DNA from: Chitinophagales bacterium
GTDB lineage: Bacteria; Bacteroidota; Bacteroidia; Chitinophagales; S012-47
Direction of reading: 5' to 3'
Assembly (NCBI GenBank): GCA_015487695.1
Contig: WFPF01000110.1
Coordinates: 1 to 62,665, forward strand
Length of the DNA stretch: 62,665 nucleotides
Shown: one piece after another, positions 1 through 62,665 of the stretch
How positions within the stretch are numbered: the first letter of the stretch is position 1
Layout of the letters: every line of letters starts with the position of its first letter
The notes under the pieces: generated by a model
The model's input: the letters and a program-made list of their open reading frames with translations, nothing else
The model's database searches: none
What the model was told of the DNA's origin: nothing
Position numbers and translations under genes: made by a program

Positions 1-1786
1 AAAGGCGGATGCGGAAGCTTTTCAGTCCCTCGTCATCCAGTTGCAGCATGGGCGCCTCGTGGTAAAATTTATTATAACTTTTTGCCAGTGTAAATACGTA
101 ATTGGCTATTTGCGAAGGATCGTAAGTGGTGGCCGCTTCGCTGATCACATCACCGTAGCGGTTGATGTGGATAAGCAATTCCCGCTCTAAATCCAATACC
201 GACTTATTCAGATTACAAGTTCTATTATTATTGTCTTCAACCCTTTTTTTAAACTCATCATAATTGTGCTCTAACATCCCATCTGCATCTATATATAATC
301 TATTCCATTTGCGCAACACCGAGCGGATGCGGGCATGGGTATATTGAATAAAGGGGCCCGTATCGCCCTGAAACTCTATGGATGCCAGCGGGTCGAAGAG
401 GATACGCTTTTTGGCATTGACCCTTAGCAGGAAATATTTCAGTGCCCCCAGCCCCAACATGCGATAGAGCTTTTCTTTACCGCTTTCGTCCATCCCTTCG
501 AGTTTTCCCAGTTTCTCGGAGTTCTCGCGGGCAATGGATATCATGCGTTCGTAAAGGTCATCGGCATCCACGGTCGTTCCTTCGCGTGATTTCATTTTGC
601 CCGTGGGCAGGTCGACCATGCCGTAGGAAAGATGATAAATTCCTTCCCAATAGGGCATGCCCAGCTTTTTGAGCGTGAGCCGCAGGGCCTTGAAGTGATA
701 ATCCTGCTCATTCGCAACGGTATAGACAGAACGGTCCATGTGATAATCTTCCCAGCGTGCTTCGGCCGTCCCGAGGTCCTGGGTGAGATACACCGAGGTG
801 CCGTCTCTGCGGATGAGCAGCTTTTCGTCCAGCCCTTCATTGCTCAGGTCGATCCACACCGAGCCGTCTTCTTTTCGGTAGCAGACACCCTTTTCGAGGC
901 CTTCCAGCACCATCTCCTTGCCTTTCAGGTAGGTTTGCGACTCGAAGTAGTCCTTTTCAAAATCAACACCCAGCTTGCGATAGGTCTCTTCAAAACCTTT
1001 ATAAACCCAGCCGTTCATGGTTTTCCACAGTTTCAGCGTTTCCTCATCACCGGCTTCCCACTTGCGAAGCATCTCGCGCGCTTCCTTCATCACGGGAGCT
1101 TCCTCTGCCGCTTTTTCGGCATCCATGCCTTTGGCTTTCAGTGCCTTGGTCTGTTCGCGGTGCATGCGGGCAAATTCCACATAGAAATGACCTACGAAAT
1201 GGTCTCCTTTCTCGCCCGCTTCCTCCGGTGTCTGTCCCTTGCCAAGATGCAGCCAGGCCACCATCGACTTGCAGATGGCTATGCCGCGGTCGTTGTAGAT
1301 ATTCACTTTATGCACTTCCTCTCCGGCCGCTTTCAGGATATTGGCCATCGAATATCCAATGACCATATTGCGTACATGTCCCAGATGCAGCGGCTTGTTG
1401 GTATTGGGCCCGCAGTATTCCAGCACGGTGCGTGTGCTCCTGTTCTCTCCGGCAGCCGGCAGGCCCTCACCAAGGCCCGCAAGATTGGCCACCCAATAGC
1501 TGTCACTCAGCCTGAGGTTGAGAAATCCCTTAACCACATTGAAACGCTCCACAGCCGGGAAAAGATCGCGAATCTTCTCACCCAGTTCGCGGGCCGTTTC
1601 TACGGGTCCCTTGCGCGAATATCGTGTAAAGGGAAAGACCACCACCGTCAGGTCTCCTTCAAATTCTTTGCGCGTCACCTGTACCAATATATCGCTGAGC
1701 TCCAGGGCTTGTCCGTAGAGCTGCAAAACGGCCTCACGTGTATATTCTTTCAGTTCGTTAAAGGGATTTGACATCTGACTCTTCAT
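1..1786 (-). CDS. argS: Arginyl-tRNA synthetase, C-terminal end cut off by window edge
   Basis: Class I aminoacyl-tRNA synthetase that charges tRNA-Arg with arginine in the cytoplasm. The reading frame stays open to base 1 and gives about 595 residues. An N-terminal additional domain (about residues 1-110) is followed by the HIGH motif as HLGH (about 134-137, in NKPLHLGHVRN). The KMSKS-equivalent is KMKSREGT near residue 395, the form usual for ArgRS. The anticodon-binding helical domain follows and only the last few dozen residues should be missing. The start chosen is ATG at 1786, with a second in-frame ATG at 1774. A TAnnTTTG element lies 18 nt upstream. The gene is divergent from the DUF1573 gene. 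A long opposite-strand ORF inside it is a shadow. Confidence 0.96.
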   Translation of the reverse strand, partial: MKSQMSNPFNELKEYTREAVLQLYGQALELSDILVQVTRKEFEGDLTVVVFPFTRYSRKGPVETARELGEKIRDLFPAVERFNVVKGFLNLRLSDSYWVANLAGLGEGLPAAGENRSTRTVLEYCGPNTNKPLHLGHVRNMVIGYSMANILKAAGEEVHKVNIYNDRGIAICKSMVAWLHLGKGQTPEEAGEKGDHFVGHFYVEFARMHREQTKALKAKGMDAEKAAEEAPVMKEAREMLRKWEAGDEETLKLWKTMNGWVYKGFEETYRKLGVDFEKDYFESQTYLKGKEMVLEGLEKGVCYRKEDGSVWIDLSNEGLDEKLLIRRDGTSVYLTQDLGTAEARWEDYHMDRSVYTVANEQDYHFKALRLTLKKLGMPYWEGIYHLSYGMVDLPTGKMKSREGTTVDADDLYERMISIARENSEKLGKLEGMDESGKEKLYRMLGLGALKYFLLRVNAKKRILFDPLASIEFQGDTGPFIQYTHARIRSVLRKWNRLYIDADGMLEHNYDEFKKRVEDNNNRTCNLNKSVLDLERELLIHINRYGDVISEAATTYDPSQIANYVFTLAKSYNKFYHEAPMLQLDDEGLKSFRIRL

Positions 1787-1804
1787 CGTTTTTATTTGAA
1801 TCAG

Positions 1805-1812
1805 CAAAGTTA
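1805..1812 (-). promoter_or_regulatory. -7 promoter element for argS
   Basis: Reading the minus strand gives TAACTTTG followed by C, an exact match to the Bacteroidota -7 consensus TAnnTTTG, 18 nt before the argS ATG. No clear TTTG -33 element is seen upstream. Confidence 0.5.
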
Positions 1813-1999
1813 GCATTTTCGACTGCTTCCCGGCCCTGCTTTACGGAACTTTCGGACGTCCGTGCGAATTTGCATTCCGTATGAAGCCATGGATCAGACC
1901 TCTTTTGTTAATCACTTGTTAAAGATTTTACAAAAGTGTGATCCGGCACTATTTTTAGGCTGTCAAACAGAAATCTTAAACCAAAAAATCGATAGCATT

Positions 2000-2452
2000 A
2001 TGAAGAAAGTACTGACCCTTCTGGCAATCTTTTCACTTTTTGCCACCTCAAGCGTTTTTGCCCAGAATACGGATCCCGAGTCTGCTGACGGACCCAAAAT
2101 GGAAGTAAGCGAAACGACTTTCAATTTCGGCAAAATACCTCAGGGCATACCGGCCAAACACAAATTTGAAATCACAAACATTGGCAACGAACCGCTCATC
2201 ATTCAGAACGTACAAAAAGTATGTGGATGTACGGTAACGAGCTGGACCAAAGACCCCATCATGCCGGGTGAAAAAGGATACGTCACGGCTCAGTACAATG
2301 CGGCACGCATGGGCAATTTCAAAAAGCCCATTACCGTGGTTTCCAATGCCGTCAACTCTCCGATGCGCCTCTACTTCCAGGGTGAAGTGGTTAAAAAAGA
2401 GGACCTCGAAGGAGCTCCTAAAAATGAAAACGTAATCAACCAGGACAAATAG
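2000..2452 (+). CDS. DUF1573 domain secreted/periplasmic protein
   Basis: A 150-residue exported protein of the DUF1573 family, abundant in Bacteroidota and of unknown exact role. The start at 2000 gives a clean signal peptide (Lys-Lys, hydrophobic stretch, cut after VFAQ at about residue 22). The upstream in-frame ATG at 1862 would bury it and was rejected. The body is one immunoglobulin-like beta domain with the family pattern FNFGKI, EITNIGNEPL and VCGCT, followed by a PGEKG turn. The KVCGC cysteine pair is typical of the family. The gene stands alone, divergent from argS, and ends in a strong terminator. Confidence 0.88.
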   Translation: MKKVLTLLAIFSLFATSSVFAQNTDPESADGPKMEVSETTFNFGKIPQGIPAKHKFEITNIGNEPLIIQNVQKVCGCTVTSWTKDPIMPGEKGYVTAQYNAARMGNFKKPITVVSNAVNSPMRLYFQGEVVKKEDLEGAPKNENVINQDK

Positions 2453-2475
2453 GAAGCTTTTCATGGGATATATAA

Positions 2476-2510
2476 AGGGGCTGTCTGCATTGCAGGCAGC
2501 CTCTTTTTTA
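2476..2510 (+). terminator. Rho-independent terminator after DUF1573 gene
   Basis: A 13-bp stem (AGGGGCTGTCTGC paired with GCAGGCAGCCTCT, two G-U pairs) with a 3-nt ATT loop is followed by a run of T. It starts 23 nt after the DUF1573 stop. Confidence 0.85.
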
Positions 2511-2640
2511 GTGCTTAACCGGTCGTAGTCTCTCTGCTCACCGTTCCTTCTTTCCGGGCTGATCTTTCACCGCTCCTCCGTGATGTTTCTGCACATTCGG
2601 TCTTTTGCATTAAGTTTACTTTGTCAAAAGAAGCGGATTC

Positions 2641-3909
2641 ATGAACATCAATCCCATCGTTCTGTCCATCCCGGTTTTTTTTGTGTTGATTGGTATTGAA
2701 CTGCTCTTTGAACACTTCAGCCGCAAGAAAAACTACCGCCTTCCCGATGCCCTCAGCAATCTCAGTTGCGGCATTACCCAGCAGGTATCGGGGGTCTTTC
2801 TGAAACTTTTCGGCATCGGCCTCTACGTGTTGGTCTATGAATACCTGCGCATCTGGCAGATACCATCCAATGCCTACAGTTTTGCACTGCTTTTCATACT
2901 GGTAGATCTCGCCTACTACTGGGCCCATCGCATGAGCCACGAGATCAATCTTTTCTGGAGTGCCCACGTGGTGCATCATCAGAGCGAAGATTACAATCTC
3001 ACCGTGGCACTGAGGCAGAGCTCGCTTCAGGTCCTCTGGACCTCCGTATTTTACCTTCCGCTTGCCCTTGCCGGTTTCGATCCCTTTGATTTTCTGCTGG
3101 CCGCTGCCTTTACCACCCTCTACCAGTTTTGGGTGCACACACAACATATCGGCAGGCTGGGCTGGCTGGAATACCTCCTGGTAACCCCCTCGCTCCACCG
3201 CGTACACCACGGCCGCGATCCCAAATATATCGACAAGAATCACGGAGGCGTCTTTATTATCTGGGACATGCTCTTCGGCAGCTATCAAAAAGAGGAAGAG
3301 CCCCCTGTCTACGGCATCACTACCCCGCTGCACAGCTGGGACCCCATACGTGCCAATTTCAGCCACCTTGCCCTCATGTGGAAAGAGCTGCGGCAGATTC
3401 CCCGCTGGAGTGACCGCCTGCGATACCTCTTCTACAAACCCGGCTGGCTGCCCGATTATATGGGTGGCTACCGTCCCCCTCCGGCCGTTAACCGGAAAGA
3501 GTATTCCAAATTCGATACGCCCGTACCCAAAAAGATAAAAATCTATGTGCTCTTGCAGTATCCCCTGCTGACGGGCCTTGCGGCCGGCTTTCTCTACTAC
3601 GAGGGCAGTCTGGATATGCCTGTTAAGGTCGGGATCGCCCTGCTCATTGCCTTTGCAGTGCTGAGCATCGGCCGCCTGCTCGAACGGCAGCCCCATGCCG
3701 GACGTGTCGAGCTTCTGAGATTGGCAGCCTTTGCCCTGATGGCTGCCTGGCTGGGCCTGGCAGGCGATTGGCCACCCGTTGTCTTCTATGCAGGTGCAGC
3801 CTATTCCTTGCTCTCTGCATTAATGATATTCTTCATTCTCAGGGCAGAAAAGAAAGAACGGCTGACGGACGGGTATTTCTTCCGGGAAGAAGAGAGCAGG
3901 AAAGCCTAA
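2641..3909 (+). CDS. Membrane fatty acid hydroxylase superfamily protein, alkylglycerol monooxygenase-like
   Basis: A 422-residue integral membrane di-iron oxygenase of the sterol desaturase/fatty acid hydroxylase superfamily. The histidine clusters are HRMSH (about 96), HVVHH (about 109) and HRVHH (about 186), embedded in several hydrophobic segments. The stretch after the last box (YIDKN, FIIWD, LFGSY, YGITTP) is the pattern I associate with alkylglycerol monooxygenase (AGMO/TMEM195), which cleaves ether lipids using tetrahydrobiopterin. Residues about 300-405 add further membrane helices with SIGRLLERQP, also reminiscent of the AGMO C-terminus. The shorter paralogue at 27528-28385 lacks this part. 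The superfamily is certain; the substrate is inferred. The usual database label would be sterol desaturase family protein. Confidence 0.88.
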   Translation: MNINPIVLSIPVFFVLIGIELLFEHFSRKKNYRLPDALSNLSCGITQQVSGVFLKLFGIGLYVLVYEYLRIWQIPSNAYSFALLFILVDLAYYWAHRMSHEINLFWSAHVVHHQSEDYNLTVALRQSSLQVLWTSVFYLPLALAGFDPFDFLLAAAFTTLYQFWVHTQHIGRLGWLEYLLVTPSLHRVHHGRDPKYIDKNHGGVFIIWDMLFGSYQKEEEPPVYGITTPLHSWDPIRANFSHLALMWKELRQIPRWSDRLRYLFYKPGWLPDYMGGYRPPPAVNRKEYSKFDTPVPKKIKIYVLLQYPLLTGLAAGFLYYEGSLDMPVKVGIALLIAFAVLSIGRLLERQPHAGRVELLRLAAFALMAAWLGLAGDWPPVVFYAGAAYSLLSALMIFFILRAEKKERLTDGYFFREEESRKA

Positions 3910-3964
3910 ACGGAATGCCACGTGAGAAGGAAAGTTAAAAAGGAAAAGTAAGCCATCAAATTTC

Positions 3965-3972
3965 TATTTTTG
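3965..3972 (+). promoter_or_regulatory. -7 promoter element, 4 nt before aminotransferase ATG
   Basis: TATTTTTG followed by CGCC and then ATG. This is an exact TAnnTTTG match. A transcript started from it would begin at or within a base or two of the ATG, so the mRNA is predicted to be leaderless. No Shine-Dalgarno-like sequence could fit between the element and the start codon. Confidence 0.55.
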
Positions 3973-3976
3973 CGCC

Positions 3977-5173
3977 ATGCCGAAACTATCACTGCGCGGG
4001 CACGATATGCCTGCCTCTCCCATAAGAAAGCTCGTCCCCTATGCCGATGAGGCAAAAAAGAGAGGGACCCGGGTATATCACCTCAACATCGGGCAGCCCG
4101 ACATTGAAACACCGGAAACGGCCCTGCAGGCCATCCGCAAGCTTGATCGCAGGGTGATCGAATACAGCCCCTCCAACGGATACGCCTCATATCGCGAGAA
4201 ACTTAGCGGCTATTACGCGCGTTTCGGGCTGGAGGTCAGCCCTGATGAGATCCTCATTACGACCGGGGGTTCGGAGGCGATTCTCTTCGGACTTTTATCC
4301 TGCCTCGATCCGGGCGATGAGGTGATCATTCCGGAGCCCTTTTATGCCAATTACAACGGCTTTGCCACTGCCGGCAACATCCGGGTGAGGCCCGTCACGG
4401 CCCGCATCGAAGACGGATTTTCCCTGCCTTCGGTTTCGGACTTCGAAGCACTGATCAACGAACGAAGCAAAGCCATTATCATTTGCAACCCCAACAATCC
4501 CACGGGCTACATCTACTCGGACGAGGAGCTGGAATCGCTGCGCAAACTCATTCTGAAGTACGACCTTTTTCTTTTTGCCGATGAAGTCTACCGCGAATTT
4601 GCCTATGACGGGCAGGTGCATAAGTCGGTATTGGAGCTGGAAGGCTGCGAAGATCACGTGGTGATGGTCGATTCCATCAGCAAGCGCTACAGTGCCTGCG
4701 GAGCGCGCGTAGGGGCCCTGGTGACAAAAAACCGGGCCCTCTACAACACGGCCATGAAATTTGCCCAGGCACGCCTGAGTCCGCCCACCCTTGGTCAGGT
4801 ACTGGCCGAGGCAGCCGTGGATACGGATGATCGTTATTTTCAAAAAGTGAATGCCGAATATGTGCAGCGGAGGAATGTAGTAGTCGAAGCGCTCAACCGC
4901 ATGGAAGGTGTGGTCTGCCCCAATCCCCGGGGAGCTTTTTATGCCATGGCGCAGTTGCCGGTAGACGACAGCGACCGCTTCTGCCGCTGGCTGCTCGAGT
5001 CATTTTCTTACGAAGGCGAGACCGTCATGCTGGCCCCGGCATCCGGTTTTTATTTCAACAGCGAGCTCGGCAGGAAGCAGGTACGCATTGCATATGTTCT
5101 CTGCGAAGAAGACCTGCGCAGAGCCCTGAAATGCCTTGAAATTGCATTGAAAGAATATCCGGGCCGCACCTAG
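3977..5173 (+). CDS. Class I/II PLP-dependent aminotransferase
   Basis: A 398-residue fold-type I aminotransferase of the aspartate aminotransferase class. Visible signatures are the N-terminal NIGQPDIETP segment (about 37-46), TTGGSEA (about 96-102), NPNNPTG (171-177), the FADEVY aspartate (about 200-205) and the PLP Schiff-base lysine in SISKRYSACGARVG (Lys about 236). The amino-acid substrate cannot be read from sequence. The gene is convergent with the saccharopine-dehydrogenase-like gene, with stops 7 nt apart. This allows, but does not prove, a role in lysine or 2-aminoadipate metabolism. Generic aspartate or aromatic aminotransferase activity is the alternative. Confidence 0.92.
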   Translation: MPKLSLRGHDMPASPIRKLVPYADEAKKRGTRVYHLNIGQPDIETPETALQAIRKLDRRVIEYSPSNGYASYREKLSGYYARFGLEVSPDEILITTGGSEAILFGLLSCLDPGDEVIIPEPFYANYNGFATAGNIRVRPVTARIEDGFSLPSVSDFEALINERSKAIIICNPNNPTGYIYSDEELESLRKLILKYDLFLFADEVYREFAYDGQVHKSVLELEGCEDHVVMVDSISKRYSACGARVGALVTKNRALYNTAMKFAQARLSPPTLGQVLAEAAVDTDDRYFQKVNAEYVQRRNVVVEALNRMEGVVCPNPRGAFYAMAQLPVDDSDRFCRWLLESFSYEGETVMLAPASGFYFNSELGRKQVRIAYVLCEEDLRRALKCLEIALKEYPGRT

Positions 5174-5179
5174 ACCCGC

Positions 5180-6379
5180 CTAATCGAGGTCTGCGACATA
5201 ATCTTCAAGATAGCTGTAATAGGAAGTCAGGCTGCCACCTGCGGCAATACTGGCCCGGTCGAGCATTTCACTTTTTGACTTCATCAGTTCCGGGATAACC
5301 TGCCCTATCAGCATAGACCCGAAATCTTCGGAGGCATCGCGGGGCAACTCATTGGGCAGATTGTCCACAGCCATCACATCCACCACATGATCGCTGTACG
5401 GAGCCTCTTCCTCACCTGTCATCGGGTTGTATCCGTAAACCGGATCTTCGATGGTACTCGGCCGGATGGTGGCCGGCACCGATCCGTTGATGTCGCAGGT
5501 AATATCTGCGATGGTGCGGATGCGAAATCCCGATTCACGCATTTCCTCGCGGGTAAAGAGCACCGGAGCCCTCGGGTCCCAGAACATGCCGTTGATCAGC
5601 ATATCCGCTGCACGTGTAAAGGGCCTGAACTTGCTTCGATAACCCACGGGGTCTTTGTAAAATTCACTGCTCCGGAAAGTCCCATCGGCTTTTTCATAGA
5701 GATCGGCAGAATGCAGCTGGGTGAAGACGGGATACTGAAATTCTTCTTCGATAAAGAGTTGGGGACTGACAGGATGAATGCGAAGGTATTCCAACACCTC
5801 GACCACACCCGAAGAAACCCTTCCTCCTCCCGTGACCACAATTTTGACAGGCGGCAGGGTATAGTGATTGTAAATGGCCTTCAGCTCGGCATAGTTGCGG
5901 GTCTTGTACACCCTCGGGAAATGAAATGCGCCCGTACGTTTGCCCCGGGCCATCAGGCCGTTGTGGGCGCCCACTATGCCTGCCCAGCGGCCGAATGCGA
6001 TGATGCGCTCTCCGTTGGCATCGCGCAGGCACTCGTAGTCGATGAGGCGGATCTTCTTTTCGAGGATGCTGCGCAGCAAGCTGCGGTTGTAAGGTTGTTT
6101 CTTGATGGTGTGCGAAAAGAAAAAGTAGCTTTTTCCGGGTATCAACCGGTCAATGGGCACCTCCTTGACCCCGAATAATATCTCGCGATCACCCATATCT
6201 TCGACCACGGGAATCCCCATCTCGCGGTATTCATCATCCGTAAAACATCGATCGGGGGAGGACTGCACGGCAATATCAAGTCCGGCATATTCATTCATCA
6301 GGGCTTTGCATTGCATGGGCGTAAGCGGGACCCGCGTGTCGGGGGGTATTTTGCCTTCCCGGATGATACCTATCTTCAT
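5180..6379 (-). CDS. Saccharopine dehydrogenase (lysine-forming)-like / alanine dehydrogenase-PNT N-domain oxidoreductase
   Basis: A 399-residue NAD(P)-dependent oxidoreductase of the Lys1-like/alanine dehydrogenase superfamily. The N-terminal domain starts KIGIIREGKIPPDTRVPLTP and carries the expected catalytic pair: a lysine in VKEVP (about 72) and a histidine in FFSHTIKKQ (about 90). The Rossmann nucleotide loop is VVTGGGRVSSG (about 181-191). The most likely reaction is interconversion of lysine plus 2-oxoglutarate with saccharopine. The length matches single-domain Lys1 enzymes rather than the fused animal enzyme. A -7 element lies upstream. No separate glutamate-forming saccharopine reductase is seen in this window. 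Confidence 0.8.
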   Translation of the reverse strand: MKIGIIREGKIPPDTRVPLTPMQCKALMNEYAGLDIAVQSSPDRCFTDDEYREMGIPVVEDMGDREILFGVKEVPIDRLIPGKSYFFFSHTIKKQPYNRSLLRSILEKKIRLIDYECLRDANGERIIAFGRWAGIVGAHNGLMARGKRTGAFHFPRVYKTRNYAELKAIYNHYTLPPVKIVVTGGGRVSSGVVEVLEYLRIHPVSPQLFIEEEFQYPVFTQLHSADLYEKADGTFRSSEFYKDPVGYRSKFRPFTRAADMLINGMFWDPRAPVLFTREEMRESGFRIRTIADITCDINGSVPATIRPSTIEDPVYGYNPMTGEEEAPYSDHVVDVMAVDNLPNELPRDASEDFGSMLIGQVIPELMKSKSEMLDRASIAAGGSLTSYYSYLEDYVADLD

Positions 6380-6403
6380 ATTGCTTCTTTTGATTAAGAG
6401 CTA

Positions 6404-6411
6404 CAAATTTA
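6404..6411 (-). promoter_or_regulatory. -7 promoter element for saccharopine dehydrogenase-like gene
   Basis: TAAATTTG on the minus strand, an exact TAnnTTTG match, ends 24 nt before the ATG at 6379. It implies a leader of about 20 nt. Confidence 0.45.
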
Positions 6412-6495
6412 GCTCATGAAGCAGGCATTTTTTATCCTGGCGGAAAAAAGCCAGTGCCGGAGCAGACACTGCAGGCATACATCGCCCGGGCGATG

Positions 6496-6503
6496 TACCT
6501 TTG
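6496..6503 (+). promoter_or_regulatory. -7 promoter element, 4 nt before esterase ATG
   Basis: TACCTTTG then CCCT then ATG at 6508. The match to TAnnTTTG is exact and the spacing to ATG equals that of the aminotransferase and of the TPR gene at 28475. A leaderless transcript is predicted. Confidence 0.55.
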
Positions 6504-6507
6504 CCCT

Positions 6508-7899
6508 ATGAAAATATTTTCTCTCCTTTTTCTGCTTCTCTTTGCCGCACGCTCCGAGGCCCAGGTCACCTTTATCGTTGATCAGTTGCCGGCTTCCACA
6601 CCGGCCGGAACCAGCATTTATATTGCTGGCAATTTCAACAACTGGAACCCCGGACTTCCGGCTTACAAATTGCAGGCCGACAGCCTCGGCCGCCACCTGA
6701 TTCGGCTGAACCTGGCAGACGGAGCCATTGAGTTTAAGTTTACCCGCGGCAGCTGGGCGAGTGTGGAAGGAAGTGCCTCGGGCGGCTATATTCCCAACCG
6801 CAAAGCCAGCGTAAAGTCGGGAGACACCCTGTACCTGCAAATTGCAGGATGGGAAAACAACACGGGCGGACAATCCACGGCTGCATGGAATGTGAGCGTG
6901 CTGACGGATTCTTTCTACATGCCCCAGCTGAAACGCTTCAGGCGCATATGGGTTTATCTGCCTCCTGATTACGACAGCAGCCATCGTTCGTACCCGGTGC
7001 TTTATATGCATGACGGGCAAAACCTCTTCGACCGCATGAGCAGCTTTCTGGAAGAATGGAAAGTGGATGAACGGCTCAACAATCTTTTCGCCAATGGCGA
7101 CCCGGGCATTATTGTGGTCGGCATCGACAATGGCGGAAGCAGGCGCCTCGATGAATATTCCCCCTGGAAAAACAAACAGTACGGTGGCGGAGAAGGCGAA
7201 GCTTACATGGATTTTATTGTAAATACTCTCAGGCCCCGCATCGACTCACTCTATCGCAGCCAGAAAGGGCCGCAAAATACGGGCATCATGGGCAGCTCAA
7301 TGGGCGGACTGATTTCTCTCTATGGCGGATTAAGTTACCCGGATGTTTTCGGAAGGATCGGTGTTTTCAGCCCTTCCCTCTGGTTTTCAGATAAGGTCTG
7401 GGACTGGATGGACACGCTGCAACCGGGCGACTCCACCCGCATCTACCTGCTGGCAGGCGGGCAGGAAAGTCTTTCCATGCTCGAAAATCTTCGTAAATGC
7501 GACAGTGTATTGCTCAGCCGCGGCATGGCGCGGGAGCGGCTTGGCTTCAGGATCGAAGCGAACGGCACACACTCCGAGACTTTCTGGGGGCCGGCCTTCC
7601 CGGCAGCTTATTCCTTTTTGTTTGCCCCCGAAAGCACCAGCGGCATCGAAGCGCGGTATTCAAATACAAAGCTGCATCTCTATCCCAATCCGGCCGGTGA
7701 TTACCTCGAATTCGATCTCCCGCTACCCGGCAGCGATTCACTCAGTATTGTAGTGTATAATGCGAAAGGAGAAGCCGTGCTGCAATTGACACAGCGCAGC
7801 GCTGAGCGAATCGACATCCACCAACTCCCCAGCGGCCTCTATTACCTGCTTCTTGTTTCGGGGCCCAATACCTTTTGGGGCCGGTTTATGAAACAATAA
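6508..7899 (+). CDS. T9SS-exported esterase with N-terminal glycogen-binding-like domain
   Basis: A 463-residue secreted hydrolase. The ATG at 6508 gives a signal peptide ending ARSEAQ. An earlier in-frame ATG at 6454 was rejected because it places 18 extra residues before the signal and overlaps the -7 element. Residues about 20-110 resemble a CBM20/AMPK glycogen-binding domain (IYIAGNFNNWNP, EFKFTRGSW). Residues about 130-375 are an esterase D/Fes-type alpha/beta hydrolase with LYMHDGQNLFD, nucleophile motif GSSMGG (Ser about 263) and GTHSE (His about 354). Residues about 390-463 are a T9SS type A sorting domain (LYPNPAGDYLEF to WGRFMKQ). The domain order suggests an ester-removing enzyme brought to an alpha-glucan outside the cell. 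Confidence 0.88.
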   Translation: MKIFSLLFLLLFAARSEAQVTFIVDQLPASTPAGTSIYIAGNFNNWNPGLPAYKLQADSLGRHLIRLNLADGAIEFKFTRGSWASVEGSASGGYIPNRKASVKSGDTLYLQIAGWENNTGGQSTAAWNVSVLTDSFYMPQLKRFRRIWVYLPPDYDSSHRSYPVLYMHDGQNLFDRMSSFLEEWKVDERLNNLFANGDPGIIVVGIDNGGSRRLDEYSPWKNKQYGGGEGEAYMDFIVNTLRPRIDSLYRSQKGPQNTGIMGSSMGGLISLYGGLSYPDVFGRIGVFSPSLWFSDKVWDWMDTLQPGDSTRIYLLAGGQESLSMLENLRKCDSVLLSRGMARERLGFRIEANGTHSETFWGPAFPAAYSFLFAPESTSGIEARYSNTKLHLYPNPAGDYLEFDLPLPGSDSLSIVVYNAKGEAVLQLTQRSAERIDIHQLPSGLYYLLLVSGPNTFWGRFMKQ

Positions 7900-7947
7900 A
7901 TAACAGCCGCCCTCCCCCGCAGGCACTCGCTTCACAGATGAGGGAAG

Positions 7948-7970
7948 TGGAGCGGCCGAATGCTCCATTT
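7948..7970 (+). terminator. Weak hairpin between convergent esterase and amylase genes
   Basis: TGGAGC and GCTCCA form a 6-bp stem around an 8-nt loop, followed by a poor T run (TTTACC). It overlaps the stop of the convergent gene. It could end the esterase transcript but is not convincing. Confidence 0.28.
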
Positions 7971-9738
7971 ACCATTCCAGCACCCGGTAGCCATAAGCCG
8001 GCAACTGCAGACGGATTAGGTCTTCAGCCGCCTCCACCTCTTCACCGGTAAATGCATCGCGAAAACGAGGCAAAGCGCTTTGGCCTTCCCTCGCAATGTG
8101 ATAATTCAGATCGACTGTCTGCCCGCTGAAATTGCAGAAGAAAAAGAGGGTCTGCCCGAAAGACTTGCGTGCAAAACAGATGACACGATCGGCAGCTTCA
8201 TCGGGTATTTCCATGGCGGGAGTAAGATCGACAAAGGTGCCAAAACGGATGGCCTCAGATTCCTGGCAGAGCTTCAGGATTTTGCCGTACTCCCTCCGCA
8301 GTTTCTTCTGAGCGGAGCTCAGTCTCCCCCCGTCAAAACGGCCGTCATTCATCCACTTCTGATGTTCGGGCACCCCCCAGTAATCGAAGATGGTGGTTCG
8401 GCCGTCATCGCCCTGAAAGCCCTCGGCACCGAGGGCCGGCTCTCCCACTTCCTGTCCGAAATAGATCATCACGGGGCCCATTCCCGAGGCCGCACTGAAG
8501 AGCATTCCCGGCAGGCCGATGCGGGCATCCCCGGCAAAGTGAGCCGAGGCAATGCGCTGCTCATCGTGGTTTTCCAGAAAGCGCAGCATATGCGGATCAA
8601 TGTCCTGTGTTTCTTCGCTGGCAGCAATCACTTCCCGTGCCGAACCGTGGCCCTCCATGAGCGCCCGGAGGGCATCATAACAGCCCACCTTGTCGTAGAG
8701 ATAATCGAAGCCGCCTTTGCGCAAATAGCTGCGATAAAGGGCGGGCTGGTAGATTTCGGCAATGAACTGCAGATGGGGGTATTCTTTTTTCACTTCGCCA
8801 ATTGCCCAGGCCCAGAATTCTACCGGAACCATCCCGGCCATGTCGCAACGAAAAGCATCCACTCCTTTGCCGGCCCAATAGAGCAAAATATCTTTCATCT
8901 TCAGCCAGGTATCGGGCATGGGATCAAAGTACTTCTTCATGCTGTCTTCGTAGTCGATGCCATAGTTGAGCTTGACGGTCTCAAACCAATCGCCCGATGT
9001 AGGACTTGCCGAGAAGACATTGTTGCCACTGGCCCTGGCCGGCATCTCATCAAAAAAACCATCTTCCTGCGGCCCTTTGAGCTCCGGTCCGAGGGGATCG
9101 TAGTCGGGTGGTACCCGGAAGGCCTCTCCCGGGAGATAATAAAAATTATTCTGGGGCGAAAAGCGCCTGCTGCGGTCATCGCGGACACCAAAATCCTCCA
9201 CACCCTCCGGACTGGCATCCGAGGCATAGGCCCGTGCCACGTGATTGGGTACAAAATCCATGATGACACCGAGGCCGGCCCGGTGGCTGCGCTCAATGAG
9301 GGCTTCCCACTCTTTCATGCGCTTTTCCACGTCCACGGCAAGGTCAGGGTCCACATCGTAGTAATCCTTGATGGCATATGGCGATCCCGCGCGTCCTTTG
9401 ACCACATCGGCATCATCCACGGCTATGCCGTAGTCGCTGTAATCACTCATGCCGGCATGCTCGAGCACACCCGTAAACCAGACATGCGTCACTCCCAGCT
9501 TCCTGATCTCTTCGAGGGCCTTCTCGCTGATGTCCTCAAACTTCCCGACTCCGTTCTCCTCGCGGCTGCCGTACTTGCGGTTATTCGTCACCTTATTCCC
9601 AAAGAGCCGGGTCATCATCTGATAAATCACCCATTTGTTTCCGGCCGGTCTGCGCACTTCGTCCATTGCCTTTTTTTCGCTTTGCTGGCAGGAAAAAAAG
9701 ATTCCTGCAAGTAAAATTAATGTGATTGCTTTTCGCAC
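7969..9738 (-). CDS. Alpha-amylase family (GH13) glycosyl hydrolase, lipoprotein
   Basis: A 589-residue GH13 enzyme acting on alpha-glucans. The start is a GTG at 9738. It is supported because only this start gives the hydrophobic leader ending in IFFSC (Cys about 17), and the next methionine lies after it. The four GH13 regions are present: VIMDFVPNH; AFRCDMAG with the nucleophile Asp (about 297); FIAEIYQ with the acid Glu (about 326); and FLENHDEQR with the transition-state Asp (about 390). The C-terminal beta domain ends RVLEW. There is no T9SS tail, so the protein is probably membrane-anchored through its lipid. The opposite strand carries a 544-codon open frame that is only a shadow. Confidence 0.92.
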   Translation of the reverse strand: MRKAITLILLAGIFFSCQQSEKKAMDEVRRPAGNKWVIYQMMTRLFGNKVTNNRKYGSREENGVGKFEDISEKALEEIRKLGVTHVWFTGVLEHAGMSDYSDYGIAVDDADVVKGRAGSPYAIKDYYDVDPDLAVDVEKRMKEWEALIERSHRAGLGVIMDFVPNHVARAYASDASPEGVEDFGVRDDRSRRFSPQNNFYYLPGEAFRVPPDYDPLGPELKGPQEDGFFDEMPARASGNNVFSASPTSGDWFETVKLNYGIDYEDSMKKYFDPMPDTWLKMKDILLYWAGKGVDAFRCDMAGMVPVEFWAWAIGEVKKEYPHLQFIAEIYQPALYRSYLRKGGFDYLYDKVGCYDALRALMEGHGSAREVIAASEETQDIDPHMLRFLENHDEQRIASAHFAGDARIGLPGMLFSAASGMGPVMIYFGQEVGEPALGAEGFQGDDGRTTIFDYWGVPEHQKWMNDGRFDGGRLSSAQKKLRREYGKILKLCQESEAIRFGTFVDLTPAMEIPDEAADRVICFARKSFGQTLFFFCNFSGQTVDLNYHIAREGQSALPRFRDAFTGEEVEAAEDLIRLQLPAYGYRVLEW

Positions 9739-10019
9739 TCTGTGTCCCTTTTAAATGTAAAGATAGGGGGCTGCCCGGATTTCACGCAAAAGAAGATTTC
9801 CCTTCAAAACGGAGATATTTCTTACATGGGTGATAACATTTTTCTTCTAATATTTTTAAGCAGGTCATGGCCTCACGAGGCTTCCGCCACCCTTTCTCTT
9901 CTTTTTTCTTACACTAACTCTTGCCCTGCCGCGCACAGGGCTTTTTATTTGAAGGGTGCCACAAAGCTTTGTTCCACAAAACCTTATCAACCCATTTCGT
10001 AATCCAAAATTAATTAGCC
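9739..10019 (+). other. Non-coding gap between divergent genes
   Basis: A 281-bp AT-rich gap. On the minus side TATCTTTA at 9758-9765, one base off the -7 consensus, could serve the GTG-started amylase gene. On the plus side there is a hairpin with a T run at 9923-9950 that has no gene in front of it. The short open frame at 9742-10002 crosses that hairpin and has no start context or recognisable product. Confidence 0.5.
9923..9950 (+). terminator. Orphan terminator-like hairpin
   Basis: GCCCTG and CAGGGC pair around CCGCGCA, followed by CTTTTTATTT. No plus-strand gene precedes it, because the nearest upstream gene runs the other way. It could end a small RNA or act as an attenuator in the leader of the gene at 10020. 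Confidence 0.45.
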
Positions 10020-10424
10020 ATGAAAAATTTAATTTACGTTTTCGCCTTCAGCTTCGCGCTCTTCGTTTCCATGAATCTCTCCGCTCTCTGTATAGGGTGC
10101 GGGTGCTACAAAACATACAACAGCTGCATTGAATGCAATCAAATAGCATGCTGTACTTCAGGAATTGTAGATGGTGATTGCTGTAAGGCAGCACGAAAAA
10201 AATGCAATAAATGTGACGGAGTCCCAGTCTGCTTCCGAATCGGCTTTCTTAATGGACATGCCGTCATCGGTGCCGGAGATATGTATATTTCATGGGATGA
10301 ACTTGATGACTACCCGGATATCAAAGAAGACCTTCTGGCACAGATCGAGCCCTATCGCTACTTAGTTGATAAAGTGCTCAACGGTCAGGAACTAACCGAG
10401 GAAGAATACGCAAGGATACCATAA
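10020..10424 (+). CDS. Small secreted cysteine-rich protein, unknown function
   Basis: A 134-residue protein I do not recognise. A signal peptide (about residues 1-22, ending NLSA) is followed by a 48-residue core with twelve cysteines (24, 27, 29, 36, 39, 44, 45, 54, 55, 62, 65, 71). The core includes three CxxC pairs and two CC pairs. The rest, about 72-134, is cysteine-free, acidic and probably helical (ISWDELDDYP, ELTEEEY). The cysteines could be disulfide-bonded or bind metal. The DNA is clearly more AT-rich than most of the window. The next gene downstream, 41 nt away, encodes a TlpA-like thioredoxin protein, which makes an oxidised, exported product plausible. Confidence 0.7.
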   Translation: MKNLIYVFAFSFALFVSMNLSALCIGCGCYKTYNSCIECNQIACCTSGIVDGDCCKAARKKCNKCDGVPVCFRIGFLNGHAVIGAGDMYISWDELDDYPDIKEDLLAQIEPYRYLVDKVLNGQELTEEEYARIP

Positions 10425-10465
10425 GCAGAATATCTATATTTATGGGTTAAGCCCAATTTTAATCA

Positions 10466-11821
10466 ATGACAAAAGGTCTTTTACTTTTTCTTATCATTTT
10501 CCAATGGATAATCCTTTATTCACAAGAAGAGCAAGAGATCAGGCTCTTTGCCCCAAAGGCTAAAACGGTAGAACTACGTGTTCCGGAAGATCCTATAACT
10601 ACCCTTTCAAGACAGTTATTTTACTCCAAGGATTCGGTTCAGTTTCAAAGGATACAGGTGCCCCTAAAAAAAGGGCACCTGTATTACTTTATTATTAATG
10701 ATTTTGTCACTCCATCAAATTGGATTTTTGATAAAAAAAGCTCCCTTGAGGTCAACGAGTCTTCCGTCTTTTATCCTTTAAAATGGATGGGATGTAAAAA
10801 AGGAAATACCATAAATGACTCCATTGTAGATTTTGAGAAAAAGATGTACTCGCTCTTCTTGAAGTATCGAAGGACAGAACTTGGATACTTATTACACAAC
10901 TTTAATGATAAAAAATCTTATAGTTTACATCTTTCAAAGAATCTCTATACATCCTTCTCCGACACAGAAACATCTGAAACTCTAAGGTTCTATAAATGCT
11001 TCAGATACCTACAGGAACTCTATTATGAACCTAAGTATCTCAGCAAAGATTTTGATCCTCTTCCGATCATTGGGCAAAACGACTCTTTCCCCCTGGCATC
11101 CGATTTTTTTCGCTACCGATTTATCTGGGGACTTGCCCAGCTGGAATGGAGCCGCGATTATCTGAAAAAGAACATGCAGGTAATGAGCGACCGGGAGCCG
11201 GACTTCCAGGCTTTGTACCGGACTTTCCCTTCCCGCTATTTCGAAGATTCGATTCTCGGCAAGAGCTGCATGGTCCATGCCCTGCTTAAAAACCGCAGGT
11301 ATCTTGAAAAAGATCATTTTCTGGAGGAACTGGAACGCCTTGGGGCGCTTGCTGCCAACCCATGGACCCGCAAGATCATCGAAAACATGATCCGGGACGA
11401 ATATTATCTCAAAGCCGGCAGCCCGGTTGCAGGCATTGCGCTCTACAGCAGCGATGGCGACACGGTGGATCTGGCCGAATTCAGGGGTACGCCCCTTTTG
11501 CTCGATTTCTGGGCGACCTGGTGCCGCCCCTGCCGCAAGGAAGATCCGTATCTGAAAGCGCTGGAAGAGGAGTTTTCCGGATTGAAGGTGCTCAAAATCT
11601 CCCTTGACTCAGATGATGAGACGGTGAAAAAATACTTTCGGAAAAACGGAATTGAAGGGCCCAACTATGTGTCCTATAAAAAGCTGGCTGATCTCTTCGG
11701 AGTCTACGGGCTGCCCACTTATGTGCTCATCGGCCGGGACGGCCTGATTTATTCCAATCCGGCACCCGTGCCTTCCGATCCGGCCTTCCGCGAGATGCTG
11801 CAGCATCTTTTTAATGAATAG
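10466..11821 (+). CDS. TlpA-like thioredoxin-domain protein
   Basis: A 451-residue exported thiol-disulfide oxidoreductase of the TlpA/ResA type. An N-terminal signal sequence (about 1-19, ILYSQ) is followed by about 300 residues with no clear family. A C-terminal thioredoxin fold carries FWATWCRPC (Cys 353 and 356) and the cis-proline region GLPTYVLIG. The family reduces or rearranges disulfides of envelope proteins. The first 600 or so bases are AT-rich like the preceding gene, whereas the thioredoxin half has the composition of the rest of the window. TATATTTA at 10435-10442 is a possible -7 element. The last 11 bases overlap the convergent kinase gene. Confidence 0.85.
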   Translation: MTKGLLLFLIIFQWIILYSQEEQEIRLFAPKAKTVELRVPEDPITTLSRQLFYSKDSVQFQRIQVPLKKGHLYYFIINDFVTPSNWIFDKKSSLEVNESSVFYPLKWMGCKKGNTINDSIVDFEKKMYSLFLKYRRTELGYLLHNFNDKKSYSLHLSKNLYTSFSDTETSETLRFYKCFRYLQELYYEPKYLSKDFDPLPIIGQNDSFPLASDFFRYRFIWGLAQLEWSRDYLKKNMQVMSDREPDFQALYRTFPSRYFEDSILGKSCMVHALLKNRRYLEKDHFLEELERLGALAANPWTRKIIENMIRDEYYLKAGSPVAGIALYSSDGDTVDLAEFRGTPLLLDFWATWCRPCRKEDPYLKALEEEFSGLKVLKISLDSDDETVKKYFRKNGIEGPNYVSYKKLADLFGVYGLPTYVLIGRDGLIYSNPAPVPSDPAFREMLQHLFNE

Positions 11822-12674
11822 CCACCTTGGCGATATTCAGATAGTAATTTACCAATCCTTCCACGGGCTGTTTCATGATTTTGCCCATCTCTATTCCTCT
11901 TCGCTCACAATTTTCCTCCAGGATTTCATCAAAGAAGTAGGCTATCGATCCTACAAAATGCACCGGCACTTCGCGGTAATTCTCAAAACGGCAGACATGA
12001 ATATCAAGAAATTCGAGCAAGCCCTGTTTTACCAGGCGCCTGATATAGTAGTTCTCCTGATTGCTGCTCAGAAAACGGGCAAAAGAAGCCAGATAGACAT
12101 TGGCATGCGGTTTAAAATAGACCTGCTCAAAGATCGATTCTTTGTCCAGCTGATATTCCTCTTTCAGCTTGTCGTGCATTTGCGGTGGCAGGTTGCCATA
12201 CAAAAAATCGGCCAGCAGTTTCTTGCCCAAATAGCTTCCGCCTCCTTCATCGCCCAGGATATATCCCAGCGCATGCACATCATCCTGCAGTTTTTTTCCA
12301 TCGAAATAGGCCGCATTGGAGCCCGTGCCCAAAATGCAGGCAATGCCGGGTTCCATGCCACAGGTTGCCAGAGCAGCCCCCAGCATGTCATGTTCCACCT
12401 TCACTTCCGCATTGCGAAAAACGAGCTGCATGGCATCTTCTACCACTTTCTTTCGCTTTGCTGAAGAACAACCCGCCCCGAAATAATAGACCCGGGTTAC
12501 CTCATCCACTATTTTTTGCATCTCATCGTGGTCGTTCAGAACATCGAAAATCTCACGCGTAGTGTGAAAAAAGGGATTGAAACCCATGGTGGAGAATTCA
12601 CCCGCTTTTTTTCTTTTTTTGTCAATGAGTATCCAGTCACACTTGGTTGATCCGCTGTCGGCAATTATGATCAT
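11811..12674 (-). CDS. BadF/BadG/BcrA/BcrD-type ATPase, N-acetylglucosamine kinase-like
   Basis: A 287-residue sugar kinase of the ASKHA fold. Motifs seen are the phosphate-1 loop ADSGSTKCDWILID at the N-terminus, the phosphate-2/adenosine loops GTGSNAAYFDG, and GDEGGGSYLG. This is the pattern of eukaryotic-type N-acetylglucosamine kinases common in Bacteroidota. It probably phosphorylates an amino sugar or hexose in the cytoplasm. It follows the large amylase-family gene by 32 bp on the same strand, so the two may be cotranscribed and linked to saccharide use. The stop overlaps the TlpA gene by 11 bp. Confidence 0.85.
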   Translation of the reverse strand: MIIIADSGSTKCDWILIDKKRKKAGEFSTMGFNPFFHTTREIFDVLNDHDEMQKIVDEVTRVYYFGAGCSSAKRKKVVEDAMQLVFRNAEVKVEHDMLGAALATCGMEPGIACILGTGSNAAYFDGKKLQDDVHALGYILGDEGGGSYLGKKLLADFLYGNLPPQMHDKLKEEYQLDKESIFEQVYFKPHANVYLASFARFLSSNQENYYIRRLVKQGLLEFLDIHVCRFENYREVPVHFVGSIAYFFDEILEENCERRGIEMGKIMKQPVEGLVNYYLNIAKVAIH

Positions 12675-12706
12675 CGCATCGTTTTTTTGGTATGATTTAT
12701 TCTTCT

Positions 12707-15511
12707 TTATCTCTGTATGAGGAATTTGGCACTTCTGCTTCTTCCGTTTTCCGTTATTTGCAAAATATAGCTTCCATCGGAAACCGGAATGCCGGAGAAA
12801 TTACGGGTATCCCATCGCAATTCATAGGTTCCGCCATTTATTTTTTGCACCTGCCGGTGCACACATTTCCCTGCCAGGTCGTAGATCTCCATGCGCAGAT
12901 TGCCGGCAGAGCTCAGCTTTCCTTTCACCACCAGGAGATTGCTTGCGGGATTGGGAAAGAGCAGAAGCTCTCCGTCCCTCCGGTCGGGCGATTCTATCCC
13001 CACCGCCACTTTCGTATCCGGCACAGGCAGTCTCTTGTCGGTGTAAATATGGTATTCTCCCGGGGCCAGTGTGATGCCGGCTCCCGGATCGCTTACATTC
13101 ATGCTGTCGCCCGAGAAATAATCGTACCACCAGCCGCTGTGCTGAAAATCGGGGATTCCTTCTTTGCTCACCACATCGGCATTGGCAATGGCTACCACAT
13201 TCATGCTGGCATGCTGAATCCTGATGCGCTTGATGGCTCCTCCCGTAAAGAGGTCGAAATCGTTGCTTTCAAAGGCCGGCTCGCTGATGCGCAGCTTGAT
13301 CATGGCCGACCAAACTTTGAAAAGTTTCTCTCTCCTCGGATCATCGAGGTAATACCAACGAATCGGTTTATTGCCCGTGCGCCCGTTGAATTCGATACTC
13401 AGATCATAGCCCAGTTCTCCGAATTGCCAGATCATTTTGGGCCCGGGGATGGTAAAAAACACGGCCCCCGCCATTTCCATGCGCTTCAGTGCCGTAGGCA
13501 GTTCACGCACATCGTATCCACTGACCTGCTTGCCATAGCTAAGGTTCTTGTACATCAGCCGCTCTTCGTCATGGCTTTCCATGTAGGTAATGAGGCCCGG
13601 CTGGCTCCAGCCCCGGTTTTTGTACGATGCCCAGAAGAGGCTGCTTTGATTGAGATAGCCCATGGTCATCTCATTGTAGTTGTGATTCATATTGCCCCAG
13701 AGGAGCATTCCGTCTGCGGCCAGCACCTTTTCCTCCGAATTATCGGCAAAGTGTTCGAGGATGACAAAGGCCCGGCTGTCCTGATTCCAGATATGATTGG
13801 CATAGTCCCTTAAGATGTCAATGCGGCTCTGATCGTACTGCCCCCATGCACTCACATTGCCGAGGGTGTTTTTTTGTGTAAAGCCCTTGCTCAGATCAAA
13901 GCGATAACCATCCACACGATACTCATTGATCCAGTATGCGAGCACGTCTTTTGCAAATGCCCGCGTGTAGGGACTTTCATGATTGAAGTCAAATCCCACG
14001 TTGAAATCGTGGCGGGGCACCTCGTTGAAATAGGGATTGTCCGCTGCCGGCCTGTTGCGCGTTCCATCCCACCACATGCGCACCAGCGGACACTGTCCGA
14101 AGGCATGATTCAGCGCAATATCGAGAACCACGGCAATGCCCCTCTGATGGCAGGCATCCACAAAGCGCTTGAGTTCCTCCCGGGTGCCGTAATACTTGTC
14201 GGGTGCGAAATAAAAGACCGGATTGTAGCCCCAGCTCAGATTCCCCTCGAACTCCATTATCGGCATGAGCTCGATGCAATTGACACCCAGGCGCTGCAAA
14301 TAGTCCAGGGTATCGATCAGGGTGGCATAATCATGACGGTGAATGAAATCCCGGATCAGCAGTTCGTATATCACCAGGTCCTTTTTATCCGGTTTTACAA
14401 AACTACCGCTGCTCCATTGATAGGGAGCCCGGGCGGTCTGAAGAACGGAAACGTATTGCGTGGTCTTTCCATACGGATAGGGAATCAGATCGGGATAGGT
14501 GGTCTGGCTAATATATTTGTCGTTGTTCGGGTCCAGCACCTTATCGGCATAGGGATCGCCAATGCGGATATTCCCGTCCACGGCATACTGAAAGCGGTAT
14601 TCCTTTCCGGGTGTCAGTCCGTCAATCTGCAGCCAGAACGAATTGCTGTCGCTGCTTGCATTCATAAAATATCCCGCATCAAATATCCAGTCGTTGAAGT
14701 CGCCAATAACATAAACAAATGACTTATGCGGTGCTGTCAGCTTCAGGATGACGGTGCTGTCGTTGACGTAATTGATGCCGTTGCGGGTACCGGCAGGCGG
14801 GTCGAGATATTGCAGGACGGGATTGACCGAATAGTAGAGCGTATCGCGCACAATTTGGCTGCCGTCATTAGCCTGCAACTCAACGAGGTGTGTGCCCGCC
14901 AGAGCGGCCTGTATGGTCACTCCGAGCGAGTCGCCCTGTTGCAGGGCAATAAGCTGTCCGTCTTCGTAGAGCGAAAGTTCCACACTCTTGTTTGCTGCAG
15001 AAATGATGGTCAGGGTCTCTCCGCTCTGATAAATCGTGCCCGACCCGGGAGACAGGATTTTTGCGAACAATCCGCTTTTGGGATAGACCGGATAATAGAT
15101 GTCGCTACCGTCAGCGGCCCGGCCCACTGCCGATCCATCGGCATTGCGAAAAACAAATGCCAGGGAGATGACCGAATCGGCACCAGGGATGCCATAAAAG
15201 CTCCTGATATGGTAGCGCTTGCGGTGCCGGTTATTTCCGATATCGGTCATTTTCACCTTGTTGTCGGCTGTACCCCAGTTGCCCTGCACGTATTTCCAGT
15301 CGCTAGGGCTGCTGCTCTTATCCGTGATCACTCCCGTGTGCATGTACACCGGGCTGATGCCCGTAAGCGCTCCGTTGCCCTGGCTTGCATCAAATATCAG
15401 GGTGATGGTATCATCCACGGAAGGGAAGACCGGGCGGATGCTAACGACCTGTGAAACGAGTAGCGAAGAGCTGAGCAGCAGGGACCAGAGGGAAAAAATT
15501 AACTTAATCAT
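12707..15511 (-). CDS. Large T9SS-exported alpha-amylase family protein
   Basis: A 934-residue secreted multidomain GH13 protein. Order: signal peptide (to LLVSQ); a beta module at about 22-135 with VYMHTGV and VQGNWG, also found alone at 32895-33665; a linker/Ig-like region; a CBM48-like domain at about 255-335 (VYVIGDFNDW); the GH13 barrel with VVLDIALNH, GYRFDLSKG (Asp about 538), VILEHFAD (Glu about 584) and YMESHDEER (Asp about 647); a C-terminal beta domain; and a T9SS type A domain at about 855-934 (LFPNPASNLL to AKFLIQR). All catalytic residues are present. The CBM48 placement is that of branching or debranching-type enzymes, so the exact linkage acted on is open. Confidence 0.93.
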   Translation of the reverse strand: MIKLIFSLWSLLLSSSLLVSQVVSIRPVFPSVDDTITLIFDASQGNGALTGISPVYMHTGVITDKSSSPSDWKYVQGNWGTADNKVKMTDIGNNRHRKRYHIRSFYGIPGADSVISLAFVFRNADGSAVGRAADGSDIYYPVYPKSGLFAKILSPGSGTIYQSGETLTIISAANKSVELSLYEDGQLIALQQGDSLGVTIQAALAGTHLVELQANDGSQIVRDTLYYSVNPVLQYLDPPAGTRNGINYVNDSTVILKLTAPHKSFVYVIGDFNDWIFDAGYFMNASSDSNSFWLQIDGLTPGKEYRFQYAVDGNIRIGDPYADKVLDPNNDKYISQTTYPDLIPYPYGKTTQYVSVLQTARAPYQWSSGSFVKPDKKDLVIYELLIRDFIHRHDYATLIDTLDYLQRLGVNCIELMPIMEFEGNLSWGYNPVFYFAPDKYYGTREELKRFVDACHQRGIAVVLDIALNHAFGQCPLVRMWWDGTRNRPAADNPYFNEVPRHDFNVGFDFNHESPYTRAFAKDVLAYWINEYRVDGYRFDLSKGFTQKNTLGNVSAWGQYDQSRIDILRDYANHIWNQDSRAFVILEHFADNSEEKVLAADGMLLWGNMNHNYNEMTMGYLNQSSLFWASYKNRGWSQPGLITYMESHDEERLMYKNLSYGKQVSGYDVRELPTALKRMEMAGAVFFTIPGPKMIWQFGELGYDLSIEFNGRTGNKPIRWYYLDDPRREKLFKVWSAMIKLRISEPAFESNDFDLFTGGAIKRIRIQHASMNVVAIANADVVSKEGIPDFQHSGWWYDYFSGDSMNVSDPGAGITLAPGEYHIYTDKRLPVPDTKVAVGIESPDRRDGELLLFPNPASNLLVVKGKLSSAGNLRMEIYDLAGKCVHRQVQKINGGTYELRWDTRNFSGIPVSDGSYILQITENGRSRSAKFLIQR

Positions 15512-15621
15512 GTGTTTTAATTATCCGTTGCAACGAGTAAAATTAAGGAGCATCTAAATTTAGGCGCTTTTGCCCACTTTTTTTAATTACGAATAGCAAT
15601 AATTCCGGGCGTCTCCATATT

Positions 15622-16290
15622 TTACGTTTCCATGATTCCGATGAGGAGGCGGTTGGCCCGGGCAGGCAGCATGCGGGTATTGGGGAAAACACCGGTAAAT
15701 GTACCCGCCAGCCTGCTCTCAGGGCTGAAGTTTTCTCCTGCGGCAGGCAGCTTGTTGTAGATCACATAGGCCCCCGGATTCATCGCCCCGGCCACTAGCC
15801 GGAAGAAGGCTTCTTCTTCGAATTGCGGGGGAGTGAGTTCATCTTCAAAAAGATCAATACAAACCAGATCAAAGCGCTCCTTGTTTTCTTTCAGAAATTC
15901 CATGGCATCCATGTTGTGCAGCTCAATGTCTTCGAAATCATAGTACTTGTGGAATTGCCGTGTCACCCAGGGATCGAGTTCCACCCCGACAATCCTCACG
16001 GGACTTTCGTATTCATTCCTGAGCATCCATGCCACACTGCCCATGCCAAAACCCAGGATTAGTACATTTCTGAACTCCGGAATTCTGTCTCCGACAAAAT
16101 GCAGACCCACGGAAAGAGAGGTATAGAGGTCTTCGTAAGAATAGATGGCATTTTTCGTAGAGAGACAGATACGCCCCATGTTCAGTGTCAGCTTCAAGCC
16201 TCCGGTAATTTCGGAGTCGCCTCTTTCGAGCGGATAGTCCACAAAGAAGCTCAGGAATTTCTTCCACCGTTTGATGCCACGGTGCTTCAT
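15622..16290 (-). CDS. Spermidine synthase-like SAM-dependent methyltransferase
   Basis: A 222-residue Rossmann-fold protein of the polyamine synthase/methyltransferase group. The nucleotide loop is VLILGFGMGSVAWML, the acidic ribose-binding residue lies in VGVELDP, and a third motif, DAMEFL followed by FDLVCIDLFED, matches the spermidine synthase fold. The N-terminal beta hairpin domain is short and the aminopropyl-transfer aspartates are not obvious. Methyltransfer or an unknown reaction is therefore as likely as polyamine synthesis. The start overlaps the stop of the upstream M48 protease gene by 4 bp (ATGA), so translation is probably coupled. Confidence 0.8.
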   Translation of the reverse strand: MKHRGIKRWKKFLSFFVDYPLERGDSEITGGLKLTLNMGRICLSTKNAIYSYEDLYTSLSVGLHFVGDRIPEFRNVLILGFGMGSVAWMLRNEYESPVRIVGVELDPWVTRQFHKYYDFEDIELHNMDAMEFLKENKERFDLVCIDLFEDELTPPQFEEEAFFRLVAGAMNPGAYVIYNKLPAAGENFSPESRLAGTFTGVFPNTRMLPARANRLLIGIMET

Positions 16291-17123
16291 TTTCCGGAAT
16301 AGTATTTCAATGCTTCGGGAAGGTAATCGTTTTCTATGGCGGCTATTCTTTCTTCATAGCTCGGGTGCGTGCTCAGGAAGGTCAGTTCTTTGGGTATTCC
16401 GCCCTTTCCCATTTTCGCCATTCGCTTCCAGAAGCTGACAGCTATCCGGGGGTCATATCCGGCCATGGCCATAAAGATCAATCCCATGCGGTCGGCCTCG
16501 AGCTCGTGTTTTCTTGAAAAAGGGAGCACCAGTCCCACCTGCACACCCAGGCCGTAGGCCCCCATGAAGAGGCGTTGCGTTTCTGCCGCACGGGTCTGCA
16601 GAGCCACCGAGAGGGCAATGCCGCCCATCTGCAGAGCCAAAGCCTGACTCAGACGTTCATTGCCATGGCGTGCCACGGCATGAGCAATCTCATGACCCAT
16701 CACCACGGCCATGCCGCTCTTATTTTTAGTAATCGGCAATATTCCCGTGTAAAAGGCAATTTTCCCACCGGGCATGCACCAGGCATTCGCAATCGTATCG
16801 ATCTTCACGAGGTGATATTCCCAGCTGAATTCGGCACTCAGCTTTTCATATCCGTTGTTTTTAAGATAGGTCTCAACCGCCCGGCTGATCTTTCGGCCCA
16901 CCGTGTGCAGGTCGGCATAATCGCTCCCGGTTTTTACCTGGGGCCAGACCTGCATGAGGCTGTCGTACTGATGCCGGGCCATGTCAATCAGTTCATCCTC
17001 AGGCAGGAGATTGAGTTGCTTGCGACCGGTAATCGGCACCTTGTGGCAGGAAGAAATGAAAAAAAACAGCCCGATGGCGAAGAGGGTGATCTCTTGGAGT
17101 TTATACTTGCTTGCTGAACTCAT
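16287..17123 (-). CDS. M48 family zinc metalloprotease, lipoprotein
   Basis: A 278-residue peptidase of the M48 (HtpX/BepA-Oma1-like) family. The leader ends ISSC (Cys about 26), indicating a lipoprotein, so it acts in the periplasm or on the inner face of the outer membrane. The zinc motif is HEIAH (about 144-148) and the third ligand glutamate is in ELEADRMG. The final third contains the family segment FLSTHPSYEERI. The family degrades or repairs misfolded envelope proteins. First gene of a coupled pair with the methyltransferase; 61 bp downstream of the TolC gene. Confidence 0.93.
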   Translation of the reverse strand: MSSASKYKLQEITLFAIGLFFFISSCHKVPITGRKQLNLLPEDELIDMARHQYDSLMQVWPQVKTGSDYADLHTVGRKISRAVETYLKNNGYEKLSAEFSWEYHLVKIDTIANAWCMPGGKIAFYTGILPITKNKSGMAVVMGHEIAHAVARHGNERLSQALALQMGGIALSVALQTRAAETQRLFMGAYGLGVQVGLVLPFSRKHELEADRMGLIFMAMAGYDPRIAVSFWKRMAKMGKGGIPKELTFLSTHPSYEERIAAIENDYLPEALKYYSGK

Positions 17124-17184
17124 CTGTGGATGCTAAGATAAAGAGATTAAAAAAACCGACCCTGGCCATGAAGCACGAATGCCA

Positions 17185-18666
17185 TTAATAATTTAACTCC
17201 GGCAACTCAATAATCTTGCCCTCACGGAAATCAAAAAGTGTGATTTTGCGGATGTTGTAGTAATTCACCCAGAAGTTGCGCAAAGAGGAGAGATAGTCGC
17301 GCCTGGCCAGGTCTCTCTCCGTATTGGCCAGGTTGAGATCGGTGACCGATATTTTTCCCGCAATATATCGCTGCCGTGCGACCTCGTAGCGCTTCCGGGC
17401 AATGGTGTCGGCCTTTTCGGCAATTTTCAGGTTATCTTTCTGCAATTCATATTGCGAAACCTGAAGAATAACCTCCTCATCAAAGTTGATCGTCTGTTGT
17501 TCGATGGAATTTCTGACGAGCTCATTGTTTGAGCGGGCAATGCTGATCTGCGCCCTCGACTTGCCCCAGTCGAGAATGGGCAAGGAAAGATTGAGCGAAA
17601 AGCGCTCATAATCCACCGGATTGCTATAGAGTTGCCCGAGTTGATTCGAGGTGTTGGTAAGTCCGAAAGTAGCTGTCAGGTCGGCATTAAATCCCGTGTT
17701 TTTTCTCACCTGTTCCATGTTCCGCTCTGCTTCCAGCAGTTGTTTTCTGAAAGCCACCTGATCGCTGCGGTTGGTCCGGGCATATTGCAAGGCCCGGTCG
17801 ATATCGATGTTCATGACGGGCACTTCGCGCGGAGGGACAATGCGTATTATGACATGCTCATCGAGCCTCAGAAATCGCTTGAGGCGAAAGGAATAGATGC
17901 GCACATCGAGGAGGGCCCGCGAAAGCGAAGAACGTGCATTGTAGAGCTGCAACTCCATTTGCAGGAGGTCATTTTCTCCGATTTTTCCCAGGTTGTAGCG
18001 CCCCCGTGTGATTTTCATCAGCTCTTCATTGTTGGCTACATTTTGCTCGGCAATCGAGACGTTTATCTCTGCCAGGTAAAGATCAAAAAATTGCTGTACC
18101 GCATCAATACTCAACTGCTCCAGACTCTCCAGATATCTTTTTCTGGCTTCTTCATATTCGAGCGGAGCAATGCGGCCTTCCCATTTATAGGGGTTGAACT
18201 GAAAAAGAGGCTGGCGAATGCCGATGTTGAGGGGGCTCACCAGATAAGATGTGGATGCGGGATCGGAGAAAAGATCGATGCGCTCGATGTCTGACCCGAC
18301 AAATACCTGTCCACCGGTCCATGGTACTCTTTGCGTGAGGTTGATCCCCGTACGTGAGGAGGCCAGACTCCGGTTGACGAAGACATCAGAGCCATCGGGC
18401 AGGGTAATGGACTGGATGGAGCGATTAACACTTGGAAGGGTGGCATCGAGGGCCAGTGTTGGCCTGTAGTTGGCTTTGAAGAGCCGATATTGCCAATAGG
18501 CCGTTTGCATCTGGTTTTCGGCCGACATGGCCTGGATGGAATTTTCGCGGGCCAGCTGAACCACCTCTTCGAGATGCAGTTCAAGGGTATCGTTTTGTGC
18601 CCGGATCAGCGAAGTGAAGCCCGGGCCAAAAAGCAACAAGAGGATGGTAATTCTCATTTTATTCAT
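17185..18666 (-). CDS. TolC family outer membrane efflux protein
   Basis: A 493-residue outer membrane channel. The signal peptide ends near SLIRAQ. The protein has the two-fold repeat of long helices and short strands of OEP proteins, with the recognisable LSLPILDWGKSRAQI segment and the C-terminal ARRDYLSSLRNFWVNYYNIR helix. It would form the outer membrane exit duct for the adaptor and permease encoded immediately upstream on the same strand. Its start overlaps the permease stop by 8 bp. Confidence 0.93.
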   Translation of the reverse strand: MNKMRITILLLLFGPGFTSLIRAQNDTLELHLEEVVQLARENSIQAMSAENQMQTAYWQYRLFKANYRPTLALDATLPSVNRSIQSITLPDGSDVFVNRSLASSRTGINLTQRVPWTGGQVFVGSDIERIDLFSDPASTSYLVSPLNIGIRQPLFQFNPYKWEGRIAPLEYEEARKRYLESLEQLSIDAVQQFFDLYLAEINVSIAEQNVANNEELMKITRGRYNLGKIGENDLLQMELQLYNARSSLSRALLDVRIYSFRLKRFLRLDEHVIIRIVPPREVPVMNIDIDRALQYARTNRSDQVAFRKQLLEAERNMEQVRKNTGFNADLTATFGLTNTSNQLGQLYSNPVDYERFSLNLSLPILDWGKSRAQISIARSNNELVRNSIEQQTINFDEEVILQVSQYELQKDNLKIAEKADTIARKRYEVARQRYIAGKISVTDLNLANTERDLARRDYLSSLRNFWVNYYNIRKITLFDFREGKIIELPELNY

Positions 18667-20023
18667 GTCGTAGCGATTCTATGGGGTCTTGCATGGCTGC
18701 TTTTCGTGCGGGGGAGATGCCGAAGACCAGACCAATAATAAATGCAATAAAAAAGGAAAGGACGATGGACCAGCCCGATACAATGGTGAGAATATCGGTA
18801 AATCGCGAAACCAGAACGGCCCCGCTCACCCCGAGGATGATCCCGATGATGCCGCCCGTCAGACTGATGAGTACGGCCTCCATGAGAAACTGTCCGATAA
18901 TATCGCCCTTGCGCGCACCCAGTGCCCTTCGGATACCTATTTCGCGGATGCGTTCCATCACCGATGCGAGCATGATGTTCATAATGCCGATGCCGCCCAC
19001 AAGCAGCGAGATGCCCGCAATGGCTCCCAATACCAGATTAAATACACTCTTGGCCCGCTGCTGCTGTTCGAGCAGCAAGATGGGCACGGTAATTTCAAAG
19101 TCCTCCACTCCGTTGTGTCTGCGTTTGAGCATGCGCCTGATCACCTGCGAGATGCTTTTCAGATCGCCCGTCTCCGCCACCTGTATGACGATTCGGTCAA
19201 TCTGGTTAATGTTCCCGTCTCCGCTGCTGCCCCCCGAAAAACGAAAGATCGCCATGCCTGCACCAAACATGGCCATGCTTGAGCTATTCGTGCTCACGGT
19301 CGAACGGTCGTTGACCCGCAGAAGAATGGTCTTAAGCGGAGTATAAATATCCATGTTGTAATCGCGAAGTCCGAGATTCTCTTCGGCCTCTTTGCTCACC
19401 TGCCTCGGTGCCAGCACTCCGATGACGGTCAGCCATATTTCACCGGCTTTCAGCCGCTTGCCTATGGGGTTTTGCCGGCCGAAAAATTTCTCGCGTATGG
19501 CCTCTCCGATGATGCAAACCTGCTCACCATAGCGCAGATGCAAATCCGAGAAATTGCTGCCTTCGATGATTTTAAAGTTGTTGATCTCAAAGTAGGCCCG
19601 GTTGACCCCGATTAGTCGGCTGTCTTCATAAATCCCCTTGCGAAGAATCTGACACTCGACCACCACTTCGGGACTGACATGCCGTATGCCGGGAAGGGTG
19701 TTTTCAATGGCCTGCACATCGAGCAGGGTCATCCCGCCCGATACTTTTTTGCGACCGCTTTCCTTTTTCTTTCCCTCTCCTTCCTGCTGATTTTTGTCCG
19801 AATTTTTCAGTTCCGATTGCTCTTTGGCATCGACCACAATGTTGTTGACACCCACCAGCTCCAGTTGGTCAAGGATTTCCTGCTTGGCCCCGCGGCCAAT
19901 GGCCAACATGGTGATGACAGCAGCCACACCGAAAATAATACCGAGCGCAGTCAGGGTAGAACGCAGCCGGTTGGAAACCAGAGCCTGGAGTGCAATGCGC
20001 AGATTAAACAGATGACGCTCCAT
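18659..20023 (-). CDS. MacB-like ABC transporter permease (FtsX fold)
   Basis: A 454-residue permease with a first transmembrane helix at about 10-45 and a large periplasmic MacB core domain (about 50-310). Three C-terminal helices carry the FtsX signature (GIMNIMLASVMERIREIGIRRALGA). The periplasmic domain holds a charged low-complexity insert rich in Lys, Glu and Gln (about 70-95). Unlike E. coli MacB there is no fused ATPase, and no separate ATP-binding gene lies in this operon. It pairs with the HlyD adaptor 4 bp upstream and TolC overlapping downstream to export a small molecule or peptide from the periplasm. Confidence 0.93.
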   Translation of the reverse strand: MERHLFNLRIALQALVSNRLRSTLTALGIIFGVAAVITMLAIGRGAKQEILDQLELVGVNNIVVDAKEQSELKNSDKNQQEGEGKKKESGRKKVSGGMTLLDVQAIENTLPGIRHVSPEVVVECQILRKGIYEDSRLIGVNRAYFEINNFKIIEGSNFSDLHLRYGEQVCIIGEAIREKFFGRQNPIGKRLKAGEIWLTVIGVLAPRQVSKEAEENLGLRDYNMDIYTPLKTILLRVNDRSTVSTNSSSMAMFGAGMAIFRFSGGSSGDGNINQIDRIVIQVAETGDLKSISQVIRRMLKRRHNGVEDFEITVPILLLEQQQRAKSVFNLVLGAIAGISLLVGGIGIMNIMLASVMERIREIGIRRALGARKGDIIGQFLMEAVLISLTGGIIGIILGVSGAVLVSRFTDILTIVSGWSIVLSFFIAFIIGLVFGISPARKAAMQDPIESLRHE

Positions 20024-20027
20024 GGGC

Positions 20028-21395
20028 TTACTCTCCTTTTGATCTGATGATGATCATCTGTCTTCCTTTCCTGGGGGCAGCGCCCCCTGTATCGGCTTCC
20101 GGTTCAATCTTCTGCGGCTTATACTTGTATTTTTCCTTTATCTCGGGAGCAATGGCCTGAAAAGGGATTGATGTCTCATCATCCGGAAAATCAAAACTTA
20201 CCTCATCGCCTTCTTCAAGGCCATATTCCACAATGCCGTAATTCTCGCTCATGGGTCCTTTTATTATTTCCTTTCGCAGCAGCGACTTTCCGTCTTTTAC
20301 AAAGACATAGTATCCTGTATCATTTTCAGCTATGCACTCGAGCGGAACATACAAGACACTGTCGTAGCTGGCCACCGAGATAATATTGGCCGTGGTCATC
20401 GAAGGGCGCAGGCTGGTATCCGACTCGTTGAGCAGTATTTCCACTTCGAAGACTTTGGCGCTGGAGTTGGCCTTTGACTGGCCCACATTGGCCACCGAGC
20501 GCACCACTCCGCTGTATTTTCTGTCCGGAAAGGCATCCACGGTTATTTCGGCCTTCTGTTTTACTTTCACCTTGCTGATGTCCACTTCGTTGACATAGGT
20601 TCTGGAAAGCATGCGGCTGAGGTCGGGGAGGGTGGCCACCACCGGATTCCACGCACTGATACTGCTTCCTACCGTCAGTTTATCGCCTCCCCATCCCCGG
20701 GCATAAATCACCATCCCCCCCTTGGGTGCATAGATGGTAAACTCTTTAATGGTTTGCTTCAGGCGATTGTACTCGGTAAGTTTCAGGTTCAGCGTGGTTT
20801 GTATTTCGTATATACGGGCAGCCGCCTTGCGCTTTCGCAGCTGATAATTTGACAGCGCTTCTTTGTAGGCTCTCCGGGCTTTGTCAAGGGCAATTTCAGC
20901 CTGTTTCTGCACGGCAGGCGGTTCAAACTGGGACTGATTGACTTCCAGCTCCGCCTCTTCCACCGCATAGCGAAGATCGATAATCTGATTGCGGGCACCG
21001 CTGAGCTCGATGGATGTATCGAGTTGTGCCTGTTCCAGCTTGGAACGTTCGAGCTGCAACTGGGTTTCCAACTCGTTCAATTTATTGGCTGCCTCGGTCT
21101 TGTCCAGGGAGGCTACATAATCGCCTTCAGCCACTACCGTTCCCTCCGGAACCAGATCGGTGATATTCACCTGATAGATACCGATCTTGCGCAAATTCTG
21201 AGGGCCCATAATCTCCTCGCTGCGCGCGGCCCTGAGTTCACCGGTCGTGCTCACCTTTACATCGAGCGGACCCCGCTGCACGGTGAAGTACAGATTGGAA
21301 CTTGTAACGGCTTTGACGGACCAGATGCGATATAGAAAGAAAGAAAGGATCACTGCGGCTGCGATGCCAAGAAATACAATATTGCGTTTGCTCAT
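20028..21395 (-). CDS. HlyD/MacA-type efflux periplasmic adaptor
   Basis: A 455-residue membrane fusion protein and first gene of the three-gene export operon. One N-terminal membrane anchor (about 7-25) is followed by a barrel-sandwich/lipoyl half-motif and a long alpha hairpin (about 95-215, rich in Leu, Glu, Gln, Arg and Lys). The second lipoyl half reads IYAPKGGMVIYARG, and beta-barrel domains with VDAFPDRKYSGVV follow. It bridges the MacB-like permease and TolC. The tail (about 410-455) is charged and ends in a basic segment. Confidence 0.93.
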   Translation of the reverse strand: MSKRNIVFLGIAAAVILSFFLYRIWSVKAVTSSNLYFTVQRGPLDVKVSTTGELRAARSEEIMGPQNLRKIGIYQVNITDLVPEGTVVAEGDYVASLDKTEAANKLNELETQLQLERSKLEQAQLDTSIELSGARNQIIDLRYAVEEAELEVNQSQFEPPAVQKQAEIALDKARRAYKEALSNYQLRKRKAAARIYEIQTTLNLKLTEYNRLKQTIKEFTIYAPKGGMVIYARGWGGDKLTVGSSISAWNPVVATLPDLSRMLSRTYVNEVDISKVKVKQKAEITVDAFPDRKYSGVVRSVANVGQSKANSSAKVFEVEILLNESDTSLRPSMTTANIISVASYDSVLYVPLECIAENDTGYYVFVKDGKSLLRKEIIKGPMSENYGIVEYGLEEGDEVSFDFPDDETSIPFQAIAPEIKEKYKYKPQKIEPEADTGGAAPRKGRQMIIIRSKGE

Positions 21396-21653
21396 GGGCG
21401 TATTTTCTGCTAAAATGATAAAAATTGACCTGAAGTTTTCTCTTCCTCCGGCAAAAAGAACTTAAAAATGCAAAAAATCATCTAATGCCGCATCTCCGTT
21501 ACTGTCAATAATTCAGGCAAAGAACGCATTATCGTTCAAAATCTTGTCAAAATGACCTGAATAACAAGGAAAAAGATGTAAAAAAGTCGATGGCATATGA
21601 ATTGATATCTCATAGGGTGAAACGAATTGTTGAACTTTAAAAACTTAAATATT
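21396..21653 (+). other. Divergent intergenic region, adaptor gene and hsp20
   Basis: A 258-bp AT-rich gap holding the promoters of the export operon (minus) and hsp20 (plus). I see no exact TAnnTTTG on the hsp20 side. A small inverted repeat, GTCAAAATGAC, sits at 21546-21556 inside a wider CTTGT/ACAAG repeat. It might be an operator, but nothing in the sequence confirms that. Confidence 0.35.
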
Positions 21654-22079
21654 ATGGCAATCTTAAAAGCAAGCAACGAACCCAATATCGTCAATTTTTT
21701 TGATGATGTCTTTGGCGATTTTTTTGTTCCCAAAAGCACTATCCGAAAAGGATTTAACGTGCCCGCTGTCAATGTAGCGGAAGGGGAAAAAGGATTTGAA
21801 ATTGAGGTAGCAGCACCGGGATATGAAAAAGGCGATTTCAATATCAGCCTTGACAACAATGTGTTGCTGATCAAAGCGGAAAAAGAGGTGAAGAAGGAAG
21901 AGAAAAAGATGCACCGAAAAGAATTTGAATATGCTTCTTTTGAACGAGCCTTCACGCTTCCTGAAAATGTGGATGCAGAGAAAATCGAAGCATCGTACAA
22001 AAACGGCATTCTGAAACTTTTCATCCCTTTCAAAGATCAAAAGGAAGTGGAAGCCAGAAAAACGATCAAGATCAAATAG
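21654..22079 (+). CDS. Hsp20/alpha-crystallin small heat shock protein
   Basis: A 141-residue ATP-independent holdase chaperone. The start at ATG 21654 (MAILKASNEP) is preferred to the in-frame ATG at 21627, which would add nine residues outside the family's usual length. After a short hydrophobic N-terminal arm (VNFFDDVFGDFF), the alpha-crystallin domain runs from about 40 to 130. It shows the family's PGYEKGDFNISLDNNVL segment and FTLPENVDAEKIEASYKNGIL, and the C-terminus ends IKIK. A monocistronic unit with its own terminator. Confidence 0.95.
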   Translation: MAILKASNEPNIVNFFDDVFGDFFVPKSTIRKGFNVPAVNVAEGEKGFEIEVAAPGYEKGDFNISLDNNVLLIKAEKEVKKEEKKMHRKEFEYASFERAFTLPENVDAEKIEASYKNGILKLFIPFKDQKEVEARKTIKIK

Positions 22080-22103
22080 GACCATTGATCCGAAACAATG
22101 AAG

Positions 22104-22132
22104 AAACCCGGTTTTTAGGCCGGGTTTTTTTA
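22104..22132 (+). terminator. Rho-independent terminator after hsp20
   Basis: A perfect 8-bp stem (AAACCCGG with CCGGGTTT), an 8-nt loop and a T run, 24 nt past the hsp20 stop. Confidence 0.9.
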
Positions 22133-22232
22133 TTTCAAAGGCCTGTCAGAATGCTTTTCTTCCAAAAGAAGGCCCGAGAAAAGGTAAGATTTGATTCCTG
22201 TTAGCGAAATTTGCCCGAAATCAGGACAGCGA

Positions 22233-23057
22233 ATGAAGAACTTGTTGGAAAAATTAAAAGATACGGTCGGGTTTATTCAGGAACGAACAGACCTCGTCCC
22301 GGAGTTCGGGATTGTACTGGGCACGGGCCTGGGCCGGCTTAGCGATGAAATTGAAGTGGAGCTTGAACTCCCCTACTCCGAGATTCCGAATTTTCCGGTC
22401 TCTACGGTATGGGGCCACAGCGGTAAACTTATTTTCGGCTATCTTAAGGGAAAGAAGGTGGTAGCCATGTCGGGGCGCTTTCATTACTACGAAGGATACA
22501 GCATGATCGAAGTTACCTTTCCCATTCGCGTCATGCGCTTGCTGGGTATTCGTCTGCTTTGTGTTTCGAATGCAGCCGGAAGCCTCAATCCGGACATACA
22601 AACGGGCGACCTTATGATCATCCGCGACCACATCAACCTGCAACCCGACCACCCCCTGCGAGGTCATAACTATGAGGAGCTCGGGCCGCGTTTCCCGGAT
22701 ATGCTGCATACTTACAGAAAAGACCTCATCGAGCAGGGACTGGAAATTGCAGCGGAAAACGGCATCCGGTGCCACACTGGAGTCTATGTGGGTGTACCGG
22801 GACCGACACTGGAGACACCGGCCGAATACAATTATATGCACATCATCGGTGGCGATGCGGTGGGCATGTCAACGGTCCCCGAGGTAATTGTGGCCCGGCA
22901 TATGGACCTGGACGTTTTTGCCGTTTCGGTTGCGACTGATATGGGATATCCTCCTGAGATTATCCGGGTAACCACCCATGAAGAAGTGGTCAAAGTAGCC
23001 GATGAAGCAGCTCCCAAGGTGACCACGCTGATTAAAGAACTTATTTCGAGACAATAA
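22233..23057 (+). CDS. punA: Purine nucleoside phosphorylase
   Basis: A 274-residue trimeric-type PNP that splits inosine and guanosine with phosphate in purine salvage. Signatures: VLGTGLGRL (phosphate loop), SGRFHYYEGY, SNAAGSLNPDIQTGD, GVPGPTLETPAEY and GDAVGMSTVPEV (base/ribose site). The ATG at 22233 matches the family N-terminus; the upstream in-frame ATG at 22191 adds 14 unlikely residues. The stop overlaps the start of the porin gene by one base (TAATG), which suggests translational coupling and an envelope partner in the same transcript. Confidence 0.95.
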   Translation: MKNLLEKLKDTVGFIQERTDLVPEFGIVLGTGLGRLSDEIEVELELPYSEIPNFPVSTVWGHSGKLIFGYLKGKKVVAMSGRFHYYEGYSMIEVTFPIRVMRLLGIRLLCVSNAAGSLNPDIQTGDLMIIRDHINLQPDHPLRGHNYEELGPRFPDMLHTYRKDLIEQGLEIAAENGIRCHTGVYVGVPGPTLETPAEYNYMHIIGGDAVGMSTVPEVIVARHMDLDVFAVSVATDMGYPPEIIRVTTHEEVVKVADEAAPKVTTLIKELISRQ

Positions 23058-24931
23058 TGCGTATCGCGCCCTTTCTGCTCTTCTTCGTCATAGCATGCCC
23101 GGCCTGGGCACAGCAGGCGGACAGCAGCAAGGGCAATCCAAGGGGCAGTGCGGCCGAGGTGCGATACTACGATTACTTTTTTCAGCAGGAGAAGAGGGGC
23201 ATCGATACCTCTCTGAAGGATTTTTCGGTATTTATGCCGGGCGAACTAAGCGAGGTGCCCTATGGCCATCTCGGCCCTGCCGGCAGTGCTGCCTATCCCC
23301 TCCTGTTCGGGGCTTCCCCCCGGCCGGGTATTCAACCCGGATGGAACGCCTTCGGCCTTTACCGGAAAGAAAAAGAAGATCTGCGTTATTACAATCCGGA
23401 CTTTCCGCTAAGCGACCTCTACTATGCCCAGGGCATTTACGGGTTGCAGCTATTTAAGGTGGCTTTCGGCCTGGGTTCGCATCCCGATTTTGATCTCGGT
23501 TTCAATTTCAACGCAATAGCCGACAACGGCTTCTTCAACAATCAGACACACCGCGACAACAACCTGGACCTTCATTTCAGGTATAAATGGAACGGTGGTC
23601 AGCAGGTGACCCTGGCGGGATATCTCTGGAACGACATCAAAGCAAGCCAGAACGGTGGCCTCGACAGCCTCCTCAATCCGGTGGATCAGGTTTTCCGGCT
23701 CGCCAGGGCTCCACAGGATGCCATCACACGGCTGAATGCCGGCAACCGCGATCAGAGCCACGAATTATATCTGCATCACCGATTCCTTTTCGGAGTCCGC
23801 CATCCGGCAGACAGCAGCGGGGAAAAACGCTATGATGCCGGTGGTCATGAACTCTTTTTCGATATCAGTGCAAGCACAAGGAAATACGAGTACATTGACC
23901 AGGCCCCGAGTGAAGAAGATTATCCGCGCTTTCTGCTTTCCACTGACAGTACGCACGATGTCAGCGAATGGAGGCGCTGGCAGAGCAGGGCAGGATGGAA
24001 GTATCGCTCAGATGATTCAGGGTCGCAGTGGCAGTTGGCCCTTTTCGAAAGCATTGAACGGAACGACTTCCTTCAGCAAAAAAGGAGATATCTCTATGCG
24101 GATATCAGCACTCATGCCATTGCAAATGCGGTCTTAAGAAATGGTTTTCGTTTTGAAGGCCGGGGAACATGGTACAGTCTTGGGGCCGCTGTGGGCGATT
24201 GGCAACTAAAGGCATCCCTCAGAACGCCCCGGTCGAAGAAGCTGCAACTGGGAGTGGAGGCCGATCTGGGCAACAGTGCCGTACCTCTTGTTTACCGTTA
24301 CTATCTCTCCAATCATTACTACTGGGACCGGGAAGGTCAGTTTGAAAAAAGCAAGTCCCGCAGTCTGCGCTTTTTTATACGTTTCGCTCCAATGCACCTG
24401 GAAGCAGGCGCCCGTTTGACGCGCAGCGATGCCTACCTCTATTTTGACGAAGAGGGCAATCCCCGTCAATATCCCGCTTCCTTCTCCGTCTGGCAAATAT
24501 CTGCTGCACACATGCTTCGGTGGGGACATTTCCGCTTTGAAAACAGGGCCTGGGTACAATTCTTTCCCGATGAAGCTCCCCTCGCGCTGCCCCGCCTCAT
24601 TCTACGCAGCAAGGCCTACTTTGATCTGGCGCTTTTCGAAGCCGGGGTGCCCACACAAGTCGGAGTGGAACTGCGATACCACAGCCCTTTTCTCGTACCG
24701 CTCTATTTTCCCGTACTCAATCAATTCGGGATACAGAGCAGCTACAATGCCTCATCCTATCCGGTCATTGAACCTTATGCCAGCATGAAAATTAAGAGTG
24801 CACGGATTTTTGTCCGGATAAGCAATGCCGACCAGCTTTATCCATATATCGACAGTTATGAGTGGGTAAAAGATTATCCGCAATTTCCCGTTTCCTTCAC
24901 CTTCGGGGTGAGCTGGCGCTTTTTCAACTAG
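23057..24931 (+). CDS. Putative porin (Bacteroidota outer membrane protein)
   Basis: A 624-residue outer membrane protein. The signal peptide ends ACPAWAQ. The mature part begins with the conserved features of the 'putative porin' family (YYDYFFQ, DTSL-F, the LG--G-A--PL-F segment and a DLYYAQG element). It then consists of alternating amphipathic strands rich in aromatic and charged residues, finishing in VSWRFFN with an aromatic end typical of beta barrels. Overlapping its start with punA suggests coexpression. The transported substrate is unknown, though nucleosides are possible from context alone. The stop overlaps the convergent SDR gene by 4 bp. Confidence 0.85.
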   Translation: MRIAPFLLFFVIACPAWAQQADSSKGNPRGSAAEVRYYDYFFQQEKRGIDTSLKDFSVFMPGELSEVPYGHLGPAGSAAYPLLFGASPRPGIQPGWNAFGLYRKEKEDLRYYNPDFPLSDLYYAQGIYGLQLFKVAFGLGSHPDFDLGFNFNAIADNGFFNNQTHRDNNLDLHFRYKWNGGQQVTLAGYLWNDIKASQNGGLDSLLNPVDQVFRLARAPQDAITRLNAGNRDQSHELYLHHRFLFGVRHPADSSGEKRYDAGGHELFFDISASTRKYEYIDQAPSEEDYPRFLLSTDSTHDVSEWRRWQSRAGWKYRSDDSGSQWQLALFESIERNDFLQQKRRYLYADISTHAIANAVLRNGFRFEGRGTWYSLGAAVGDWQLKASLRTPRSKKLQLGVEADLGNSAVPLVYRYYLSNHYYWDREGQFEKSKSRSLRFFIRFAPMHLEAGARLTRSDAYLYFDEEGNPRQYPASFSVWQISAAHMLRWGHFRFENRAWVQFFPDEAPLALPRLILRSKAYFDLALFEAGVPTQVGVELRYHSPFLVPLYFPVLNQFGIQSSYNASSYPVIEPYASMKIKSARIFVRISNADQLYPYIDSYEWVKDYPQFPVSFTFGVSWRFFN

Positions 24932-25620
24932 CTGTTTCCATACATTTTGATAATTGCCTCACGCTGATCGCGGGCACGATCGCTGCAGATAAATGCAATA
25001 TTCTCTGCAATCGACTCGGGTGTCACCCATTTCGAGAAATCGGCATCGGGCATAGCCGCCCGGTTGGGTGCCGTGTCGATAATGGACGGAACCACAACGG
25101 ATGCCGTCACATCGTGTCCCTTGCCCTCTTCGTTGATTATCTCGGCCAGGCGGAAGATCAGGGACTTGGAGAGGGCATAAGCAAGCACATTTTTCCCGGC
25201 AGCCGGATCGAGTGCAGGCCGTGCACCGACCAGCACCAGGCGGCCAAATCCCGTTTTCTTCATCCACGAGAGCAAGGGCCTGCACATGAAATAAGCTGTT
25301 TCGAAGTTCAATCTGTACATTTTCATCAAAGCTTCGGCATCGGTATCTTCTATCGAGCCCATGGCAAAACCACCCACCAAGAGCACTGCCGAATGGAGCG
25401 AAGGAAGACGTCTTTTCAGTGATTCCACAAAAGCTTTCGTTTCCGCTTCGTCCATCAGATTCAGCTCTGTGGCATTCACTTCCCCGAGGGTCCCGAGCAG
25501 CTGGGCCTCCTCGCGATTTCGTGCACTGGCTTCCACATGATAGCCTTCTTCCAGGAATTTCCGGGTAACGGCTCTGCCCAGATTTCCGGCAGCTCCGGTA
25601 ATTAATACCGTCTTTTTCAT
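24928..25620 (-). CDS. Short-chain dehydrogenase/reductase (SDR)
   Basis: A 230-residue classical SDR. The NAD(P) loop is TGAAGNLGRAV (about 7-17), and the NAG-type motif is altered to a LVGGFAMG segment. The catalytic region has VLVGARPAL (Ser position replaced or shifted) and the active-site YALSK. The missing clear catalytic serine is worth noting. Substrate unknown. Last gene of a minus-strand operon with the S41 peptidase (4-bp overlap) and a beta-barrel protein. Confidence 0.88.
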   Translation of the reverse strand: MKKTVLITGAAGNLGRAVTRKFLEEGYHVEASARNREEAQLLGTLGEVNATELNLMDEAETKAFVESLKRRLPSLHSAVLLVGGFAMGSIEDTDAEALMKMYRLNFETAYFMCRPLLSWMKKTGFGRLVLVGARPALDPAAGKNVLAYALSKSLIFRLAEIINEEGKGHDVTASVVVPSIIDTAPNRAAMPDADFSKWVTPESIAENIAFICSDRARDQREAIIKMYGNS

Positions 25621-26627
25621 TGTTTTATAATTTGTCTGGCTCGTTCAATGATGTCATCCCGGCCCGAAAGCAGGCTCCCGGCCCGCAGAAACTCGTAGAC
25701 ATCGGGGGCAATGCCAAGTTCCACATGTCTCTTTTGCGGATCAAAGAGTTGTGTGCTCGAGAAGCGGTATGTCCAACCGTTTGGCAGCTGGGCATAATAG
25801 GGCAGGCCCCCTCCGCCCCCTGTGGTATCTCCTACGATGCTGACGTTGGGCAGGGATTTCATTTGCAAGGTAAAAAGATTCGTTGCGCTGTAGGAGCTGC
25901 GGTTGGTCAGCACCACGACTTTTCCCGTGAATTGTGTATCTCCTGACGCTTCGATATAGCGTTCATAGTAGTCGCTGAAGTCATCATGACCGGGGCCGGT
26001 CTTAAAGCGCTCATATCCATACAAAACCCGTTTCGTGGTAAAACGGCCGGCCAGCTTGTCGGCATTTAAGATGAGGCCTCCGCCATTGTTGCGCACATCA
26101 ATGATGATGCCTTTGGCATTGATAAATTTACGCATCACGTAGTCGATGGCTCCGTCAGAGATGTTGTTCATAAAACTGCCGTAGTAGATATATCCGATGG
26201 TATCGGGAAGCCAGGTGTTGCGCAGGGCTCCGGTGATTTCATAGTGTTCTCCGAGATAATTCCTTTCGATCACATTCCAGTCGAAATTGGGCGGGGAATT
26301 AAGGTACCAGGTCCAGTTGCGGCTGACATCAAAGGAAGTGATCAGGTTGACATGCCCGTCACGCAGTGTGAAGAGCAAATCAGCCAGCACCTCGAACAGT
26401 TCGCGCGAATCCATCTCATCATTCACTTTGACCCTAAAGGTATCGTACACCAGATCCCAGTTGATCTCTTTCAGTCCGAAATAGCTGTATTTGCGATCAA
26501 CGGTGTGCCACATGCTGTCGAAAGTTGCTACCGGGCCATCGGCCGGGTGCCGGTCAATAAGCAGACGTTCGCAGGAAGACCCCGATATGAGCAGAATGAA
26601 ACTGGCGAGAAAAATCAGAGTGCGCAT
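25617..26627 (-). CDS. S41 family peptidase, lipoprotein
   Basis: A 336-residue tail-specific-protease-like serine peptidase. The leader ends GSSC (Cys about 19), marking a lipoprotein. The N-terminal helical part contains WHTVDRKYSYF. The catalytic core has IIIDVRNNGGG (about 195-205), VVLTNRSSYSATN (nucleophile Ser) and GDTTGGGGGLP. No PDZ domain is evident between them, as in the short Bacteroidota S41 lipoproteins. It lies between a barrel protein gene (3 bp upstream) and an SDR gene (4-bp overlap), so it probably acts in the envelope. Confidence 0.9.
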   Translation of the reverse strand: MRTLIFLASFILLISGSSCERLLIDRHPADGPVATFDSMWHTVDRKYSYFGLKEINWDLVYDTFRVKVNDEMDSRELFEVLADLLFTLRDGHVNLITSFDVSRNWTWYLNSPPNFDWNVIERNYLGEHYEITGALRNTWLPDTIGYIYYGSFMNNISDGAIDYVMRKFINAKGIIIDVRNNGGGLILNADKLAGRFTTKRVLYGYERFKTGPGHDDFSDYYERYIEASGDTQFTGKVVVLTNRSSYSATNLFTLQMKSLPNVSIVGDTTGGGGGLPYYAQLPNGWTYRFSSTQLFDPQKRHVELGIAPDVYEFLRAGSLLSGRDDIIERARQIIKQ

Positions 26628-26630
26628 GAC

Positions 26631-27425
26631 TTAAAAATTGAATTTCAGAAAAAGAGTAAAGCCGTGGCCGGCAGCCCGTGCACTGTTGATGCGTTCGGAA
26701 GGCCTGCCTTTGATGCTGCTGTAGTACCAGTCGTAGTTTGCACCGATCCTGTTTCCGTTTTTCAGGAGGTAACAGAGTTCTGCTCCTGTTTTGATCCGGA
26801 GCCAGCGGGGCGGATAGACCGGCATGCTGCTTTCGCGAATGGCCTCGAGGGGCTTGTCGGGGAAGATGTAAAACCCCCGCGGTGCCAGATAGGCATAATC
26901 GGGACGCATGGCCAGACCAAGCACCGGCAGTGAGGCCCGCAGCGCCAGTTCCCATTTTCGTTTGAACAAATAGAAAGGACGGCTTGCCCGTGCCCCTGCC
27001 GCAAGGTTGACATCCCAAAAGGGATGTACCACATTGTTGGAATAGGAAGTCTGAATTACCTGATTGATATAAAGTGAAGCTTCGGGGCCCACGCTCAGCT
27101 GCCATGGTTCGGGCATCAGTCCGGTATGAAAAAGCTGTGCATACCCGGCATCAACAAGGGTATGGATTCCCAGGCCGGAATGCTGCACCGGAGAGAGATA
27201 TCCAAGTTGGGTATTCAACCCCAGACGATGCCATGCCGAAGGGCTCTCCCACTCAAATGCAGCTGTCAGATATGCGCCAAAACCCTCGTAAGGCAGGTCA
27301 GACAATCCTTCATCGGCAAAAAGATTATAGGCCAACCCGGCACCAAAGTTCAGATATCTTGGTTGGGATTGAACTTTACCCCCCAATATCAGGAAAAGAA
27401 AAAACCAGATTATACGTTTATTCAT
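26631..27425 (-). CDS. Outer membrane beta-barrel protein, unknown function
   Basis: A 264-residue protein with a signal peptide (about 1-20, GGKVQSQ) and a body of amphipathic strands. The strands are rich in Gly, Tyr, Leu and aromatic residues (YLNFGAGLAYNLF, FGAYLTAAFEW), and the protein ends TLFLKFNF with a terminal Phe, as expected of an 8-10 strand barrel. I do not recognise a family. First gene of the barrel/S41/SDR operon. Confidence 0.75.
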   Translation of the reverse strand: MNKRIIWFFLFLILGGKVQSQPRYLNFGAGLAYNLFADEGLSDLPYEGFGAYLTAAFEWESPSAWHRLGLNTQLGYLSPVQHSGLGIHTLVDAGYAQLFHTGLMPEPWQLSVGPEASLYINQVIQTSYSNNVVHPFWDVNLAAGARASRPFYLFKRKWELALRASLPVLGLAMRPDYAYLAPRGFYIFPDKPLEAIRESSMPVYPPRWLRIKTGAELCYLLKNGNRIGANYDWYYSSIKGRPSERINSARAAGHGFTLFLKFNF

Positions 27426-27468
27426 GTCTTAACGAATGAGTTTGGAATGAATGAACAACTACACTTTG

Positions 27469-27476
27469 TAGATTTG
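27469..27476 (+). promoter_or_regulatory. -7 promoter element for second membrane hydroxylase gene
   Basis: TAGATTTG, an exact TAnnTTTG match, lies 51 nt before the ATG at 27528. A TTTG at 27441-27444 is 24 nt upstream, slightly longer than the usual spacing. Confidence 0.4.
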
Positions 27477-27527
27477 TCATTGAACAAAAAGACTTTTCTG
27501 CAAAAATCTTAAACGTTATTTGAAGTT

Positions 27528-28385
27528 ATGGTATTTGACCAATTAAGTATGCAGACCATTAAGGATTTAGACTTCCCACCCATTATTTTGTACGCCATCC
27601 CCGTCATGCTGTCGCTGGTTTTCCTCGAATGGTTTATCGGAAACTACCAAAAAAAGAAACTGTATGACGGAAAGGATTTTTTAAGCAGCGCAGCCATCGG
27701 TGTCGGAAATTTGCTGGTCGATTTGGTCATCAAAGCCGGTATTCTCGGATTGTTTATCATCTTCTACAACCTTTCGCCCCTGCGCATTCCCTACACCTGG
27801 TGGTCACTGGTTCTTGCATTTGTGGTGATCGATTTTCTGCGCTATTGGGCCCATCGCTGGGGGCACGAGTGGAGAATGTTCTGGGCTACGCATGTGACGC
27901 ACCACAGTTCGGAAAACTATAATTTTTCGGTCTCCTTCCGGCTCTCGTGGACTCAGCACATCAAATTTATTTTTTACATCCCGGCCATCATGCTGGGCTT
28001 TCATCCCGTCATATTTTTTATTGCCAACCAACTGGAGGTGCTCTATCAGTTTTGGATACACACGGAGCTGATCCGCAAACTGCCCGCACCCATTGAATTC
28101 ATTTTTGTAACCCCCTCCCACCACCGGGTTCACCACGGACGAAATCCCAAGTATATTGACAAGAACTACGGTTCGACCTTTATAATCTGGGACCGAATCT
28201 TCGGCACATTCCAAAAAGAGGAAGAGCAGGTCGACTACGGCATAACGACTCCACCCAACTCCTACAACCCGGTTTACCTCAACTTCCACGAATGGAAAGC
28301 CATTTTTCAGGATCTGAAAAAAGCCCGCAGAGCCGGAGATGTAGTGAAAATTCTTTTTGGCTATCCCGGCTCGTGGAAAGGCTGA
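27528..28385 (+). CDS. Membrane fatty acid hydroxylase superfamily protein (shorter AGMO-like paralogue)
   Basis: A 285-residue integral membrane di-iron oxygenase, paralogous to the protein at 2641-3909. The histidine boxes are HRWGH (about 109), HVTHH (about 122) and HRVHH (about 199), followed by the same YIDKN, FIIWD, IFGTF and YGITTP segment. There is no C-terminal membrane extension; the protein stops after WKAIFQDLKKARRAG and a short tail. Sterol, fatty acid or ether lipid are all possible substrates. Divergent from the barrel/S41/SDR operon. Confidence 0.87.
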   Translation: MVFDQLSMQTIKDLDFPPIILYAIPVMLSLVFLEWFIGNYQKKKLYDGKDFLSSAAIGVGNLLVDLVIKAGILGLFIIFYNLSPLRIPYTWWSLVLAFVVIDFLRYWAHRWGHEWRMFWATHVTHHSSENYNFSVSFRLSWTQHIKFIFYIPAIMLGFHPVIFFIANQLEVLYQFWIHTELIRKLPAPIEFIFVTPSHHRVHHGRNPKYIDKNYGSTFIIWDRIFGTFQKEEEQVDYGITTPPNSYNPVYLNFHEWKAIFQDLKKARRAGDVVKILFGYPGSWKG

Positions 28386-28462
28386 TCTGAAAGCCGTCAG
28401 AAAGGGCCCGGAGAGCCTGCTACTGAAAAAATGCAAAACACACACAGCACAATGTCCTTCTC

Positions 28463-28470
28463 TATTTTTG
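28463..28470 (+). promoter_or_regulatory. -7 promoter element, 4 nt before TPR gene ATG
   Basis: TATTTTTG then CCTC then ATG at 28475. An exact TAnnTTTG match with the same 4-nt spacing as two other genes in this window; a leaderless mRNA is predicted. Confidence 0.55.
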
Positions 28471-28474
28471 CCTC

Positions 28475-28987
28475 ATGATTAAAAAAAGACTGCAACTGCT
28501 TGCGGTGGTAGGTGCATTGATAGCTACCCTCCTCTTTTTCATGGCAGGGCAATGGCTGGCAGCCGGGGGCTCTCTGCTTTTAACGGTATTTCTGGCTTAC
28601 GGGCTCTACCGCTTTGGGCCTGTCTATCACGCACTTCGCCATCTCTACCGGGGCGATCTGGAGAAGTGTGAAGCAGCATTAAAGAAGATTCCCTCCCCGG
28701 ATAATCTTCGCAAAGAAGATCAGGCCTATTACTACTTCTGCCAGGGTTACCTTTTGAGTTCCGCCAGGAAAAGCGGAGCAGCACAAAAAAGTTTTGAACA
28801 GGCACTGGAAGCCGGATTGCGGCTGCCCAACGACCGGGCCGTGGCACACGTCAGCCTGGCCGATATTTATCTGAAAAAAGGACAAAAGGAAAAAGCTCTC
28901 GCACATCTGGAAGAGGCCAAAAAGCTAAAACACAATAACGTAGTGGAAGAAGCCATCCAAAAGCTGGAGAAAGCCTTTATTCATTAA
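28475..28987 (+). CDS. TPR protein with two N-terminal membrane helices
   Basis: A 170-residue protein. Residues about 8-48 form two closely spaced hydrophobic helices (LLAVVGALIATLLFFMAG and LLLTVFLAYGLY). Residues about 55-165 are three or so tetratricopeptide-like helix pairs (AYYYFCQGYL, AQKSFEQALEAG, AHVSLADIYLKKGQKEKALAHLEEA). It is probably a small inner-membrane scaffold displaying TPRs. Partners are unknown. The stop is 7 bp from the stop of the convergent oligopeptidase gene. Confidence 0.82.
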   Translation: MIKKRLQLLAVVGALIATLLFFMAGQWLAAGGSLLLTVFLAYGLYRFGPVYHALRHLYRGDLEKCEAALKKIPSPDNLRKEDQAYYYFCQGYLLSSARKSGAAQKSFEQALEAGLRLPNDRAVAHVSLADIYLKKGQKEKALAHLEEAKKLKHNNVVEEAIQKLEKAFIH

Positions 28988-28994
28988 GCCTTTA

Positions 28995-31064
28995 TCAGAC
29001 GTTTTCGTGTCCCTGAATCTTTCCCTCAAGCACCCCCATTAAAAAAGCATAGTAAAGCGCTATTTCGCGATAGGCTTCATAGCGGCCCGAGGCACCTCCG
29101 TGGCCGGCCTCAAAGTTGACATGCAGGAGGATCGGAGACGACCCTTGCTGATGGGCGCGCAAGCGCGCCACCCATTTCGCTGGCTCCCAGTATTGCACCT
29201 GAGAATCGTAGTAGCCGGTGCTGGCCAACACGGCCGGATAGTCCCGGTCTTTGATATTGTCGTAAGGAGAATACCGAAGGATGTAGTCGTAATACTCCTT
29301 TTCCTCCGGATTGCCCCATTCTTCATATTCCTGTGTGGTGAGGGGGATGCGGTCATCGAGCATGGTCGTCAGTACATCGACAAAAGGCACCGCTGCCACC
29401 ACTCCGCGAAATAGATCGGGCCGGAGATTGATTACAGCTCCGATCAGCAGACCGCCTGCGCTTCCTCCCATGGCAAAGAGGCGTTCTTTCGAAGTGTATC
29501 CCTGATCGCACAGGTGCGAGGCGCAGGCAATAAAGTCATAGAAAGTATTCATCTTCTTTAATAAGCGGCCCTCAAGCTCGTACCAGGCTCTGCCCATCTC
29601 TTCGCCTCCCCGTACATGCGCAATGGCATAAATCCATCCCCGGTCGATCAGGCTGAGCCGTGCATGATTAAAGGCCGCGTCTATGCTGATTCCATATGAT
29701 CCGTAGCCGTAGAGCAGGAGGGGTGCCGTGGCATCAAGGGGCGTATCTTTTCTGCGTACCAGTGACACGGGTACCCGGGTTCCGTCATGTGAGCGGGCCC
29801 ATATTCGTTCGCTGATATAATTTCCGGGATCATAATCCGGGACCTCCTGCACCTTCCGTATTTTTTTCTCCCTGCTTTTCATGTCGTAATCTATGATGGT
29901 GGCGGGAGTTGTCAGCGAGGAGTAGTAATAACGAAGCACGCTGGTATCCGGCTCCGGATTAATGTAAATATTGGCAAGATAGGCTGCCTCATCAAAGGAG
30001 ATTTGATGATCGATGCTTCCGTCCGGCTTTCGAATGAGCAGGGTCAGAAGACCTTCGCTGCGCTCTTCGGTGACGATAAAGTCATTGAACAACTCAAAAT
30101 CTTCGAGCAACACATCGCTCCTGTGGGGAATGATCTCTTTCCAGTGCTCAGGCTCAAAACGGTCTTCCGCAGCGATGAGGAGTCTGAAGTTAATCGCATC
30201 CCGGTTGCTCAGTATGAAAAAGTGCCCATTGAAATGATCCAGAGAATAGAGATGCCCCTCCCCGCGACTGTGAAAGAGTAATGGCCGGGCATCGGGATCG
30301 GCCCGGTCGATCAACTGTACTTCAGAACTGTTCTTGCTTTCCGAGTGGATGAAGAGGTATTTCTCTGACCGGGCCATCTCAATCTCCACTTCAAACGCTT
30401 CGTTTTCCTCAGAAAATACAAGCTGCTTTTCGGAAGTGGATAGCCGGAAGCGCCAGACCTTGTCGTTGCGCAGTGTTTCGGGATCAATGCTGACATAATA
30501 CAGGCAGGAAGCCGAGCGATCCCATTCCATGTCTCCGGCCGTATTTTCGATTTCGAAATCCTGGTCAACACCCTGCTCCATATCCCTGACCCGGATAATG
30601 TATTGCCTTCTTCCAACCCGGTCAAGCGCATAGGCCATGAGACGATTATCGGGTGAAATGGAAAATCCGGCCAATTCGCAGTACGATGCTCCCTCCGCCA
30701 GCTTGTTCACATCCAGCATCAACTCCTCTTTTGCATCTGCCGTATCTTTTCTGCGGTAATACAAGGGATATTCCCTGCCCTTCTCGAATTGAGTAAAATA
30801 CCAATAACCCCTGTAGCGGTAAGGCACACTGCGATCGTCTTCCCTGATGCGGGCTGTCAATTCCGCAAAGAGATCCTCTTTCAGCTTACTGACGGGCTCC
30901 ATGACCTCCTCGGTGTAGCGGTTCTCTTCCTTCAAATAGTCCAGCACTTTCTTGTCATCCCGCTGCTTCAGCCAGTAATAAGGATCTTCTCTCAGATGTC
31001 CGTGTTTGAGCAGTTTTTTCCTGATCTTCTCCGCAATTGGGGCTTTACTCTTTTTCAAGTTCAA
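28995..31064 (-). CDS. ptrB: S9 family peptidase, oligopeptidase B-like
   Basis: A 689-residue prolyl-oligopeptidase-family serine peptidase, most like oligopeptidase B, which cuts short peptides after Arg or Lys in the cytoplasm. An N-terminal seven-blade propeller (about 70-400) is followed by the hydrolase domain with YGSYG, nucleophile GGSAGG (Ser about 534), Asp in GYYDSQVQYWEP (about 619) and His in AGHGG (about 653). No signal peptide is seen. The start appears to be TTG at 31064, since no ATG precedes the conserved YYWL region. A TACATTTG element lies 17 nt upstream. Confidence 0.92.
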   Translation of the reverse strand: MNLKKSKAPIAEKIRKKLLKHGHLREDPYYWLKQRDDKKVLDYLKEENRYTEEVMEPVSKLKEDLFAELTARIREDDRSVPYRYRGYWYFTQFEKGREYPLYYRRKDTADAKEELMLDVNKLAEGASYCELAGFSISPDNRLMAYALDRVGRRQYIIRVRDMEQGVDQDFEIENTAGDMEWDRSASCLYYVSIDPETLRNDKVWRFRLSTSEKQLVFSEENEAFEVEIEMARSEKYLFIHSESKNSSEVQLIDRADPDARPLLFHSRGEGHLYSLDHFNGHFFILSNRDAINFRLLIAAEDRFEPEHWKEIIPHRSDVLLEDFELFNDFIVTEERSEGLLTLLIRKPDGSIDHQISFDEAAYLANIYINPEPDTSVLRYYYSSLTTPATIIDYDMKSREKKIRKVQEVPDYDPGNYISERIWARSHDGTRVPVSLVRRKDTPLDATAPLLLYGYGSYGISIDAAFNHARLSLIDRGWIYAIAHVRGGEEMGRAWYELEGRLLKKMNTFYDFIACASHLCDQGYTSKERLFAMGGSAGGLLIGAVINLRPDLFRGVVAAVPFVDVLTTMLDDRIPLTTQEYEEWGNPEEKEYYDYILRYSPYDNIKDRDYPAVLASTGYYDSQVQYWEPAKWVARLRAHQQGSSPILLHVNFEAGHGGASGRYEAYREIALYYAFLMGVLEGKIQGHENV

Positions 31065-31081
31065 TTTTCTTTTTCTGTGCG

Positions 31082-31089
31082 CAAATGTA
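31082..31089 (-). promoter_or_regulatory. -7 promoter element for oligopeptidase gene
   Basis: TACATTTG followed by C on the minus strand, an exact TAnnTTTG match 17 nt before the TTG start. It supports the TTG start by leaving a short leader. Confidence 0.5.
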
Positions 31090-31173
31090 TCGCAGAAGAC
31101 CTTTCTTTTATAAAATACCTGTCCTTTGCCTCTGGCAATTGTTTATCCCGGCAGGGGCACTTATTTTCACAGC

Positions 31174-32652
31174 ATGCGGATTATCCTGTTTTTGCTTTTC
31201 AACGCGCAGCTGCTTGCAGGAGCAACACCGCATTACAGCTTCAGCGAAAACTGCAAAAGAGCCACTGCGGAAATATTCAAACTTCGGCTCGACCTTGCCC
31301 GGGATATACTGGAGCGGGAAAAGAAAAGCGACCCGGACAATCTTATTCCCCTCCTGCTGGAAGACTACATTGACTTTTTTAAAGTCTATATTTCGGAAGA
31401 TGAACTGCTTTACTTCGAACTCTCTGACAGACGCAACGAGCGGTTGAAGAAGCTGATCAGAGGGCCGAAGGAGAGTCCGTTCTATCGCTATTGCCTGGCC
31501 GAGGTTCAACTGCACTGGGGAATTGCACGCCTCAAATTTGAAGAGTATATCGGGGCGTTTATGAATGTAAAAAAAGCCTATACCCTGCTCGAGGCCAACC
31601 GGAAGGCCTTTCCTGACTTCGTCTACAATCTGAAAAGCCTGGCCGTCATGCATACGGTAGTAGGCGCCATTCCGAATGAATATCGCTGGGGAGTTGAGAA
31701 ACTGGGCTTTGAAGGCTCTGTTGAGAGCGGCATGGCGGAAATGGAGAAAGTCGTAGAGTATTGCCGCCAAAATGACTTCCCCTTTCATCCGGAGGTGAAG
31801 ATGCTGCAGGCATTTCTCAAACTTCATCTCCTTAAAGATGGTGCCGGTGCCTGGGCACTTGTTTCCGACACCGGTTTTGGCACACCGGATGACCTGCTGG
31901 CCTGTTTTACAAGGGCCTCGGTGGCTTCTTACACAGGACACAATGAAGCCGTCATCCGCATTGTCGAAGGACGGCCCGAAGGAAGCGCCTATTTTGATAT
32001 TCCCTTTCTCGAATATCTTGAAGGCCTGGCTCTGGTGCACAAACTGGACCCGCGCGGAGAAAAATTGCTATTGCATTTTATCCAAAATTTCAAAGGCAGG
32101 AATTATATTAAATCCGCCTGGCAAAAGGTCGCCTGGCTACGCCTGACGGCCGGTGACCTCAAGGGGTATCACGATGCCATGTCAAGACTGCGGGACGATG
32201 GATTCCGGCAGATAGAAGAAGACCGGGCGGCACAGGAAGAAGCGGAAAGCGGTGTAGTTCCCCATCCCGAATTGCTGAGAGCCCGCCTCCTCTTTGACGG
32301 TGGCTATTACGAAGAGGCGCTGCAAACACTTTCCGCCTATCAGTCCTTTTCCTTTACCCTGCCTGCCCAGATCCTGGAGTTCAACTACCGGATGGGGCGC
32401 ATTCATCAGAAATTAAGGCAGGAGGCCAAGGCCATCCTGTATTTCGAAAGGTGCATCCGGGCCTCTTCTCAAAACTGCCCGTTCTATTTTGCCGCCAATG
32501 CCTGTCTTCAGATTGCCTTTATGGCCGAAAAATCGGGAGACAGCGAAAAAGCAAGAAAATACTTTCGGCAGGCCATGCAGTATCACAATCACGCCTACCG
32601 GCAAAGCATTGAAAGCCAGGCAAGAGCGGGCCTCGAAAGATTAAAATCATAG
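31174..32652 (+). CDS. Exported TPR-like repeat protein, unknown function
   Basis: A 492-residue protein made almost entirely of helices. The start at 31174 gives a signal peptide (MRIILFLLFNAQLLAGA); the in-frame ATG at 31126 would mask it. Helix-pair repeats are visible near 30-60 (LARDILEREKKSDPDN), 110-150 and 390-480 (ILEFNYRMGRIHQKL, KARKYFRQAM). The family occurs in Bacteroidota as a predicted periplasmic or outer-membrane-associated TPR protein; function not known. Divergent from oligopeptidase B. Confidence 0.78.
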   Translation: MRIILFLLFNAQLLAGATPHYSFSENCKRATAEIFKLRLDLARDILEREKKSDPDNLIPLLLEDYIDFFKVYISEDELLYFELSDRRNERLKKLIRGPKESPFYRYCLAEVQLHWGIARLKFEEYIGAFMNVKKAYTLLEANRKAFPDFVYNLKSLAVMHTVVGAIPNEYRWGVEKLGFEGSVESGMAEMEKVVEYCRQNDFPFHPEVKMLQAFLKLHLLKDGAGAWALVSDTGFGTPDDLLACFTRASVASYTGHNEAVIRIVEGRPEGSAYFDIPFLEYLEGLALVHKLDPRGEKLLLHFIQNFKGRNYIKSAWQKVAWLRLTAGDLKGYHDAMSRLRDDGFRQIEEDRAAQEEAESGVVPHPELLRARLLFDGGYYEEALQTLSAYQSFSFTLPAQILEFNYRMGRIHQKLRQEAKAILYFERCIRASSQNCPFYFAANACLQIAFMAEKSGDSEKARKYFRQAMQYHNHAYRQSIESQARAGLERLKS

Positions 32653-32894
32653 TGCCGCGATCCGAAATCGCTCAAATTTTAACATTTTTTCAAAGTTTAA
32701 TTATTTGTTAAAACGACTAATAAATATTTGTTCACGATCATTTTTTCCGGGGTGAAGTCTCCAAACGCTTTATAATTAAGGACTTTTAAACGTTTAGGCG
32801 TGGAAATAAGACAATATTATTGATGAATTATTAACAAGGTTTTTTATCTTTATTGCTAGAACAATTTTCAAACAAACAAAAAATTTCAGAGCCT
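32653..32894 (+). other. AT-rich leader region upstream of T9SS protein gene
   Basis: A 242-bp stretch, markedly AT-rich, containing several TTTG/TAAT elements. The best promoter candidate is TTG at 32820-32822, then a 22-nt spacer, then TATCTTTA at 32845-32852 (one base off consensus), giving a leader of about 35-40 nt. AATATTTG at 32723-32730 is an alternative. No ORF of note. Confidence 0.35.
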
Positions 32895-33665
32895 ATGAAA
32901 ACACTTGTTACAAAATCATTTGCCACCTTCATTGTACTATTCTTTGCAGTGGTTGCGATGGCACAGCCTGCCGACAGTTTAAAAATTACCTATGACGCCA
33001 ACAAAAGCGGTGCAAATTGCCAGCCTTTGGGTGCCAATAAGATCTACATGCACAGCGGTGTCGGAATTGGCGGAGCCAATGATGTATGGGAATCTGTAGT
33101 GGGCAACTGGGGCCAGGATGACGGAGTGGGCGAAATGAGCCCGACCGGCAATACCGATGAATGGACCATTACCATTCATATTTGGGATTATTATGGCGTG
33201 GATCACGACAGCACGCTGACCAACATTGGTATGGTTTTCAGAAATGAAGACGGATCGATGGAAGGAAAGAGCGACAGTTGTTCGGACATCTTCGTCAGAG
33301 GACTGGCAACCGGCAACCTGACGGTTGAAAATGCAGACGGAACACCTTTTGCCGGTGTCACGGTTTCATTCCTCGGTGTAGGTATTGAAGATATTGCTTC
33401 TTCTTTCAGCAGCATCAGTGCCTTCCCCAACCCGGTGAAAAATGTAACCAATATCCGATATATCACAACTGAAAATATCGACAATCTGCAAATCACGGTA
33501 ATGGATGCATTGGGCCGTGAAATTGCTACTCTTTACAATGGCTCACAAACAGCCGGCATGCATACGGTAAGATGGGATGCCAGCAATGTAAACAGTGGTA
33601 TTTACTTCTATAACTTCAGCAATGGTTCTTCTATCATCACCAAAAAACTTCTGGTGATCAAATAA
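32895..33665 (+). CDS. Small T9SS protein carrying the amylase N-terminal module
   Basis: A 256-residue secreted protein. The ATG at 32895 gives a signal peptide (VVAMAQ at about residue 24). Residues about 27-150 match the N-terminal module of the GH13 protein at 12707-15511: IYMHSGV versus VYMHTGV, VVGNWG versus VQGNWG, GMVFRNEDGS versus AFVFRNADGS, and an aromatic YG turn between them. After a short linker, residues about 175-256 are a T9SS type A sorting domain (AFPNPVKNVTNI to KKLLVIK). There is no catalytic domain, so a carbohydrate-binding or structural role is inferred. It is a single-gene unit with an AT-rich leader and strong terminator. Confidence 0.85.
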   Translation: MKTLVTKSFATFIVLFFAVVAMAQPADSLKITYDANKSGANCQPLGANKIYMHSGVGIGGANDVWESVVGNWGQDDGVGEMSPTGNTDEWTITIHIWDYYGVDHDSTLTNIGMVFRNEDGSMEGKSDSCSDIFVRGLATGNLTVENADGTPFAGVTVSFLGVGIEDIASSFSSISAFPNPVKNVTNIRYITTENIDNLQITVMDALGREIATLYNGSQTAGMHTVRWDASNVNSGIYFYNFSNGSSIITKKLLVIK

Positions 33666-33683
33666 TTGGAAGCACACGAAAAG

Positions 33684-33717
33684 AAAAAAGGCCGTCTCAT
33701 TTGAGCGGCCTTTTTTT
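33684..33717 (+). terminator. Terminator between convergent genes, possibly bidirectional
   Basis: A run of A, then GGCCG-T-CTC, loop ATTTG-like, GAG-CGGCC, then seven T. The stem is 8 bp with one bulged T. The A run in front of it would act as a T run for the minus-strand E1 gene ending at 33764. Confidence 0.85.
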
Positions 33718-33763
33718 ATTGATCTCTTTTTCTCCTAAGCGCCTACTTCCGCAAAGCAGCCTC

Positions 33764-36187
33764 TCAGTACAAAGGCGGATAATCGCTCGGACTGGCTTCC
33801 GCCATGAGTTCATAAACCCGTTCGAATATCTGCTCGGCATTGGGTTTGCAAAAGTAATCGCCATCCGAAGCATAGGCAGCTCTATTCTCGGCCGCGGTGA
33901 TGCTCAGAGGCTCGGAGTCGAGCCAGAAGTACGCATCCTGCTCTTCTATTACCTGTTGCATCATATAGGCCGTAGCGCCTCCGGGCACGTCTTCATCAAT
34001 AAATACGACCCGATTCGTCTTCCTTACCGAATCGGCAATGAGATGATCCAGATCAAAAGGAATGAGGCTTTGCACATCTATCAACTCGCAAGAGATATTT
34101 TTCTCCTCAAGCATCTTCATGGCATCCTGCACCACGCGCAGCGTGGAGCCATAGGTCACCAGCGTGACATCGCTGCCTTCCTGCAATATCTCGGCATGGC
34201 CCGGCACTATCGTATAGTCGGCCAGGTTTTCGGGTTTGCGTTCTTTCAGGCGGTATCCGTTGAGGCATTCGATGATGATGCCGGGTTCGTCAGATTTTAG
34301 CAGGGCATTGTACATGCCCGCTGCCTGGGTCATATTGCGGGGCACACACACATGCACCCCTTTCACCGAATTGATAATCATGCCCATGGGCGATCCGGTA
34401 TGCCAGATGCCCTCAAGCCGGTGTCCGCGCGTACGTATGATTACCGGGGCCTTCTGGCCTCCCCTGCTGCGGTATTGCAGTGTGGCCAGGTCGTCAACGA
34501 TGGGCTGCAGACCGTAAATGAGATAGTCGAGATACTGAATCTCGGCTATGGGCCGCAGACCCCGCATGGCCATTCCTATTCCCTGTCCGACTATACTGGC
34601 CTCGCGAATGCCCGTATCAAAGACGCGGCTTTCGCCATACTTTGCCTGAAGGCCGGCAAAGCCCTGATTCACATCCCCTATCTTGCCCAGGTCCTCACCA
34701 AAGGCAAACACATCGGGATTGCGGGCGAGCATGCTGTCAAAATATTCATTCAGTATCTCATATCCGTTTTTCACTTCCGAGTTATCCGTATAAACAGCCG
34801 GTACCGCCTCCACACGAGAAAGGGATTCCTCTGATTCGCTGTATAATTTGCTGCGATAAGCCTCATTTGCAAAATCCTGTTTTTCTTTCAACCATTGCGT
34901 AAGGGCCTCGCGCTCAGCACTTCCCTCCCCGATACTTGCTCTGAGGGCTTTCTTTACCGCTGCGAAATAATCTCTTCGAATGGGTGTAATAGCGTTGCTG
35001 AGCTCATTGACGGCCTCGTTGATCTGCCCGGCATAAGCCGACACCGATGCCAGACTCTGCATCAGAGCCAGGGCCTCTTTGATTTCTGCATCGATGGGCT
35101 TTCGCATTTCCACCCAGGCCCGTTTTTGTGATTCCCTGGCTGCTTTGCGCGCTTCCTTTTCAATTTCATCCAACTCTTCGGAGGTGGCCAGCTTATTGCT
35201 TTCAATCCAGGAGCGCATCTTTCGATTGCAGTCAAATTCTTTTTCCCACTCCAGGCGCTCTTTCGACTTATATCGCTCGTGAGAGCCGGAGGTGCTGTGT
35301 CCCTGGGGCTGTGTGACGCCTTTCACATGAAATACAGCCGGAATATGCGTATCTCTTATTTTTTGAATTCCCTTTTGATAGGTTTCGATCAGGGCAGGAT
35401 AATCCCATGCATCCAGTGTGTAAATATCGAGTCCCCCGTTTTCATCGCGCTTGAAACCTTTGAGGACTTCGGATATGCTCTTTTTGGTCGTCTGATAATC
35501 AATCGGCACACTAATGCCATATCCGTCATCCCAGATGGAAATGGCCAGAGGTATTTCCAGCACACCGGCTGCATTTAATGACTCCCAGAAGATGCCTTCG
35601 GAGGTGCTGGCATCCCCGATGGTGCAAAAGACCACCTCGTTGCCATTCATCGAAAATCGTTCGGCACCCGGGATATCCGGGTTTTCGCGGTATTTTTTTG
35701 AGGCAAGGGCAAGACCTACGGCCCGCGCCATCTGGCTGGCCGTGGGAGAAGTATCCGAGGCCGTATTCTTCATTTTGGAGAGGTACTTCCACTCCCCGTT
35801 GGGGTCAAGCGAACGCGTGGCAAAGTGATTGTTCATTTGCCGTCCTCCCGAGAAAGGCTCGCGTTCGAGGTCGGTATCGGCATAAAGCTGTGCGAACATA
35901 TGTTCCACCGTGCCCATGCCGGTAGCCAATACAAAGGTCTGATCGCGATAGTATCCGCTTCTGAAATCGCCCGCCCTGAAAGCTTTGGCCATGGCCAGCT
36001 GCGGAACCTCCTTGCCATCCCCAAAAATGCCAAACTTCGCTTTGCCCGTCAGCACTTCTTTCCGGCCAATCAGGCTCGCCTCGCGGCTGAGCACAGCCAG
36101 GCGGTAGTCATTCAATACTTCCTTTCTGAATTCTTCGAATCCAATTCTTTCTTCCTGCGAAAACTCTGCATTTTGCTGCTCTTCCAT
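33764..36187 (-). CDS. Fused E1 alpha/beta of a 2-oxo acid dehydrogenase (branched-chain or pyruvate type)
   Basis: An 807-residue thiamine-diphosphate decarboxylase joining the E1 alpha part (about 1-400) and E1 beta part (about 460-807) in one chain. Alpha: GDASTSEGIFWES and IWDDGYGIS form the cofactor/metal site, and HSTSGSHERY is the phosphorylation-loop equivalent. Beta: FGEDLGKIGDVNQGF and DTGIREASIVGQGIGMA, then PIAEIQYLDYL. The enzyme decarboxylates a 2-oxo acid and acylates the lipoyl group of E2. No E2 or E3 gene lies nearby. Fused E1 is typical of Bacteroidota. An exact -7 element and AAGGAG precede the ATG. Confidence 0.93.
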   Translation of the reverse strand: MEEQQNAEFSQEERIGFEEFRKEVLNDYRLAVLSREASLIGRKEVLTGKAKFGIFGDGKEVPQLAMAKAFRAGDFRSGYYRDQTFVLATGMGTVEHMFAQLYADTDLEREPFSGGRQMNNHFATRSLDPNGEWKYLSKMKNTASDTSPTASQMARAVGLALASKKYRENPDIPGAERFSMNGNEVVFCTIGDASTSEGIFWESLNAAGVLEIPLAISIWDDGYGISVPIDYQTTKKSISEVLKGFKRDENGGLDIYTLDAWDYPALIETYQKGIQKIRDTHIPAVFHVKGVTQPQGHSTSGSHERYKSKERLEWEKEFDCNRKMRSWIESNKLATSEELDEIEKEARKAARESQKRAWVEMRKPIDAEIKEALALMQSLASVSAYAGQINEAVNELSNAITPIRRDYFAAVKKALRASIGEGSAEREALTQWLKEKQDFANEAYRSKLYSESEESLSRVEAVPAVYTDNSEVKNGYEILNEYFDSMLARNPDVFAFGEDLGKIGDVNQGFAGLQAKYGESRVFDTGIREASIVGQGIGMAMRGLRPIAEIQYLDYLIYGLQPIVDDLATLQYRSRGGQKAPVIIRTRGHRLEGIWHTGSPMGMIINSVKGVHVCVPRNMTQAAGMYNALLKSDEPGIIIECLNGYRLKERKPENLADYTIVPGHAEILQEGSDVTLVTYGSTLRVVQDAMKMLEEKNISCELIDVQSLIPFDLDHLIADSVRKTNRVVFIDEDVPGGATAYMMQQVIEEQDAYFWLDSEPLSITAAENRAAYASDGDYFCKPNAEQIFERVYELMAEASPSDYPPLY

Positions 36188-36207
36188 AGCTCCTTGATTG
36201 ATCGTTC

Positions 36208-36215
36208 CAAAATTA
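36208..36215 (-). promoter_or_regulatory. -7 promoter element for fused E1 gene
   Basis: TAATTTTG on the minus strand, 20 nt before the ATG at 36187. A GTTG lies about 22 nt upstream as a possible -33. An AAGGAG sits between it and the start codon. Confidence 0.5.
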
Positions 36216-36320
36216 CAAAAAATGCCTTCTTAAGAAGCAACATTGAGGCGAATGCCACTCATCCCGTGCCGCTGTCCGCAGGCTTGGCTGAAATTGAATC
36301 GGAATGCCGTGTAAAGAGAT

Positions 36321-36328
36321 TAATTTTG
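36321..36328 (+). promoter_or_regulatory. -7 promoter element for PLP decarboxylase gene
   Basis: TAATTTTG followed by C, an exact TAnnTTTG match, 39 nt before the ATG at 36368. ATTG at 36293-36296 is 24 nt upstream. Confidence 0.5.
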
Positions 36329-36367
36329 CCCTCTCGCTTAACCGTCCATTGATCAGTAAAAGAAGCT

Positions 36368-37759
36368 ATGAAACAACGATACATCGACCTCATCAAGCAG
36401 ACTTTTGATTTCCCGATCGAAGGCTTTGACGTAAAAAACGGACATCTCCACTTTTACGGAGTAGACCTCATGGAGGAAATCGGGGAAGAAGAAACGCCTG
36501 TACGCCTTTTTTACCTTCCTAAAATCAGCATCCAGATAGACCGCGCCCGGGATTGCTTTAACGGAGCCATTGAAAGACAGGGATACAAGGGAAGTTACAC
36601 CTACTGCTATTGTACGAAAAGCTCACAGTTTTCCTTTGTAATCAAAGAAGTGCTGAAGCACCAGGCCCAGCTCGAGACCTCCTCTGCGTATGACATGGAC
36701 CTGATTGAAAAGACCTTCCGCAAAGGCTGGCTCGACAAGAAAACAGAAATTGTCTGCAACGGCTTCAAGCCGGAGGAATATATACAACGTATATCGGCCA
36801 TGCACGACCGCGGCTTTGAGAATATTTATACCGTGCTGGACGATTATGAGGAAATTGACCGCTATCGCTTTGCACGGGAAGAAGCACTCAAAATCGGAAT
36901 CAGAGTGGCAACGGAAGAAGAACCCAATTTCGAGTTTTATACCTCGCGACTGGGCGTTCGGTACAAAGATGTGCTCAAACTATACCGCGAGAAGATCAAA
37001 GACAATCCCCGCTTCCAACTGAAAATGCTGCACTTCTTCATTAATACGGGCATACAGGACAGCACCTATTACTGGAATGAACTGAACCGGATGATCAACA
37101 AATACACGGAACTCAAAAAAATAGCTCCTGAACTGAGCATCCTTAATATCGGTGGTGGCATGCCCATTCGTAATTCACTTTATACCGATTTCGACATGCC
37201 CTACATGGTCGAAGAAATTGTACGCATCATCAAGAAATCCTGCGATGAAGCGGGCGTGGACACTCCGGATATTTACAGCGAATTCGGGAAATATACGGTG
37301 GGAGAAAGCGGGGCCCTCATTTTTGAAGTGATCAAGGAAAAGAAACAAAATGACAAGGAGCGCTGGTACATGCTCAACAGTTCCTTCATGACCACCATGC
37401 CCGACATCTGGGGTATCGGTGAAAAGTTTATCATGCTCCCGCTCAACAAATGGGAAAATGAATATCAGCGGGTGAATCTCGGAGGTATCAGTTGCGACCA
37501 GCACGACTACTACAATTCGGAGATGCACATCAGCGAAGTGTGGCTTCCCAAACTGGACAAGAAAGAACCCCTTCTCATTGGTTTCTTTCATACCGGAGCC
37601 TACCAGGAGGCACTGAGCGGTTACGGAGGGATGAAACACTGCCTGATCCCTACGCCCAAGTATATGATCTTCGACCGCGACAGCAAGGGAAAACTAAAGA
37701 CCCGTGTTTTCAGCGAACGTCAGAGCAGCGAACAGATGCTGCGTCTGCTTGGCTACTGA
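36368..37759 (+). CDS. PLP-dependent group III decarboxylase, probably arginine decarboxylase
   Basis: A 463-residue alanine-racemase-fold decarboxylase (Orn/DAP/Arg group). An N-terminal segment YCYCTKSSQFSFV holds the likely PLP lysine, followed by HQAQLETSSAYD. The phosphate-binding glycine loop is LNIGGGMPIRN, and the C-terminal domain carries IYSEFGKYTVGESGA and GAYQEALSGYGG. The Bacteroidota members of this length are usually called arginine decarboxylase, making agmatine for polyamine synthesis. Diaminopimelate decarboxylase is less likely given the divergent lysine motif. The stop is one base from the convergent lpxK stop. Confidence 0.8.
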   Translation: MKQRYIDLIKQTFDFPIEGFDVKNGHLHFYGVDLMEEIGEEETPVRLFYLPKISIQIDRARDCFNGAIERQGYKGSYTYCYCTKSSQFSFVIKEVLKHQAQLETSSAYDMDLIEKTFRKGWLDKKTEIVCNGFKPEEYIQRISAMHDRGFENIYTVLDDYEEIDRYRFAREEALKIGIRVATEEEPNFEFYTSRLGVRYKDVLKLYREKIKDNPRFQLKMLHFFINTGIQDSTYYWNELNRMINKYTELKKIAPELSILNIGGGMPIRNSLYTDFDMPYMVEEIVRIIKKSCDEAGVDTPDIYSEFGKYTVGESGALIFEVIKEKKQNDKERWYMLNSSFMTTMPDIWGIGEKFIMLPLNKWENEYQRVNLGGISCDQHDYYNSEMHISEVWLPKLDKKEPLLIGFFHTGAYQEALSGYGGMKHCLIPTPKYMIFDRDSKGKLKTRVFSERQSSEQMLRLLGY

Positions 37760-37760
37760 T

Positions 37761-38807
37761 CTATCCGAATGCAGATAATTTCTTGTCGATAAAGGATTCC
37801 GGTGTTCCGTTTTCTTCGTGGAATTGCATGCTGACCGGCTGAACGAGCAAGTCGATCTCCTGCGCAGAAAGCAAATCGAGATAGGGAGCTATTCGCTGGG
37901 CATCTTTTTCGGTAGTGAGAATGGCCCGCGCTGCTTTTAAATCCTTCAACTTCCCGATCCATCGCTGAACATCCGAAGGAAGATAACGATGATGATCTGC
38001 ATACGGAAGGACCTCTGCATCCCCGACCAGGCTGCGGACCTGATTTGCAAAGCCCCTGTTGTCAGCCAGGCCTGACACGGCCAAAACAGATGCATATTGC
38101 CTTATGTCCACAGGTATTTTGTCTTTCCACCGAAGAATCTCTCCATAACTCAGATCGGCAAAAAAAACAGCGGCCCCGCTGTAGCGCGATATATCCTTCT
38201 TCAGCTTCTCCTTTTCGTCCGGGGACGTATCGGCAGGGCAATTGCTGACAACAATCAAATCAGCAGCAGAAGCCCTGTGCCTGCCTTCGCGCAGGCGTCC
38301 GGCCGGCAGGAGGGAATCCCGTGTAAAAGGACGCGTCCAGCTCGTCATTAAAATAAGCAACGAAGGCTTTACCGCCAGATGCTGCATGCCATCGTCCATA
38401 ATGACAAGGTCGGTTTTCGGATAACTCATCATTATTTGTGGAATTGCCACACTTCGGTTCTCTGCCACAGCTACGGGTATATCTTCAAAGTTGCGCTTGA
38501 TCATAAGAGGCTCGTCTCCGCACTCCCGGGCCGAAGACCACTTCTGCACCCAGCGGAATCCACTACTCCTGCGTCCGTATCCCCGGCTTAGTACGGCCGG
38601 GTTGCGGTCCTGCAAATTCTTCAGCAACCAGGCTACCATCGGACTCTTACCGCTTCCGCCCACGCTGAGATTGCCCACACAGATGACCGGTACCTCAAAA
38701 GTAACCCTCCTGAAAATGCCCCTCTCATAAAGAAAATGACGAAGGAAGATAAGAGATCCGTAGAGGAGGGTGAAGGGAAAAAGAAGAACTTTCAGAATGT
38801 ACGTCAT
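37761..38807 (-). CDS. lpxK: Tetraacyldisaccharide 4'-kinase (lipid A synthesis)
   Basis: A 348-residue inner membrane kinase that phosphorylates the 4' position of the lipid A disaccharide. An N-terminal membrane helix (VLLFPFTLLYGSLIFL) is followed by the Walker A motif in GNLSVGGSGKSP (about 45-56), then SRGYGRRS, GDEPLMI and DDGMQH, all LpxK hallmarks. The start was set at ATG 38807. A -7 element ends 5 nt upstream of it, and longer starts up to 38915 would run into the divergent hydrolase gene and add a non-family extension. Confidence 0.93.
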   Translation of the reverse strand: MTYILKVLLFPFTLLYGSLIFLRHFLYERGIFRRVTFEVPVICVGNLSVGGSGKSPMVAWLLKNLQDRNPAVLSRGYGRRSSGFRWVQKWSSARECGDEPLMIKRNFEDIPVAVAENRSVAIPQIMMSYPKTDLVIMDDGMQHLAVKPSLLILMTSWTRPFTRDSLLPAGRLREGRHRASAADLIVVSNCPADTSPDEKEKLKKDISRYSGAAVFFADLSYGEILRWKDKIPVDIRQYASVLAVSGLADNRGFANQVRSLVGDAEVLPYADHHRYLPSDVQRWIGKLKDLKAARAILTTEKDAQRIAPYLDLLSAQEIDLLVQPVSMQFHEENGTPESFIDKKLSAFG

Positions 38808-38812
38808 TGATG

Positions 38813-38820
38813 CAAAACTA
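38813..38820 (-). promoter_or_regulatory. -7 promoter element, 5 nt before lpxK ATG
   Basis: TAGTTTTG then CATCA then ATG on the minus strand. An exact TAnnTTTG match; a leaderless mRNA is predicted. It also decides the lpxK start. Confidence 0.55.
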
Positions 38821-38874
38821 AGTTTCATCGGCCAATGCCCGGTCTTATGATTAAATTTATCGTCAAATACCGCC

Positions 38875-40308
38875 ATGAAAAACTGTGTTTCCGCTTTTCT
38901 TCTTTTTTTCATCACGCTTGCACTTTCCGCTCAAAACCCACCTGCAATTCCCCCTGCTCTCGAAGGCAGTTGGAAAGGATCACTGAACACGGGCAGCATC
39001 GAACTGCCCCTTGTCGTTCACATTAAAAAAGGAAAAGACGGTGAAATGAATGCCCTGCTTGACAGTCCGCTTCAGAGTGCATTTGGAATAGATGCCGGGA
39101 GCGTGAGCACTGTGGGAGATAGTTTCCTGATTATCGTGAAATCGATACAGGGAACACTTCGTTTTCATTTCGATAGCATAAATGATGAGTTGCAGGGAAC
39201 CTGGTTACAGGCCAGCAATCGCCTGCCAATCACACTGCAACGCCTGCCCGAAGGCGAACAGGGAATGCCTGATCGCCCGCAAGAACCCGATACTCCGCTG
39301 CCTTATTTGGTGAAGGAAGTAAGCTTTCGCAATGAAACAGCCGGCATCAGCCTCTCAGGCACACTTACCCTCCCCGACTCCACGGGACACTTTCCCGCGG
39401 TGGTGCTCGTCAGCGGATCGGGTCCGCAAGACCGGGACGAAAGCATTTTTGGCCACAGACCTTTTTATGTCCTTTCTGACTTCCTCACCCGGAACGGGAT
39501 TGCCGTTTTGCGCTATGACGACCGGGGCACGGGCAAGTCGGAGGGTTTTTATCCCCCGGCCACTACGGCTGATCTTGCCGAAGATGCCCGTGCGGCACAT
39601 GCCTTTCTGCAGCAACATCCAAATGTCCTGAAATACTGTACGGGCATTGTCGGACACAGCGAAGGCGGCCTTATCGCCCCGATGCTTGCCGGAAAGGACA
39701 GCACCGTTGATTTTATAATCCTGATAGCCGCGCCATCCATTCGCATGGACTCGCTGTTAATTCTGCAGTCGGGTCTCCTCTCCGAAAAAGCGGGCATGAG
39801 CCCCGAACTCATTGCCCTCAACAGGCGCCTGCTTCAGCGCGTTTTCTCGGTCCTCAGGGAAGCCGAAGATAAAGGCGAGGACATAACATTTATGCGCAAA
39901 GCCGTTGACAGCGTGATAAACGAACTGAGCCGGGCCGAAAAAGACAGCCTTCACCTTGACGACCGGAGCATCCTTCGTCAGATACAGTTTTTTATCAGTC
40001 CCTGGATGCGGTATGTGCTCACGCTCGATCCGGAGGAAGTATATTCCGGGCTGAACGTACCCACACTCGCTATTTACGGAGAAAAAGACCTGCAGGTGCC
40101 GGCAGCCATCAACGCACCGGCTCTGGAGAAATACCTGCGTCAATCTCCGCTGACGGATTACCGGGTACTTGTTTTTCCGGGTCTTAACCACCTCATGCAA
40201 AATGCCGGGAGCGGATTGCCTGCCGAATATGCGAGCATTGAAGAAACCATGGCTCCGGCCGTCATGGAGCTGATCTCAAAATGGATATTATTACATTGTA
40301 AAAAATGA
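38875..40308 (+). CDS. Exported alpha/beta hydrolase
   Basis: A 477-residue secreted serine hydrolase. The signal peptide ends ALSAQ (about 20). Residues about 25-125 form a beta-rich N-terminal domain (LEGSWKGSL, LQGTWLQ) common in this Bacteroidota group. Residues about 155-470 are the hydrolase with VSGSGPQDRDES, YDDRGTGKSEG, nucleophile GHSEGG, Asp in YGEKDLQVP and His in PGLNHLMQ. The substrate cannot be told; peptidase S9-like and carboxylesterase activities both occur in the family. It begins a three-gene operon, with its stop overlapping the Nif3 start by 4 bp. Confidence 0.88.
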   Translation: MKNCVSAFLLFFITLALSAQNPPAIPPALEGSWKGSLNTGSIELPLVVHIKKGKDGEMNALLDSPLQSAFGIDAGSVSTVGDSFLIIVKSIQGTLRFHFDSINDELQGTWLQASNRLPITLQRLPEGEQGMPDRPQEPDTPLPYLVKEVSFRNETAGISLSGTLTLPDSTGHFPAVVLVSGSGPQDRDESIFGHRPFYVLSDFLTRNGIAVLRYDDRGTGKSEGFYPPATTADLAEDARAAHAFLQQHPNVLKYCTGIVGHSEGGLIAPMLAGKDSTVDFIILIAAPSIRMDSLLILQSGLLSEKAGMSPELIALNRRLLQRVFSVLREAEDKGEDITFMRKAVDSVINELSRAEKDSLHLDDRSILRQIQFFISPWMRYVLTLDPEEVYSGLNVPTLAIYGEKDLQVPAAINAPALEKYLRQSPLTDYRVLVFPGLNHLMQNAGSGLPAEYASIEETMAPAVMELISKWILLHCKK

Positions 40309-41408
40309 AAGATATGGTCATTCACGATCTGATAAATTACCTGGAAGAATGGGCACCCCCAGCCCTGCAGGAATCCTACGACAATGCCGGGCTCATTGTG
40401 GGAGACCGCCAAAAGGTGATATCGGGAGTTTTGATTTGCCTGGATGTCACCGAGGAGGTGCTGGAAGAGGCAATATCCAAATCTTGCAACCTCATCGTTG
40501 CCCATCACCCGCTGATTTTTACGGGAATAAAAAAAATCACTGGCAGCCACTACACCGAACGCTGCCTGATCAAAGCGATAAAGCATGACATCGCAATATT
40601 TGCCATGCACACCAACCTCGACAGCATAGCTGATGGAGTGAGTGATGCTTTGGCAAAAGAACTGGGCCTGAAAGACACGCGAATACTGGAGCCCAAAAAG
40701 GAAGTGCTGGAAAAACTTTACACTTTTGTGCCGCTTGATCATGCGGATACGGTCAGGAAGGCGCTCTTTGATGCCGGAGCAGGACATATAGGGCAATATG
40801 ACCATTGCAGTTTCAACAGCGAAGGCACGGGTACTTTCAGAGGCCTCGAAGGGAGTCAGCCTTTCGTGGGCAAAAAAGGGGAAGAACACCACGAAGCGGA
40901 AGTGAAAGTAGAGCTTATTTTTCCCGCATGGATCCGGGAAAAGGTACTTTCCGCCCTCTTTGAAAGCCATCCTTATGAGGAAGTGGCCTACGATATAGTT
41001 GCACTGCAGAACGAATATGCTAAGACGGGATTCGGGATGATCGGGCGCCTCGATCAGGAGATGAGTAGCCCGGAATTCCTGCAATTGCTCAAAGAACGAC
41101 TAAATGTGCAGGTGATACGCTATACCTCCGTCTCACATTCTATACGCAGCGTAGCACTTTGCGGAGGATCGGGGAGTTTTCTGCTCTCCAGGGCACGCCA
41201 GGCCGGAGCCGATGCCTTTGTAAGCGGAGATTTCAAATACCATCAGTTTTTTGATGCCGATTCGCAAATCATGATCTGCGATATCGGACACTTTGAGAGT
41301 GAGCAATTTACGATGCAGTTCATTTATGAAAAAATAAGGAAGAAATTTGCTAATTTTGCACTTCATTTGACAAGCGTGGATACCAATCCTATCAAATATT
41401 ACTACTGA
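40305..41408 (+). CDS. Nif3-like dinuclear metal centre protein
   Basis: A 367-residue NIF3/YbgI-family protein (GTP cyclohydrolase I type 2-like), cytoplasmic and usually hexameric. It has ESYDNAGLIVGD, the metal-binding AHHPLIF, AMHTNLDS and the C-terminal SGDFKYHQFFDA and DIGHFESEQF segments. A middle insert (about 130-235, with VELIFPAWIREKVLSAL) is the extra domain of the long form. Biochemical role unsettled. It lies between the hydrolase gene (ATGA overlap) and the zinc-ribbon gene (2-bp gap). Confidence 0.93.
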   Translation: MKDMVIHDLINYLEEWAPPALQESYDNAGLIVGDRQKVISGVLICLDVTEEVLEEAISKSCNLIVAHHPLIFTGIKKITGSHYTERCLIKAIKHDIAIFAMHTNLDSIADGVSDALAKELGLKDTRILEPKKEVLEKLYTFVPLDHADTVRKALFDAGAGHIGQYDHCSFNSEGTGTFRGLEGSQPFVGKKGEEHHEAEVKVELIFPAWIREKVLSALFESHPYEEVAYDIVALQNEYAKTGFGMIGRLDQEMSSPEFLQLLKERLNVQVIRYTSVSHSIRSVALCGGSGSFLLSRARQAGADAFVSGDFKYHQFFDADSQIMICDIGHFESEQFTMQFIYEKIRKKFANFALHLTSVDTNPIKYYY

Positions 41409-41410
41409 TT

Positions 41411-42160
41411 ATGGCTAAGAAAGCGGAGAAAACAATTGAGGAAAAATTAAAGGACCTCGTTGCCCTTCAGAATATTTATTCCAAACTGGATGAAATCAAC
41501 AAACTGAAAGGCGAATTGCCTCTGGAGGTCAGCGATTTGGAAGATGAAATCCTGGGACTTGAGAAGCGTGTAGCACGTTTAAAAGAAGACCGGGAAGACC
41601 TTGAGGACGTGATCACGACTCAGCGCATGAAGGTGAAAGAGTCTGAAGCCCTGACTGCCCGCTATGAGGAGCAACTCAACAATGTAAAAAACAGCCGGGA
41701 GTTTGATGCACTCAACAAGGAAATTGAGATGCAAAAACTGGAGCAGCAACTGGCCGAAAAACGAATCAGGGAAGCGGAAGAGCAAATCACTGCAAAAAAT
41801 GCCGTGATTGAAGAGTCCGAGGAAATACTGAAAAGCAGGCAGGCCGATCTGGAAGTGAAGAAAAAAGAACTTGAAAAAATCAGTGCCGAAACACTGAAGG
41901 AAGAAAAGGCCCTTGCAAAAAAAGCCGAAAGCAAGAGAAAGGGAGTAGAAGAGCGCTACCTGAAAGCATTTGACCGCATCCGAAAAGCCTATGCCAACGG
42001 GCTGGCCGTTGTTATCTACGAAAGAGACAGCTGCGGTGGTTGTCATGCCAAGATTCCCACCCAAAAACAAGTGGAAATACGGCAGCACAAGAAAATTATC
42101 ATTTGCGAGCACTGCGGACGTATTCTGGTAGATCCGGAACTGGCCGAAGCCATTGCATAA
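41411..42160 (+). CDS. Coiled-coil protein with C4-type zinc ribbon
   Basis: A 249-residue cytoplasmic protein. A long antiparallel coiled coil (about 5-190, very rich in Glu, Lys and Leu) is followed by a C-terminal zinc ribbon with SCGGCHAKIP and IICEHCGRIL. This is the CT398/C4-type zinc ribbon family, found beside nif3-like genes in many Bacteroidota, as here. Nucleic-acid or secretion-related roles have been suggested for the family but are not decided by sequence. Confidence 0.9.
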   Translation: MAKKAEKTIEEKLKDLVALQNIYSKLDEINKLKGELPLEVSDLEDEILGLEKRVARLKEDREDLEDVITTQRMKVKESEALTARYEEQLNNVKNSREFDALNKEIEMQKLEQQLAEKRIREAEEQITAKNAVIEESEEILKSRQADLEVKKKELEKISAETLKEEKALAKKAESKRKGVEERYLKAFDRIRKAYANGLAVVIYERDSCGGCHAKIPTQKQVEIRQHKKIIICEHCGRILVDPELAEAIA

Positions 42161-42183
42161 GCCCTCTGCTTCGACCGCGTTTT

Positions 42184-43638
42184 CTAGAATTTTGCAATTT
42201 TCATTGCATATCTTCTCCTGCCGTCTGAGACATGGAGAACATATATCCCTGAAGGCCACGAGCGCGTATCTATATCAAGCGACCGGCCTGTAATTGTCCT
42301 GCTCATATAAAGTCTGCCATCCATCGAATGGATGCTTATCTTTTTTCGCCCTGCTCCTTCCACGCTCAATATCCCCCCTTGTGAAAACGGATTGGGAAAG
42401 AAGCTGAAATTTAGCTCCGGCTTGTCTATCCCGAGATATCCCGAAAAGTCGAAAGGTTGGCCCCATTGCTCTATGGCTCTTTTGTAGTATTGCAGCCGCA
42501 GTGTTATTACGGTATCCATTCGCTCTTTCCGGCTGAAAATCAATCCCAGATTCTCTGCAAAAACAAGAGAGTCGGCACTCATTGCCGGCACGAGGCAGTT
42601 GGCACCGGGCATGCTTTTTTTATAAACCGTCCCCAGCGACTCCTGAAAGCGTGGCAGGGAATCCATAAAATGGCCTTCATGGGATACCCTGAAAAAGGTA
42701 TCCTGAGGCACAGCCAGGGCATATAAAGAAAGCTCTCCCCCGGCAGCATCCAAAAATCGGTATTGTGAGAGCAGGATTTGCTCCGATGTGCTGTCCAATA
42801 TGAAGCGGAACTCACCGCTGAGCAGGTCATGCAACTCTGCCACCCTCCTGTGTACGAGAAAGAGCGTATCTCCGGAAAGCCTGCGATCGATGGTCAGAAG
42901 AGAAATCTTTTCTTCCCGGATCGGAAGGCCTGAAAGAGAGTAGGTCTTTTTAAAATGCCGCTCATATCCGGGCCGGATATCGAAAATGGTCTGCGGATAG
43001 AGGCCGCGCACATCGGGGCCAATGAAAGGAACCGTAGTTCCCTTCAGCATATATGAAAAAGTATCTGTGGGAAATTGGTAGATATTGAAGATATCGTAAA
43101 AGCCAAGAAACTGGGTGATGCTGAAAGTGCGGTCCTGGAAGGGATGGGCGACCCGGTTTCCGTTCAGGTCCTGCACTTCGATGCGCTGAGTAATCAGGTT
43201 TTGAGAAACGCCCAGGATAGGATTTTCAAAGATATAAGACAAATCCTCATTCGTTACCACAAAGCGAAGCGAATCATTTTGCATGAGTAAATAGCTGGAA
43301 CCAATGCTGGCATTGACATCCACATGAAAACGCAGTGTATCGCCAAAGCGATTCAGATACCAATGATCCGTATAGGATTTTTTAATCATTTTGGCCCCGA
43401 GAAAAAAAGAATTTTGCTCGCTGAGCGCACAGCTGCTGTCTCCGCTTTTTTTCCACTGTCGGGGAAAATGGTAGACCGTGTCGCTGCCGCTTCCCTCAGT
43501 TATTTTAGTTGCATAGACACTGAAAAGCGTATCATTCCGTTCGTAAAATGCTTTATAGCCCGGGCGGTAGGTCTGAAAATTCTGTCCGGACAGAGATAGG
43601 AAAAAAGAGGAAAGGATTAAGACCAGAATCAAACGCAT
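42184..43638 (-). CDS. T9SS type A sorting domain protein, unknown function
   Basis: A 484-residue secreted protein. The signal peptide ends LSLSGQ (about 19). The body (about 20-395) is beta-rich with no domain I recognise. The tail (about 405-484, FSFFPNPFSQGGILSV, IYVLHVSDG, ending MKIAKF) is a T9SS type A sorting domain, so the product is exported across the outer membrane and probably anchored to the surface or released. Divergent from murB and convergent with the zinc-ribbon gene. TAAATTTA at about 43655 may be its -7 element. Confidence 0.85.
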   Translation of the reverse strand: MRLILVLILSSFFLSLSGQNFQTYRPGYKAFYERNDTLFSVYATKITEGSGSDTVYHFPRQWKKSGDSSCALSEQNSFFLGAKMIKKSYTDHWYLNRFGDTLRFHVDVNASIGSSYLLMQNDSLRFVVTNEDLSYIFENPILGVSQNLITQRIEVQDLNGNRVAHPFQDRTFSITQFLGFYDIFNIYQFPTDTFSYMLKGTTVPFIGPDVRGLYPQTIFDIRPGYERHFKKTYSLSGLPIREEKISLLTIDRRLSGDTLFLVHRRVAELHDLLSGEFRFILDSTSEQILLSQYRFLDAAGGELSLYALAVPQDTFFRVSHEGHFMDSLPRFQESLGTVYKKSMPGANCLVPAMSADSLVFAENLGLIFSRKERMDTVITLRLQYYKRAIEQWGQPFDFSGYLGIDKPELNFSFFPNPFSQGGILSVEGAGRKKISIHSMDGRLYMSRTITGRSLDIDTRSWPSGIYVLHVSDGRRRYAMKIAKF

Positions 43639-43722
43639 GGAAGGGGATTTTGCTTAAATTTAAAGAATAGGTGATAATTGGTACGCCCGATATCAGCCGG
43701 GAAATCATTTACTTTGCAGCGC

Positions 43723-44742
43723 ATGAAGCCGCTTGAAAACTATTCACTTCGCAATTTAAATACATTTGGGCTGCATGCAAGTGCCCGTTACTATGCTTCT
43801 GCGGAATCGTTGGACGAATTGCAGGAGCTTGTCGAGTGGGCAAAAAAGCAGCAGCTCCCGCTCCTCCCTTTGGGAGGTGGCAGCAACATTTTACTCAAAG
43901 ATGACTACCCCGGACTGGTTTTGTCGATAAATCTGGGCGGTATTGAATGCCTTCCATCCGGAGAAGGGAAAAAAATATTGCGGGCAGGAGCCGGAGTTGA
44001 GTGGCACGATCTCGTGCTCTTTGCAATAGCAAATGAGCTTGGCGGCATCGAGAACCTTTCTTTAATACCCGGAAAGGTCGGAGCCGCTCCTATCCAGAAT
44101 ATCGGAGCTTACGGTGTGGAACTCAAGGATGTATTTCACGAGCTGGAAGCGCTTGATATTGCGCAAAACAAAACCCTTCGTTTCAATGCATCGGATTGCC
44201 GCTTTGCCTATCGCGACAGTTATTTTAAAAATGAAGGCAAGGGACGATTTATCATTACTTCCGTTTCTCTCAAGCTGGCTTCAAAGGGCTACACACCCAA
44301 TTTGTCTTATGGCGGCATACGGCAGAAACTCGATGAAATGGGTGTAAAGGATCCCGGAATCAAGGACGTGAGTGATACGGTCATTCGCATACGGAGAGAA
44401 AAACTGCCGGACCCTTCTGAAACGGGCAATGCAGGCAGTTTCTTCAAGAATCCTGAAATTCCGGTCACTGCTTTTGAAAAACTACACGCAGCGTACCCCG
44501 ATATTCCTCATTTCAGGTTGGAAAACGGAATGATAAAAATACCGGCAGCCTGGCTGATCGATCGAAGCGGCTGGAAAGGCAGGAAGCTCGGACGTGCAGC
44601 CACACACCATCGTCAGCCACTTGTCTTGGTCAATCTGGGGGGTGCCAGCTCCGCTGAAATCCTGAATCTGGCTGCAAGGATCCAAAAGGATGTGGAAAAG
44701 AAGTTTGGAATTGCCCTCACTCCCGAGGTCAATATTATTTGA
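43723..44742 (+). CDS. murB: UDP-N-acetylenolpyruvoylglucosamine reductase
   Basis: A 339-residue FAD enzyme of the second step of peptidoglycan precursor synthesis. Features: LNTFG near the N-terminus, PLGGGSNILLKDD (FAD loop), PGKVGAAPIQNIGAYG, CRFAYRDSYFK and NAGSFFKNPEI with the proton-donor serine, then a C-terminal AAWLIDRSGWKG. This is the type I MurB without the loop deletion. The start at 43723 is favoured because ATTTACTTTGC, close to a -7 element, ends 6 nt before it. The in-frame ATG at 43678 would lie upstream of that element. Confidence 0.95.
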   Translation: MKPLENYSLRNLNTFGLHASARYYASAESLDELQELVEWAKKQQLPLLPLGGGSNILLKDDYPGLVLSINLGGIECLPSGEGKKILRAGAGVEWHDLVLFAIANELGGIENLSLIPGKVGAAPIQNIGAYGVELKDVFHELEALDIAQNKTLRFNASDCRFAYRDSYFKNEGKGRFIITSVSLKLASKGYTPNLSYGGIRQKLDEMGVKDPGIKDVSDTVIRIRREKLPDPSETGNAGSFFKNPEIPVTAFEKLHAAYPDIPHFRLENGMIKIPAAWLIDRSGWKGRKLGRAATHHRQPLVLVNLGGASSAEILNLAARIQKDVEKKFGIALTPEVNII

Positions 44743-44752
44743 AAATGCTCTT

Positions 44753-46246
44753 TTAGAAATTCACACCGAGTGTAAAAATGAGATTGTAGCTGTTTTGGTC
44801 GACCAAAGCGCCACCGACAGTTTCATCCGGATTGTTCAGCGTATAGGGCACATAGGCATAATCCGTCACCGTGTTCTGAAAAGCGGCATCGGCAAAGAAG
44901 TATTTCGACCGGAAGCCCACACCCAAAGAATATCCGGCTCCCGCATAGTCAGCCTGATCAGAGGGCTTGTAAGCATCTGTAAATACACTGCTCTTCCAAA
45001 AAGCTCCTGCACGCAGCCTCAGCCCCTTTATTGAAGCCTCTGCGCCCACTTTTACCCGGTAGACCCGTTGGTACTTATCGGAGATACTCGTATTCAGTTC
45101 ATTTTCGTACACCTTCGACCCGCCATCCGTAAAATAGTACCTCGTAGCGCCCGGATCGTAACTCTCCAATTCAGCGGCAATCAGTCCTTTCTTTCCAAAC
45201 AACTTCGCTGCACTGAACATCATCTTCATGGGTGTGATAAGCGTATAGGAGAATCGTCCGGGCAGTGTCTCATACGTATATTGATCACTTTCAAGGTCGG
45301 ATTGCATATCTGCATAAAAGCGGTCTTCGAAACTGAGATAGCCCGGTGAGTGAAGGGCAGCTCCGACACGCAAAGTGGGAGTGACCCAGTAAATCATTCC
45401 AAATTTCAGATTAACTCCGCTGGCTTCGGATGTCAGATACTGATTGAAAGTGTAGCTGCTGAAGTCCGCTATGCTATCCATGAAGTCTTCTTCGCTAAAA
45501 CTTTTGGTCTCCTGATACTTAACCCCGGGAAAATTAAGACTGGCCCCGATGAAGAGCTTGTCGTTGTAATTGCCTCCTACTGCGAATACAAGTTCACGCA
45601 TTCTGCCTTTGGTATTGATATTGACTGTCTGCCGTGCTCCACCATAAGGTATTTTGGATACAAAGCGGGTTGTATCATTCGGAGCGGGATCGAGCAGGTA
45701 CGTTTCATATGCCAGGCCCGCATCGTAAGGGAAAGAAGAAAAGACATCTCCGGGCGGGGTGCCGCCATTGGCATTGAGTTTTTCCGTGAATTGCTCGAGC
45801 ATCGAGTTGTACGGATTGACACCGGTAAAGGAAAGATTGTTGCGGTAATTTGCCAGACGATTCACACCAAAGCCATAGTTTACAAAGCGCCAGCCTTTTT
45901 CCTTTCCCTGTTTCTTTTTGCGTGCAATCACCAATCCCCCATTCGGAAAATAGAGGTAAGCCTTTCCTGAGCTGCTCTTTGTTCCGAAGAAAGATGCCGA
46001 GTTATCATATGCAAAAAAGCCTCCACTCGAAGTGATAGAGGAATGGCGATAGACGCCAATTCCACCCGGGTTGCTGCTCAGCGTGGTAAAATCAGCACCG
46101 AGGGCTCCAAATGCTCCTCCGATTCCCACATATCGTGCTGTACCCAAATTCTGGGTGCTTGCATATCTAAGGGCCTCCACATCGGACTGTGCCTGCATCA
46201 AAGCAGATACAGCAAGGGCTATGACAATGAATATTGACCGTCTCAT
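44753..46246 (-). CDS. FadL/OmpP1/TodX-like outer membrane transport protein
   Basis: A 497-residue outer membrane barrel. The signal peptide ends SALMQAQ. The mature N-terminus has the family feature LRYASTQNLGTARYVGIGG and TLSSNPGGIGVYR, a plug-like segment. About fourteen amphipathic strands follow, and the protein ends NLIFTLGVNF. The family carries hydrophobic molecules such as fatty acids across the outer membrane. It follows the Tyr-rich/RS-rich lipoprotein gene by 19 bp on the same strand, so the two are likely cotranscribed. Confidence 0.88.
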   Translation of the reverse strand: MRRSIFIVIALAVSALMQAQSDVEALRYASTQNLGTARYVGIGGAFGALGADFTTLSSNPGGIGVYRHSSITSSGGFFAYDNSASFFGTKSSSGKAYLYFPNGGLVIARKKKQGKEKGWRFVNYGFGVNRLANYRNNLSFTGVNPYNSMLEQFTEKLNANGGTPPGDVFSSFPYDAGLAYETYLLDPAPNDTTRFVSKIPYGGARQTVNINTKGRMRELVFAVGGNYNDKLFIGASLNFPGVKYQETKSFSEEDFMDSIADFSSYTFNQYLTSEASGVNLKFGMIYWVTPTLRVGAALHSPGYLSFEDRFYADMQSDLESDQYTYETLPGRFSYTLITPMKMMFSAAKLFGKKGLIAAELESYDPGATRYYFTDGGSKVYENELNTSISDKYQRVYRVKVGAEASIKGLRLRAGAFWKSSVFTDAYKPSDQADYAGAGYSLGVGFRSKYFFADAAFQNTVTDYAYVPYTLNNPDETVGGALVDQNSYNLIFTLGVNF

Positions 46247-46265
46247 TCTTAATCTTTTTTAGTGG

Positions 46266-47921
46266 TTATCTGGGACCTCTCAGGCGAGGGGACGAACTGC
46301 TCCGGCTTCCCGAGGAACCTGAACGAACCGAGCGGGAAGGCGATGAATAGTTCGATGAAGACCTGTTGCTTCCCGATCGCGAGGGAGAAGAATAACTGCG
46401 CGACTTTGAAGGAGGAGTATAACTTTTTGAGGGACTGCTGCTTCGCGGTGTGCTGCTTTCATTCCTTCTGATACTTCTCTTCGGAGAAGTTGTTGATCTT
46501 CCGGGCGATGACGACCTGCGCTCCTGCAACTGCCTGGGAGAAGATATGCTTCGGTCGCGTTTTCTTTCCGGGGTGCTGATATTTCGGCCCGGGGTGCTTC
46601 TTTCCTGACGAACGCCTGTTCTCCTGTTCACCCCTTCGCTTCTGCGAATTCTACGTTCCGGTCTGCTATTTCCCTTGCCCGAGACATTACCCGAAGGACT
46701 GTTGCTGCCATTTCTTTCATAGGAATGACGCACACTGTTGCCCGAAGGACTTTCCGTCCGTCTGTTCGAATTGTATTGTCGCGACTTATATCTTTTCCAT
46801 TCATTCTGCCGACTGTTGCGGGGGCTCAGCTTGCCTGATTTGCTGCCGGTATTGGAACTGCCATTGATCAGTGATCCCTTGCTTCCGCGGGGAGCTTTCG
46901 TCTCACCCTGGCGATGCAATGTTTGCGTTGACCCACTTCCCGTAGGACTTACGGTGCGAATACCGCTGACGGATTCACCTCCGCGTTTCGACAGTTCGTT
47001 CCCTTTTCGATTGTCAAAGTAACTGTTTCCAACCCTGCCCGGGTTATCGGCTTTATTCATACTGACGTTGCGGTTCTCTGCTGTCAGTTGACCGCTGTTT
47101 GCACTCGCACTATTCACAGCGTTGCGATTCCCGCCTTTGCCGCTGCCGTCATTTTTACCGTACTGTATCGTTGAACGTTGTCCGCGCATGCCGCTGTTGC
47201 TGCCGCTATTATTGGCAAAGCGCGGGCCGTAATAATAATCCGTTGGGGTGTAGGTTTCAGAATACCCATAGTTGTTGTAGCCGTTATTATATCCATATCC
47301 GCTGTAACCTGTATAGAAATTCGAACCATAGAAAAAGCCGTCATTGAATCCATTCCAGTATCCGTAATTATATCCGGAGTAGAAAGAAGAGTAGTAAGGA
47401 TCATACCATGGCCGGTAATACCAGGAGTTAAAAGGTCTGTAAGAGTAGAAGAAAGGATCGCGCCAGCCCCAGCCGGGATTGCCCCAACTCACATAGATAC
47501 TCACGCCTGAGTAGTAGGGATCATACCATCTGTAATCGGTGTAGCATGAGCCGAAGTAACTGAAGCCGAGATACGGGCGGCTAAATCGTCTGATTCTTGA
47601 AGAGTAATAATAATCATACGGCTCATCGTAATAATCTCCGTAGTAATTATTAGTAATGTACGTATTGCCGCCTTCATTATATTCTTCACCGTCACCGCTG
47701 TAATCCTCATATCCATATTCCTCTTCAGACTCGTATTTGCTGCTTTGCTCATTGCCTTCATACCTGGCAGAAGTGCGTGCTTCCTCTTGCTTTATATCCT
47801 CGAGATAAACCTCGGAACCATCGTAATAAACATCGTCATAGGAGGTGCTGCTTCGGTAGGAACTGGAACATCCCGAAGCGATGAGCAGAAGCGCAGCGAT
47901 AATGGTGTAGATAGCTTTCAT
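46266..47921 (-). CDS. Low-complexity lipoprotein with Tyr-rich and Arg-Ser-rich domains
   Basis: A 551-residue protein that I do not place in a family. The leader ends LLLIASGC (Cys 18), a lipobox. Residues about 19-87 are acidic and Ser/Glu/Tyr-rich. Residues 88-235 are strikingly aromatic (Tyr, Trp, Phe with Gly, Asn, Asp, Pro; repeats such as YDPYY and NGY). Residues about 236-385 are Asn/Gly/Ser-rich. Residues about 385-551 are basic and made of Arg, Ser and Pro with many RS, SPSR and SSSP units, looking like a eukaryotic SR-protein tail. It shares a transcript with the FadL-like barrel gene downstream. Adhesive, extracellular-matrix or wall/LPS-binding roles are guesses. Confidence 0.8.
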   Translation of the reverse strand: MKAIYTIIAALLLIASGCSSSYRSSTSYDDVYYDGSEVYLEDIKQEEARTSARYEGNEQSSKYESEEEYGYEDYSGDGEEYNEGGNTYITNNYYGDYYDEPYDYYYSSRIRRFSRPYLGFSYFGSCYTDYRWYDPYYSGVSIYVSWGNPGWGWRDPFFYSYRPFNSWYYRPWYDPYYSSFYSGYNYGYWNGFNDGFFYGSNFYTGYSGYGYNNGYNNYGYSETYTPTDYYYGPRFANNSGSNSGMRGQRSTIQYGKNDGSGKGGNRNAVNSASANSGQLTAENRNVSMNKADNPGRVGNSYFDNRKGNELSKRGGESVSGIRTVSPTGSGSTQTLHRQGETKAPRGSKGSLINGSSNTGSKSGKLSPRNSRQNEWKRYKSRQYNSNRRTESPSGNSVRHSYERNGSNSPSGNVSGKGNSRPERRIRRSEGVNRRTGVRQERSTPGRNISTPERKRDRSISSPRQLQERRSSSPGRSTTSPKRSIRRNESSTPRSSSPSKSYTPPSKSRSYSSPSRSGSNRSSSNYSSPSRSVRSGSSGSRSSSSPRLRGPR

Positions 47922-47948
47922 TGTACGGTGTTTTTTTAATTACTTTTG
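47920..47948 (+). promoter_or_regulatory. Promoter for proS
   Basis: ATTG, a 17-nt spacer, then TACTTTTG (exact TAnnTTTG), giving an 80-nt leader before the ATG at 48034. It starts on the first codon of the divergent lipoprotein gene. Confidence 0.5.
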
Positions 47949-48033
47949 TGGGCTGAGCCCATAATTATCAAGCGAACCGTTGTTTTTTTCGTTCGCATCA
48001 ATATTACAACAAACACCATTCCAAAACGAAAAG

Positions 48034-49509
48034 ATGGCTAAAGATTTAACAAGCAGAAATGAAGATTATGCCAAATGGTACAACGAGTTGGTAATAAAAT
48101 CAGGCCTTGCAGACTATTCAGCGGTGAGGGGCTGTATGGTAATAAAACCCTACGGATATTCCATCTGGGAAGAGATGAAGCAATATCTGGACAGGCGCTT
48201 TAAGGAAACGGGACATCAAAATGCATCCTTTCCCCTTCTGATACCCAAAAGCTTTTTTGCACGGGAAGCCAAACATGTCGAAGGCTTTGCCAAAGAGTGT
48301 GCGGTAGTCACTCACTACCGGCTCAAGGAGTCGCCCGATGGCGAAGGTCTGATTGTAGACCCTGATGCCAAACTGGAAGAAGAGCTCATTGTACGTCCGA
48401 CATCCGAAACCATCATCTGGAATACCTATAAAGACTGGATTCAGTCCTATCGCGATCTGCCTTTGCTGATCAATCAGTGGGCCAACGTGGTACGTTGGGA
48501 GATGCGCACAAGATTGTTTCTGCGCACTGCCGAATTTTTCTGGCAGGAAGGGCATACGGCCCACGAAAGCAAGAAGGAAGCCGTGGAGGAATCAAGGATG
48601 ATTCTTGATCTCTATGCCGATTTCATGGAAAATATCATGGCGGTGCCGGTAATTAAAGGAGTAAAAACAGAGAGCGAACGATTTGCCGGAGCCGAAGACA
48701 CCTTTACAGTCGAGGCCCTGATGCAGGATGGCAAAGCACTGCAAATGGGAACCTCACATTTTCTGGGTCAGAATTTTGCCAAAGCTTTTGATGTAAAATA
48801 TCTGAGCAAAGAAGGCAAGGAGGAATATGTATGGGCAACTTCCTGGGGTGTATCCACTCGAATGATGGGCGCCCTCGTGATGGTTCATGGCGATGACAAC
48901 GGCCTGATTATACCGCCCAAACTGGCTCCGGTGCATGTGGTCATGGTGCCTATTTACAGAAAGGAAGAACAGCTGGCGCAAATAAGGGAAGTGGCGGATA
49001 AACTGAAAGCCGAGCTGGATGCCATGGGCATCGTAATGAAATTTGACGATCGCGACAATTACCGGCCGGGCTGGAAATTCAACGAATATGAGTTGCAGGG
49101 CGTGCCTTTGCGAATTGCCATCGGACCGCGGGACCTTGAAAATGAGAGCGTGGAACTTGCCAGAAGAGATACACTGGAGAAAACAACTGTTTCGCTGGCC
49201 GGTTTGAGCACAAGGATTCAAACACTGCTTGATGAGATTCAGCAAAATATGTTTGAAAAAGCCCGTTCATTTCGAGAAAAGAACACCCACTATGCTGACA
49301 GCTACGAAGAGTTCAAGGAGATCATAAAAAACAAAGGCGGCTTTGTCTATGCCCATTGGGACGGCAGTGCCGAAACCGAGGAAAAAATCAAACAGGAAAC
49401 AAAGGCCAGCATTCGTTGCATTCCGCTTGACGGAGAACCGGAAGAAGGCAGTTGCATGATAAGTGGCAAGCCTTCCAAACAGCGCGTGATCTTTGCCAAA
49501 GCGTATTAA
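48034..49509 (+). CDS. proS: Prolyl-tRNA synthetase, archaeal/eukaryotic-like type
   Basis: A 491-residue class II synthetase charging tRNA-Pro. It is the short ProS type without the bacterial editing insertion: it runs [25 protein letters not shown], motif 1 ([10 protein letters not shown]), motif 2 ([14 protein letters not shown]) and motif 3 ([15 protein letters not shown]). An anticodon-binding domain and a C-terminal zinc-binding-like domain follow. The ATG at 48034 fits the family; the in-frame ATG at 47980 adds 18 residues with no match. It is followed after 12 bp by a gene of unknown function on the same strand. Confidence 0.95.
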
Positions 49510-49521
49510 ATCGGGGGCATT

Positions 49522-50223
49522 ATGAATAAGGAAGGAATTGACCGGATTGTTGAGGAACTGAAAGCGAGAAGCATTCCAAAGCAGGATGTGTTTCAAAATA
49601 CGCAGACACACTTTTCGGCATTCAAAGAGAAGATCAAAGCTGTAGCCGGTGCCCTTCGTGAGAAGATGGAAAAGATCGATAAACGCATTGATGTGAAAGT
49701 GGTGGAGGAAGAAGCTTTCGCTATTTATCTGAAAATTGCCGGAGATACCATTGTATGCAGCATGCACTCCAATGTGTTTACCTTTCCCAAAGAGCATCCG
49801 CTCTTCAAGAAAAGCTACATAGAAGAAGACCCTACACGCATTTATTGCGGTATGATCACTTTTCATAATTTTCTTTCTGACAGCTTTCGCTACAAGCGCC
49901 TCAATGACCAGGGTATTCTGGTGGCCCGCATATTTATCAATCGGGAAAATCACTTTTTCGTGGAGGGACACAGGCAACTCGGATTCCTGTATAACGACAT
50001 TGAGCACATGGAAATGAATGATGTATTTCTTGATGCCATCATCGAAAGTGCCATTCTCTATTCATTGGACTTTGAGTTGCAGGCTCCGCCCTTCGATAAA
50101 GAAAGTCAGATCAGCATTCAGGAGATGCGTTTCATGACGGCCCAGGCCGGTTTCAGAACAAATAAGATCCTTGGATACGAGTTTAGCTACATGAAAGAAG
50201 ACAAAGAACCTCCCAAAGCTTAG
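49522..50223 (+). CDS. Conserved-looking cytoplasmic protein of unknown function
   Basis: A 233-residue soluble protein with no signal peptide and no motif I recognise. The first 70 residues are helical and charged (VEELKARSIP, HFSAFKEKIKAVAGALREKM). The middle is an alpha/beta region with IVCSMHSNVFTF, RIYCGMITFHNF and GILVARIFINREN. The end has EMRFMTAQAG. It lies 12 bp after proS and probably shares its transcript; it may be a Bacteroidota-specific partner of it. The stop overlaps folA by 4 bp. Confidence 0.7.
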   Translation: MNKEGIDRIVEELKARSIPKQDVFQNTQTHFSAFKEKIKAVAGALREKMEKIDKRIDVKVVEEEAFAIYLKIAGDTIVCSMHSNVFTFPKEHPLFKKSYIEEDPTRIYCGMITFHNFLSDSFRYKRLNDQGILVARIFINRENHFFVEGHRQLGFLYNDIEHMEMNDVFLDAIIESAILYSLDFELQAPPFDKESQISIQEMRFMTAQAGFRTNKILGYEFSYMKEDKEPPKA

Positions 50224-50726
50224 ACCCGCTCTAAAACAAGAAAGGTGAATGCATGGCGATGCCTTTCGTCCTCCGGGTGAAAATTTTTCTTCACTTCTTT
50301 CCATTCATTGGGATTCAACTCTGGGAAATACACCTCCGCCTCGGGAAAACGGGCGTGCACCATGGTCAGGTAGATTCGGTCTGCCAGATGCAGCGAGTGC
50401 TTATATATCTGTCCTCCTCCTGCAATGAAGATTTCATCCGGGCCGGTGGCTGCGGCCATCTTCAGTGCCTCTTCAATGCTTGCTGATCGCTCCGCACCTT
50501 CGGGCACATAATCCTGGCTTCTGCTTATTACAATATTTCGTCTCCCGGGCAATGGTCCTTTCAGAGATTCAAACGTTTTCCTGCCCATAATCAGAGGATG
50601 ACCCATTGTCGTCTGCTTAAAAAAGCGAAAATCATCGGGCAGATGCCAGAGCATGCCATTGTTTTTCCCTATGGCACGGTCTTCTCCCGTAGCAACGATA
50701 AGTGATACCGGTATTTGATCAATCAT
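50220..50726 (-). CDS. folA: Dihydrofolate reductase
   Basis: A 168-residue NADPH-dependent enzyme regenerating tetrahydrofolate. Signatures: VSLIVATGEDRAIGKNNGMLW, the substrate Asp/Glu region LPDDFRFFK, MGRKTFESL, PLPGRRNIVISR and IFIAGGGQIY. It lies 6 bp downstream of thyA, forming the thymidylate cycle operon: ThyA oxidises methylene-THF to DHF and FolA reduces it back. Confidence 0.96.
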   Translation of the reverse strand: MIDQIPVSLIVATGEDRAIGKNNGMLWHLPDDFRFFKQTTMGHPLIMGRKTFESLKGPLPGRRNIVISRSQDYVPEGAERSASIEEALKMAAATGPDEIFIAGGGQIYKHSLHLADRIYLTMVHARFPEAEVYFPELNPNEWKEVKKNFHPEDERHRHAFTFLVLERV

Positions 50727-50732
50727 GATAAT

Positions 50733-51539
50733 TTATACGGCTACCTCCGCTTTTATGTGTGGATGCGGATCGTAATCAAGCAGTTCGAAATCCTCATATC
50801 TAAAAGAGAAAATATCTTTTACATCCGGATTTATTTTCATCACCGGCAGTGGCCTGGGTGAGCGCCTGATCTGCTCACGTGCCTGCTCTACATGATTGCT
50901 ATACAGGTGTACATCCCCGAAAGTGTGAACAAAATCCCCGGGCTCATAGCCTGTTACGCTGGCCACCATCATCGTGAGCAGGGCGTAGGAAGCAATATTG
51001 AACGGCACTCCGAGAAAAGTATCTGCACTGCGCTGGTAAAGCTGACATGACAATTTTCCATCGGCAACATAGAACTGAAATAAGGTGTGGCATGGCGGCA
51101 GAGCCATGTGGTCCACATCTGCCACATTCCACGCGCTTACGATAAGTCTGCGGCTGTCGGGGTTCTTTTTTATCATCTCCAGCACCCGGCTGATCTGATC
51201 TATCTTCCGGCCATCGGGTGTAGGCCAGCTTCGCCACTGATGGCCGTAAACGGGCCCCAGGTTTCCCTCCTCATCGGCCCATTCGTCCCAGATTCTCACC
51301 CTGTTTTCCTTGAGATATGCAATATTTGTATCCCCTCGCAAAAACCACAAGAGCTCGTAAATAATGGACCGGAGGTGTAGTTTTTTTGTAGTAAGCAGGG
51401 GAAATCCTTCAGACAGGTCATGCCGCATCTGATGGCCGAAGAGGCTGAGGGTTCCGGTACCGGTGCGGTCGCTTTTAGGTGTTCCCTCCTCCAGGAGGCG
51501 CTTTAACAGGGCAATATACTGTTGATCGCTTTTATTCAT
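50733..51539 (-). CDS. thyA: Thymidylate synthase
   Basis: A 268-residue enzyme making dTMP from dUMP with methylene-tetrahydrofolate. Features: [14 protein letters not shown] near the start, the phosphate-binding arginine region, [22 protein letters not shown], the catalytic cysteine in [10 protein letters not shown] (about 148), [20 protein letters not shown] and the C-terminal IKAEVAV. The family's dimer interface segment [10 protein letters not shown] is intact. First gene of the thyA-folA operon, divergent from the MMPL transporter gene. Confidence 0.97.
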
Positions 51540-51688
51540 TTTCCTCTGATTTCATAGTGAAAATACACCTGCCGGGCGCAAAGTGTAAATCTTTTTGTAA
51601 ACATAGATGCGGTGCAATAGATTTACATAAAATTTGATGACTCCATTCCGGCCTTTGTTCTTTTCTCCGCATACCTTAAAGACAGCCC

Positions 51689-53995
51689 ATGTTTAAACGA
51701 TGGATAAACATTGCCATCATTGCAGTGTTTGCAGTGTTAAGTGCTGTTTCGGTTTTCTTTCTCCTGCGGCTTGAATTCAATTATGACTTCGAATCCTTCT
51801 TCCCGAAATCAAGTGCGGACATGGCCTTCTATAATCGCTATCGGGAGCAGTTCGGGCCGGATGACAATCACATCTTAATCGGCCTGGGCAATGGTACTTC
51901 GGGCAGTTTCGATCTGCCATTTCTTAAGAAGATAGATAGCTTTACGCGTGAAGCAGGCAGGCAACTGCCTCATATCATATCGGCCAGTTCATTGCCGGTA
52001 CTCAAAATCCCCATTCTTGCAGCCGGCACCCTGATCAGGCAACCGCTGATTCACTTAAACGATCCCGGCAGGCTGAGAGATGACAGCCTTAATATTATTC
52101 AGGACGAAAGACTGCGAAACCGATACATCTCTTCGGATGGCTCGGTCATGGCAGTTGTCTTAAACACAAGCGGCACGCTAAACCTGAAACAGGCCAGGGA
52201 ATTGGACGAAGGGCTCAACCGCATGCTTGAAGAATATCATTTTGAAGAATTCTTCATTGCCGGGCGGGCCTACTACCAGTCACTCTTCGCAAAAAGAGCC
52301 AAAGACGAATTTGTATTTTACTCCTCCCTCTCCACCGTCATCATTCTTATTATCCTCTTTTTGGTTTTCAGAAAACCCTGGGGCATTCTGGTGTCATTTT
52401 CCTCGGTGCTCGTAGGCATGTTGATTTTTATAGGATTTCTGGGCCTGCGGGGCAAATCGCTTGATCCCATGAGCAACCTCTTTCCCATCTTAATGATTAT
52501 TGTCGGAGTTTCGGACGTGATTCATCTCCTTACCAAATACACTCTGGAACAGCGCAAAGGGATGAAACAGCGGGCCGCCATCAGGAAAACTATCCGGGAA
52601 GTGGGGCTTGCCACCTTTCTTACGTCACTGACGACCGCCATCGGATTCAGCAGCTTGTACACCAGTTCCGTGCCCCCGATCCGGAATTTCGGAGTCACCG
52701 CATCCATCGGGGTGTTTATTGCTTATTTCACCGTCCTGCTTTTCTCCTCGTCCCTCATGTCTTTATTCCCTGCCGAGAAGCTGATTCGCATCAACGTAAA
52801 AAAAAGCAACTGGGACCGCATCACATCCTGGTTTTACAGGGTCACTTTAAATCACCAGCGAAAGATTCTGCTCTTCAGTCTGCTGGCCATTGTTGTTTTT
52901 ATTGCGGGCATCAGCAAGATATCAACCGACACACATATCGAAAACAATTTTCCGCGCGATGCGAAAATCCGTTCCGACTTCATATTGCTCGAAGAAGCCT
53001 TTGGAGGCGTCCGAAATTTCGAGATAGCTGTCTTGGCAGCACCGGGCAAGCTGATCAAACAAAGCGATATTCTGCGAAATATCGAGAAGGTGGAGCGCTA
53101 CCTTGCCGGAATTCCCATTCTCTCCTCGCCCATCTCACCGGTATCGCTCTACAAATCGGTCAACCGGGCATTGCATGGCAACAGTGCCGATCATTATAAA
53201 TTGCCCGAAGAAGACTATCGCCTTCGCAGGCTCGACCGCTATGTGAGAAAAATACCCGATCAGATTGGCAGTTCCATGATTTCAAAAGACGGCACCATGG
53301 GCCGGATGATGTTTCGCTTCAGAGATGTCGGGTCCGACAGCATTGCCGCCATCCGCCAGAATATCGATAACTGGGTTGCTCAAAATACCGACACTGCAAT
53401 TGTAAAATTCAGACAGACGGGCACGGCATTGCTCTTTGACAACAACACGAAGAACGTACGTTCGAATATGTTCTTCGGCCTGGGTATTGCTTTTCTTCTG
53501 GTCAGCCTTCTTATGGTTCTGCTCTTCAAAAACTGGAAAATGGTCTTTATCTCGCTGGTCCCCAATATCTTCCCTCTTCTTCTGGGTGGTGCCTTGCTCG
53601 GTTTTCTGGGGATAGAGCTGGATGCGGCCACTTCCATCATTTTTGCTATCGCTTTTGGCATTGCCGTGGATGACACCATTCATTTTCTAAGCAAATTTCG
53701 CCTTGAGATTGATCAGGGAAAGAATATCAAGGAGAGCATACGCATCACCTTTCACGAGTCAGGCAAGGCCATTTGCCTGACCAGTATCATCCTCTTTTTC
53801 GGCTTTATCACACTTTCGAGCAGCTACTATCCTCCCACGTTTTATGTGGGTTTGCTGGTGAGCATCACCTTGTTGTCGGCCCTCCTTGCCGATCTCTTCC
53901 TCACACCCGTACTGATTTACCAATTGATGGGCACCGGTGAAATGAAACTCAAGAGCTGGTTCAGAAAGCTGTTGCGAATCAACGGAAAATCATAA
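51689..53995 (+). CDS. MMPL/RND superfamily transporter
   Basis: A 768-residue inner membrane transporter. It has the two-fold RND layout: one helix, a periplasmic loop of about 160-180 residues, five helices with FLGLRGKSLDPMSNLFPILMI-type segment (about 250-275), then the second copy with GFLGIELDAATSIIFAIAFGIAVDDTIHF (about 640-665). The acidic GIAVDDTIHF residues are in the proton-relay position. This branch (HpnN/MmpL-like) moves lipids, hopanoids or hydrophobic compounds; the cargo is unknown. No adaptor or TolC gene adjoins it. The stop overlaps the proline dehydrogenase stop region by 6 bp. Confidence 0.9.
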   Translation: MFKRWINIAIIAVFAVLSAVSVFFLLRLEFNYDFESFFPKSSADMAFYNRYREQFGPDDNHILIGLGNGTSGSFDLPFLKKIDSFTREAGRQLPHIISASSLPVLKIPILAAGTLIRQPLIHLNDPGRLRDDSLNIIQDERLRNRYISSDGSVMAVVLNTSGTLNLKQARELDEGLNRMLEEYHFEEFFIAGRAYYQSLFAKRAKDEFVFYSSLSTVIILIILFLVFRKPWGILVSFSSVLVGMLIFIGFLGLRGKSLDPMSNLFPILMIIVGVSDVIHLLTKYTLEQRKGMKQRAAIRKTIREVGLATFLTSLTTAIGFSSLYTSSVPPIRNFGVTASIGVFIAYFTVLLFSSSLMSLFPAEKLIRINVKKSNWDRITSWFYRVTLNHQRKILLFSLLAIVVFIAGISKISTDTHIENNFPRDAKIRSDFILLEEAFGGVRNFEIAVLAAPGKLIKQSDILRNIEKVERYLAGIPILSSPISPVSLYKSVNRALHGNSADHYKLPEEDYRLRRLDRYVRKIPDQIGSSMISKDGTMGRMMFRFRDVGSDSIAAIRQNIDNWVAQNTDTAIVKFRQTGTALLFDNNTKNVRSNMFFGLGIAFLLVSLLMVLLFKNWKMVFISLVPNIFPLLLGGALLGFLGIELDAATSIIFAIAFGIAVDDTIHFLSKFRLEIDQGKNIKESIRITFHESGKAICLTSIILFFGFITLSSSYYPPTFYVGLLVSITLLSALLADLFLTPVLIYQLMGTGEMKLKSWFRKLLRINGKS

Positions 53996-55168
53996 GCCCC
54001 TGCGCGTCATCTCCGTCTTGTACAATTGCAGTTCACGGCTCATCTGGCCAGCTACCGAAGTATTCTCCTCTGCTCTGCGAGTCAGATAAGGCAGCACCTC
54101 CCTCACCGGGCCATAGGGCACATACTTTGCCGCCCTGAAACCTCTTTCGGCCAGATTGAAGGTAATGTGATCACTCATGCCGTATAGCTGACAGCACAGA
54201 AGGTGCGGATGCTGTTTGTCCAGTTTTTTATCTTCTATGAGATTAACAAAGAGTTTGCAACTGGCCTCGTTGTGGGTTGCAACACAGGTATAGACCTTCT
54301 CGTAGTGGTCAATGCAAAAGCGAACCGCCTCGTCAAAGTCGTGGTCACATTCCGACTTGGTTTCATGAATGGGTGAAGGGTACTTCATGGCACGGGCACG
54401 GGCACGTTCCTTATCCATATATGCTCCGCGCACCAGCTTGATTCCGTACAGATAGCCCTTGCGCAGGGCTTCAGCCACCGCGTCTTTAAGAAAGTCGAGC
54501 CGGTCTTTGCGATACATCTGAGCCGTATTCATCACCACCACTCTCCCCCTGTTAAATTTTTCCATCATCTCATGCGTTAGCTTGTCGACAGGCTCTTGAA
54601 TCCATGATTCCTCCGCATCAATGGAAACGGAAACATTGTTTTCGGAAGCATGCCTGCAGACCTTCTCCAGCCGCTCACGAATCCTGTTGAATTCTTTCTC
54701 TTCTTCGGCTGTCAGCCGATCTCCCTGTTGCACTTTTTCATACAACTCGAAGCGGCCCAGGCCCGTCATCTTGCATGAAATCAGCGGGACGAAGTCATTT
54801 TCACTTGCAAAATCAATCTCGCGAATCATCTCTGCAGCCGTGTGGTCAAAGTCTGCTTCATTGTTTTTGGCTTCCACCCCATAGTCAAGGATGGAATACA
54901 CACCTGATGCTGCCAGCTCGTCAATGGTCTTCTGACATTCGGCCAGGGTCTCGCCTCCGCAAAAATGCTCATAAATCGTTTTCCGGATGATGCCTGCCAC
55001 CGGCAAGCCTGCCTTCAAAAGAACAGCAGTCATTTTAGCCCCGGTCCGGGCCAGCCACGGATAGCTCAAAAGTTTGAAAAGCCGGTAATCGCGCTTCAGC
55101 TCTTTGTCTGACTTGCTCTTAAAAGCTACTTCCGTATTGTCAAAAGATATTACATCTGCTATACTCAT
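53990..55168 (-). CDS. Proline dehydrogenase (monofunctional)
   Basis: A 392-residue FAD enzyme oxidising proline to pyrroline-5-carboxylate. It is a beta/alpha barrel with SILDYGVEAK near 95, the flavin-binding YGIKLVRGAYMDKERARA segment (about 245-262), CVATHNE and the C-terminal LTRRAEENTSV, where the arginines hold the substrate carboxylate. The P5C dehydrogenase half found in PutA is absent and no P5C dehydrogenase gene lies beside it. TATCTTCG 24 nt upstream of the ATG is a near match to the -7 element. Confidence 0.94.
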   Translation of the reverse strand: MSIADVISFDNTEVAFKSKSDKELKRDYRLFKLLSYPWLARTGAKMTAVLLKAGLPVAGIIRKTIYEHFCGGETLAECQKTIDELAASGVYSILDYGVEAKNNEADFDHTAAEMIREIDFASENDFVPLISCKMTGLGRFELYEKVQQGDRLTAEEEKEFNRIRERLEKVCRHASENNVSVSIDAEESWIQEPVDKLTHEMMEKFNRGRVVVMNTAQMYRKDRLDFLKDAVAEALRKGYLYGIKLVRGAYMDKERARARAMKYPSPIHETKSECDHDFDEAVRFCIDHYEKVYTCVATHNEASCKLFVNLIEDKKLDKQHPHLLCCQLYGMSDHITFNLAERGFRAAKYVPYGPVREVLPYLTRRAEENTSVAGQMSRELQLYKTEMTRRGL

Positions 55169-55235
55169 ATGATTCGATTTATGCTCCCGGCACGAAGATA
55201 AATGCTAGCTCGAAATAGCGGGGTGATTTAAATCG

Positions 55236-56147
55236 CTAGTCTTTCTTTTTGGAGCCGAGCGACTCGAGCCATACAATCATGGCCAAAGCGGCCCCGGCAA
55301 GCAAGATAGCCGCCAGCAGCTGAGCTTTGCCTTCATATTGCCCGGGCAAAACATTCTTTTCGATGAGGGGAATCATCTTCCCGTGCCGGTCGGCATACCA
55401 CTCCAGAACCGTTTTCCACGGCCATACCTTATTGAGCGAACCGATCATAAAGCCGGTAAGCAGAGCCACCGTGAAATCATGAAACTTACGGAACATCCAG
55501 GCAAGGATTCGCGAAAATGAGAGAAGACCCGCGACACAGCCAAGGATAAATATGATAATGGTCTTAATGTCAAAAGAAGCCACGGCATCGAGGATGTATT
55601 TATACTTCCCCAGAAGAAGGAGAATAAACGAGCCTGATATTCCCGGCAGGATCATAGCAGAGATGGCTATCATACCGCTTAAGAAAAGAAACCAGGCTGC
55701 ATCGGGAGTATGTGTAGGTGCCATGGATGTGATGGCCCAGGCGATGGCGGCTCCTGCAAAGAGCGCCAGCCAGGTGCCGGCATTCCATTTTTTTACTTTC
55801 TTGCCCACCATGATGGCCGAGCCCACAATGAGGCCAAAAAAGAAGGACCATATCAGAACCGGATGCGCTGTAAGCAAATAGGAAATTAACCCGGCCAGGG
55901 AAAGTGCGCTGATGATGATGCCCGCAAACACGGAGAGTAAAAAGGATCCGTTGATATGCTTCCAGAATTCGGAAAAACGGCCACGGAAAAAGAGCGATAC
56001 GGCCCGGGCATCAATCGATTTGAGCGAATAAATAAGCTCCTCATAAATCCCGGAAATAAAAGCAATGGTACCCCCCGAGACACCCGGAACTACATCTGCA
56101 GCTCCCATGCCCATGCCTTTCAATATTAAAAGCAGGTATTTTCTCAT
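55236..56147 (-). CDS. DUF368 membrane protein, polyprenyl-phosphate translocase family
   Basis: A 303-residue membrane protein with eight or so helices. The first, MGAADVVPGVSGGTIAF, is the DUF368 signature and recurs as a half-repeat at about 165 (MILPGISGSFILLLLG). The family (PopT in some bacteria) is reported to flip undecaprenyl phosphate back to the cytoplasmic face for cell wall and LPS synthesis. The C-terminal WLESLGSKKKD is cytoplasmic. A strong promoter (CTTG, 19 nt, TACTTTTG) precedes it. The TPR gene just upstream on the same strand may be an independent unit. Confidence 0.93.
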   Translation of the reverse strand: MRKYLLLILKGMGMGAADVVPGVSGGTIAFISGIYEELIYSLKSIDARAVSLFFRGRFSEFWKHINGSFLLSVFAGIIISALSLAGLISYLLTAHPVLIWSFFFGLIVGSAIMVGKKVKKWNAGTWLALFAGAAIAWAITSMAPTHTPDAAWFLFLSGMIAISAMILPGISGSFILLLLGKYKYILDAVASFDIKTIIIFILGCVAGLLSFSRILAWMFRKFHDFTVALLTGFMIGSLNKVWPWKTVLEWYADRHGKMIPLIEKNVLPGQYEGKAQLLAAILLAGAALAMIVWLESLGSKKKD

Positions 56148-56167
56148 CTTAAACAGAAATTCGGCCT

Positions 56168-56198
56168 CAAAAGTAATTGTGCGAGCCCTAATCTCAAG
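56168..56198 (-). promoter_or_regulatory. Best-formed promoter in the window, for DUF368 gene
   Basis: On the minus strand CTTG (56198-56195), a 19-nt spacer, then TACTTTTG (56175-56168), followed by the ATG 20 nt later. Spacing and the -7 element are exact; the -33 has one change. Confidence 0.65.
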
Positions 56199-56218
56199 AT
56201 TTAATTTTCAGGAGGGTA

Positions 56219-57640
56219 TCAATTTTCTTTGAAAAGATCAATCAGATCAAGCAAATCGCGGTCGTGGATGAGCGGAGAATGCATTTCAAAGAGCAGGGGA
56301 TAATTCCTGAAATCTTTGTTCAGGGCTTCGGTGATTACCACCAATGCCTGCTGCCGCTTGCCTTCGGCCATCAGGATGGCTCCCAGCACATAGAGCAATC
56401 GGGGTTCCTCGCCCACGGTAGCTACCGCCTCATTAATTAACTCGGCCAGTTCGCTTCTTTCTTCGAGGTCCATCATCAGCCTCGAAAGGCGCAGATAGCC
56501 CTCAATGTCATGGGGTTCGAGACGAATGATCTTTTTGTAATTCTGGATAGCCTCTTCTTTGAATCCAAGCTCCAGCGAAACCTCCCCAAAGCGGGCAAGA
56601 TATTCCACGTTGTCGCCTTCCAGTTTCAGGGCTTTTTTGTATGACTGCATCGCATCGGAGAGCCTTTTTTCCTTTCTGAAGTTTTCTCCGATTCTGAAAA
56701 ACGCATCGCTGTAATAGGGGTCCAGATGAACCGCTTTGCGGAAGTAATAACGCGCCTTCCCGTAGTTGCCCATCAGTTCGTTGGCCTCGCCCATTCCAAA
56801 GTATATCTCTTCATACTCTTCGTCCATCTCTATGACCCTGCGAAAGCAATCCAATGCTTTTTGTGGTTCATCGAGGCGCAGCCATATTTCGGCCAGATCG
56901 CGAAAGGCCATGTCGTGGCCTTCATCGATCAGGGTAACATATTCCATGGCTTCCGCGGCTTTTTCGAAGAGTCCCAGGCCTTTGTATGCCTGCCCCAGAT
57001 TGTACCAGGCCTGATAATTATACGGATCCTTGTCAATCAGTTTTTTGTGCAACTCAATGCTTTCTCCGTATTTTTCGGTGATATCCACGGCCAGCCATAT
57101 GCGCTGGAGGGCTTCTTCATTGAGGGCCTCGAGCAACAAGACCTTCTTCAAGACGTGAAAAACCATCTCAAATTTTTCCCAGGCTTCGTACACGTCTGCC
57201 TGGGCTATCAATACCTCCGGCAGCTCTTCCTTCTCCACCTGCCGCTGGGCTTTCTTGAGTAAGTTGATCGCCTGGGAATATTGTCCGCGATAACTTAGCA
57301 AGTCTGCCTTCAGAAGCTGTATCTCAATCTCACCGGCATCCAGCACTTCCGCTCTTTTGAGCATTTCAAATGCCGCATCGATGTCCCTCGCCTCAAAGAG
57401 AAGCTCGGCTTTTTTTATCAGAAAGTAAGCACTGAAAGGATATTGAATAAATGCGTGTTCGGCTGCGCGCATGGCTTTATCGAGTTCATTCCGGCTTTCA
57501 TAGAAATCAATAATCAACTCGAATTCATCCTCTTCAAAAAATCCTACCTGTTCATCGAACATCATGGACTCATATCGCTCGATCACCAACTGAAATTCGC
57601 TGCCATTGATATTGTTCTCATCCGGTTCTTTTCCAAACAT
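56219..57640 (-). CDS. Tetratricopeptide repeat protein
   Basis: A 473-residue cytoplasmic protein built of about a dozen TPR units. Units can be seen at about 75-110 (AFEMLKRAEVLDAGEIEIQL), 200-235 (YQAWYNLGQAYKGLGLFEKA) and 270-340 (EIYFGMGEANELMGNYGKA, DAFFRIGENFRKEKRLSDA). No signal peptide is seen. Two starts are possible: TTG at 57658 or ATG at 57640. The TTG overlaps a TTTG of a possible -7 element, so the ATG is preferred. It lies 71 bp upstream of the DUF368 gene. Function not predicted beyond protein interaction. Confidence 0.86.
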   Translation of the reverse strand: MFGKEPDENNINGSEFQLVIERYESMMFDEQVGFFEEDEFELIIDFYESRNELDKAMRAAEHAFIQYPFSAYFLIKKAELLFEARDIDAAFEMLKRAEVLDAGEIEIQLLKADLLSYRGQYSQAINLLKKAQRQVEKEELPEVLIAQADVYEAWEKFEMVFHVLKKVLLLEALNEEALQRIWLAVDITEKYGESIELHKKLIDKDPYNYQAWYNLGQAYKGLGLFEKAAEAMEYVTLIDEGHDMAFRDLAEIWLRLDEPQKALDCFRRVIEMDEEYEEIYFGMGEANELMGNYGKARYYFRKAVHLDPYYSDAFFRIGENFRKEKRLSDAMQSYKKALKLEGDNVEYLARFGEVSLELGFKEEAIQNYKKIIRLEPHDIEGYLRLSRLMMDLEERSELAELINEAVATVGEEPRLLYVLGAILMAEGKRQQALVVITEALNKDFRNYPLLFEMHSPLIHDRDLLDLIDLFKEN

Positions 57641-57734
57641 ATATTCGTGTTTACTCAAAGGTTAACAATCCACTATGAAATTTTTAAGAATGCTTTTAAC
57701 AAAATCAGGTGGAAAAGTATGGCCTTGCTTCCTG

Positions 57735-57742
57735 CAAAGGTA
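57735..57742 (-). promoter_or_regulatory. -7 promoter element upstream of TPR gene
   Basis: TACCTTTG followed by C on the minus strand, an exact TAnnTTTG match about 95 nt before the ATG at 57640. Confidence 0.45.
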
Positions 57743-57819
57743 CGCGAAGATTCTCGTTAATTTCATTTAAATCATCACTATACACCTTATTTTCACCCTT
57801 TCATAAAGGCGCTATCACT

Positions 57820-60800
57820 ATGCGATTTTACTACATTATTATGCTGATATTAATTCCCCTTGCAGGCTTTTCGCAGGAGAATTACTGGCAGCAGGAAGTG
57901 AATTATACGATCAAGGTTTCACTGAATGACCGGAAGCACGAACTCAATGCCCGCATCGAGATGGAATACAGCAACCATTCACCCGATGCCCTCGATCGTA
58001 TTTACATTCACCTCTGGCCCAATGCATACAGCAGCCAGGAGAGTGCCTTTGCGAAGGAGCTCCTGAACCGGGGGAATACCCGCTTTTATGATGCTCCCCG
58101 GGTAGATTACGGCCGTATGGATTCGCTGGATTTTACTGTAAACGGAGAGTACGTAAAATGGGAAATGACAAAGGACCCGGACATTGCCGTACTTTTCATG
58201 CCCAAGCCCCTCGGGCCCGAAGAAAGCATACACATCGCCACACCCTTTCGCGTGAAAATACCGGCTTCTTTTTCCCGGCTGGGCCATACCGGGCAGGCTT
58301 ATCAGATTACTCAATGGTACCCCAAGCCTGCCGTCTATGACCAGAACGGATGGCATCCGATACCTTACCGCGATCAGGGGGAGTTCTATTCCGAATTTGG
58401 AACGTATGATGTGGAGATCAGCCTTCCGGCCAACTACGTGGTGGGTGCCACAGGACGTTTGCAGAATATAGAGGAACTGAGGTGGCTGGCACAAAAAGCA
58501 AAAGAAAGCAAAGAAGAACTCGAAAAGAATGCCGATGAAATTGAAGACGAATTTGATTCCGATTCTTTTCCGCCTTCCCTTGAGGAGCGCAAAACCCTCC
58601 ATTACATTGCGGAGAACGTACACGACTTTGCCTGGTTTGCCGATAAACGATACTTTGTTTTGCAGGGTATCACCACATTGCCCGGAGGAAAAATGATCGA
58701 AACGATGGCCCTCTTCACGGGCCTCGAAGCAAGCCTCTGGGCAAATAGCATAGCATATATCGACTCAGGGCTGCTGCATTATTCGCGGCTCGTGGGAGAC
58801 TATCGCTATCCCCAGTGCACCGCTGTGGAAGGAGCACTGAGTGCAGGGGCAGGCATGGAGTACCCCATGATTACCATCATAGGCCGAAGCCGAAACAAGC
58901 AGAACCTGCAACGTGTCTTGTTGCATGAAATCGGACACAACTGGTTTTACGGGATGCTCGGAAGCAATGAAAGAAGCAATCCCTGGATGGATGAAGGCAT
59001 CAACAGCTACTACGAGAGCCGCTACTATCGAAACGAAAATGACAGCACCTCGTCCACTAATACGAATCAGAAGAATCTCGTAAACGGAGTATCTCTCCGG
59101 ATGGCAAAGTTTCTGGGCCTTGGAGGAATTGACCGGGAGAAGTTGGTACTTCTCGCGCTTAGCGACAAATGGATCAACGGGCTGGACCAGCCTGTCACAC
59201 TGCACTCTGAAGAATACACTGCCAGCAATTACGGATTGGATATATATAGCAAAACAGCCGTTTATCTCAATCACCTCGAAGGAGCCATCGGGCAGAAAAA
59301 CTTCGACCGGATTATGCGCCTGTATTTTGAGAAGTGGCTGTTCAGGCATCCGCAGCCGGAAGACTTTGAAAGAATGTTCAGAAACAATACGGACGACCCG
59401 CTGGACTGGTTCTTCCGGGATTTGATGAAAGATGACCGGGTTCCTGAATCGCGACTGAAGCTTAAAAAACAGAAGGAAGACTTTATTGTACAGATATCCG
59501 GCAAGTATGGAGAAAGAGCCCCTGTTCCGGTTTCGGGCATGAAGGGCGAGATGCTTCTCTGGAAGAAATGGCTGCGGCCCGGAGAGGAACTCAGAATACC
59601 TGGCGGAAAGGAAATCCCCGAAAAGATCGTCATTGACCGGGACTGGCAGACTTTTGACCCTGACCGCAGAAACAATCAGGTTTTTCCGAAGCATTTCTTC
59701 AAACGTTCCGTGATACCCAGACCGCACTTTCTCGGAAGCATTGAGAAAGTGGACAAAAGAGAATTTTACTTTCTTCCTGCCGGGGGCTGGAACAACTATG
59801 ACAAGGGCTTTCTGGGGCTCGCTCTTTACAATAATCTCTTTCCACGAAGGCCTTTTCATTTTCGTCTTTTCCCGGCATACTCCCGCAGCTCAGGGCAATG
59901 GCTCGGATCAGGATTTATCAACTATGATTTCAACTTCAGGCATGAAAAACTGCGAAAGATTCGCATTGCAGTAAGTGCACAGAAGTTCTCGGCCAATCAG
60001 GTTCAGGGCTTGCTGGCATCTTACCAAAAGCTTGCTCCCTATGTTGAAATAAAGTTGGGGCGGGTGGGAGAGAAAGCCCATTGGAGTCACTCTGTCAGGC
60101 TCCGGAATATCCATCTCTGGGTGGATGAGTATCAGGGCGATCTTTCACAAACGCTGTACATCGAAGAGAAGCAATACAATATTCTGGAATTGCAATACCA
60201 TTGGAGCAATAAATTTGTCCTCTTCCCCCGAAGCGGAGAGCTCAGTATCGAAAACGGGGGTTCCTATTCCAAAATCAGCACTTCGGCCGAGTTCAATTTC
60301 CGATCGCGAGGCCTCGGTGGCTACATCCGCCTGCGTGGCTTTGCTGCCTATTATCGGGCACACGGAAGCAGTGATCGCCTGCAGGTACTTGCAAGGCCGC
60401 AGGTGAGCATGCGCCCGGGAAATATGGACTACAAATACGATCATCTTTTCTTTGGACGGAGTGCAGGCAGTGGCTTCATGTCACGGCAACTGATGCCTGC
60501 AGACGGAGGATTCCGGGTCAATACCTCTGCTTTCCCTTTTGGCAAAAGCGAGAGCTGGCTGCTTTCGGGCAATCTCATGATTCCCATTCCGAAAGTACCC
60601 TTTTACCTCTTTGCCGACATGGCCCTGGTGCCCGGAAGCGGCATACCCGATGTATTGGCAGAAAGCGGTATTCAGCTGAGTCTGTTCTCGGGAACTCTTG
60701 AGGTCTATTTCCCCCTGCTGATGTCAAAAAATGTTCGCCAGGCATTTTTGAGCACGGGCAGCAACTACTTTCAGCGCATCACATTTGAACTTGACCTGGA

Positions 60801-60843
60801 GCGCCTCAATCCACTGAAATCGATCCGTGAATTGCAATTTTAA
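57820..60843 (+). CDS. M1 family metallopeptidase with C-terminal barrel-like region
   Basis: A 1007-residue exported zinc aminopeptidase-like protein. The ATG at 57820 gives a signal peptide (MLILIPLAGFSQ); the longer in-frame ATG at 57709 buries it. The catalytic part (about 20-560) has GAGMEYPM (the GAMEN equivalent) and HEIGH (369-373) with the third zinc ligand Glu in WMDEG (about 392). After a beta linker, residues about 630-1007 look like outer membrane strands: alternating aromatic/polar segments such as FLGLALYNNLF and GSGFINYDFNF, ending IRELQF. Such a protein may present the peptidase at the outer membrane. Substrate unknown. Confidence 0.9.
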   Translation: MRFYYIIMLILIPLAGFSQENYWQQEVNYTIKVSLNDRKHELNARIEMEYSNHSPDALDRIYIHLWPNAYSSQESAFAKELLNRGNTRFYDAPRVDYGRMDSLDFTVNGEYVKWEMTKDPDIAVLFMPKPLGPEESIHIATPFRVKIPASFSRLGHTGQAYQITQWYPKPAVYDQNGWHPIPYRDQGEFYSEFGTYDVEISLPANYVVGATGRLQNIEELRWLAQKAKESKEELEKNADEIEDEFDSDSFPPSLEERKTLHYIAENVHDFAWFADKRYFVLQGITTLPGGKMIETMALFTGLEASLWANSIAYIDSGLLHYSRLVGDYRYPQCTAVEGALSAGAGMEYPMITIIGRSRNKQNLQRVLLHEIGHNWFYGMLGSNERSNPWMDEGINSYYESRYYRNENDSTSSTNTNQKNLVNGVSLRMAKFLGLGGIDREKLVLLALSDKWINGLDQPVTLHSEEYTASNYGLDIYSKTAVYLNHLEGAIGQKNFDRIMRLYFEKWLFRHPQPEDFERMFRNNTDDPLDWFFRDLMKDDRVPESRLKLKKQKEDFIVQISGKYGERAPVPVSGMKGEMLLWKKWLRPGEELRIPGGKEIPEKIVIDRDWQTFDPDRRNNQVFPKHFFKRSVIPRPHFLGSIEKVDKREFYFLPAGGWNNYDKGFLGLALYNNLFPRRPFHFRLFPAYSRSSGQWLGSGFINYDFNFRHEKLRKIRIAVSAQKFSANQVQGLLASYQKLAPYVEIKLGRVGEKAHWSHSVRLRNIHLWVDEYQGDLSQTLYIEEKQYNILELQYHWSNKFVLFPRSGELSIENGGSYSKISTSAEFNFRSRGLGGYIRLRGFAAYYRAHGSSDRLQVLARPQVSMRPGNMDYKYDHLFFGRSAGSGFMSRQLMPADGGFRVNTSAFPFGKSESWLLSGNLMIPIPKVPFYLFADMALVPGSGIPDVLAESGIQLSLFSGTLEVYFPLLMSKNVRQAFLSTGSNYFQRITFELDLERLNPLKSIRELQF

Positions 60844-60879
60844 ATAGACCGGACAGAGATAATTTCTATGCATTGTCAC

Positions 60880-60887
60880 TACCTTTG
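60880..60887 (+). promoter_or_regulatory. -7 promoter element for ALDH7-type gene
   Basis: TACCTTTG followed by C, an exact TAnnTTTG match, 22 nt before the ATG at 60910. Confidence 0.5.
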
Positions 60888-60909
60888 CAGCAAATAAAAA
60901 ATTTAAGAA

Positions 60910-62451
60910 ATGGCAGCAAATTTTGATCATTCCATTCTGGAAAAACTTGGAATCAATAAAGAAAATTCAGGGGTCAGTACCGGTAAAAACTGGTTTGACG
61001 GGAAAGGAGACACATACTCTTCGTACACCCCGGTTGACGGTTCACTTATTGCCAGTGTCCGGGGAGCTTCCGGGGAGGAATATGACATCGTTATGGAGAA
61101 ATCCGCAGAAGCATTTAAAGAATGGCGCACCTGGCCGGCACCCAAACGGGGCGAGGTAGTTCGCCAGATCGGGAATGAATTCAGAAAATACAAAGACGAA
61201 CTGGGGCGCCTCGTATCCTATGAGATGGGGAAAAGCCTGCAGGAAGGCTGGGGTGAAGTGCAGGAAATGATTGATATCTGTGACTTTGCCGTTGGTCAAA
61301 GCCGCATGCTCTACGGCCTGACAATGACTTCAGAGCGACCCAATCACCGGCTTTTCGAGCAATGGCATCCGCTTGGGCCGGTCGGTGTCATATCGGCTTT
61401 TAATTTCCCGGTGGCTGTCTGGGCATGGAACGCCATGATCGCTTTTGTTTGTGGTGACACTGTGGTTTGGAAACCTTCGGAGAAGGTGCCTCTTTGCGGT
61501 ATTGCATGTCAGCATATCATTCAGAATGTACTTGAAAGAAATGGCGCACCCGAAGGAGTTTCAAGCCTTGTGGTGGGCGACTATAAAGTCGGGCAGCTTA
61601 TGACAGGCGATCAGCGCATGCCACTTGTATCTGCTACCGGTTCCATTCCGATGGGGAAAAAAGTAGGAACTGCGGTAGCCTCTCGCCTGGGACGCTGTAT
61701 CCTGGAACTGGGCGGAAACAATGCCATCATCATTACCGAAAGTGCCGATCTCGAGATGGCTCTTCCGGCCATTGTATTCGGGGCTGTGGGCACTTGCGGT
61801 CAACGCTGTACCTCCACACGAAGATTGATCATTCACGAAAGCATCTATGACAAGGTAAAAGAGCAACTCCGAAATGCCTATGGCCAGCTGAAGATCGGCA
61901 ACCCCCTGGATGAGGAAATGCATGTCGGGCCCCTTATTGACAAGGATGCGGTGAAAAAGTATCTCGCAGCTATTGAAGAGGTGAAATCTTCGGGCGGGCA
62001 ATTTGTAGTCGAAGGCGGAGTACTGGAAGGAGAAGGCTATGAGTCGGGGCTTTATGTCAAACCTTGTATAGCGGAAGTCGAGAACGAATGGGAGATTGTG
62101 CAGGAAGAAACATTCGCACCGATTCTATATTTGATTCGCTATAAAGATTTCGAAGAAGCCATAGCAAAACACAATGGAGTGAAACAGGGACTCAGTTCTG
62201 CCATTATGAGTACCAATATGCGTGAAACAGAGCGATTCATTTCTGCTACCGGTTCTGATTGCGGAATAGCAAACATCAACATCGGAACCTCGGGTGCTGA
62301 AATCGGTGGGGCTTTCGGAGGCGAGAAAGAAACCGGAGGCGGACGTGAGTCGGGATCCGATGCCTGGAAAGCCTACATGCGAAGGCAAACCAATACCGTT
62401 AATTACGGAAATGAATTACCGCTTGCGCAAGGCATTAAATTTGTAATCTGA
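60910..62451 (+). CDS. Aldehyde dehydrogenase, alpha-aminoadipic semialdehyde type (ALDH7-like)
   Basis: A 513-residue NAD(P)-dependent aldehyde dehydrogenase. It has [11 protein letters not shown], the cofactor region [12 protein letters not shown], active-site ELGG (Glu about 264) and the nucleophile in [12 protein letters not shown] (Cys about 300). The tail [18 protein letters not shown] is characteristic of the ALDH7 (antiquitin) branch, which oxidises 2-aminoadipate-6-semialdehyde in lysine degradation. The saccharopine-dehydrogenase-like gene at 5180-6379 could supply the preceding step. A -7 element lies upstream and a terminator downstream. Confidence 0.92.
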
Positions 62452-62480
62452 TTTAAAAGTCGTTATTGATTACCTGAGAG

Positions 62481-62519
62481 AAGCCGCTCATTCCCCGGAA
62501 TGAGTGGCTTTTACTTTTA
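62481..62519 (+). terminator. Terminator between ALDH7 gene and convergent T9SS gene
   Basis: AAGCCGCTCATTCC pairs with GGAATGAGTGGCTT (14 bp, one G-U) across a very small loop, followed by TTACTTTTAT. Confidence 0.8.
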
Positions 62520-62665
62520 TCGGATCAGGGTAAAATTACCTCTTACCACATACTCCTCCCCTTCGCAGCGATAGCGCAGCACATAGGTGTACACGCCCGG
62601 CTCCTGTGCCTTCCCTCGGTAGGTCCCGTCCCAGCCCTTGCTCTGCTCCCGGCTGCGGAACAGTT
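62517..62665 (-). CDS. C-terminal fragment of a T9SS type B (gliding-motility-associated) protein
   Basis: Only the last 48 codons are inside the window. They read SKGWDGTYRGKAQEPGVYTY, then VLRYRCEGEEY, and end GNFTLIR, the pattern of the gliding-motility-associated C-terminal domain (T9SS type B signal). The rest of the gene, usually a very large repetitive surface protein, lies beyond the right edge. Its stop is next to the terminator that follows the ALDH7 gene. Confidence 0.85.
   Translation of the reverse strand, partial: LFRSREQSKGWDGTYRGKAQEPGVYTYVLRYRCEGEEYVVRGNFTLIR

Follow-up and report, generated by a model that had tools for sequence, protein, structure and literature searches.

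What does a bacterium do with a secreted protein of low complexity whose gene is followed, after 19 bp, by a gene for an outer-membrane barrel? The question is raised by a contig of a Chitinophagales bacterium (GenBank assembly GCA_015487695.1, contig WFPF01000110.1), of which the stretch of 62,665 nucleotides analysed here is called the window. The first gene of the pair (46266..47921, minus strand) is an ATG-initiated ORF of 551 aa encoding a predicted lipoprotein, predicted to be disordered and present in one copy in its own genome. Its signal peptide (47868..47921, minus strand) ends in a lipobox-like LLLIASGC with its cysteine at residue 18, in line with the lipobox leader seen in an earlier note on this DNA. 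The second gene (44753..46246, minus strand) encodes a protein of 497 aa. The earlier note had described four compositional blocks in the lipoprotein, compared its tail with eukaryotic Arg-Ser domains, and suggested that such blocks might form a cohesive or adhesive layer in the envelope or bind anionic LPS or DNA; below we ask which of these readings hold and what the two genes may do together.

The four blocks are all present, as both their composition and shuffling show. An acidic block (residues 29–100; 47622..47837, minus strand) has a net charge of −19 and 32% D/E; an aromatic block rich in Y/W/F and G/N (residues 101–235; 47217..47621, minus strand) contains 40% Y/W/F and 20% G/N; a polar N/G/S linker (residues 236–385; 46767..47216, minus strand) has 29% G/N, 17% S and a charge of +17; and a basic Ser/Arg/Pro tail (residues 386–551, 166 aa; 46269..46766, minus strand) carries a charge of +30 with 23% R/K, 31% S and 10% P. 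When the mature chain of the window protein was shuffled 2000 times, none of the shuffles reached the aromatic maximum of 42 per 100 residues (shuffle mean 21.5) or the acidic charge of −16 in 60 residues (mean −4.5), and one reached the basic charge of +31 in 160 residues (mean 18.2). No DNA tandem repeats were found in the window. The AlphaFold2 (AF2) model of the protein has a pLDDT of 46.1 and a pTM of 0.27, its helices being the signal helix and residues 104–113, over the SRIRRF motif; the model suggests an unfolded or disordered chain, low pLDDT being no proof of disorder. The protein has no significant family match in Pfam or NCBIfam. Sequence searches of the PDB gave matches only at E 0.16 and 0.23 for the whole protein, and only at E 0.14 and 2.5 for a profile (A3) of its N-terminal 139 residues and 41 homologues.

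Genomic context revealed many more homologues than a pairwise search did. Pairwise search with the window protein found it in 27 of the order's 59 genomes, counting that of the window itself, and the barrel was found in 56 of 59. Of the 55 barrel loci from other genomes, 54 were fetched (G007, whose barrel is cut by the contig start, was omitted), and in 50 of the 54 a gene for the protein lies directly upstream of the barrel on the same strand; low-complexity sequence had thus hidden the pair from the pairwise search. Among the other four loci, the contigs of two (L068 and L091) begin inside or near the gene, and in two genomes (G053 and G035) the best barrel match lies elsewhere. In the window the lipoprotein gene has as its divergent upstream neighbour proS, encoding prolyl-tRNA synthetase (48034..49509, plus strand; Pfam ProRS-C_1 at 1e-25, tRNA-synt_2b and HGTP_anticodon), and 42 of the 50 loci that have the pair share this arrangement. 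On the other side, the gene that follows the barrel in the window, murB, served as a control; it is present in only 4 of the 50 order loci with room for it. The two genes thus stay together where the gene beyond the barrel changes, and their conservation exceeds that of their surroundings on the murB side. On the proS side, homologues of the gene beyond proS (49522-50223, plus strand, uncharacterised, with Pfam matches only at chance level, 0.14) lie beyond proS in 11 of the 41 order loci with room, and matches to it occur in 52 of 98 class loci. We take proS as the divergent neighbour that marks a conserved locus and claim no functional part for it. Beyond murB from the barrel, the window also holds a gene (42184-43638, minus strand) whose product has a type IX secretion sorting domain (Por_Secre_tail, 2.9e-7).

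The same arrangement extends through the class. Profile A3 matches 101 of 149 class genomes, mostly once each, and 98 of these loci were fetched; three further matches (G000, G019 and G047) had entered the analysis with the order loci. In 84 of the 98 the barrel follows directly downstream, and in one more at a distance of 848 bp; four of the remaining loci reach a contig end, six have room but no barrel, and in three the ORF was not refound. In 95 class loci proS is divergent in 76, lost to a contig end in two and absent in 17. The barrel profile matches 134 of the 149 class genomes (E 1e-30), as a single-copy gene, and the two proteins occur together: the protein profile matches 100 of the 134 genomes with a barrel and one of the 15 without (Fisher p 3.4e-7, ignoring relatedness). 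That one genome is G093, in which the contig ends just after the gene. Linkage is not obligatory, as both genes are kept, apart from each other and with the barrel elsewhere, in G135, G168 (f60), G138, G171, G201 (f64) and G035. In all four genomes of family f33 (G069, G113, G149 and G181) neither protein nor barrel was found at the thresholds used, a candidate case of joint loss.

We also looked upstream of the barrel in 20 further genomes, most of them without a profile match (three, G035, G347 and G339, did have one), and found a signal-peptide-bearing low-complexity protein in 19; the exception is G035, where the barrel has moved. G339 belongs to another class of the phylum, and here protein and barrel are separated by a second short lipoprotein gene (locus L342). 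In a sample of the phylum the profile matches 13 of 198 genomes, an undercount, as motif variants such as DG[VI]Y fall below the threshold. Among named genomes 144 relatives were confirmed, and 80 loci were kept; where there is room, the barrel is downstream in 67 of 73 and proS is divergent in 71 of 76. Cultured carriers include Neolewinella aquimaris, N. marina, N. xylanilytica, Lewinella and Phaeodactylibacter luteus, and carriers among metagenome-assembled genomes are labelled Saprospiraceae, Chitinophagales, Bacteroidales and, in one case, Flavobacteriales. The pair occurs in cultured Saprospiraceae and in many uncultured lineages, and most of the class that was examined has it.

The homologues share a series of short anchors set in otherwise variable sequence. 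The most conserved is DDVYY (residues 29–33; 47823..47837, minus strand), nearly invariant and our proposed docking peptide: in alignments A2 and A3 (48 and 42, respectively, of the 54 order proteins, window included; short, cut and very divergent ones were omitted) D29 and Y32 are invariant and D30 is kept in at least 90%. The order-level proteins were chosen as upstream ORFs with D-D-x-Y (L075 and L083 were added by hand, and L115, a second stretch of G002 cut at the contig end, was dropped from the protein counts), so its presence in 53 of 53 order proteins is circular. The evidence for the motif comes from listings that did not require it: upstream ORFs of the order loci repeatedly show a signal peptide and then DD[VIL]Y, and the 19 upstream proteins of the further genomes carry D[DGN][VILM]Y in 18 cases and DDYY in one (G339). 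From the N-terminus onward the alignments show DD[VIL]Y(Y), GNTYITNNYY, SR[IL]RRF, the aromatic stretch, a GPR-like motif and a basic end as recurring anchors. In the window GNTYITNNYY, seen in alignments A2 and A4, occupies residues 85–94 (47640..47669, minus strand); SSRIRRF (residues 107–113; 47583..47603, minus strand), also recovered in the alignments, stands at the start of the aromatic block and overlaps the predicted helix at 104–113; and YGPR (residues 231–234; 47220..47231, minus strand), GPR-like in homologues, ends the block. Among the 53 order and 95 class proteins, GNTYIT-like motifs occur in 30 and 41, respectively, R[LIMV]xRF-like motifs in 37 and 75, GPR-like motifs in 46 and 75, and R or K among the last three residues in 49 and 91; DDxY, R[LI]xRF and the GPR-like motif are all present and in this order in 35 of the 53 and 53 of the 95. 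The order of the blocks is conserved as well: among proteins with a measurable aromatic block (52 order, 95 class), 36 and 74, respectively, have an acidic block and a basic tail around it. The aromatic block is missing from one order protein (L107, 128 aa).

Lipidation is much less constant than the motif. Of the 95 class proteins 74 have a lipobox, but only 18 of the 53 order proteins do, so lipidation is not conserved across homologues; three of the 35 order proteins scored as lacking one (L064, L065 and L082) owe this to a start chosen too far downstream. In proteins without a lipobox DDxY comes just after the predicted cleavage site, and in those with one its median distance from the cysteine is 11–12 residues. 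As judged from these sequences, the family is defined by the DD[VIL]Y motif and not by the lipid. The motif itself was considered as a lipoprotein export signal and ruled out by its position, 8–14 residues from the cysteine in the order set; the signal described for Bacteroidota consists of at least two acidic residues within six after the cysteine (PMC12578637; related surface-lipoprotein signals are given in PMC5080379). By that definition only one of 92 lipobox-bearing homologues carries a surface-export signal, and the window protein has no acidic residue among the six after Cys18. The absence of the usual signal, a rule tested in few species, points to a chain that begins on the periplasmic side and probably faces the periplasm.

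This bears on the cohesive or adhesive layer suggested in the earlier note. As a surface layer, the chain would be exposed outside the cell, its aromatic and basic blocks would glue cells or bind LPS or DNA, and the barrel would aid its export. In favour of this are a composition like that of cohesive low-complexity proteins, the strongly basic tail, and the fact that FadL-type barrels such as PorV and BamG do handle surface proteins. The rarity of the export signal argues against such a layer, as does a near-universal presence in the class that would be unusual for an adhesin. With lipidation not conserved and the published signal absent, a surface layer no longer serves as the default reading, and we consider it unlikely, although it is the strongest of the competitors to the docking reading developed below.

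Sequence constraint was estimated against the closest relative, G001. The dN/dS ratio is ∼0.17 over the protein as a whole and ∼0.05 in the barrel, and dN is well below dS in each block for which dS could be estimated: the ratio is 0.34 in the linker (dN 0.37, dS 1.10), the fastest-evolving block of the window protein, and 0.19 in the tail (dN 0.19, dS 0.98); in the aromatic block dN is 0.12 and synonymous sites are saturated. The earlier note had left room for a drifting low-complexity protein should block order or the barrel neighbour not be conserved; synteny, profile matches and dN/dS together rule this out. The aromatic block grows by small repeats, as seen in the same-genus relative G001 (L060), where it contains a run of GWGWGNP-type repeats and is longer than that of the window protein. 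In L072, L095 and L080 the tails contain long near-identical tandem repeats of Pro-rich units, which differ from lineage to lineage. The ratio of 0.19 indicates that the tail is under selection, though it varies by repeats between lineages.

The tail does not fit its comparison with eukaryotic Arg-Ser domains. The earlier note's basic Arg-Ser-Pro block of about 165 residues exists as an Arg/Ser-rich composition; it is not an alternating RS domain, as 18 RS/SR pairs are seen in the tail against 20.9 expected (18 or more arise in 4116 of 5000 shuffles of this tail), and this dipeptide test rules out a domain of the eukaryotic type. Nor is RS richness a conserved trait, as only 29 of 148 homologues have at least 10 RS/SR pairs in their last 120 residues. 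A more fitting description of the window protein's tail is a lineage-specific form of a basic, Ser-rich tail.

The second gene of the pair had been called FadL/OmpP1-like, and its predicted fold agrees. The AF2 model of the barrel has a pLDDT of 90.4 and a pTM of 0.85. A Foldseek search with this model ranks BamG of Bacteroides thetaiotaomicron first (6.1e-20), ahead of FadL-family transporters and of BamG from P. gingivalis and F. johnsoniae. VIA-align gives Z values of ∼30-34.5 for CymD, TbuX, FadL, TodX and BamG chains (rows within 1 being tied) and 25.9 for PorV (6h3i_F). The sequence signal is more uneven. A profile of 45 barrels (alignment A1, from the 55 barrels at hand, window included) matches a Pseudomonas FadL homologue (1.5e-8) and TbuX (1.3e-7), more weakly PorV (0.0012) and CymD (0.6), and BamG was not among its matches at E 10. 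The window barrel has no significant Pfam match, and at E 0.01 it matches neither PF03349 (Toluene_X) nor any NCBIfam family; among the 45 relatives PF03349 matches 17 (best 2.8e-15) and, at E 0.01, the NCBIfam models PorV_fam, BamG and PorV match 18, 6 (best 1.7e-9) and 3, respectively. N59 and P60 of an NPA-type hatch motif are invariant in the 45 barrels. The modelled fold confirms that the barrel belongs to the FadL family, near BamG, PorV and FadL.

Two more specific identities were tried and rejected. The barrel is not BamG: it does not match NF053685 (cut-off 250 bits) at E 0.01, and a separate BamG is encoded on C103 of the same genome (278.8 bits). It is not PorV/PorQ either, with NF033709 (cut-off 90 bits) unmatched at E 0.01; the genome has a PorV2-type protein and a PorV/PorQ-family protein elsewhere, on C93 and C103. 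PorV and PorQ, of type IX secretion, share the FadL-family fold with the window barrel, and PorV handles secreted proteins; they are 330–400 aa long, compared with ∼500 aa here. The FadL/OmpP1/TodX (Toluene_X) proteins share the fold and a hatch with an NPA-type motif, whereas the N-terminal extension and the coupling to a gene for a disordered protein are found on the window side. The extension was seen in structural alignments: alignments of the barrel model with BamG and PorV chains begin at its residue 22 (23 in one PorV row), and those with canonical FadL-family chains almost always begin at residues 26–31, two deletion mutants giving 32 and 36. It thus seems, from the model, that the barrel carries a BamG/PorV-like N-terminal extension.

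These comparisons also frame a second competitor, in which the barrel would be a canonical FadL uptake channel that imports hydrophobic compounds, with the aromatic block as a periplasmic catcher that receives them. FadL, TodX, TbuX and CymD chains align with the barrel at Z values of ∼30-34.5, the hatch motif is kept in the barrel alignment, and an aromatic block would suit such a role. On the other hand, in BamG the N-terminal extension passes through and fills the lateral opening that transporters use (PMC12578637, PMC12611786), and a near-universal single-copy gene is more like a housekeeping gene than one for substrate uptake; we regard this channel as improbable and rank it behind the surface layer.

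The closest precedent for the pair is BamG–BamH of the Bacteroidota BAM complex, in which a FadL-type barrel holds the conserved N-terminus of the lipoprotein BamH (PMC12611786, PMC12578637). The structures of F. johnsoniae (9N2D), B. thetaiotaomicron (9HIV) and P. gingivalis (9HJM) resemble the window pair in combining a FadL-family barrel with a partner protein; BamH, like the window protein, has a highly conserved segment near its N-terminus, and BamG, like the window barrel, has an N-terminal extension, B. thetaiotaomicron BamG being the best Foldseek match. The two pairs are not orthologous, and BamH is folded whereas the window partner is predicted to be disordered; nor is the window pair known to be linked to BamA. 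By analogy with this system we propose, tentatively and at somewhat less than an even chance, that the two genes form an outer-membrane unit in which DD[VIL]Y docks a disordered, probably periplasm-facing protein on its own barrel. The near-N-terminal motif, kept with or without a lipid, would dock the protein much as BamH docks on BamG, and the start of the chain would face the periplasm. Its disordered, Tyr/Gly/Asn-rich aromatic stretch may have a cohesive or chaperone-like role, and the partner of the basic tail may be an anionic polymer of the envelope (lipid A phosphates, peptidoglycan or phospholipid). Docking is the more likely step, compared with the binding roles of the aromatic and basic blocks. 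For the aromatic composition, extracellular loop 3 of Bacteroidota BamA, a flexible Tyr/Gly/Asn-rich loop of 38 residues (PMC12578637), offers a precedent at the outer membrane and no more; it is a loop of a barrel, whereas the window protein is separate, and no homology is claimed.

The docking model draws support from the adjacency of the two genes in order, class and named loci, from their co-occurrence and from selection in the estimable blocks. It is further supported by a motif that outlives the lipid anchor, and by the BamG/PorV-like N-terminal extension of the barrel together with the BamG–BamH precedent. Against it stand the split loci and the lipoprotein gene inserted between the pair in G339; the order of proS and the protein gene also shares the conservation, which may reflect general stability of the locus. 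Last among the competitors, and doubtful, is genomic hitchhiking of three conserved genes in an old stable locus, with two envelope proteins that do not interact: proS, surely no partner, adjoins the protein gene almost as often as the barrel does and the gene beyond proS is partly conserved too, whereas the same-strand order, the short gap and the co-occurrence of protein and barrel speak for a pair.

A bolder form of the docking proposal would place the pair as a third FadL-barrel machine beside BamG–BamH and PorV, the near-universal barrel holding the disordered aromatic chain at the outer membrane as a flexible chaperone or sieve for the assembly of outer-membrane proteins or lipids, with the tail tethered to an anionic polymer; we offer this as a speculation, less probable than any of the readings above.

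The FadL fold and the theme of a FadL-type barrel with a partner are already known. We found no description of this pair in the open-access literature searched (subscription papers and preprints were outside its scope), and within that literature and the libraries searched the partner family and its near-universality are undescribed. Rather than a eukaryotic-style oddity, the pair seems to be a component of the outer membrane of these relatives among the Bacteroidota that has so far escaped study. The genomes with split loci (f60 and f64) offer a natural experiment on the importance of linkage. Should the docking model hold, FadL-type barrels would be a general dock for envelope proteins in Bacteroidota.
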